Source of the DNA: a virus | DNA length: 29,664 nt | Reading direction: 5' to 3' (one strand) | IMG/VR virus record: IMGVR_UViG_3300032893_001681 | Coordinates: 1-29,664 of that record | Shown: positions 1 through 29,664 of the stretch, in pieces | How the letters are laid out: each line of letters starts with the position of its first letter | Position numbering within the stretch: position 1 is the first letter of the stretch | Notes under the pieces: model-generated | Database searches by the model: none | What the model saw: the letters and a program-made list of their open reading frames with translations, nothing else | What the model was told of the DNA's origin: nothing | Made by a program: the position numbers and the translations under genes

Positions 1-105
1 TGCTGTGATGGTCGTCGAGCTGGTCGTTGCCACATTGTTCCCAATGGCAGCAGCAGTTGCCTGCGTAGACGCGATACGGAATGGTCGATATTGCCAATGT
101 GACAT
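1..105 (-). CDS. Partial CDS, 5' end of a virion-cluster gene
   Basis: This gene runs off the left edge, so only its first 35 codons are present. The ATG at 105 is preceded by GGAGG at 114-118, eight bases upstream, which overlaps the end of the previous gene. The peptide begins MSHWQYRPFRIAST and becomes rich in Ala, Thr, Ser and Asn, like the start of a phage structural protein. A GTG at 110 in another frame gives a Cys/His-rich peptide and fits the ribosome site less well. It is the next gene of the head operon, but no function can be assigned from so little sequence. Confidence 0.65.
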   Translation of the reverse strand, partial: MSHWQYRPFRIASTQATAAAIGNNVATTSSTTITA

Positions 106-117
106 TCACCAATCCTC

Positions 118-816
118 CTAGCCCGCGAATCTGGTGCCTTGGGCAAATACCAGATCTACCTGAACAGTCACAGCGGGGCTTGCAAGACCTGTCGAGTTTG
201 ACGAGACCCGTTTAAAGGTCAGAATGTCCCCCGGTAGGATTGCGTTGGGAGTATAAGTTGTTGCAATCTCATGGGGAGTCAGGGCGGTCTCATTGGTACC
301 ACTGGCATACGTCACGCTAGCCAAGGGAGCTGAGACAATGGTCCAGGTACTGCTATGGGTTTGAGCAAAGGTAGCAGTGAAAGTAGTGCTGGTTACAGCG
401 GTAACCACGACTGTCTCTGCATTCCCTGCAGAATCCACAAGTAGCGGGGTGCCCACGACGATATTTGCCATGGATGCTGGGGTGATCGTTACACTCCCCG
501 CCGAGGCTACTGCTGTACTTGTGTTGGTATTGACAAGCAGAGCACCCGCCCTTTTATGTAAGAGTTGCCATGTAAAATTGTTGGTGTTTGCGCCCGTGAG
601 ATTGGCTTCTGTGATGAGATTGACGAGCCGCGCTCGCATTGCATTCAGTGGCAGAGCGCCCGCCTGACCAGATCCTGCTAGTTTTGTAAGATCAGGGACC
701 ACAAACAGGACGTGCTCGTAGTCGGTCGCAGATCCCGCCGTAGCAGAGGGAATGAGCGTCGAGGGTCCAATGGGTACGTCTCGGTGCAATCCATCGAATT
801 CAGAGAGTTGAGCCAT
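118..816 (-). CDS. Putative virion protein, Thr/Ala/Val-rich, beta-structured
   Basis: A 232-residue protein with no catalytic motif. The middle (about 95-160) is rich in Thr, Val, Ala and Ser and alternates polar and hydrophobic residues, as in beta-sandwich virion proteins. The stretch around VGTPLLVDSAGNAETVVV is a type I often see in phage structural proteins, but that is recollection rather than a search. The ATG at 816 follows GGGAGG with eight bases between, and the gene lies 2 bases after the preceding stop. Position just downstream of the capsid gene suggests a decoration, head-closure or other minor virion role, which is inference. Confidence 0.7.
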   Translation of the reverse strand: MAQLSEFDGLHRDVPIGPSTLIPSATAGSATDYEHVLFVVPDLTKLAGSGQAGALPLNAMRARLVNLITEANLTGANTNNFTWQLLHKRAGALLVNTNTSTAVASAGSVTITPASMANIVVGTPLLVDSAGNAETVVVTAVTSTTFTATFAQTHSSTWTIVSAPLASVTYASGTNETALTPHEIATTYTPNAILPGDILTFKRVSSNSTGLASPAVTVQVDLVFAQGTRFAG

Positions 817-818
817 GC

Positions 819-1343
819 TTACTTCCTCCCTGAGTCCGTTGGTAGATACTTGCTCAGATTGTCGATGTACTGCTTCAGACGATCAGCGCCAAGCTGTGTA
901 GCCAAGGCCTCAATGTTGACTCCTGCGAGCTGAGACATAAACTGCTCAATGGGCATTGGTTTGATGCCAGTGGCTTTTGCAAAGTCGTTTTCATCGACCG
1001 GACGCATGATGACCTTGCCGTCTTTGTCCTTATCCTCGACCTCATCGGGGAGCACAGCCTGAAGCTTGACCCTTCCGCAGATCAGATCATTCTTGCCGTC
1101 GGGGCGGGTGCCTTGCAACCAATGTTTTACAATGCGATAAGGCACACTGCGAGCGACACCATTGACGAAGAGAACTTTGTCAACGTGCTGCTTAGAGCCA
1201 GGGGAAACCTTGTTCCAACCATAGAGGACGGTGACTTTATCGTGATCCTCGAATTCCTTGTGCTTCTCAGCAGGTCTCTCCAAGACTGCTACGCCGCCGC
1301 TTGGCTCTTCCTGAGCGTTCTTTGTTTCTTTCGTAGTAGACAT
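819..1343 (-). CDS. Hypothetical protein in head operon
   Basis: A 174-residue protein that I do not recognise. Residues 1-40 are charged and probably disordered. Residues 40-80 (TVLYGWNKVSPGSKQHVDKV) may form a small beta domain, and an acidic/lysine stretch (EDKDKDGK) lies near 105. The C-terminus, about 125-170, is predicted helical by eye. AGGAG lies five bases before the ATG at 1343. A GC-rich hairpin sits between it and the capsid stop codon. The position between the capsid gene and a virion gene makes a structural or assembly role likely, but the sequence does not prove it. Confidence 0.7.
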   Translation of the reverse strand: MSTTKETKNAQEEPSGGVAVLERPAEKHKEFEDHDKVTVLYGWNKVSPGSKQHVDKVLFVNGVARSVPYRIVKHWLQGTRPDGKNDLICGRVKLQAVLPDEVEDKDKDGKVIMRPVDENDFAKATGIKPMPIEQFMSQLAGVNIEALATQLGADRLKQYIDNLSKYLPTDSGRK

Positions 1344-1354
1344 TTCTTCTCCTA

Positions 1355-1373
1355 GAGGGGCAATGAGCCCCTC
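1355..1373 (-). promoter_or_regulatory. Perfect hairpin between capsid stop and next gene
   Basis: A 7-bp perfect stem (GAGGGGC/GCCCCTC) with a 5-nt loop lies just upstream of the AGGAG of the next gene. No T-run follows it on the minus strand, so it is not a standard terminator. It could protect the capsid mRNA 3' end or tune translation of the downstream gene. Confidence 0.5.
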
Positions 1374-1399
1374 ATTGCATTCCTTGCATATTCAGCGGT

Positions 1400-2929
1400 T
1401 TATGATGCCAAGCGTCGCACTTTTGCATTAAACGAAGGTGCAGCTATCTCAAGTCCGTACATAGCAAAGATAATCCAACGAGACGAGAGCACACCATCAA
1501 CACCAGATGGGATCTGAAGCACAGTAAAGCCTTCAGAATACAACCATGGGATAGCAAGATGATCCTCGTCAACGATGTAGATGTCTTCTACGAGTGCATT
1601 GTCCGATGTGCGGTTATACGTGCCACCTGTGCTTCCAGGGAAGGGCACGATGAGCAGTTCGTCTTCAGAGTAGGTTAACGAGCTGACACGGGTGCCTGGG
1701 ATCAGATCTCGGAGATTGGCAGAGCTGTCATAGCGAACATTGGTCATCTGCTCGTCATCGAATGCCTGCTTTGAGTTCAGAGACATGAAGGCAAGCTTTG
1801 GCTTACCGCCGTTGTTTGCAGCTTGGGTTGCTCCATAGCGCAGAGACTCTGTGATATTCAAGCTTGCAACGTCTACCTGCGTTGCACCGTTCCCTGAGAA
1901 CGAGCCGACTGAACCAAGGACGCCACGGAAACCGTCAATGCCGTTTGCGTTGTATGCGCCTTTTTCAGTGCTTGACCCTGCGCCCGATGAGTTCGAGGCG
2001 TTTCCTTGCAGGATGAAGTATTGAATATCCTGTGCGAGTTTGACCATACCATTCAAATCTGTTACTCACCTATTGGTGGGTCTGATCATTTCTGTCAGAC
2101 TCTTACGGTCTCCCGTAAGTTCGGACTCTATCTTAACCTTTGCAGGTCCTCCGTACAGAGTCTCTGAGCCTTCACCATGGGCATCCTTGCCTGTAGGTGC
2201 TCGGTTGCTGATTGCCCTTACCCATTGCTTTTCGAGCTGTCACGTTTGCTCTTTCGGGCTACGTTGTAGCGCAATGGTCTCGCAGGATTTCCCAGCAATT
2301 CTCGGAGTTTTCCTTGCCGTTTATGCAACAAGGGGCCAATGTTGTTTAGCCATTTCGGTCAACTCAGGACTGTATGCAGGTGGACTACCACCAGCTTCGA
2401 CTGCTGCGATTTCCTTGAAGCTCACGCCTCTGCCCGTTGCAAAAACGGCAATAGGGAAGGTCAGCTTGTCATATGTGCCTGCCGTGTAACTCACCGTACC
2501 AGTCTCTGTGATTATGGTACTTCCAAGTGATCCAGAGTCAGGAGCGGTAATTCGTGTAGCTTGATGCACTAAACCATTCGAAGGTTTCTTTTGAATTCTT
2601 TCGAATACGGGAAACCTTTTCAAGAATATAGAATGCAAGACTGGTTCAAGGTCTTGACGTAAAAGAACGTTTCCGGTGGTCCCGCTTGTTGAGTCCAATA
2701 TGCTCTTAACACTGCTTGGTACAATGGGAGAGCTGTGAATTTCGCCGATGATCTTCTGGCTCAGTTGGCTCTCATCGCGGATTGGTGCGTCATTGTGGAT
2801 GAGATGCTTGAGTTGTTGGCGCATCTCGCCTTCGGTCATGGTACGCAGGTTCTCGTTGATAATCCTTTGCCGATCCTGTGCGTACTTAGTGTCGTGCGGA
2901 TGCTGCACGGCTGTAAACGTTCGTGACAC
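1400..2929 (-). CDS. Major capsid protein, split by a group I intron
   Basis: Two exons, complement(2327..2929) and complement(1400..2053), join to a 418-residue protein, a normal size for an HK97-fold capsid subunit. Exon 1 starts at a GTG (2929) six bases after AAGGAG and gives 201 codons ending WPLV. Exon 2 resumes NGMVKLAQDIQYFILQGN, so the helix runs through the junction. Read without splicing, exon 1 meets a TAA one codon past the junction, and exon 2 would need a TTG start with no ribosome site. The family call rests on position after the protease/scaffold gene, size and the charged N-terminus followed by beta-rich segments. A strong promoter lies upstream at 3086-3115. The exact splice point could shift by a few bases; an alternative join gives WPLVMVKL. 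Confidence 0.88.
2054..2326 (-). ncRNA. Group I self-splicing intron, ORF-less
   Basis: A 273-nt intron in the capsid gene. All conserved elements read in order on the minus strand: P element AATTGCTGGGAAA (2300-2288), Q AATCAGCAACC (2213-2203), R CTCAGAGACTC (2168-2158) and S AAGATAGAGTCC (2134-2123). Pairings are consistent: P3 CTCCG/CGGAG, P4 TTGCTG/CAGCAA, P5 CCATTGC/GCAATGG, P7 GACTCT/AGAGTC, P8 ACCT/AGGT, P9 CTTACGG/CCGTAAG with a GAGA loop, and a further stem GTCTGA/TCAGAC. P1 forms between the exon end CCTTGTT and CGGCAAGG, placing a U-G pair at the 5' splice site. The last intron base is G (2054). It encodes no endonuclease. Confidence 0.95.
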
Positions 2930-3085
2930 GATGGTCTCCTTGTTCCTTCAAGGAATAATCACCGTTGTATCGAGGCTTTCATTGGATGGGGCCGGTCATA
3001 AGCTCTCTTGGCTATCGATGGCCGGTTCTCTTCCTCAGCTGCTTACGCTAGTTTGTGGACAATTAGTAGATGAGTTGTTGCTATG

Positions 3086-3115
3086 ATAGTACATCATGTA
3101 ACACTATGATGTCAA
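3086..3115 (-). promoter_or_regulatory. Promoter for the major capsid gene
   Basis: On the minus strand a perfect TTGACA (3115-3110) is followed after 18 bases by TACTAT (3091-3086), about 160 bases before the capsid start. The -35 is part of the repeated GTCTTGAC element. An extra promoter directly before the capsid gene fits the high demand for capsid subunits. Confidence 0.7.
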
Positions 3116-3168
3116 GACCTGATTGTCATTAAAGTTTCGAGGTCAAAGTTTTAACAACGATCAGGTCT
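3115..3168 (-). terminator. Long imperfect hairpin between scaffold and capsid genes
   Basis: AGACCTGAT (3115-3123) pairs perfectly with ATCAGGTCT (3160-3168). The arms continue inward as a wobble-rich stem around an 8-nt loop, in all about 23 pairs with mismatches. It lies 17 bases after the stop of the protease/scaffold gene and abuts the -35 box of the capsid promoter. It may attenuate read-through or protect RNA ends. There is no clean T-run, so termination is only a suggestion. Confidence 0.45.
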
Positions 3169-3185
3169 ATTAAAGGTTGCTTTAA

Positions 3186-5567
3186 CTACGCCTCGACATT
3201 CAGAGGATCGTCGTAGCAAGGTACATAGGCCTCTTCGCCGTCCCTGTAAGCCAAGGCATCAGATGGGTGCATCCATACGCGTTGATCCTTGGTAAGCTCA
3301 GGGCGAACGCCGTCCTTCACCGTGCCGCCAACGCCCGCAGGCCATCTGCGATAGTTCATGAATTCACCGCTCTTGAGTTTCCTCTCAATGACATTGGTCT
3401 CTCTGAGCGCCTCATCGAGACTCCACCGCCTCTCGTTGGCATTCATAGACGCAGCAGAGAGAGCTTTGAAATCATCGTAGGTGGCAACGTCCCCATTGTG
3501 CTGAATGCCTCTCTTCAAAAGAGTAGGTTGACCCAGTGGCACGTTTTTGAGTAGAGCTAGATGTTCCTCTGCTGTCTTGGTCTGACTTTGCAGATCCTTG
3601 AGTTGCCTCTGAGCGGCACTGATCTGACCCTGCAATTCTTTGAGCGCTTTGGGCTCAATGCCATGCTTGGACAAGGTTTCGATGAGAGCACCAACTTCTG
3701 CTCGGAGAGCCACTATCTCACCGACGGCTTTGACTGCGTCTTGCTTATCGCCATCATCATCCCCGTCATCAGGTTTATCTTCTTCATCGTCATCAACACT
3801 ATCGGCCTCCTCATCATCCTTCATCATCTCCTTGCACGGGTGGAACGATGATTTACACATCTCGACCATGCCGTCATGGATCGCTTGCAGCTTCTCACGG
3901 TTCTCTTTGCTGAACTCAGATCCTCCCTTCGTAACTTCAACGAAATTCAAGGTTTTGACAATGGCTTCCTGGATAGCTTCAGAGCTAAGCTCAGGGAAAG
4001 CCTTGGTTGCTTGGATTTGACCTTGAGCGTCAAGGGTAAGCTGTGGCTGACCGAATTTCGATGCGAGCAGGTTGTACATCTGCACGTCCAAGGGATTGGT
4101 AGAGGCTTGTGTGAGAGGCACGCTAGCAATCACGGGCTCTTCTTGGGTTTTCTGGGTGACCTTGCCTTGACTGTCAGCAGATTGCGCTGCCATCTCCTCT
4201 GAAGTGACAGTGGTTTCATTGGTTGGTTTCACGTCGGACTCCTTTCCAGGTTCTATAGCATCTTCCTTGTCTGCTTCCTCTTCCCACGGTGCTTTCTTGT
4301 CAAGCTTGTGGTAGTAGGCTTCAATCTTCTTTTTCACCGCAGGTACATCGTCTTCAGGGATATCAACGCCCCCACGGGCACCCTGGATAGCTGCCGCTGA
4401 GGCATAAACGGCTTTAGGGATAGCTTTGACAGAACCATCAATGACATCACAGAAGGGTAACTTGAACCCACCCCATGTGTCGTCTTTTTCAGGGTCAAAC
4501 CAGAAATGCACGGATTTGACCTTGCTCCAGTCGGGGTCATCACCGCCCGCCCAATCCATGATGCGCTTGTGAGCTTCACCGCTATCCCATGCAGTGTCCT
4601 CGTCTGCCAAGGACCACGACGTCTTCCCTGAAGCGCCTTTGGTTTCAATGTTTTCTCCTCGAAGCAATTGCACTGCAAGCGATGAATCATTTGTGGCAGT
4701 TCCAGGAGTAGACTCCTTGGCTAGTCCTGGAATATATGGCATCTCAATGCCTTTTGCCATGAGAGATGCGACCTCATCACGTTTTAGCGGTTTATTGACA
4801 CCTTTGGTGTTCATGACGAATATACGTTCGTTTGGTAGCCATTCAACGCGTTGCTTGGGTGTTGGGCGTTCCTTGACACGTTCCAGGTCCTTGCGCAGAG
4901 CCTCGTTCTTCAAGGTCTTCAAATAGTCCTCGTATGCCCGCGGGTAGAGACCCTTGACAGCCGGAGCAAGTGCTAGGGCCTCATCGCCACGGCCTTGTGA
5001 TGCCATGCGCTCAAAGAGTCCCTTTGCGGCAGGTTCCACCCAACAGCGTTGATTTGCTGGGATGCCAACGACTGACCATTCAAGAGTTTGTACATGCGTG
5101 ATGATAAGTGGTGGGAACCAGCTATGCCCATCATCATTCTCTTCATCGAGTTCTGCCTCTAAGATCATGCACCCGATGGAGCACCCAAGCCGTTTGCCTT
5201 TTTTGATATATCCATAAGTTTGTACTGCCAATGGATTCGATGTCTCGACATCACTCACAATGGAGATATCAGCGATGCCATCCTGGAGCTTCAGAGTCGG
5301 AGCTTCCAAGAGCGACCCGAAGAGATCATGGGGGAGATCATAGCTGTGGTTCAGCCAAATGGTTAAGCCTGGCTTTACCTGGGTCATATCACTGAGAGCA
5401 GAGATTGCCATTGTATCGCCATGCAGATCCCTCTCAGTCGACGACCCGACCATGCGTACCACGTTTTCCTGCTCAGGATCAATCTCCATAGCAGATGTAA
5501 AGATCGTAAAATCTGGCTGTATCGAAGTAGAGCCATCTTTGAGAAGCTCTGCTGACGATATCTTCAT
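3186..5567 (-). CDS. Prohead protease fused to scaffold
   Basis: A 793-residue protein. Residues about 25-190 look like the herpesvirus-type S78 prohead protease: His74 in WLNHSYDLP, Ser130 in LGCSIGCM, and the closing segment LEWSVVGIPANQ (162-173) that resembles the family's end-of-domain motif. A second globular domain, about 285-425, carries KLPFCDVIDGSVKAIPKAV and ends AYYHKLDKK. Then come a low-complexity linker, an Asp-rich acidic run near 600-640, a coiled coil near 650-710 and a C-terminal tail. The layout implies maturation protease plus internal scaffold in one chain, with the scaffold cleaved after assembly. The ATG at 5567 follows AAAGGA by eight bases. It is longer than single-domain proteases of about 200 residues. 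Confidence 0.85.
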   Translation of the reverse strand: MKISSAELLKDGSTSIQPDFTIFTSAMEIDPEQENVVRMVGSSTERDLHGDTMAISALSDMTQVKPGLTIWLNHSYDLPHDLFGSLLEAPTLKLQDGIADISIVSDVETSNPLAVQTYGYIKKGKRLGCSIGCMILEAELDEENDDGHSWFPPLIITHVQTLEWSVVGIPANQRCWVEPAAKGLFERMASQGRGDEALALAPAVKGLYPRAYEDYLKTLKNEALRKDLERVKERPTPKQRVEWLPNERIFVMNTKGVNKPLKRDEVASLMAKGIEMPYIPGLAKESTPGTATNDSSLAVQLLRGENIETKGASGKTSWSLADEDTAWDSGEAHKRIMDWAGGDDPDWSKVKSVHFWFDPEKDDTWGGFKLPFCDVIDGSVKAIPKAVYASAAAIQGARGGVDIPEDDVPAVKKKIEAYYHKLDKKAPWEEEADKEDAIEPGKESDVKPTNETTVTSEEMAAQSADSQGKVTQKTQEEPVIASVPLTQASTNPLDVQMYNLLASKFGQPQLTLDAQGQIQATKAFPELSSEAIQEAIVKTLNFVEVTKGGSEFSKENREKLQAIHDGMVEMCKSSFHPCKEMMKDDEEADSVDDDEEDKPDDGDDDGDKQDAVKAVGEIVALRAEVGALIETLSKHGIEPKALKELQGQISAAQRQLKDLQSQTKTAEEHLALLKNVPLGQPTLLKRGIQHNGDVATYDDFKALSAASMNANERRWSLDEALRETNVIERKLKSGEFMNYRRWPAGVGGTVKDGVRPELTKDQRVWMHPSDALAYRDGEEAYVPCYDDPLNVEA

Positions 5568-5570
5568 TGG

Positions 5571-5969
5571 CTAAATTCCTTTCTCGCCTCGTACTGTTGA
5601 GGTTTTGACCGTCTCATCGGTCGTACTGATGTCAGTGACTATCTTTGCCTTCTTCGTCTTGCTCGGAGCGAGTGGCTGTGTCGCTTCAGGGTCCGTCTCT
5701 GCTTCCTGTGCAGGTTCATCGGGTGCAGAGGGTACCGTTGGCAAGTCATTGGGGCTAGCCACGGGTGCGAACGGCCCTAGCAGCTTGTGGTTAATGCCGT
5801 TGGTGAAGTGCAGGAAAAGATCCTTGACAGCCAAGACGTCCTTGCGTGGGTCGAGGATGGCTTTGATCACAGCGACCTTCTGACCGTTCTCCTCGGTCAC
5901 ATGGACTCCAAGGACATCCTGGATATCTTCACCGGTTTCGATGACGTCGTGTCGGTTTGTATGATGCAT
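5571..5969 (-). CDS. Hypothetical protein, Pro/Ala/Thr-rich tail
   Basis: A 132-residue protein ending 3 bases before the protease/scaffold gene. The first 70 residues form a compact domain (VAVIKAILDPRKDVLAVKDL). The rest is rich in Pro, Ala, Glu and Thr and is probably disordered. GGAG lies six bases before the ATG at 5969. I do not recognise a family. Tight linkage to the protease gene hints at a head-assembly role, which is inference. Confidence 0.65.
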   Translation of the reverse strand: MHHTNRHDVIETGEDIQDVLGVHVTEENGQKVAVIKAILDPRKDVLAVKDLFLHFTNGINHKLLGPFAPVASPNDLPTVPSAPDEPAQEAETDPEATQPLAPSKTKKAKIVTDISTTDETVKTSTVRGEKGI

Positions 5970-5995
5970 GTGTTACTCCTTTGGCAATATTACGT

Positions 5996-6391
5996 TTACC
6001 CACTGCCTAGTTGCCGTTTAAAAGGGTGAGTTGAGGTTGATGGCTTGGGACTCCATGGAACTAGTGTTCCATTCTCTTTCTTGACATAGAAGGTACCTCT
6101 CACCTCGATGACATCGGCCCCAAGAAGATCTGTGATTTCCTTGACATCAACCCAATCATCGACATCTCTGACTTGGCACCAGTGTCCTTGATCAAGCAGA
6201 GAATTCTCGTAATCACTGTAATTCGGGTATATACTTATTTGCCCTTTGATATTGCGAACAATCGCCAACTGATCATGGAAGATCACTCCTTGTGCAATGC
6301 ACTGCTTGTCTTTGTCTTGCACGGTAAAGCATCGCATCCAATGAGGTGATCGATTGTTAAGAATTTCTTGCTCTGTTTTTGCTAGATCCAT
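5996..6391 (-). CDS. Hypothetical small protein
   Basis: A 131-residue protein with a mixed alpha/beta look and two short aromatic segments (PHWMRCF, GHWCQVRDVDDWVD). No catalytic or metal-binding pattern is evident. GAGG precedes the ATG at 6391 by seven bases. It is the first gene of the island beyond the head-assembly genes. Function unknown. Confidence 0.6.
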   Translation of the reverse strand: MDLAKTEQEILNNRSPHWMRCFTVQDKDKQCIAQGVIFHDQLAIVRNIKGQISIYPNYSDYENSLLDQGHWCQVRDVDDWVDVKEITDLLGADVIEVRGTFYVKKENGTLVPWSPKPSTSTHPFKRQLGSG

Positions 6392-6401
6392 AATTTTACC
6401 T

Positions 6402-7043
6402 CTATTTCAACTGAATTACTTTTCTATGCGGGCAATTGCTGTGAATTGGAAAATCAGGTATCGAGTCATATTCATCGATATCAAAGGTTTCTCCTGCATA
6501 TGCACTGCAAATATCGTTGCTGCTTTCTTCGGGAAGTACGGTCACTTCCACGTCATCCTCACTGACGCCATCAGGGAGATCAAGGTCACCATCCACGAAG
6601 TCACCGATCCACATGTCCGTGCCATCGTTGTATCCACTGCCACAGGTGAAATTAGCGATCTGCTTTGACTTCCACTCTGCGCGTGCAATGGCCCACACCG
6701 CAATCTCCTTGCGTGCAGCGGGCTCGCAGCCATCCAGGCTCTCATGATCTAACATCCATGCCACAACAAAAGCAGTTGCCACAGCCTCAAGGTCCTTCTT
6801 GTAGGTGTCAGCAATGGAGTCGGCGTCTTGCTCTGACACATCCTCTGCCATCTCACGCAGATCACTGGGTGGCTCCCATTCCTCATCAGAGATGCCTACA
6901 GTGCTTGATGCCTGGCTGTACGCTGCTTTCATCGAAGCAATGCGAGCCGTGAAGATCAAGGATGCCATGGCTTTGATATCTGCCTTGGAGAGCAGGAAAG
7001 CCGCGACAAGCAAGGCGATCAAGGCCTTTTCTTTGTTGGTCAT
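6402..7043 (-). CDS. Minor head / head-morphogenesis-like protein
   Basis: A 213-residue protein. Residues 1-35 contain a hydrophobic helix (ALIALLVAAFLL), residues 35-130 are largely helical, and the C-terminus has ICSAYAGETFDID followed by DFPIHSNCPHRKV. That ending resembles the C-terminal signature of SPP1 gp7 / Mu gpF-type minor head proteins, which bind the portal and capsid (Cys, Gly, then P-x-H-x-x-C-x-H). Those relatives are usually longer, so this may be a reduced form. The ATG at 7043 overlaps the stop of the upstream gene (ATGA). The family call is moderate. Confidence 0.6.
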   Translation of the reverse strand: MTNKEKALIALLVAAFLLSKADIKAMASLIFTARIASMKAAYSQASSTVGISDEEWEPPSDLREMAEDVSEQDADSIADTYKKDLEAVATAFVVAWMLDHESLDGCEPAARKEIAVWAIARAEWKSKQIANFTCGSGYNDGTDMWIGDFVDGDLDLPDGVSEDDVEVTVLPEESSNDICSAYAGETFDIDEYDSIPDFPIHSNCPHRKVIQLK

Positions 7044-7282
7044 GGGCTCTTGTCCTCACGGATAACAGTGACCCGATGATGCATGAATGGGACAAGCTTT
7101 TTGTGCAATTCTTTGCAAAATGCGATTCCCCCATGATAAGGGATTCCCTGAGCCTCGCATTGCTTCATTGACTCAATGATATGGTCGTTGAGCATTGATG
7201 CAAACATATAAAATTCATTTGCTTCTAGGGTGATCTCAAGATTGTTTGTGTGTGTATCTCTTGGGTTGTCAGTGTTAGTCAT
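7040..7282 (-). CDS. Hypothetical protein with shared NPRDT N-terminus
   Basis: An 80-residue protein, unrecognised. Its start MTNTDNPRDT matches the start of the neighbouring upstream gene (MSNTENPRDT), yet the bodies of the two proteins differ. ATGA overlaps join it to both neighbours, so translation is probably coupled. The body is helical with several His and Cys residues but no clear metal site. Confidence 0.6.
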   Translation of the reverse strand: MTNTDNPRDTHTNNLEITLEANEFYMFASMLNDHIIESMKQCEAQGIPYHGGIAFCKELHKKLVPFMHHRVTVIREDKSP

Positions 7283-7533
7283 TGGTTTGTCTTTGGATAC
7301 TCTGCTTCATCGGGCCATTTGTTGAGATCAGGGATACATTGCACAGCAGTGTCGAGACTGCCATTGCGCCATATATCAAGTTCGTAAAACGCATGTTTGG
7401 CAAAGTCGTAGAAACGACGTGCTATGATCCTCTCCATGTCCTCAAAGTCACCAAAGTAGGTGAGCAATTCGCTCATAAGCAACTTTGCAACCCCTGAGAA
7501 CTGCGTATCACGGGGATTTTCAGTGTTACTCAT
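7279..7533 (-). CDS. Hypothetical protein with shared NPRDT N-terminus
   Basis: Start set at the ATG at 7533 (MSNTENPRDT), because GGAGG lies ten bases upstream and the N-terminus then aligns with that of the next gene. The open frame extends 26 codons further without a ribosome site. The 84-residue product is probably helical and acidic. Its family is not recognised. It overlaps the next gene by 4 bases. Confidence 0.6.
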   Translation of the reverse strand: MSNTENPRDTQFSGVAKLLMSELLTYFGDFEDMERIIARRFYDFAKHAFYELDIWRNGSLDTAVQCIPDLNKWPDEAEYPKTNQ

Positions 7534-7537
7534 AGCC

Positions 7538-8170
7538 TTAATCCTCCAAAAATCCCGAACGCAAGAAACCATGGTACGAGCCGCATTGAATGCTCCCTGT
7601 ACCCGCTGCACACGTCGGACCTCCTTGCTTATTGACGGTCATGTTGGGTGGTTCTCCGTGCAGTATCCAACAATGATGCTTCTCTTGTCTCCAATCATCT
7701 TTCATAGTACAGTTTGACGATTGAGAGTCAACAATCCATTCACCGCCTGGCGTTTTCACCACCAAGCAATGTTTGCCTTGAGGGACTTGGATTGCATCGA
7801 GCCACGGTGCATAATACGTTGCGCCCACTGAAGCATCCTTGATCGTCATCTCTTCCCCTGTATCGGCTCTTCGGTAAATCTTCTCAACAAAGCGTTGCCA
7901 TTCATCGCCTTCCCTGAAGACATAGCTGCATTGACACTGCACGGGCCAACGAGTATCATCGTGAGACACAGGCTTAAGGCCGTTCTGAATGTATCCTTCC
8001 TTGCTGAGTTCTTCTGGCTCTTCCCCAATAATCGTAGAGGCATCATGATATCCATCGTTCCCATTGAATGGACAACGAGACTCAGGATCATTGCTGGCAT
8101 TGCGATATCTTCGAAGTTTCACGCGTACTCGTCCTGTCGGTTCTAACATAAAACATTTAATGCGTGCCAT
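7538..8170 (-). CDS. Phage hypothetical protein, Cys-rich
   Basis: A 210-residue protein beginning MARIKCFMLEPTGRVR, a start I associate with conserved phage proteins of unknown function. It has scattered Cys and His residues (CPF, CQCSY, HHCWILHG, CAAGTG), so structural zinc is possible. It also has a motif IVDSQSSNCTMKDD. The ATG at 8170 is preceded by GGAGG at 8178-8182, inside the 3' end of the upstream small membrane gene. Function unknown. Confidence 0.65.
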   Translation of the reverse strand: MARIKCFMLEPTGRVRVKLRRYRNASNDPESRCPFNGNDGYHDASTIIGEEPEELSKEGYIQNGLKPVSHDDTRWPVQCQCSYVFREGDEWQRFVEKIYRRADTGEEMTIKDASVGATYYAPWLDAIQVPQGKHCLVVKTPGGEWIVDSQSSNCTMKDDWRQEKHHCWILHGEPPNMTVNKQGGPTCAAGTGSIQCGSYHGFLRSGFLED

Positions 8171-8172
8171 AG

Positions 8173-8325
8173 TTATTCCTCCTCCTTGTGAAATAGCATC
8201 TCATCGAGTACCCGTAACTCTCGTCGCATGCGTTGCCTTTGCCATGAAGCTATCACTGCAACCAGCACAGCAACAATCACGGATAAAGCCCAGATAGCTA
8301 TGAGCGCAGAGATAATCATGGTCAT
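8173..8325 (-). CDS. Small single-pass membrane protein
   Basis: A 50-residue gene, easily missed because of its length. The ATG at 8325 overlaps the stop of the upstream gene (ATGA), and its 3' end carries the GGAGG of the gene that follows. One long hydrophobic segment (residues 3-27, MIISALIAIWALSVIVAVLV) is followed by a basic stretch (QRQRMRREL) and an acidic end, which by the positive-inside rule puts the N-terminus outside. It follows a DUF1003-like membrane protein, so the two may act together. A holin-like role is possible but unproven. Confidence 0.7.
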   Translation of the reverse strand: MTMIISALIAIWALSVIVAVLVAVIASWQRQRMRRELRVLDEMLFHKEEE

Positions 8326-8780
8326 GACTTGTCCTCAAGGAGTTGATTCAATGAGATGCCTTGCTTCTCAGCGATTGCCATGAGCACCTTGTCTTGCTTT
8401 GCTAAGTGCTCCATGATCTGCTCAATATCTTGATAAGATTTTGTTGTTGTTTGAAAAGCTTCTTCAGCCATGATTTCTTGGTGTCTGCCGAGCAATCCTT
8501 GACCGACCATGATCACAATCATCAAAGGGAGTTGGGGCACTGAAGCAAGGCAAAGCAGCAGAGGCCATGGCATCGGATCAAAATGTGCAATGGTCGCATT
8601 GGCAAGAATCCAGAGCACAATCCATGCAACGATCCCCCAGAAGGTCCACATGGATTGAAAGACATGGGTCATCCCCACGGCTATGCGTTGATTAAGCCCT
8701 GATTCGCTCTGCTCTTGTCTGTGCTTTTCGTTGACATTCACGGGCTTGTGCGGATGTATCCGATGATGAAACAGACTCAT
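8322..8780 (-). CDS. DUF1003-like membrane protein
   Basis: A 152-residue protein resembling the DUF1003 family. A charged N-terminus precedes WTFWGIVAWIVLWILANATI (first membrane helix, about 45-65), then HFDPMPWPLLL and a second helix around 72-95. A cytoplasmic helical tail follows (QDIEQIMEHLAKQDKVL). DUF1003 proteins are small two-helix membrane proteins of unclear function that occur in bacteria and in phages. The start at 8780 abuts the upstream stop (TAAATG). A membrane role in lysis or superinfection control is speculation. Confidence 0.75.
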   Translation of the reverse strand: MSLFHHRIHPHKPVNVNEKHRQEQSESGLNQRIAVGMTHVFQSMWTFWGIVAWIVLWILANATIAHFDPMPWPLLLCLASVPQLPLMIVIMVGQGLLGRHQEIMAEEAFQTTTKSYQDIEQIMEHLAKQDKVLMAIAEKQGISLNQLLEDKS

Positions 8781-9053
8781 TTAACACCACCTAATCTTGT
8801 TCTGCTCAATGAAGTAGTGAGCACCGCACCCGCATAGAATACTAGGAGATACCGTGAGTACTCCATTGCTCTCAGTGACCTCATGGCATGCAAGGTTCGC
8901 TATGCCATGCAAGATTGGATCACGCGAGCACTTTGGGTTAGGGCATCCAACAAGCCAAGCCTGATGCAGCTCGCTGTACATTGCTTCTCCTGGTAGTAAT
9001 CTGTGAGGTTCCTTGTTGACCATGGTGATTTCAGTGAGTCGATGTTCTGTCAT
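8781..9053 (-). CDS. Cys-rich small protein, DUF6527-like
   Basis: A 90-residue protein with GCPNPKCS, LACHEV and PSILCGCGAHYFIEQNKIRW. The order of Cys pairs followed by PSI..C..HY.I...I.W resembles the DUF6527 type of small phage/bacterial protein, probably a zinc-bound beta domain. The ATG at 9053 is chosen over the GTG at 9059 because it gives the ATGA overlap used throughout this operon, with GAGG ten bases before. The next upstream gene is a divergent paralogue, and the one beyond that shares only the last nine residues. Confidence 0.6.
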   Translation of the reverse strand: MTEHRLTEITMVNKEPHRLLPGEAMYSELHQAWLVGCPNPKCSRDPILHGIANLACHEVTESNGVLTVSPSILCGCGAHYFIEQNKIRWC

Positions 9054-9319
9054 AGCCACTTTACCTCGTTGCGTTCGATGCTATATCTTTGTCTCATCCT
9101 GCTCCCATGGCAGTGCAGAGGTTGCGTGGTCGAGACCGTGCCATCCTCAAGCCGGAAAGTATCGGCAGAATAGCAGGTTATGGACCCACAGCCTGGACAG
9201 CAAAGCATCCACGAATCGTCCAAGGGAAACATGGGTTTTCCAATGTCACCGCGTTGATAGTCAGTGATTTGCTTGGTGCGACCAGAGATTACAGTGATAT
9301 GGGTGATGTCTTGAGTCAT
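9050..9319 (-). CDS. Cys-rich small protein, paralogue of the next gene
   Basis: An 89-residue protein with WMLCCPGCGSITC, then QPLHCHGSRMRQRYSIERNEVKW. The pattern of two Cys pairs and the closing Y.IE.N.(I/V).W matches the neighbour at 8781-9053, so the two arose by duplication or are fast-diverging members of one family. ATG at 9319 directly follows the upstream stop (TAGATG). Function unknown; zinc binding is likely. Confidence 0.6.
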   Translation of the reverse strand: MTQDITHITVISGRTKQITDYQRGDIGKPMFPLDDSWMLCCPGCGSITCYSADTFRLEDGTVSTTQPLHCHGSRMRQRYSIERNEVKWL

Positions 9320-9526
9320 CTAGCACCACCTGATCTTGTTCTGTTCAATCGCCCGTCTGAAGTCCTCTAGCATGGCACGTCTCCTTGCAAGGAACTTCCG
9401 TTCAGAGATCTCGATGGGTTCCCCTGACTCTGCTACGAGTTTCGCTGCTTCTCGCAGGACTCCGAGAGGAACTTCGCCATTGCCTTGTGCGTTGCATTCT
9501 GCGATCTCTTTGAAGCTAAGGCTCAT
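9320..9526 (-). CDS. Small protein with a borrowed C-terminus
   Basis: A 68-residue, mostly helical and charged protein (REAAKLVAESGEPIEISERK). Its last residues, IEQNKIRWC, are identical to the last residues of the Cys-rich protein at 8781-9053. The 28 bases that encode this end differ at only about three positions between the two genes. The body shows no Cys motif, so the tail looks acquired. It starts in an ATGA overlap at 9526. Function unknown. Confidence 0.6.
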   Translation of the reverse strand: MSLSFKEIAECNAQGNGEVPLGVLREAAKLVAESGEPIEISERKFLARRRAMLEDFRRAIEQNKIRWC

Positions 9527-9726
9527 AATTCTTTGTCTTCCTTCTCGCTACCAGCAAAGAACAGCTTCCCAAACTCACTAGGGCTCTTTGCCGTGAAAAA
9601 TGCACCTAGGAAATCATCGGCCATCTGCTGATAGTGCGGTGAAAGGGCCTTGTATTCAGGGCTCTCCTTGTGATCTCCCTGCTCGGCATGCTGCTGAAGC
9701 CATGCCATTGCTAGCTCATCATTCAT
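9523..9726 (-). CDS. Hypothetical small helical protein
   Basis: A 67-residue acidic protein, likely all-helical (ELAMAWLQQHAEQ, YQQMADDFLGAFF). It is joined to both neighbours by ATGA overlaps. No family recognised. Confidence 0.55.
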   Translation of the reverse strand: MNDELAMAWLQQHAEQGDHKESPEYKALSPHYQQMADDFLGAFFTAKSPSEFGKLFFAGSEKEDKEL

Positions 9727-10097
9727 CCTTGCTCTCCCTCAAAGAATGCCTTGACTCTTTCCCAAAGTACATCGCACATATCAGTGGATATCATGATAGC
9801 CTCAAATAAGCCCTGTACCTCAAGGAAATTCAGCATGTCGCCAATGGAGAAGAGTGGCAATATTGTCCCTTCATGTTTCTTGAGCTTGCCTATGTATGGA
9901 TCTGGATACTCAAATTCAAATTCTCTGTCAAACTCACCTTCAAAGACACCGCCGTACTCACCGTCTTTCTCTTCTGGAATATAGACCTGCACATAGGTAT
10001 CGTCATAGATTGGTTGATTGTAGAACCATTCAGCAAGCCTCTCTGCTGCTGCTTCAGATAGTGCTTCTAATTGCTCTACGTCAATGTTTTGTTTCAC
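9723..10097 (-). CDS. Hypothetical acidic protein
   Basis: A 124-residue protein with a strongly acidic aromatic middle (EYGGVFEGEFDREFEFEYPD, residues about 47-66). It starts with a helix rich in Glu and Ala. The C-terminal half, FSIGDMLNFLEVQGLFEAI, is helical. The acidic surface may mimic nucleic acid, but that is only a thought. ATGA overlaps on both sides. No family recognised. Confidence 0.55.
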   Translation of the reverse strand: MKQNIDVEQLEALSEAAAERLAEWFYNQPIYDDTYVQVYIPEEKDGEYGGVFEGEFDREFEFEYPDPYIGKLKKHEGTILPLFSIGDMLNFLEVQGLFEAIMISTDMCDVLWERVKAFFEGEQG

Positions 10098-10492
10098 CCG
10101 TTCTTCCCTCTCTTTGCAACTTCCTCGAATATCTTGGTTACTTCACGGGTTGTCATGGCAGAGGCCTTGATTGCATCGTGAATCGGCGTCTTCACAGGTT
10201 GCAATGGCCTGACCATGGCATCAAAGGCTTTCCCAGGATCTTTCAGTGCCTCTTCCCATGCATTCTCTGAATACCACGCATTGCGCAGAGGTTCAAGGAG
10301 TGCCAGTTTCTTGCGTGCCTCTAGTAACTCTTCAATGACATCATGGAGGACCATGTCAGCATCCTCGTTATCCGGTGGAACATGTAATACATGTCGTTGA
10401 TGAATGAGATCGATGAGAGCCTTGCGCATGTCTTGCTCGCTGCGATGCTTCAGGATATTCTTCTTGAGATCGTCATTGGTCATTCTAGTCAT
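10094..10492 (-). CDS. Hypothetical protein sharing its C-terminus with the portal
   Basis: A 132-residue helical protein (LIDLIHQRHVLHV; DVIEELLEARKKLALLEPL). Its final segment, REVTKIFEEVAKRGKNG, nearly repeats the last residues of the portal protein (KEVTKIFEEAAKRGKSG). The DNA of the two ends is also alike over roughly 45 bases (10098-10143 against 11712-11757). ATGA overlaps tie it to its neighbours. Function unknown. Confidence 0.6.
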   Translation of the reverse strand: MTRMTNDDLKKNILKHRSEQDMRKALIDLIHQRHVLHVPPDNEDADMVLHDVIEELLEARKKLALLEPLRNAWYSENAWEEALKDPGKAFDAMVRPLQPVKTPIHDAIKASAMTTREVTKIFEEVAKRGKNG

Positions 10493-10788
10493 TGTAGCCT
10501 TCCATGCTTCCTCTGAACTTCTCTATGTCGTGCCAAGCAATCTGAGAGATCTTGCTGTTTGATCCCCCAAGCTTTCGCGGCCTCTTGCTGGCTATGGACA
10601 TAAATGCATTCCACTAGCGTGTAGCGTGGTCCTTTTTGCGGTGATACTTCAATGCTTACCGTCATTGTCGACTGTGCAATGACGCCGCTTCCATTGAATG
10701 GATAGTCAAGCTTGATCTCGATTGCCTCTCTGCCATACCCTCGATCAAAGAGACCGATGTACCTTGAAGATTCCCTGTTGGTACTCAT
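10489..10788 (-). CDS. Hypothetical protein
   Basis: A 99-residue protein with a beta-rich first half (IEIKLDYPFNGSGVIAQSTM) and a helical, basic C-terminus (QQDLSDCLARHREVQRKHG). The C-terminal EAAKAWGIKQQDLSDC could be a short DNA-binding helix-turn-helix, by eye only. Joined to neighbours by ATGA overlaps. Confidence 0.5.
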   Translation of the reverse strand: MSTNRESSRYIGLFDRGYGREAIEIKLDYPFNGSGVIAQSTMTVSIEVSPQKGPRYTLVECIYVHSQQEAAKAWGIKQQDLSDCLARHREVQRKHGRLQ

Positions 10789-11456
10789 CCCCTCTGCTCC
10801 TTCCTCAATCTTTCAAGCATTGGATAGTGCTTCACAAAAGTAACAGGGTTAGCAGATCCCTCAATGAGGTCTACTCTCACAAATTGCTCTTTGATCACAA
10901 TGTCCGCGTAACTTGGACATGGCCCGACGCATCCGCCTTGCTGCCATTCCGTCACTGCCTCGCTATGCAGAGCCTTGAGCGCATTGATCCGCTCTGCTGC
11001 TCGCTGTTCCTTCGTTGCCTCGTCCTCGATCTGCTTTGCTTGCAATGCGTCCCGGAGAGACTCAAGGTTTTGACGTTGTGCGCTGAGCCAGTCAAGGAGA
11101 GCAAGGGCTTGCTCAGATTCGAGATGGATTGCCTCATCCCATCCCTCAAGAGCGATGGTTGGTTGTCGGTTCCACTGATTTGCATAGCGAACTTCGATTG
11201 CATCAAGGCCGTGCAGTGTAAGCGATGGCAGTTCGCAGAGATCATTGATAAGCTTCTCAAGATCTACCTTGGTATCCTCAGTAACTCTCAACATTACTCT
11301 AAGTCGTGCCGTACCTGTATCGCCATTTTCATATTCATAGGAGATACCTTCTCTATCAATGAATTTGACCGTAAGTGGCAACATATCAGGACTGCCTACT
11401 GGCACAACCTTGTCCCCTACTTTCCAATCTCTATAGTTGCTATCAAATGTTCTCAT
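10785..11456 (-). CDS. Hypothetical protein with a coiled-coil segment
   Basis: Start placed at the ATG at 11456 (MRTFDSNYRDWKVGDKV), because GGAGG lies eight bases before and the ATG overlaps the preceding stop. The open frame upstream is the other gene's 3' end read in a second frame. The 223-residue product has a small beta domain (about 10-60, WKVGDKVVPVGSPD and EYENGDTGTARL) and a long helical section near 130-180 (LDWLSAQRQNLESLRDALQA). A CVGPCP segment follows. No family recognised. Confidence 0.6.
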   Translation of the reverse strand: MRTFDSNYRDWKVGDKVVPVGSPDMLPLTVKFIDREGISYEYENGDTGTARLRVMLRVTEDTKVDLEKLINDLCELPSLTLHGLDAIEVRYANQWNRQPTIALEGWDEAIHLESEQALALLDWLSAQRQNLESLRDALQAKQIEDEATKEQRAAERINALKALHSEAVTEWQQGGCVGPCPSYADIVIKEQFVRVDLIEGSANPVTFVKHYPMLERLRKEQRG

Positions 11457-11713
11457 GCCCTGTCCCTCCACTGCCTGCTCATCCTTGCCTTGCTTCGACG
11501 TTTGCGAGGTCGAGGATAACGCTTGCCTTGCGCCTTGTACTCGTTGGCCCATTTGAGGTGCTGAAGCATATCTTGCGTGACAGGGTATCCTGCAACGTGC
11601 CCGACAATCTGTGAATGCATCTCGCTTGCAATAATCCCTGTAACCTCGATCTCAACAGGCTCTCCGGGAACAGCCTTGACAATTTTCATTGATTCCCACG
11701 GGTATTCATTCAT
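11453..11713 (-). CDS. Small basic protein downstream of portal
   Basis: Start set at the ATG at 11713, which overlaps the portal stop codon (ATGA) and has AGAGG upstream; the open frame reaches further back only inside the portal gene. The 86-residue product has a beta segment (GEPVEIEVTGIIASE) and ends in a very basic tail (RYPRPRKRRSKARMSRQW), which suggests nucleic-acid or acidic-protein binding. No family recognised. Confidence 0.55.
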   Translation of the reverse strand: MNEYPWESMKIVKAVPGEPVEIEVTGIIASEMHSQIVGHVAGYPVTQDMLQHLKWANEYKAQGKRYPRPRKRRSKARMSRQWRDRA

Positions 11714-13722
11714 CCGCTTTTGCCTCTCTTTGCAGCTTCCTCGAATATCTTTGTCACTTCCTTGCACAGATCCTTGTTTGCCTTGGCCTCATCCTTGGGT
11801 ATCCAGGATTCACTCTCACTGCTTTTTGTTGCCACTCTCCATCTAGCAGGGATATGGCTTGGCGCAGACGATCGCCGCATGTACTTGGGCTTCCATGGCA
11901 TGCCTGGGGGACGCGCGTCGTACCACAGAGACTTATCTGCTTCATTGCTTGCAGTGCCATCCGACGCGGGTGCAGGGCTGTTCCCTGAGTTGTCAGTGGG
12001 AGCAGTGGGCTCGTTGGTGTTCGACGAGCCCTCATCGTCATCTTCAGGGATGCCTGGGTCTTCAGCATCTTGACTTGGACCTCCAGAAGCGTCCTGTGAG
12101 CCCATTGCTCCACCCGTGCTAATCGGAGTGTAATCACCAAGCTCTCCCTTGTAGTTGAGCCATGGCATTGGTCCCTGCGTCGTCATGACCCAGTAGGCAT
12201 CCCCACCGGGTACTGGCTCTTCGCCTCTCGAAGCTAATACCTGATTTAAACTGATTGATGGTAAACCTGCAAGGCCTTGAGCATACACGGTCATGCTTTC
12301 TTGCATATGTAGCTGCCTTGCCATCTCTGAGACCATTGGGAAGATAATGCGTAGGTTCACAGCGTTGAGATCATAGCGTCCATAGGGAAGCACGGGTGCA
12401 TAGTCTGCAACGAGTTCACGGTTGAAATATTGTTCTAGCATTAAGAGCAATGGGATGAGCCCTGTGTCCTCTGTGATGTCTTTTTGTGTTTCAGAGGTTG
12501 CACGATTGATATCAGCCATCATGTTGAAATACTGCACTGACATCATAAAGATCGTTGCAATCTTCTTGAGCATGTACTCCTGGTATTCGAGGAACTGGTT
12601 TTCTTTTGCTGAGTAGACGAGGCGGAATTGTGCAGCAGCAGAAGGGCCGCCAAACCAGAAGAGTTCTTTCTGGCCAGCGATATCGCGGTCATAGGCGTCT
12701 CGCATAGCTTCGAGTTGCTGTGAACTAGCATTCTGAATTTGGAATGCATTCGGAGGTGGCTTTTGTTGCATTGTTCGCAACGCTTGCTTGGTTGCTTCGA
12801 TGTCCGCCTTGATCGTGTCCATGAGCACCTGGACAGGCGATAAGCCATAGCGGTACGTGGCAGGATCAAGGATAGGCATGATGAGTTCATCGTTCCTCAA
12901 GGGGACTTTGCGTGACGATGCGAATTCCTCGAAAAGGTAACGCGGTTTATTGGGATCACCATCCCAGCCAGGGTAGATCTTGATCGTTGCTGCATCCTCT
13001 GCATACAACGAGGTGGGTTTCCGATCAACGGTCATGCCTTTGGAGATTGCGCCACGACCAAGGACAAGGACGTCTTCGAGAGCCCCCGAGATCAGCTCTG
13101 ACCAGTTCTCACGGCGTTCGTTGGGTTGGTCAAGGAGCAACTCAAGGCTATACTGTGTCTTTTTGTCGAATTTGCGCTTTGGGTCACCCGGGATTACAGC
13201 GATCTCAGCGTTGCCTACTTGTCGTCTGCGGATGTTCACGGCAGCTCTGACCCACTCATCGTTGTCGGCGTAATTTCTCAGTAAAAAGGCATTGGGCACG
13301 CCTTGAGGTTGATCTTTGGATGTGCTCCACCCAGCCATGTTTCCGCGCGCCTGTGGGTAGCTTCCCGTCGGCGATTCTCTTTGGAGTTCAGGGCTAATCG
13401 TGGATTGTCTGAGCATCTCACGGCGTTCGCTGTGCTGTAGTTCACGAATGTATGGCACAAGCTCAGGGTGAGCATTGAGGATAGCAGTGGCATGGGAGAA
13501 GTCCAAGAATTCCAGGGCAGGAACACGTGACCGTGCAGCTCGTTGCTCAGCCAAGGCTTGCGAGCGTTGCAAGCTCACGGAGAGTTCCTGGAAGGCAGCG
13601 GAAAGCGTCGGGTCCGAGGCCAGGCGGTCCCAGTCAGACTGCGGGACTGCACGGGGTCGGTAACCACTGTGGTCCTTCATGAGAGTCACTGACTTCTTCG
13701 ATTTTCGTTGCTTCCTGCTCAT
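11710..13722 (-). CDS. Portal protein
   Basis: A 670-residue portal of the HK97-like (Phage_portal) type. It would form the dodecameric ring at the capsid vertex through which DNA is packaged and to which the tail connects. Support: residues about 150-240 carry the wing-like core with VLGRGAISKGM, then YRYGLSPVQVL at about 295, the characteristic portal hinge, and a long helical segment with LEYQEYMLKKIATIF. The last 130 residues are rich in Gly, Ser, Pro and Asp and end in the KEVTKIFEEAAKRGKSG cassette shared with the gene at 10094. It lies just downstream of the terminase genes, as expected. Confidence 0.9.
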   Translation of the reverse strand: MSRKQRKSKKSVTLMKDHSGYRPRAVPQSDWDRLASDPTLSAAFQELSVSLQRSQALAEQRAARSRVPALEFLDFSHATAILNAHPELVPYIRELQHSERREMLRQSTISPELQRESPTGSYPQARGNMAGWSTSKDQPQGVPNAFLLRNYADNDEWVRAAVNIRRRQVGNAEIAVIPGDPKRKFDKKTQYSLELLLDQPNERRENWSELISGALEDVLVLGRGAISKGMTVDRKPTSLYAEDAATIKIYPGWDGDPNKPRYLFEEFASSRKVPLRNDELIMPILDPATYRYGLSPVQVLMDTIKADIEATKQALRTMQQKPPPNAFQIQNASSQQLEAMRDAYDRDIAGQKELFWFGGPSAAAQFRLVYSAKENQFLEYQEYMLKKIATIFMMSVQYFNMMADINRATSETQKDITEDTGLIPLLLMLEQYFNRELVADYAPVLPYGRYDLNAVNLRIIFPMVSEMARQLHMQESMTVYAQGLAGLPSISLNQVLASRGEEPVPGGDAYWVMTTQGPMPWLNYKGELGDYTPISTGGAMGSQDASGGPSQDAEDPGIPEDDDEGSSNTNEPTAPTDNSGNSPAPASDGTASNEADKSLWYDARPPGMPWKPKYMRRSSAPSHIPARWRVATKSSESESWIPKDEAKANKDLCKEVTKIFEEAAKRGKSG

Positions 13723-13741
13723 GCCTTAGTCCTTTGGAGTG

Positions 13742-14113
13742 CTACTGTTTCATCTCAGCCTTGAGGCGTGCTATCGCGTCTTCTTTGCTTTCGAGTTGTC
13801 CTTTATAGCTCTTGATCAATGACCGCTCGTAGCTCTTTGCCTCTCGCTCTAATACTCGAAGCTTTTGCTGTTTGTCCTCTCCCTTGCAGATATAGTCATT
13901 TGTCCACTCTCTAGGATCGTCAAGATATTTCATGAGATCTTCCATGATCTGTTCTTGGATCGAGCTTTGGAACTCCCCTTCATAGTCGATGGTGATTTTC
14001 TCCTCTATGCCAGGAGAAGAAAACGTCACTTGACATCCCACATCACCCTCGCCATCATAATATGCTTCGGTATATTCTATGTGAATATCAGCCCTAGTAT
14101 GTTTTTCGGTCAT
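13742..14113 (-). CDS. Hypothetical protein between terminase and portal
   Basis: A 123-residue protein. The ATG at 14113 is preferred because of GGGG about six bases upstream; a GTG two codons earlier is possible. Residues 1-50 alternate as beta strands (IHIEYTEAYYDG, EKITIDYEGEF). Residues 70-123 form a charged coiled coil (KLRVLEREAKSYERSLIKSY). No family recognised. It sits between large terminase and portal, where packaging accessory genes occur. Confidence 0.6.
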   Translation of the reverse strand: MTEKHTRADIHIEYTEAYYDGEGDVGCQVTFSSPGIEEKITIDYEGEFQSSIQEQIMEDLMKYLDDPREWTNDYICKGEDKQQKLRVLEREAKSYERSLIKSYKGQLESKEDAIARLKAEMKQ

Positions 14114-14137
14114 ATGCACCCCAAATAAATAAAGTTC

Positions 14138-15538
14138 TCATCGCATTCGTAGCCCTCCTAGCCCTTGCAGCAATCTGCTCAGATTCGCTTGTCGATGCAC
14201 ATCATCGTTATGCCCCTGCTCTTCCCTGCTCTCATCATCGTTTTCAGTGCGACGGCTACGAGAGCCACTGCCAGAGGTTGCAACGGCAATGGCACCCGCG
14301 TGACTCATCGAATGCACTGCCATCATCAGTGAAGAGACGCAGTCATCATGGATCTTGACGCCTTCTTCTTGGCTATCAGGGGCACCATAGATGATATTGC
14401 CTGATGCTGAGATTTTGTAGCTGTACGCTCTGATTTCTTGGAGCATGACAGCGATATTTGGCAGAGAGATTTGTTGATGCTCCGTTGCGAGCTGTAACCT
14501 CTCGACCATTTCCTTCTTCTTGGGATTGGTCCAGACAACGCCCTCAACGGTGAAATCGGCTTCCCTGATTTGTTCCAGGAGAGGATCACCGACACCCGTC
14601 GCGTCCATCACAATGCTTGCACGGTTGTACTTCAGTGCGATAGCTAACACACGAATAATCTGTATGCGGTAATCGGTCTGGTTGTCACGATCGAACGCAA
14701 CGAGATGCCCTGTATTGCAGTCAAGGACCGTGATTACAGAGAAGTCCGTGTGTTTCGCTGGGTCCCAGCCAAGGATGTAGAAGTGTCCTGGAATCGGGTC
14801 TTCTTGATAGCTATTGCCCTGAATGACCTTCTTGGGGTTACGAATGCACTCATTGACCCTTTTAAATACTGTTGCCTGATCGGGCTTGAAAATTGCCAAG
14901 ATTTCCTGCTCGAACTTGTCTTCGGGCATCTTTGAGCGCATCTCTTCAATGAAGCTCAGCGGCAGGTAGGGATTGATCATGGAAGGCGCGTTGAAGGACC
15001 AATACTCTTTTTGCAGAGGATCTTGACCGAGCTGGTAGAGGTGATAGAACCAATCGTGACCTTGGGGAGTGCTAATAAATACCGCCTCACCGTCGGTATC
15101 GGTGAGCATTGGCATCATGACCTCGAACCATGCACGGGCCTTGATATCACGGCACTCATCCATGGTCAGGAAGTGAACACCGTCACCACGGAGGTCATCG
15201 GGGTTCTTTGCGGATCTGAATTCAAACTCAGAGGAGTACAGTTTGAACTTGAGCTGAGTGTAGTTGGGCTTTGAGACCATCTGGTCCCGCATGGCCCTAA
15301 CAATGTTCTCAAAGGCGATCTGCGCCTGTTTGTATGTGGGAGCAACCCACCAGTTGAGTGATTTGCGACGTTCAACGCCCTTCTTGACATGCTCGTTGCA
15401 GCATCCAAAGGTTTTTCCTGCGCGACGGCCCCAACAAGACACACGGAAACGAGCTTTTGCATTGTGGAGCTTAAGCTGCCCTTTGTGTGGCTTGTAGAGC
15501 CCAAGCCGTATCTTCCTTGTTTGCTGCTCTGTTGGCAT
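14138..15538 (-). CDS. terL: Terminase large subunit
   Basis: A 466-residue packaging motor with both expected domains. ATPase: Walker A CWGRRAGKTFG (35-45), Walker B VHFLTMDE (121-128) with the catalytic Glu128, and coupling motif STPQG (156-160). RuvC-like nuclease: Asp257 in GWDPAKHTDFS, Asp310 in IVMDATGVGDP, and HDDCVSS (Asp396/397). All key residues are present, so the protein should be active in cutting concatemers and driving DNA into the prohead with the portal. The length is typical. It follows the small subunit by 43 bases, in which a copy of the GTCTTGAC element occurs. Confidence 0.95.
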   Translation of the reverse strand: MPTEQQTRKIRLGLYKPHKGQLKLHNAKARFRVSCWGRRAGKTFGCCNEHVKKGVERRKSLNWWVAPTYKQAQIAFENIVRAMRDQMVSKPNYTQLKFKLYSSEFEFRSAKNPDDLRGDGVHFLTMDECRDIKARAWFEVMMPMLTDTDGEAVFISTPQGHDWFYHLYQLGQDPLQKEYWSFNAPSMINPYLPLSFIEEMRSKMPEDKFEQEILAIFKPDQATVFKRVNECIRNPKKVIQGNSYQEDPIPGHFYILGWDPAKHTDFSVITVLDCNTGHLVAFDRDNQTDYRIQIIRVLAIALKYNRASIVMDATGVGDPLLEQIREADFTVEGVVWTNPKKKEMVERLQLATEHQQISLPNIAVMLQEIRAYSYKISASGNIIYGAPDSQEEGVKIHDDCVSSLMMAVHSMSHAGAIAVATSGSGSRSRRTENDDESREEQGHNDDVHRQANLSRLLQGLGGLRMR

Positions 15539-15581
15539 TGATCATCCTTGAAATAATGTCAAGACTTTGCCAATGACAAAG

Positions 15582-16172
15582 TTATTCGTTGTCTTCCGTG
15601 TCGACTTCAATGGTCAACTCAGTGTCTTCTTCCTCGTCTGCGGGTTCCTTGGATTGCTCTGCATTTCTGCGGGGATCAGTGCCACGCCCCCAGAAGGTTT
15701 CGACGATGAGGTCAACGGGATCAGCGTTCTTGTTGCCTGTCAGGGCAATCTGTTCTGTGGCTGCGTCGTTGGCAAGGCGTTCAAGGTCTACGGCGAGCTT
15801 GAGCAGATTGACAGCAGCGATACTTCCAAGGCCACCTCTCCCCTTGATTGCCTTGAGACGTTCGATGACTTCAATGGCATTCTCTTGCTGCTTAATGGCA
15901 AGCTTAATGTGGCGTCTGTTCATCTCATCAATTTGTTTCTGACGCTCTCTCCTTTGTCGCTCAAGCTGCTCTTCATCGTATGCTGACGCTCGCTTGACCC
16001 AGCCATAGAGTCTGCTCCATTCTTCGAGGACGCGGACATATCCAGGAGGATGCCCTAGCTGTTCAGCGACTTTTGCCATGCTACGATCTGGGCCAAGGCC
16101 CTCGTAAAGGAGGTAAGCCCTCTTGGCCTTCGCTGATTCGGGTGGTATTTTCTTCTGGCTGTCCTTGCCCAT
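15582..16172 (-). CDS. terS: Terminase small subunit
   Basis: A 196-residue DNA-recognition subunit of the packaging enzyme. Start chosen at the ATG at 16172 (MGKDSQKK), because AAGGA is about ten bases before it, whereas the upstream ATG at 16184 is too close to that site. Residues about 30-60 look like a helix-turn-helix (MAKVAEQLGHPPGYVRVLEEW). The middle is a long charged helix suited to oligomerisation, and the C-terminus is acidic (EEEDTELTIEVDTEDNE), as in segments that contact the large subunit. Position before terL is canonical. Confidence 0.85.
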   Translation of the reverse strand: MGKDSQKKIPPESAKAKRAYLLYEGLGPDRSMAKVAEQLGHPPGYVRVLEEWSRLYGWVKRASAYDEEQLERQRRERQKQIDEMNRRHIKLAIKQQENAIEVIERLKAIKGRGGLGSIAAVNLLKLAVDLERLANDAATEQIALTGNKNADPVDLIVETFWGRGTDPRRNAEQSKEPADEEEDTELTIEVDTEDNE

Positions 16173-16223
16173 GGGTAAACTCATCCTTGCATAAAGTCGT
16201 ACGGTCGTAAGGTACTGATGTAC

Positions 16224-16253
16224 AGTATAGCTGATGTAACAGCAAAAAAGCAA
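16224..16253 (-). promoter_or_regulatory. Candidate promoter for the packaging genes
   Basis: TTGCTT (16253-16248), an 18-base spacer and TATACT (16229-16224) on the minus strand, about 50 bases before the small terminase start and just after a terminator. The -10 matches consensus at five of six positions, the -35 at four. Confidence 0.5.
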
Positions 16254-16263
16254 GAGGAAGGCA

Positions 16264-16298
16264 AAAGAAATGCCCCGCCGTCTCCGAGTTAGCGGGGC
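16264..16298 (-). terminator. Rho-independent terminator upstream of terminase
   Basis: A 7-bp perfect stem GCCCCGC/GCGGGGC (16298-16292 and 16278-16272) with a 13-nt loop, followed on the minus strand by ATTTCTTTTG. It ends the transcript that comes from the DNA-binding/homing-endonuclease genes and insulates the packaging operon. Confidence 0.75.
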
Positions 16299-16370
16299 AG
16301 TGCATTGACCAGAGTCTTCGAGCGATGAGACTTGGGATGGATCAATTTGTCTCTATGGTAACACAGGCTG

Positions 16371-17015
16371 TCAACGGGATCGCTGTGTGTCCAGTGCTCC
16401 AATGCCATTGTCCCCTGCCAAGATATCGATGATCCAGAGCCAGTCGAACTTGTGAGGATCAACCTCCTGAGGATGTGCAAAGATAAATTCACGAATAGCC
16501 TTGGCACTGAAATTCCAAACCTCTTCATTCGATCCGATCTTCCGCTTTGTCCCTTTGAGCCAACCCTTGTCAACCCATCGCCTCACTGTGTGGTAGTTGT
16601 TGGTTCCAAGGCCTGCCATGAGGTCCGTGAGTGTATAGCCGTCATCATTGTCCTCCTTGCGAAGGCGCAATTGCTCGATCTTGCGTAAGATGGATAGACG
16701 GTCCTTCTTGAGATGGATCTCCAACTGATGAAATGACACCTTACCAAAGTTCTCTCGCAGATATTGCTCTTGCTCTTCAGTCCATACCCCACGTGGCTTT
16801 GCTTTCCCTAGCATTCGTCCCCACTCTCGAATGGTTTTGCGTGGTACCCCTGGTAGGTATCGTTGGATCATGTCTGTGCGTGCAGGGGTCCCGTCATAGA
16901 GATCCAGGATGAGGCGACGCTCACGGTCCCCAAGCTCCCATTTCTGTGGAACGCCCCCTGACCTTGCGCGGGGAGCACCGACTTGCTCAATGGGGATCAG
17001 TGGTCTCGTTGCCAT
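16371..17015 (-). CDS. DNA-binding protein with SANT/HTH-like repeats
   Basis: A 214-residue protein with several short DNA-binding-like segments: MIQRYLPGVPRKTIREWGRM (about 48-68), a Myb/SANT-like segment VWTEEQEQYLRENFGKV followed by a helix pair, and a MerR-like winged segment, YTLTDLMAGLG then YHTVRRWVDKGWLKG (about 127-155). The C-terminus has AIREFIFAHPQEVD. I associate this architecture with regulators in bacteria and their phages, but cannot name one. The ATG at 17015 follows GGGAGG by ten bases. Upstream of the packaging module, it may control late genes. Confidence 0.65.
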   Translation of the reverse strand: MATRPLIPIEQVGAPRARSGGVPQKWELGDRERRLILDLYDGTPARTDMIQRYLPGVPRKTIREWGRMLGKAKPRGVWTEEQEQYLRENFGKVSFHQLEIHLKKDRLSILRKIEQLRLRKEDNDDGYTLTDLMAGLGTNNYHTVRRWVDKGWLKGTKRKIGSNEEVWNFSAKAIREFIFAHPQEVDPHKFDWLWIIDILAGDNGIGALDTQRSR

Positions 17016-17016
17016 C

Positions 17017-17196
17017 TCAGTGATCCTCCCTGTTTCTCGACTTTTCTGAACTAAATCCGCTTGGATACCTTCTTCTTAGCTTTTCAACGTTTTTCTCTAG
17101 GACATCCTTGAGTGAGATATCGAGCGCGTTGCACATGGCGCTGATATACCATGCAATTACTGAGATTGCTTGGATGGGTGATATTCTGGTTTCCAT
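17017..17196 (-). CDS. MazG-like C-terminal fragment, 59 residues
   Basis: A short frame whose 5' end overlaps the 3' end of the homing endonuclease gene by 40 bases. The peptide AWYISAMCNALDISLKDVLE then KNVEKLRRRYPSGF matches the C-terminal half of MazG-like nucleotide pyrophosphohydrolases (LWYLSAL...GISLEEVA..N..KLR.RYP.GF). The metal-binding EExxE part expected before it is absent, so the enzyme cannot be complete. AAAGGAGG precedes the ATG at 17196 by four bases, so the fragment may still be translated. It looks like a remnant left after insertion of the endonuclease. Confidence 0.6.
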   Translation of the reverse strand: METRISPIQAISVIAWYISAMCNALDISLKDVLEKNVEKLRRRYPSGFSSEKSRNREDH

Positions 17197-18062
17197 GTTT
17201 CCTCCTTTTGAATGGAAAGAATAACTCTCGGAGATACTCCATACAGCTTTGCAATATCCACTTTGCGCATTTTGCCTTCTTTCAGCAAAATACGTATCTC
17301 ATCAACTTTTTCCCAATTTAGCTTGCCAATTGCTTGACGTTGTTTTTCTTTATGTTCATTAGTGATAGGCACTCCTCTGCGGGAGGCATGTGCAAGTTCA
17401 AGCGATTTTTGCATTGCCTCTGTGTATTTGCCTTTCTTTGATTCAGAAATCTTCTTACCAATCCCGGGAGAGTATCCCCGAACTTTTAATGCTTCTCTTA
17501 GTGCTTCTGTTCTTTTTTCGACCGCTTCTGGCGATTGCTTTTTGCCTTTCTTTGCTGCTGCAATGTTTGCGCGATGCTCATCAGTGAATTTCATACCCTT
17601 CCTTGCTTCTGAATGCGCCCTTTTTGCAGCGTCACTCCATTTGACCGGTGCAATCAGACCATTTAGGTGCGCCCTCCTTAAGCCCTCATGGAGTTTTCGG
17701 TTATGTTCGGGAGTATTTGGACGCCCCTTCCGCGTTACACCACCAGTTCCACCTTCTGCGGTATTTGTAAGATTTGCCCCAAGTCTACGCATATAAGCAA
17801 TCCAAAAAATCTCAGCTTCATCTAGTAAATATAGCGGAAGCTCCATTATTATGATCCCTTTAGGATACAGTCCCAGTTCCCGTAATTGGCGCAACCATCG
17901 AGTGTGATGTGTATCATATCTATTCAGCACTCCAGGTGTCATATGACGACGTATTCTATACGCTAATGAATTTATCGTTTTGCCTACATATCGCAATTCA
18001 TTAGTACGTGGGTCGCACATGCCGTAGATAATACCTCTCCCTGGTTTCTCTTGATCGCTCAT
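17157..18062 (-). CDS. GIY-YIG homing endonuclease
   Basis: A 301-residue site-specific DNA endonuclease. The N-terminal GIY-YIG domain shows GIIYGM (10-15), YVGKT (25-29), the arginine helix LAYRIRRH and a Glu (82 or 84) in DEAEIFWIAYMRRLGANLTN, then GGTGG. Residues 110-240 carry repeated NUMOD3-type DNA-binding segments (PEHNRKLHEGLRRAH; WSDAAKRAHSEARKG; TDEHRANIAAAKKGK). A helix-turn-helix follows near 252-288 (KVDIAKLYGVSPRVILSI). It is free-standing and has its own promoter and GGAGG (18069-18073). It overlaps a MazG-like fragment. It could home into that locus or mobilise the ORF-less capsid intron in trans, neither of which is shown. Confidence 0.93.
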   Translation of the reverse strand: MSDQEKPGRGIIYGMCDPRTNELRYVGKTINSLAYRIRRHMTPGVLNRYDTHHTRWLRQLRELGLYPKGIIIMELPLYLLDEAEIFWIAYMRRLGANLTNTAEGGTGGVTRKGRPNTPEHNRKLHEGLRRAHLNGLIAPVKWSDAAKRAHSEARKGMKFTDEHRANIAAAKKGKKQSPEAVEKRTEALREALKVRGYSPGIGKKISESKKGKYTEAMQKSLELAHASRRGVPITNEHKEKQRQAIGKLNWEKVDEIRILLKEGKMRKVDIAKLYGVSPRVILSIQKEETWKPEYHPSKQSQ

Positions 18063-18082
18063 TGGGTACCTCCAATTGCTGT

Positions 18083-18112
18083 GTTATAGCATTGTCGCTA
18101 TAGCATTGTCAA
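18083..18112 (-). promoter_or_regulatory. Promoter and duplicated operator for the endonuclease gene
   Basis: On the minus strand, consensus TTGACA (18112-18107), 18 bases, and TATAAC (18088-18083). The 12-base word GACAATGCTATA occurs twice in tandem (18110-18099 and 18096-18085), 14 bases apart start to start, spanning -35 to -10. A pair of repeats inside a promoter next to a divergent XRE gene is a typical repressor operator. Confidence 0.75.
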
Positions 18113-18169
18113 ATATGCTATACTATGTTTGCTATAATTAATCTGTTAACAACTCGCATTGGAGGGTTT

Positions 18170-18406
18170 ATGTTTCGCGTCAAAGAACTTGCAGAATTGC
18201 AAGGAATGAATATCACACAACTGGCGAACAAGGCTAATATGGCATACAGTTTAGTACATGGCATCTGGACAAACAAAACAAAGAGACCAGCTCTGACAAC
18301 CCTAGAAAGTATAGCTAGTGCACTTGATGTGCCTGTATGGGCACTGTTTGAAGGTGCTCCTATGCCAAACAAAGAAAACACTGCTACTTCCCAGCTTGTT
18401 CAATGA
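18170..18406 (+). CDS. XRE-family HTH repressor-like protein
   Basis: A 78-residue Cro/cI-type DNA-binding protein. The helix-turn-helix lies about residues 12-40 (ITQLANKANMAYSLVHGIWT), followed by LTTLESIASALDVPVWALFE, the standard last helices of the fold. There is no dimerisation/cleavage domain. The start is the ATG at 18170 with GGAGGG upstream; the longer frame from 18125 has no ribosome site. It is the only plus-strand gene in this leftward block and is divergent from the endonuclease gene. Its 3' end overlaps the convergent gene by 23 bases. It likely acts on the repeats at 18085-18110. Confidence 0.85.
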   Translation: MFRVKELAELQGMNITQLANKANMAYSLVHGIWTNKTKRPALTTLESIASALDVPVWALFEGAPMPNKENTATSQLVQ

Positions 18407-18728
18407 CCCATTCCATGCCCTTGCCAAGATCTTCTTGACCAAGCACTGAAAGCGCCTCAATGAACTTGTTGTAGCGAGCAGTGTCCTCAAAGAAGATCCT
18501 TGGAGGGATGGAATAGCCTGCGCCTTGAAAGAATGCTATCGGGTCCAAGTTGCTAATCACAGTATTCGCAATGAATTCGCCGATCCTGCGACGCCTCTCT
18601 TTGTCTGCTTCAGAGAGATCGTGGTAGGGCATGGTCTCCGAGGAGCTAGGTTCTTCAATGGATTGCTCGAAGGCTATCTCGATCTCAATGAGACGCACAA
18701 ACTCTCCAAGCTGATCACGGTTGATCAC
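18384..18728 (-). CDS. Hypothetical protein
   Basis: A 114-residue helical protein, acidic in the first half (EIEIAFEQSIEEPSSSE). No motif is recognised. It begins at a GTG (18728) that overlaps the upstream stop, the usual coupling in this operon. Its 3' end overlaps the convergent XRE gene by 23 bases, so transcription of one may interfere with the other. Confidence 0.6.
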   Translation of the reverse strand: MINRDQLGEFVRLIEIEIAFEQSIEEPSSSETMPYHDLSEADKERRRRIGEFIANTVISNLDPIAFFQGAGYSIPPRIFFEDTARYNKFIEALSVLGQEDLGKGMEWVIEQAGK

Positions 18729-19240
18729 ACCGTCACCTCAAATTTCTCTGCACAATCCAAGTGAAACTTTGTTCTCACCAAGCTCACAAGGCTCTCCTCA
18801 TCCATGAAGACAAGGACATCGAGTCTGCCAAGGTTGTGTTTCTCTGAGAGCGATGTTCTACCTCCGTTCTTGGTCTTTGCAGTGCAGAGATACTTCCAAG
18901 CCTGCACCCTGACAGCTCCATTGACCCTCCTAAACGCCACGGAGATACCTTGCGCTCTCACAATGCGCTCAATGTCCTCCTGGGTCAGCTTGGGCTGGGG
19001 CTTGTCTGAATTATCAATGCGGATGAGCTGCGAGCGTGAAATGGCATAGCTCTTCACTGGACTGTCCTTGAAATCAATGAGCACGCCCTGGATAGCTATG
19101 TGGTCACGCTCTGCGTTGAGAAGGCCAGTGACCTTCACACGGTAGACAGCATGAGAGCAGAACGGTTGCAGGAGGCGTCCGACAATGTGGATGATGTCAC
19201 CTCGTTGGACTTCGTGGAGTTCTTTGAGATCATTGTCCAT
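18725..19240 (-). CDS. Hypothetical protein
   Basis: A 171-residue protein. The first 80 residues are beta-rich (GDIIHIVGRLLQPFCSHAVY, IAIQGVLIDFKD). An HTH-like helix EDIERIVRAQGISVAFRRV lies near 95, and the C-terminal part contains LVFMDEESLVSLVRTKFHLD. No family recognised. It overlaps the upstream gene by 11 bases. Confidence 0.6.
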   Translation of the reverse strand: MDNDLKELHEVQRGDIIHIVGRLLQPFCSHAVYRVKVTGLLNAERDHIAIQGVLIDFKDSPVKSYAISRSQLIRIDNSDKPQPKLTQEDIERIVRAQGISVAFRRVNGAVRVQAWKYLCTAKTKNGGRTSLSEKHNLGRLDVLVFMDEESLVSLVRTKFHLDCAEKFEVTV

Positions 19241-19559
19241 TCTTCGCTCCCTCCTTGCCCATCACTGCATCTCTTGCTTTAAACACTGCATCCTCCATGA
19301 TCCACAATGCCTTCAAGGCCATTGTCAGAGCAGATACTATGCGTGATCCCGTGGTGGCGGTGGTGAATAGTTCAGTAGAGTCTGCCGCTCCATTCGCAAT
19401 GATCTGCTCAGCCTTGTCCAGGAAAGACAGTGAAAGTTCACGGACAAGTGCAATGGCTTGCAGCGCAGATGCTCGTTGCTCTTCGGTGAGGGTTGGCTGC
19501 GAAAGCATGTAGCGATCTGCGACAGCAAAGACTGCGGGGATATCTTCGGTGTTAGACAT
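19230..19559 (-). CDS. Hypothetical helical protein
   Basis: A 109-residue protein, almost entirely helical and Ala/Leu/Thr-rich (RASALQAIALVRELSLSFL; GSRIVSALTMALKALWIM). The start MSNTED resembles the leader of two genes in the 7-kb island (MSNTEN). No family recognised. Overlaps both neighbours by 8-11 bases. Confidence 0.6.
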   Translation of the reverse strand: MSNTEDIPAVFAVADRYMLSQPTLTEEQRASALQAIALVRELSLSFLDKAEQIIANGAADSTELFTTATTGSRIVSALTMALKALWIMEDAVFKARDAVMGKEGAKNGQ

Positions 19560-19989
19560 GGCATTGCTCCGAGCCCGGCAAGGAAAGCTTTGGCTCTACA
19601 GTGAGATCAAAGGTCTCGCCTTCATCATTGACAGGGAGATCATCGAAACACACCCATTTTTCATGATCCTCATCAGTCATACCCCAACAAATTTCGCTAT
19701 AGTTATAACAAAAATCTTCATCTTCATCTACAGAATCTCTCCATAATTTTGTTTGAAAGAAAGGCAATGAATAATCTATGTCTAGTTCATTGCCGTCTTT
19801 GTCATAAGCCTCGATTGACTCAATGCGATAATTTGTACCTCCTTCATCATTATATTCGCCATACGTCTCTATTTCAACTTTAGCAGCTTTGCCCTCACCA
19901 TAAACTTGGTTTGCAAAATCTCGCACTGTTGTCCATTGATATAGCGCTTTAGCTTCTTTTGCTAGTTTTGATAAGCTTTGTCTATTCAT
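19552..19989 (-). CDS. Hypothetical acidic protein
   Basis: A 145-residue acidic protein. The first 30 residues are helical and basic. The remainder is rich in Asp, Glu, Tyr and Trp (DEDEDFCYNYSEICW; DEDHEKWVCFDDL), with two lone Cys residues. No family recognised. Overlaps its neighbours by 8 bases. Confidence 0.55.
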   Translation of the reverse strand: MNRQSLSKLAKEAKALYQWTTVRDFANQVYGEGKAAKVEIETYGEYNDEGGTNYRIESIEAYDKDGNELDIDYSLPFFQTKLWRDSVDEDEDFCYNYSEICWGMTDEDHEKWVCFDDLPVNDEGETFDLTVEPKLSLPGSEQCHV

Positions 19990-20344
19990 GATCAGTCTCC
20001 TCCTGTTTTGATAATGGTTCTGCGTTTCGATACATCCATGGTTCTAGTGCTACCTGTGAAAGGCATTGTTCTAATGTCGGTATACGTCCTAGGTCCTCTA
20101 AGACATGTTGTTCCAGTATTGTTCTTGTTGGCACTTCCTTGCCATCAGAGCATCGCGTGATGGTGACACCAAAGATTTGCTCTGCAAGGGAAATGCCCCA
20201 AGTGTTGTGTAATACAAGGCGATGTCTTGCATCTGCGAGATGAGCCTTAGTATGGTCCATCCATTGGTGAATTTTGAGATAATCCTCTAAAACTCCACCG
20301 AAGCGACGTGCAGATGATTTTGCATGATAAAAAGCATGTGCCAT
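19982..20344 (-). CDS. DUF6915-like conserved protein
   Basis: A 120-residue protein that resembles DUF6915: start MAHAFYHAKSSARRFGG, then DYLKIHQWMDHTKAHLADAR, RLVLHNTWGISLAEQIFG, an EQHVLEDLGRIP segment and a closing WMYR. The many conserved His, Asp and Arg residues suggest a metal-bound helical fold, but no activity is established. The start overlaps the upstream stop (TAATG). The family identification is from memory. Confidence 0.65.
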   Translation of the reverse strand: MAHAFYHAKSSARRFGGVLEDYLKIHQWMDHTKAHLADARHRLVLHNTWGISLAEQIFGVTITRCSDGKEVPTRTILEQHVLEDLGRIPTLEQCLSQVALEPWMYRNAEPLSKQEETDHE

Positions 20345-20656
20345 TATTCCTTGCTCCTCCTCGACTCTGCATAGTATTTCTTTGCTTGCTCCTTCTGGAA
20401 ACGAGAGTCAGGCACAGCCTCCAGCTTTGCCATAGCCGTGCCATCCATGATGCACTCATGGAATGCTGCAATGCTGTAATTGCATTGCTTGTAGGGATCC
20501 CACACCTCGCAGCCCGTGATCCCCTGTGCTACAAGGAGACCAAAGTCAATCCCTGCTAACTCTCCCAGATGCCTCAAGGAGTTCAAAGAATACATGCATT
20601 GCACCTGGGTTGCCCTTGGTCACTGTCTGCAATACAGCCATCATATCTTCGTTCAA
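20344..20656 (-). pseudogene. Frameshifted conserved gene (two frames)
   Basis: Two overlapping frames together make one plausible protein of about 104 residues. Frame 1 starts at a TTG (20656), seven bases after AAGGAGG (20670-20664), and reads MNEDMMAVLQTVTKGNPGA...FFELLEA before a TGA at 20548-20546. Frame 2, shifted by +1, contains AGIDFGLLVAQGITGCEVWD then PYKQCNYSIAAFHECIMDG and runs to the stop at 20346-20344. NPGA followed by an LL segment and GITG..(V/L)W..YK is a pattern I recall from a small conserved phage family. Frame 2 alone has no ribosome site. A one-base error, a real mutation or programmed +1 shifting could all explain it. Confidence 0.65.
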
Positions 20657-20694
20657 AATAGATCCTCCTTTGCTCTTTCATAGCACATTTCCTC

Positions 20695-20723
20695 ATTGTA
20701 GGGCTATATCTACATCACGTCAA
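20695..20723 (-). promoter_or_regulatory. Near-consensus leftward promoter
   Basis: TTGACG (20723-20718), a 17-base spacer and TACAAT (20700-20695) on the minus strand, 39 bases upstream of a TTG start with a perfect AAGGAGG. It carries the repeated GTCTTGAC element and heads the leftward operon from 20656 to 18384. Confidence 0.75.
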
Positions 20724-21127
20724 GACTTTGCGCATGACAATGGAGACATTGGCTATTATGCCTTCCCTAAGTCGCATGGAGTCAAGACATTGCAAATCAC
20801 AGAGAGACCAATGGACGCTGTGTTATCGCGCTGAGAAGGTCACAGAGGCCTCTGTCTGGGGTTTGATGATAGATGATACCTACCACCTAGGATTTGTATT
20901 CTGACGCGATTTGGAAGGAGTGGTTCGTAGAGGTCGAGGTTTTGCGGGAAAAATCAATGACCTTCGCTGCCAAGCAAGGAAGGACAAAGAGAGCAGTGAA
21001 GGCCATGTGGTCGGGTAGCAGGGACTTCCACCCTGTCCGCTTGGTCTTGGCGGCGTTCAGCCTCTATCGCTTCTCCTCTTCGGATCTACCCGTTGATTGG
21101 AGTCCCCTGCAAGGATAGCACGGAGCA
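20724..21127. other. Gap without a convincing gene
   Basis: About 400 bases. A plus-strand frame at 20894-21118 lacks a ribosome site and a known pattern. A second GTCTTGAC copy lies at 20788-20781. Near 21015-21110, two pairs of complementary words interleave (CGGGTAG/CTACCCG and GGGACT/AGTCCC), so the region could fold as RNA. The hairpin CCCCTG/CAGGGG at 21104-21134 overlaps the stop of the next minus gene. Confidence 0.4.
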
Positions 21128-21418
21128 TCAGGGGTTGTCAATGAACTCTCTGAGCCAATCGCTGTTCTCGGTCGAGATAAAGCTTTGCAAGTCCATGCGA
21201 CCCCGCAGATAGTCAGTAATCTCCTCGAAGTCTTCCTTGGTCATTTCCTTGCATTCATCGATGGCTATGATCTTAAGGTTGTTCTTTGCTCTCATTACAT
21301 CTGTTGCTTGCAAAGTCATATCTTTCTGTTTCTTGGCGTGGCTCCCATAGCGACGGCTAGAGGCAATGCGAAAACGGTCCTTGCTTGCAAAGAACTTTCG
21401 TTGCTGCTCACTGCTCAT
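21128..21418 (-). CDS. Hypothetical small protein
   Basis: A 96-residue protein with a basic first half (RIASSRRYGSHAKKQKD) and an acidic second half (IIAIDECKEMTKEDFEEITD). No family recognised. The ATG at 21418 overlaps the upstream gene's end. A hairpin at its stop codon may help end the transcript. Confidence 0.6.
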   Translation of the reverse strand: MSSEQQRKFFASKDRFRIASSRRYGSHAKKQKDMTLQATDVMRAKNNLKIIAIDECKEMTKEDFEEITDYLRGRMDLQSFISTENSDWLREFIDNP

Positions 21419-21566
21419 TCCTGTCTTCCTCCTCGACTTCTAGGACTCTCCATGATGGATGCAATGCTTGCTCAGCAGGAACAAGACTCACGCTGTGCAC
21501 CTCGAAATCATTGATCTCACGGACAATGCCGTCAAGTGCCAAATGGGTGTATTCTTGGTTACTCAT
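21408..21566 (-). CDS. Short hypothetical protein, 52 residues
   Basis: A gene below usual length cutoffs. ATG at 21566, MSNQEYTHLALDGIVREI, overlapping the next gene by 11 bases. AGGAG lies some 15 bases upstream, farther than ideal. Its C-terminal part, SVSLVPAEQALHPSWRVLEV, echoes WSIIPAEHALPGYEITEAV in the gene at 21890, so the two share a domain. Function unknown. Confidence 0.55.
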   Translation of the reverse strand: MSNQEYTHLALDGIVREINDFEVHSVSLVPAEQALHPSWRVLEVEEEDRNEQ

Positions 21567-21576
21567 TGCTTTATTT

Positions 21577-21903
21577 TTATTCTCCTTTCTGCGACAACAA
21601 TCGATCTAGCAACTTTTGTGCAAACTTCACTGGCATATCGGCGATCTCAGCCCCACGATCAGCGTACTCCATGAGGTCAGAGATGCTTTCTTGCAGCTGC
21701 CTTGTGAAGCAATCTACTGAGCACACATCGTACCACTCCCTGCTATCCCCACTGTCATTCCCCCAGCCGCAGTGGCCTCCACTAAAGCTAAGCCACTCTT
21801 GCTTATACTGCTCTGAATTCGCTGTCTGCACGCCGCATACATCGCACCTCCATGCAACTTCAACTTCTTTTTCAACGACCTTCTTTTCTCTAACACTGCT
21901 CAT
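21577..21903 (-). CDS. Zinc-finger-like small protein
   Basis: Start at the ATG at 21903 (MSSVREKKVV), nested in the end of the upstream gene. The 108-residue product has WRCDVCGVQTANSEQYKQEW, then GGHCGWGND and YDVCSVDCFTRQLQ. Two Cys pairs separated by about 40 residues and ending in a helix fit a treble-clef or zinc-ribbon fold. The C-terminus is helical. Target unknown. Confidence 0.65.
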   Translation of the reverse strand: MSSVREKKVVEKEVEVAWRCDVCGVQTANSEQYKQEWLSFSGGHCGWGNDSGDSREWYDVCSVDCFTRQLQESISDLMEYADRGAEIADMPVKFAQKLLDRLLSQKGE

Positions 21904-22225
21904 CGTTGATCTCCTTGACTGCTTCAGTGATCTCATAGCCAGGCAATGCGTGCTCTGCAGGAATAATACTCCACCATAGTGGCGTCACATTGCGAAGGAC
22001 ACGGGCGTTATCAGGCGTTTCCTTGTCAGGCACTAAGTGGTACACGGTTGTATCAACGATGCTTGCGTCTCTTGCCCTGACCGCCCTGATCTCGAAGACA
22101 TTCAAGAGAACTTTGTTTAGTTCAACGCGGCTGTAGAGCGATTCGTTGTCCCCAATGGTCATCACGGAAAGCTGTGAGACGATCTGATGCAGTTCATCCA
22201 AGGTGTAGAGGTTACTGCTTATCAT
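21890..22225 (-). CDS. Hypothetical protein with PAEHAL segment
   Basis: A 111-residue protein. The first half is helical (YTLDELHQIVSQLSVM). The second is beta-rich (TTVYHLVPDKETPDNARVLR, then LWWSIIPAEHALPGYEITEA). The end resembles the short protein at 21408-21566. It overlaps both neighbours (14 bases each side). No family recognised. Confidence 0.6.
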   Translation of the reverse strand: MISSNLYTLDELHQIVSQLSVMTIGDNESLYSRVELNKVLLNVFEIRAVRARDASIVDTTVYHLVPDKETPDNARVLRNVTPLWWSIIPAEHALPGYEITEAVKEINDEQC

Positions 22226-22442
22226 TGTCTTCCTCCTCGAATATCGCTGGCACTCCCATGGACATGAACGTCTTCCCCGTGCGTCTCCCAGCGACTACCC
22301 CGTCCCGCGTTGCCCTCCCTGACCTCTGAGCAAGGAAGTCCCGCTCATTGATCACACCGTGCGCTACAGGGAGATCGGTGAACGCTCGTTGCTTGGCTTT
22401 GCGTGCAGGGAACAAAGGTCCCTTAAAAATCGGTGCTGGCAT
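22212..22442 (-). CDS. Small protein with a P-loop-like word
   Basis: A 76-residue basic protein. GGAGG lies eight bases before the ATG at 22442. It contains VVAGRRTGKTFM (about 49-60), which fits A-x4-GKT and strongly resembles the Walker A of the large terminase (GRRAGKTF). The chain is far too short to be an ATPase and no Walker B is present. It ends IFEEEDNDKQ, like the end of the 52-residue protein nearby. No function can be assigned. Confidence 0.6.
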   Translation of the reverse strand: MPAPIFKGPLFPARKAKQRAFTDLPVAHGVINERDFLAQRSGRATRDGVVAGRRTGKTFMSMGVPAIFEEEDNDKQ

Positions 22443-22445
22443 TGG

Positions 22446-23003
22446 TTAATCCTCCTTGAAGTACTTTTCCTTGAGAAACGCCGCAAACTCCATGATCTCT
22501 CCCTGATACGCATTGAGCTTCACAGCTCGCTCTGCTGCTTCACTGAGATCCAGGTCCTCAGTGCCCACGCATTGCAAGCGCAGCTCCTCAACGAGACCAA
22601 AGACATCTCGACGCGGGTGCAGGGTGAGCAGATGGTCATAGGGTACATGGCGAACTGCGTAAAAACCAATGAGCAGGTCCGTGAGTCGATGTCTCACCTG
22701 CAGATAGTATACATTGATCTGCGCCATCAAGTCATTGGCAGCTCGCAGCTCCTCATCGGTCTCAGCGTGCCGCAAGGCCTCAAATACTCGTTCTTTCTCA
22801 TCAGCAGGAGTATTTATGGCAATGTCGACATAGGGGGCATAAGATCCTTCATCGTGTCCCTCGCAGGACGATGTCATTTCAAAGCCTAAAGCGTTGAGCG
22901 CCACGACTGCTTCGAGTATCCCTGTATCCAGTGGCTGACCCAGATCGTCTGTTGTTGCTTCAAAGCGTTTCACAAGGCCTCGCCAGTGCTGTTCTTTATT
23001 CAT
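22446..23003 (-). CDS. Conserved hypothetical with SCEGH motif
   Basis: A 185-residue protein containing DTGILEAVVALNALGFEMTS then SCEGHDEGSYAPYVDI, a conserved motif that I recall in a widespread family of unknown function, where Cys, Glu and His may form an active or metal site. The central part is helical (RHAETDEELRAANDLMAQIN). The ATG at 23003 has no strong ribosome site, unlike most genes here. It heads the leftward run 23003-21128 and lies next to the hairpin-rich tract. Confidence 0.65.
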   Translation of the reverse strand: MNKEQHWRGLVKRFEATTDDLGQPLDTGILEAVVALNALGFEMTSSCEGHDEGSYAPYVDIAINTPADEKERVFEALRHAETDEELRAANDLMAQINVYYLQVRHRLTDLLIGFYAVRHVPYDHLLTLHPRRDVFGLVEELRLQCVGTEDLDLSEAAERAVKLNAYQGEIMEFAAFLKEKYFKED

Positions 23004-23312
23004 AGTGAGTCTTTCTCGCTTGTTTAATATTCAGCCCAACCCATCCCCACTCACCACCCATCCCCTCCCTCACAGCCCTACGGGCTGTCCGTGCCTTCGC
23101 ACGGCCCTTCCCCTCCCTAGTGGCTACCGTACCTCCTCCTCGCTCTCCCAAGCTTACCACACGTCCTCACGATTTCAAGGCTAAACGTTGTTGCGCCCCG
23201 CGTCCCCACAGCCACCACCTCGCAAGCCTTGAAATCGCTGCGGGCGCGTGGTCTGCGGTGAGCGTGAGGTAGGAGTTCTGCCTCGATAGTTTAGAGCATC
23301 GCTTGAAACCCG
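23004..23312. repeat. C-rich tract with nested hairpins
   Basis: No gene. The plus strand is C-rich (CCATCCCCTCCCTC) with tight hairpins: AGCCC-TAC-GGGCT and CCGTGC-CTTC-GCACGG. A 13-bp perfect inverted repeat CGATTTCAAGGCT/AGCCTTGAAATCG (arms near 23172-23184 and 23225-23237) surrounds a GC-rich loop, with imperfect extensions outside. Just before the next gene, GCATCG/CGATGC forms a small hairpin upstream of the ribosome site. Its make-up differs from the coding DNA around it. Confidence 0.55.
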
Positions 23313-23330
23313 ATGCAAAAGGAGATCAAA

Positions 23331-23522
23331 ATGAAAGAATGTCCACTTTGCAGAAGAAGAACAACAATCGTTAAGGCTATCAGATGTGGTGAATGTGAGG
23401 GGATTGGATGGAAAGAAGACAAGAATGGGAAACGCACTATCAAGTGTAGGTGGTGTGAGAACGGATACTATGTCCTCTTGATAGCGTGTGATCGCTGTAG
23501 AGGACTAGGGTTCATCCACTAG
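23331..23522 (+). CDS. Small DnaJ-type zinc-finger protein
   Basis: A 63-residue protein with four Cys pairs: CPLC, CGECEGIGW, CRWCENGY and CDRCRGLGF. The Cys-x-x-Cys-x-G-x-G spacing matches the zinc-binding central domain of DnaJ chaperones, without the J domain. It probably binds two zincs. The ATG at 23331 is preceded by AAAGGAGATCAAA; an in-frame ATG at 23313 lacks a site. It stands alone on the plus strand with its own terminator. Confidence 0.75.
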   Translation: MKECPLCRRRTTIVKAIRCGECEGIGWKEDKNGKRTIKCRWCENGYYVLLIACDRCRGLGFIH

Positions 23523-23530
23523 TCCTCCCG

Positions 23531-23563
23531 GGAGATTGGGGAAATCCCCAATCTCCTTTTTTT
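23531..23563 (+). terminator. Strong Rho-independent terminator
   Basis: An 11-bp perfect stem GGAGATTGGGG/CCCCAATCTCC (23531-23541 and 23546-23556) with an AAAT loop and a run of seven T (23557-23563), directly after the zinc-finger gene. Confidence 0.95.
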
Positions 23564-23974
23564 GTTCGTCTCTCCATCAGACACGTTTTCCCCTCATCCC
23601 CACCCCTTGCCCCACCCCAGCGGCGCTCCGCGCCGCCCATGCTCCGCTCTCGCTACGCATGGCCCCACCCCGTTTAACGACTAAAAAGAAAGAGCAGACG
23701 CCCTTTAATTTTGAAACCAACGTCTGCTCAAGGAGATCAAAACTCCATGTCTCAGTGATTATACTCCGAATGCCATGATTGATCAAAGAAGAGCTTTGTC
23801 TGCTAGGCAATCATGGCTAGTGGTGAACAGATGAAAGAATAGCATAATATCCCTTTCTGGCGACCGCCTGCTTTAGCTGGCGGTACATGACTCTATGCTA
23901 ACACATCGCTCAACCACTGCACAGCCTGGGTACTGCTCTGCACATCTAGGCTGTGCAAGGACATGGGGCTCTAC
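23564..23974. other. Non-coding stretch with hairpins
   Basis: No convincing gene. A second C-rich tract (23575-23680) has hairpins CGGCGC/GCGCCG and a CCATG...CATGG pair. Beyond the terminator at 23684-23730 come two more structures: TAGCATA (23837) pairing with TATGCTA (23894-23900) around an inner ACCGCC/GGCGGT stem, and GCACAGCCT/AGGCTGTGC (23919-23927 and 23948-23956). A word AAGGAGATCAAAA, identical to the ribosome site of the zinc-finger gene, recurs at 23732-23744 without a gene behind it. Confidence 0.5.
23684..23730 (-). terminator. Terminator for the gene at 23975-24745
   Basis: GAGCAGACG (23693-23701) and CGTCTGCTC (23722-23730) form a perfect 9-bp stem. On the minus strand the stem is followed by TTTCTTTTTAG, so it would stop leftward transcripts, though its 20-nt loop is long. 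Confidence 0.65.
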
Positions 23975-24745
23975 CTAGGACTCTTCAGTGGGTGGGTCTG
24001 GCAGATAGCCTTTCCGACAGGGTGGAAGAATTGGAAAGTTAGTTCCGTCTATGTAATCATCGACCTCATCGTACTCCTTGGTCTCCCAGTACACAATGAC
24101 ATTGCGAGGGACGTCCATGAGACGGTCACCCTCATCCTTGTAGAACGCAGCTAAGTCCTCGTCTCCATTGATGAGGATGGCAGGATTTTTATTAAGGGAA
24201 AACATCCGAGCAAAGCAGTAAGCTCCGACTTCTTGACCTCTAATCTGAAAGTACTTTTTCGGTTTGTATGGCTCTTTAGCTTTTGCTGCGACCATGCCAG
24301 ATGGAGCATACTGGATAGTTCTCTTCACAGGGATTGCTGTAAGTAGTCCCTCATGCACAAGGATCGAAACCATCTCAGTGACATCATCAGGTGAAACCGT
24401 TCGATTCGGGTTACGTATCTCTCGCATGGTTGCACCTCGTCCCTTCTCCTCCCACCATCGCTCAACGAGCGACAAGATGCGCGTGCGTAGCTGCTCAGTA
24501 GGATTTTGTGGTACAGGAGCACTCGTCACTGGTGTAGTAGCAGATCGTTTTGCTTTGCTGTGTGTTCTCGATGATTGTCCAGGATAGCGACACCTTTCAA
24601 TGCTTGCCAAGAGATCAGTAGCTCTCTCCAAGCAATCAATGCTTGTTCGCAGATCTTCAGGGCTCTCCATGACTTGCAGCAAGGCAGGTCCTTGCACCAT
24701 TGCCAGAAGTTCCTGAGCAGTGTAGACTATTGATTGATCTTCCAT
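23975..24745 (-). CDS. Hypothetical protein with winged-helix-like domain
   Basis: A 256-residue protein. Start at the ATG at 24745 (MEDQSIVYTAQELLAMVQG) with AAAGGA eight bases upstream. Residues 1-60 are helical, followed by a Ser/Thr/Pro linker. Residues about 95-160 (LRTRILSLVERWWEEKGRGA and the following MREIR...VTEMVSILVHEGLLTAI) look like a winged helix; the C-terminal part is rich in Tyr and Asp (YWETKEYDEVDDYIDGTNF). The wHTH suggests a regulator or replication protein. It has its own promoter (24822-24851) and a terminator, so it is a single-gene unit. Confidence 0.65.
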   Translation of the reverse strand: MEDQSIVYTAQELLAMVQGPALLQVMESPEDLRTSIDCLERATDLLASIERCRYPGQSSRTHSKAKRSATTPVTSAPVPQNPTEQLRTRILSLVERWWEEKGRGATMREIRNPNRTVSPDDVTEMVSILVHEGLLTAIPVKRTIQYAPSGMVAAKAKEPYKPKKYFQIRGQEVGAYCFARMFSLNKNPAILINGDEDLAAFYKDEGDRLMDVPRNVIVYWETKEYDEVDDYIDGTNFPILPPCRKGYLPDPPTEES

Positions 24746-24821
24746 CAACGATCCTTTCGGGGCTCTCTGTGTGTAGCAGAGAGCTTCTTTGTTTGGTGCT
24801 GTGTGTGACACAGGCATGTCT

Positions 24822-24851
24822 ATAATACACAACTTTACACACTAACGTCAA
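24822..24851 (-). promoter_or_regulatory. Promoter for the gene at 23975-24745
   Basis: On the minus strand TTGACG (24851-24846), 18 bases and TATTAT (24827-24822), five of six matches in each box. The -35 is inside the GTCTTGAC element. Confidence 0.75.
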
Positions 24852-25709
24852 GACTTTGGGGCATGCAGAGGACCTTCAGAGAACCAGATTTGGCAGGATG
24901 AGACTGAAGCAAGGAAGCATTGATATTTGCTATCGTATGGCTTGCAGAGCAGGATGAAATGGGTTAATGCAGAAAGCGTTAGGGAGCAAGATGTAGTGAA
25001 GGGAAGTCCTGTTTCTATAACATATATGTGTGAGTGAGTATTCGTGTTTTCATAGCAGATGGCTAGATACACACACAGATAAAATCTATCTTACTACTAC
25101 CCAATCAATATACTAACATAATAACAATATATAATAATAATGTCCATACAAGTATAGTTTACATGCGTATATAGATTAAGTGTGTAAAGCTATGTGTGTT
25201 ATTGTATATACGCAAATACTCACTCACACATATATGTTATCGGGAATAGGACTACAACTACACCAATAGCCTCTCATCCCGCTCTGCAAGCCACCTCAAT
25301 GCCATTTCCTTGATTTCTACGGTTTCTCCACCACAGCCCTACTCTGAGCACCCTGCCTACATTGCACCCTGAGCCTGCTCTGCAAGCGCGTTGAGTGGCA
25401 GTGGGCTGCGTTGAATTTTTCAGGGAGAGTCCGAGTTTTGGCGGCGGGATCGCTGATTCGTTGCATATAGTCATTGAATCTGGCCCTGCAAAAGCGGGTT
25501 TGGCACTCGCCGATCTGTGTAGACAATATAGAAACAACGCCGATTTTTTCTATGATGGCCAAGGCAAAGGACACGGGGCTACTACACCTTGCCTTTCTCT
25601 GCCTTCCCCGAAGTCTCAACGACATCTCTGCTACCTGCATTGCCAAGCGGGGAGATGCTGTGTTAGCATTGGAGGATAATCATGTCAAGACATAGGAGAT
25701 GATAAAGCT
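24852..25709. other. Non-coding intergenic hub
   Basis: An 850-base gap holding no convincing gene. It contains the quasi-palindrome (see 24938-25293), a third CTTGCAGAGC word at 25374-25387 in reverse orientation, and a GTCTTGAC copy at 25691-25684 facing left. A plus-strand frame at 25555-25695 (MAKAKDTGLLHLAFLCLPRS) has no ribosome site. A weak plus-strand promoter, TTGGCA (25500) with GACAAT 16 bases on, may serve the rightward operon. Confidence 0.4.
24938..25293. repeat. AT-rich quasi-palindrome, candidate replication or control site
   Basis: Nested inverted repeats share one centre near 25128. Core arms of 26 perfect bases, ATAACATATATGTGTGAGTG onward, lie at 25017-25042 and 25215-25240. 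AGTCCT words flank them. Outer arms TGGCTTGCAGAGCAGGATGA (24938-24957) and 25274-25293 match at 19 of 20. Inside, TGCGTATATA/TATATACGCA (25164-25173 and 25205-25214) adds another stem, and the 172-base centre is very AT-rich. No target-site duplication is seen. Confidence 0.7.
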
Positions 25710-25940
25710 ATGTATGAAGGGAATGCCCTTTCACTGTTCTCTACACCGAGTTGCGTTGTTTCTCCCCGAGGTGCTCACAAGTTCCACATCACATTTGCAG
25801 AAGACATTAGTACAGTATTTCGTTGCTGTGAGGTCTGTGGAAAGACATCGAGACTACGCTGTACAATCAGTGATACATGGGAAGATATCAATGAGCCTGC
25901 ACAGAAGGATTGCAAAGGTGAAATACACCAAAACCTCTAG
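25710..25940 (+). CDS. Hypothetical Cys-containing protein, start of rightward operon
   Basis: A 76-residue protein with CCEVCGKTSRLRC near its centre, possibly a single zinc site, and an acidic C-terminus. ATG at 25710 with AGGAGA eleven bases upstream. The longer frame 25699-26136 in another register covers the same bases but its true gene probably begins later. No family recognised. Confidence 0.55.
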   Translation: MYEGNALSLFSTPSCVVSPRGAHKFHITFAEDISTVFRCCEVCGKTSRLRCTISDTWEDINEPAQKDCKGEIHQNL

Positions 25941-26136
25941 CTACGAGAAGACCTACACCAAAACGTACAACCCTTACCTGTATTATCATCAATTACTCGA
26001 TGATAGCAAAGATATTGTCAATGCATCAATGATTGCAGAGGAAATCGGGGAACACGTCAAGGAGCAAATAGGGCAATCTATGATGCATGACAGAGAAGTA
26101 TCATTGACAATCACAGTAACCATTGAGGAGAACTAA
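25919..26136 (+). CDS. Hypothetical protein, paralogue of next gene
   Basis: Start placed at the GTG at 25919, eight bases after AAGGA, because the N-terminus VKYTKTSSYEKTYTKTYNPY then aligns with MKQTRTLTFEKTYDPAEEQC of the following gene. The 72-residue product has a beta N-terminus, a helix (IAEEIGEHVKEQIGQSM) and a C-terminal strand (VSLTITVTIEEN). The alternating pattern suggests a small alpha/beta fold. Function unknown. Confidence 0.65.
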
Positions 26137-26139
26137 CCC

Positions 26140-26328
26140 ATGAAACAAACGCGTACATTGACATTCGAGAAGACCTACGACCCCGCAGAGGAGCAGTGCA
26201 AATTCACTGACCAAGGCAGTGAGACGACGCCGGAAGAGATTGCAGAGAAGATCCTTGCATATCTCAAGGGCATGGAAGACAATCACAGTAATGCAAAGAT
26301 TTCGGTGAGTTTCAGGGAAGAGGTGTAG
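26140..26328 (+). CDS. Hypothetical protein, paralogue of previous gene
   Basis: A 62-residue protein starting 4 bases after the previous stop, with GAGGAG before the ATG. Same order as its neighbour: strand with FEKTYD, acidic loop, helix EEIAEKILAYLKGME, final strand AKISVSFREEV. It is a tandem duplicate of 25919-26136 that has diverged. Function unknown. Confidence 0.65.
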   Translation: MKQTRTLTFEKTYDPAEEQCKFTDQGSETTPEEIAEKILAYLKGMEDNHSNAKISVSFREEV

Positions 26329-26331
26329 TAG

Positions 26332-26583
26332 GTGATCAAGAAAGTCAAGGGAGCTATCTCCCTGCCAAGCGGTGAATTGTTCCTGGGTGGGGACATTGAG
26401 ATCGATGAACAGCCAGAGCCACTCGATGAAGAGTTCTTGGCAGAGCAGACACGGGTCTTCAACGAGATCATCAAGAGGTTTCAGATCCCTACGCAAATTG
26501 TCGTCTCACTCGATGGCTCGTATATCCCAACGGGACCCGTTGTCGAGTCAACACTAGCAGAGAAAGTCAGGGAAAAGCAGTGA
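26332..26583 (+). CDS. Hypothetical small protein
   Basis: An 83-residue protein from a GTG at 26332. It has a beta start (AISLPSGELFLGGDIEIDE), an acidic stretch, a helix (LAEQTRVFNEIIKRFQIP) and a closing strand. The next gene's GTG overlaps its stop (GTGA). No family recognised. Confidence 0.55.
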   Translation: MIKKVKGAISLPSGELFLGGDIEIDEQPEPLDEEFLAEQTRVFNEIIKRFQIPTQIVVSLDGSYIPTGPVVESTLAEKVREKQ

Positions 26584-27695
26584 ACCTCAAAGACATCTTA
26601 GACCTCGAAGAGATCAAAGATACACAGCTTGCAAAGTGGCTGCGTTGGTGGATCACTGAACGCATGGAGAGGAAGATTGAGGATGTGATGTGGTGGAATG
26701 TGAAAGAGCACCCGCCGCTCATTGGAAGCACAGAGCACATTGAACTTTTCGCGTGCTTCAAGGATGGGACACCGTTTGCCATGATCTTCAAGAAAGAGGA
26801 GCTGCGAGAAAAGGTCAAGGCGGCATGTGATGTTGATGATGGCAAGGAATGCGCAGATGCATCAATCATGATCCCTGTTCATGGCTGGATATGGCATAAT
26901 TTCAAATGGACATACACAAAGCGAAACAAAGGCAAAAAAGATGATGCTCTTATAGAAGTCGTGCACGATTGGGCTTGCCGTGCAATGCAATACTATATCC
27001 ACTGTAACATGGAAGATCCATGGACGCTCGTTGAGGCCTACGAAATAGCCTTGAGTTGCCCTGACATTCAGCTCAAAGAGTGCGATGTCAATCAGGGTGC
27101 CCCAAGGACCTGGGCGATCTCGACACCTCATAAACCTGATGTCTATGCAGAGGGAATCAATGAGCTTTATCGCAAGCTTCGAGAGGCAAGGGAATACTGT
27201 GCAATACTCAAGAAAGAGCCCCGCAAACAACGAACTGCCAAGGAAGTCATTGATGAGGTCTATGCCATCGCCAAGGAATGCCCTGCTATGCGTATCAACA
27301 AGTACACTATTCCAGGATACGAAGGGTCATCACCCGCCTGGATCGTTGACCTTGCAAACGGCGACTACACTGCTGAAGCACGGGGAGCAGAGGCTTTGCT
27401 CAAGGAAGTCAAAGCAGCCAAGGAGTACTGGGAAGCATCACAGAAGAAGCTCAAGGGACACCAAGCTACCCGTGAGGCCATGGAGAAGGCAAAGAGCAGC
27501 GATGGAGAGGTCATTCGAGTAGACGGACTGGACCATGAGACCAAGGAACTCTTGTTGCATTTCATCGAGAGCCTTACAATCAAAGATGCCTCTGATATCC
27601 TCGCTAGAGAATACCCCTGCTCCGTCTGGGACGAGCTGTACTTCATCAGGGAGAAGCTGAGAAAGAGCATTGCAGAGCCAAGGAGGAAGCGATGA
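26580..27695 (+). CDS. Large hypothetical protein of the rightward operon
   Basis: A 371-residue protein starting at GTG 26580 in a GTGA overlap. It is helical with several Trp-rich segments (LAKWLRWWITERMERKIEDV; MIPVHGWIWHNFKWTYTKR). An internal repeat is visible: AYEIALSCPDIQLKECDV and VYAIAKECPAMRINKYTI occur 90 residues apart, each followed by a PRTWAIS or SPAWIVD strand and a helix beginning GINELYRKLREAREY or GAEALLKEVKAAKEY. So residues 150-210 and 242-300 are a tandem domain duplication. Function not recognised. Confidence 0.7.
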   Translation: MNLKDILDLEEIKDTQLAKWLRWWITERMERKIEDVMWWNVKEHPPLIGSTEHIELFACFKDGTPFAMIFKKEELREKVKAACDVDDGKECADASIMIPVHGWIWHNFKWTYTKRNKGKKDDALIEVVHDWACRAMQYYIHCNMEDPWTLVEAYEIALSCPDIQLKECDVNQGAPRTWAISTPHKPDVYAEGINELYRKLREAREYCAILKKEPRKQRTAKEVIDEVYAIAKECPAMRINKYTIPGYEGSSPAWIVDLANGDYTAEARGAEALLKEVKAAKEYWEASQKKLKGHQATREAMEKAKSSDGEVIRVDGLDHETKELLLHFIESLTIKDASDILAREYPCSVWDELYFIREKLRKSIAEPRRKR

Positions 27696-27997
27696 GCAAT
27701 CTGATTACCATAGCCATCTTCGTACTCATCGGCCTCATGGCCCGCTACGCAAACGATGAGATTGGGGGCTACGTTGAACCAGACCTTGAGGATGCTTTTC
27801 CTCTGGGCGGGAGTCACGTTATTTCTGGAGGAAAGCTTCTCAAAGAGCCTGCCGTGGGATACACAACGAGAGAATGCGCTGAAGCCCTTGCTCTCATGGC
27901 AAGCTCAGGAACTGGCTCAGGCAACACAGGGAAAAGCGATGATATCTATGACGAGCCCCAAGCAATGTACCCGATGGAGATGAGAAATGAGGGATAA
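27692..27997 (+). CDS. Small membrane-anchored protein
   Basis: A 101-residue protein. Residues 3-18 (NLITIAIFVLIGLMARYA) form a membrane helix or uncleaved signal anchor. The remainder is soluble and acidic (YVEPDLEDAFPLGG, SDDIYDEPQAMYPMEM). ATGA overlap with the upstream gene. No family recognised; a lysis-related role is a guess. Confidence 0.6.
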   Translation: MSNLITIAIFVLIGLMARYANDEIGGYVEPDLEDAFPLGGSHVISGGKLLKEPAVGYTTRECAEALALMASSGTGSGNTGKSDDIYDEPQAMYPMEMRNEG

Positions 27998-28274
27998 AGA
28001 CATATTTTTGCGCAAGATAGCAGATGGGAAGCTGCTTATGCGCAAATCAACCATGACAGGCAATGCAACCTGTGACTACTGCCATGCAGAGCAGCGAGCG
28101 CCACGGGGTGCACTGGATACTCTGCCATACAAGGAATGGTGCGTGGTTGTCGCGGCAAGATCATTCTTTCCTGGCTTTGTGCCGTCTCCCTATCCCACCA
28201 CAACTGAGGAGACACGTTACTATAACGATGAGTGCAAGCCGCAATTTGCATGGTTTGAGCAGGGGGAGGATTAA
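27987..28274 (+). CDS. Hypothetical protein with CDYCH motif
   Basis: A 95-residue protein. It has MTGNATCDYCHAEQRAPRG, a possible half zinc site, and a conserved-looking aromatic C-terminus (NDECKPQFAWFEQ). ATG at 27987 with GGAGATGAG upstream, overlapping the previous gene by 11 bases. No family recognised. Confidence 0.6.
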   Translation: MRDKDIFLRKIADGKLLMRKSTMTGNATCDYCHAEQRAPRGALDTLPYKEWCVVVAARSFFPGFVPSPYPTTTEETRYYNDECKPQFAWFEQGED

Positions 28275-28750
28275 TGGCCAACACAATCATCTGGCACTGC
28301 CTACCCGGGGAATCCGAGGAAGACCGCATTGATCGACTCAACAAGGAATTGCTCCGCATATTCTTTGATGGCAAGGACGTGTGCCCTGAACGCTTTGTGC
28401 TGGGAGACGATCAAAGTTCTGTCTGCATGATCTGTGGCATGGATGGTGGTTATTGGGGTCCGCTTGAGCACAGCACCCCGCATTTCATGGAAAGCCTGGA
28501 TGCCATGCAACTCATTGTCGAGTCAGGGAAGTTCGCAGAGGTCAGGGAAGAGTTCTTTCACTGGCTTGCATCAGAGGGGAAACCTGCGTATGAGTGTACC
28601 ATCATACTCTACAATAGAAGCCCAAGGGATAAGATATATTTTAAGCAAGTGGGCAATAGTAGGCAAGAAGCATTCTACTTAGCTGTATTGGCTTCACAGG
28701 GCTGTACTGTGATCAAGGATGAGAACAATGAGCACAACGAAATACACTGA
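28274..28750 (+). CDS. Hypothetical protein with CxxCG motif
   Basis: A 158-residue protein with VCMICGMDGGYWGPLEHSTP (about 50-69) and MANTIIWHCLPGESEEDRID at the start. The two Cys are three apart as in a zinc knuckle, with no second pair close by. The C-terminal part includes YECTIILYNRSPRDKIYF and EAFYLAVLASQG. It starts in a TAATG overlap. No family recognised. Confidence 0.6.
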   Translation: MANTIIWHCLPGESEEDRIDRLNKELLRIFFDGKDVCPERFVLGDDQSSVCMICGMDGGYWGPLEHSTPHFMESLDAMQLIVESGKFAEVREEFFHWLASEGKPAYECTIILYNRSPRDKIYFKQVGNSRQEAFYLAVLASQGCTVIKDENNEHNEIH

Positions 28751-28907
28751 CAGAACACAGCTTTCTCCGAGAGAAGCAGAGATAGACGCACTGAAGTCTC
28801 AGGGACTGAGCAAAGAGCAAATCGCTAGTAGGCTCTGTATTTCAGAGAAGACCGTGGGACATCACATCTGGAGCATCAATTCACGTAGAGGCAGAGAAAA
28901 GCAGTGA
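28728..28907 (+). CDS. LuxR-type (GerE) HTH mini-protein
   Basis: A 59-residue protein consisting almost only of a LuxR/GerE helix-turn-helix: LSPREAEIDALKSQGLSKEQ then IASRLCISEKTVGHHIWSI. These match the family pattern LTpRE.EvL.L...G.s..eIA..L.iS..TV..H...I. No receiver or autoinducer domain is present. Start at ATG 28728, eight bases after AAGGA. It overlaps the previous gene. It could regulate the late or lysis genes of this operon. Confidence 0.8.
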   Translation: MSTTKYTDRTQLSPREAEIDALKSQGLSKEQIASRLCISEKTVGHHIWSINSRRGREKQ

Positions 28908-29082
28908 CTGAACCTATCGCACACGAATACGCTTGGTATATGAGTTCGATGTGATGCAAGATACTCTGGATTTTTGCATTGAGACAGTCTTTGAACACAT
29001 AGAGAGCTTTGACAGTGTACGACTTGTTAAAAGACATGCCAAGATCGTTGAAGTGAAAGAGGAGGAAAATGTTGAACATTAA
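28904..29082 (+). pseudogene. Short gene, possibly frameshifted
   Basis: A short frame (ATG 28954 to stop 29082, 42 residues, MQDTLDFCIETVFEHIESFD) has no ribosome site. Its frame is open upstream to 28912 with a strand-like RIRLVYEFDV. A GTG at 28904 that overlaps the previous stop starts another frame (TEPIAHEYAW) that stops at once (28954 region). Joining the two by a one-base shift near 28930 gives a small alpha/beta protein of about 58 residues. Confidence 0.4.
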
Positions 29083-29398
29083 ATTCCTGCTAGAAACCTT
29101 TCACAGAGGCGCAGTGCCCACCACAGTAGACGGTGAAATCCTTGCAGAGTTCGCTAAAGACCCTGAGTTTGTACAAACTCAGCTGTATTCGCATGCGGGG
29201 GACCCAATACGAGTCAGGGTAAGCCTGGACTTACCCGTGACATACACCACGACCATCGTCGACGCCGATGAGATGCCAGTGAGAGCTTTGCCGGAGCCTC
29301 CGCGTGCGTTGCCAAGTCCTGCATTGCCAGCCCTTGAGTTCGACCCAGGCGACTACGGATGCTTCTATGATGACGAGGAGGACTGGAAGGACGGATAA
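29069..29398 (+). CDS. Hypothetical protein with Pro-rich linker
   Basis: A 109-residue protein. ATG at 29069 is preceded by GAGGAGG. Residues 1-60 look alpha/beta (IKFLLETFHRGAVPTTVDGE; VSLDLPVTYTTTIV). A Pro/Ala/Leu linker (LPEPPRALPSPALPALEFDP) leads to an acidic end (YDDEEDWKDG). No family recognised. The next gene starts inside its 3' end. Confidence 0.6.
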   Translation: MLNIKFLLETFHRGAVPTTVDGEILAEFAKDPEFVQTQLYSHAGDPIRVRVSLDLPVTYTTTIVDADEMPVRALPEPPRALPSPALPALEFDPGDYGCFYDDEEDWKDG

Positions 29399-29664
29399 GA
29401 GACTTCTCATTGTTATTTCGCTGCTTGTACTGTTTTTCACAAGCTGTAAGGAGGCTAACCACGTGAATACACAATCCCCAAAAATCCAGGCATGGATATT
29501 TCCATCGGACAAGACTTGTGATGCAACCAGCGACATCACTGATCCCACAAGACACTATGACGCGCTAAAGCCACAATATTATGCATTGCAGGATGATGGA
29601 ACACTTCAACAATTAACATCGGGGTGCAATGCGTATAGTGCGGCTAATATAGCACTAGTGAAGC
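29367..29664 (+). CDS. Partial secreted lipoprotein, GH18-like
   Basis: Truncated at the right edge. From ATG 29367 it starts with a basic n-region (TRRTGRTDKR), a hydrophobic helix (LLIVISLLVLFFTS) and Cys27, a lipobox-like FTSC. Then come IQAWIFPSDKTCDATSD, HYDALKPQYYALQDDGTLQQ and NAYSAANIALV, a pattern I associate with GH18-type glycosidases of phages and CPR bacteria. A GTG at 29463, six bases after AGGAGG, could begin a shorter form without signal. GH18 assignment is tentative. Confidence 0.6.
   Translation, partial: MMTRRTGRTDKRLLIVISLLVLFFTSCKEANHVNTQSPKIQAWIFPSDKTCDATSDITDPTRHYDALKPQYYALQDDGTLQQLTSGCNAYSAANIALVK

Follow-up and report, generated by a model that had tools for sequence, protein, structure and literature searches.

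The capsid locus and a putative group I intron

The window analysed here is the whole stretch of 29,664 nucleotides of the IMG/VR phage contig IMGVR_UViG_3300032893_001681. Its minus strand carries the major capsid gene with the intron, and genes for a terminase, a portal and a protease-like protein lie upstream. ORF calling splits the gene in two (2929-2321 and 2056-1400), as described in an earlier interpretation made from the letters alone (the sequence-only reading), which had attributed the break to an ORF-less group I intron and had named no strand for the gene. The exons and RNA elements as we now place them are listed in Table 1.

Table 1. Positions of the capsid exons, the putative intron and its RNA elements in the window, and of the second-site intron in two related contigs
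Feature	Position	Strand	Details
Exon 1, major capsid gene	2348..2929	-	GTG start at 2929, AAGGAG 8 nt upstream; 194 codons; ends ATG GCT
Group I intron (putative), 294 nt, without endonuclease ORF	2054..2347	-	placed by Rfam alignment, fold and comparison with relatives
Exon 2, major capsid gene	1400..2053	-	begins AAT GGT ATG; stop included
P1	2334..2351	-	5' exon GGCU (2351-2348) and intron AA with UUGGCC (2339-2334); U.G at the splice site
P2 hairpin	2312..2333	-	CCUUGUUG/CGGCAAGG; arms 2333-2326/2319-2312; loop has the first in-frame stop, TAA 2323-2321
P3	2149..2307	-	CUCCG 2307-2303 with CGGAG 2153-2149
P4	2205..2298	-	UUGCUG 2298-2293 with CAGCAA 2210-2205; encloses the extended P5 region
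P7 (guanosine-binding helix; R and S elements)	2124..2162	-	GACUCU 2162-2157 with AGAGUC 2129-2124
P8, enclosed by P7	2136..2147	-	ACCU 2147-2144 with AGGU 2139-2136
P9 hairpin	2102..2119	-	CUUACGG/CCGUAAG
P9.1 hairpin	2080..2100	-	GUCUGA-cagaaauga-UCAGAC; outer pairs covary across phage introns, judged from sequence matches
P9.2 hairpin	2067..2078	-	CACC/GGUG
P10 partner	2050..2053	-	3' exon AAUG with intron CAUU (2341-2338), directly 5' of the P1 guide GGCC
Second-site intron	L002:4881-6000 and L135:3880-5000		PVL/HSIF; antisense HNH ORF in both

The region was searched with the Rfam covariance model RF00028. This search had been proposed by the sequence-only reading, which took a missing hit as evidence against the intron. 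A match was obtained at 2357-2102 on the minus strand, covering the complete model (1-253 of 253) with 52.8 bits (E 6.8e-11), which exceeds the cutoff of 50 bits by only 2.8 bits. The core helices P3, P4, P7 and P8 and the P, Q, R and S elements are all present. Compared to the Rfam consensus, paired changes have occurred in P4 (GCGG/CCGC to GCUG/CAGC) and in P7 (ACUA/UAGU to ACUC/GAGU). Two helices are short, with five pairs in P3 and four in P8, and P7.1/P7.2 were not found in the intron by eye. The RNA of the intron region folds with -107 kcal/mol (z -5.4) and none of 100 dinucleotide shuffles was as stable. The minimum-energy fold includes P1, P2, P4, P7, P8, P9, P9.1 and P9.2, and the named helices were fully paired on checking, where P8 and P9.2 were read from the sequence. 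No endonuclease ORF was found within the intron, in agreement with the earlier description of it as ORF-less, and the HNH proteins of two related contigs (L003 and L002, see below) had no match in the window. For the P3-P5 part, the closest likeness is to introns in Serratia phage RpoBC genes (73% over 117 nt, E 4e-6) and in Salmonella and Staphylococcus phages (Twort nrdE).

The P9.1 hairpin lies outside the Rfam model and was scanned for with a 15-base motif. As the loop motif itself was searched for, only pairs outside it are counted. The matches listed are mostly due to chance, and 21 of the 91 distinct places among them follow an S-type element. The stem was extended by at least three further pairs of varied sequence in all 21 listed places with an S element, the window included, with outer pairs such as GGU/ACC, GAU/AUC, AAC/GUU and GGG/CCC. 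Without an S element, an extension was seen in 7 of the 70 listed. On this basis, about 20 phage introns besides that of the window show covariation in P9.1 among the matches listed.

The capsid identity was analysed with the predicted spliced protein. It matches the Pfam family SU10_MCP (PF17236) at residues 191-409, spanning the junction, with 26.2 bits (6.9e-6; cutoff 24.1 bits), and weakly a PHROG major head protein (E 0.00099). When the two ORFs were taken separately, no PHROG family was matched. A search of the PDB sequences gave no match, and no capsid relatives were found in cultured-phage records or GTDB genomes. With regard to an HK97 fold, the structure model of an uninterrupted homologue, made from a two-sequence alignment, had a pLDDT of 31, too low for use.

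Several other elements were observed in the contigs. A free-standing ORF resembling homing endonucleases (PHROG homing endonuclease, 6.6e-12) is located at 17157-18062 (minus strand), upstream of the gene for the small terminase. By eye its start is GIY-YIG-like, and L002 has another GIY-YIG ORF at 8755-9801. A ATGTCAAGACTTTGCCAATGACA-like element occurs four times in one orientation (15553-15579, 20714-20740, 20776-20802 and 25679-25705; chance expectation 0.06), and upstream of the capsid gene, near 3109, there is a similar ATGTCAAGACCTGATTGTCAT; the ATGTCAAGACTTTGCCAATGACA-like elements are possibly promoters or operator sites. A direct repeat of 59 nt (83%; 10086-10144 and 11702-11760) gives two genes, including that of the portal, the same C-terminal module (EVTKIFEEVAKRGKxG), and the arms of a 31-nt inverted repeat (25017-25047 and 25210-25240; 94% complementary) are 162 nt apart.

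Alleles of the capsid gene in related contigs

The capsid gene was also found on five other IMG/VR contigs, L133, L136, L002, L135 and L003, and the exon 1 start is common to the window, L003, L133 and L136. L133 and L136 have an uninterrupted capsid ORF with 78-79% residue identity over residues 1-409 of 411, reading SPELTEMSNGM at the site. L002 and L135 are also uninterrupted at this site (SPELTEM-S-NGM, no added residue). All four alleles align across the junction without a gap and without extra residues. The sequence-only reading had named a real extra segment of about 90 residues in homologous capsids as a finding against an intron; the uninterrupted alleles have no such segment. L002 and L135 contain a different group I intron of 1.1 kb after codon 98 of the window capsid numbering (Table 1), for which the L135 copy gave 28.4 bits with RF00028 (E 5.3e-5).

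In the fifth contig, L003 (IMGVR_UViG_3300036772_000234), an intron interrupts the gene at exactly this codon. It has its first 16 and last 12 nucleotides in common with the window intron, and the guide is likewise the same. Unlike the window intron, it is 1382 nt long, has an ORF of 364 residues with an HNH domain (PF01844, 8.7e-11) between P1 and P3, i.e. in P2, and is without the extended P5. Its core is only weakly alignable and reached 25.8 bits with RF00028 (E 6e-5), below the cutoff. When the two cores were aligned, about 100 of 188 positions aligned with a score of 41.5, far above the shuffled sequences (mean 12.4, largest 29.5), and the two are therefore related as group I cores. A search with the 16 bases of the intron start gave 10 matches, of which L003 was the sole true relative, and with 25 bases of the exon-intron junction L003 was the sole match.

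Pairing with the guide is possible only in the two intron-bearing alleles, where exon 1 ends with GGCU, as the intronless ones have GAGC, GAGU or GUCC at this point. Over the 60 nt before the site, the window shares 87% identity with L003 and 63-73% with the intronless alleles. Because the bin from -240 to -181 is nearly as high (83% between the window and L003), co-conversion of the flanking exon between these two is only suggested by the numbers.

The modest Rfam score would also fit an intron that has degenerated past splicing, leaving the capsid gene broken or the virion built with two separate polypeptides. We consider this very unlikely, as P1, P2, P3, P4, P7, P8, P9 and P10 are intact and the changes in P4 and P7 are paired. 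In addition, both exons are 75-76% identical to those of L003 in nucleotides and 84-89% in residues, as expected for a working essential gene.

Proposed splice sites, splicing and origin

In the Rfam alignment, the conserved U of the splice site falls on position 2348, where it pairs G.U in P1, and the last intron base is a G (2054). Since the P1 helix GGCUAA/UUGGCC puts the last U of the exon at 2348, we place the intron at 2347-2054 with a length of 294 nt. Splicing would join ...SPELTEMA/NGMVKLAQ... in frame to a protein of 411 residues. There are three in-frame stops inside the intron, the first 24 nt past the 5' splice site.

The sequence-only reading had placed the intron at 2326-2054 (273 nt) with a product of 418 residues. 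Its 3' end was right, whereas the 5' end was off by 21 nt. Of the pairings it had named, P3, P4, P7, P8 and P9 are present, whereas its P1 (CCUUGUUG/CGGCAAGG) was rejected here, as this hairpin is P2 and a better P1 is found upstream at the Rfam-aligned position. The shorter intron would also be in frame, with a U ahead of its cut and a possible U.G pair in the hairpin. It would add the seven residues KQHWPLV, which all four alleles without an interruption at the site lack, and the same-site intron of L003 conserves AAACAACATTGGCCCC but not the guide that the shorter intron requires. These boundaries appear even less probable to us than a degenerate intron. A translated insertion, or handling at the protein or ribosome level by an intein or bypassing, would agree with a length that is a multiple of three and has practically no chance against the empty alleles, the complete group I core, three in-frame stops and the lack of any sequence resembling an intein.

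We conclude with high confidence that the window capsid gene is interrupted by an ORF-less group I intron at 2347-2054, which would be spliced to give the 411-residue capsid protein; the intron RNA almost certainly cuts itself out before translation. The main claim of the sequence-only reading, a group I intron in the capsid gene, is thereby upheld. It is supported at the sequence level by the match above the cutoff, the complete core architecture, the junction, the uninterrupted alleles and the same-site intron of a relative; the splicing, its efficiency and the history of the intron are what we infer from them.

From this architecture, we propose the canonical two-step splicing initiated by guanosine. 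The intron guide CAUUGGCC would pair with its GGCC to the end of exon 1 (P1) and with its CAUU to the start of exon 2 (P10). In the first step, a guanosine held in P7 would attack after U2348, and in the second step the freed end of exon 1 would attack after G2054, so that ...ELTEMA is linked in frame to NGMVKL.... The stop in the P2 loop would halt ribosomes ahead of the catalytic core. For the window, L003 and L135, an in-frame stop follows the 5' splice site at a distance of 24-27 nt, and for L002 at 3 nt, in each case ahead of the core; such early stops may be useful for keeping ribosomes off the ribozyme.

Since the window intron encodes no endonuclease, it is unable to home alone. As a relative has an HNH-bearing intron at the very same site, it probably entered by homing, and would now be a passenger of the gene. 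Both a loss of the HNH ORF from P2 and a mobilisation in trans are possible. The two introns with the same ends at one capsid site could also have different cores, which would mean that cores were exchanged by recombination while the site-specific guide was kept, and that the endonuclease-free version persists by blocking the HNH cutting of a competing phage; we regard this as rather unlikely. The set of alleles in one gene, empty, ORF-less, HNH-bearing and with a second site, is in our view the more interesting part.

Comparison with known introns in phage structural genes

As the sequence-only reading had predicted, automated gene calling yields two broken capsid fragments at this locus. Together with the HNH-bearing relatives that score below the Rfam cutoff, this means that such genomes are missed by capsid-based phage classification. 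A survey of the Bastillevirinae remarked that intron types which the models represent poorly are overlooked in searches (PMC11878797), which fits the low-scoring relatives found here.

Introns in capsid genes were already known in phages, as had been stated. In the major capsid gene of mycobacteriophage LittleE, splicing was shown by RT-PCR and protein sequencing (PMC3706429). As in the window, the exon ends with U, the intron with G, and uninterrupted relatives exist. The LittleE intron differs in its 819 bp and in its antisense endonuclease ORF, a feature also of the second-site intron of L002 and L135, and it was judged a likely group I intron, compared to the Rfam match and full core in the window. 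A capsid-gene intron of lactococcal Tuc2009 is known to us through its citation in the same paper (PMC3706429). Mycobacteriophage BAKA has an ORF-less intron of 265 bp that was spliced in RT-PCR (PMC3706429); like the window intron it is short, without endonuclease and in a virion gene, but this is a tail gene.

In Bacillus phage SP-15 (KT624200), the annotation divides the major capsid CDS into two parts with an endonuclease between them. Its P3-P5 region aligns with that of the window (80.8% over 51 nt, E 0.08), whereas it has an endonuclease ORF and a gp23-type capsid gene. The capsid gene of bajarodcaudo virus 2 (PQ006093.1; L140:2462-2788) contains an apparent ORF-less group I intron of 327 nt, with 48.5 bits just under the RF00028 cutoff, and its removal joins MQQD to MLAIRAVMRIGW. 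Its capsid is unrelated to that of the window and was deposited as a truncated CDS with the intron unannotated. Group I introns in capsid genes and ORF-less phage introns are thus both published, and the window intron is a new example.
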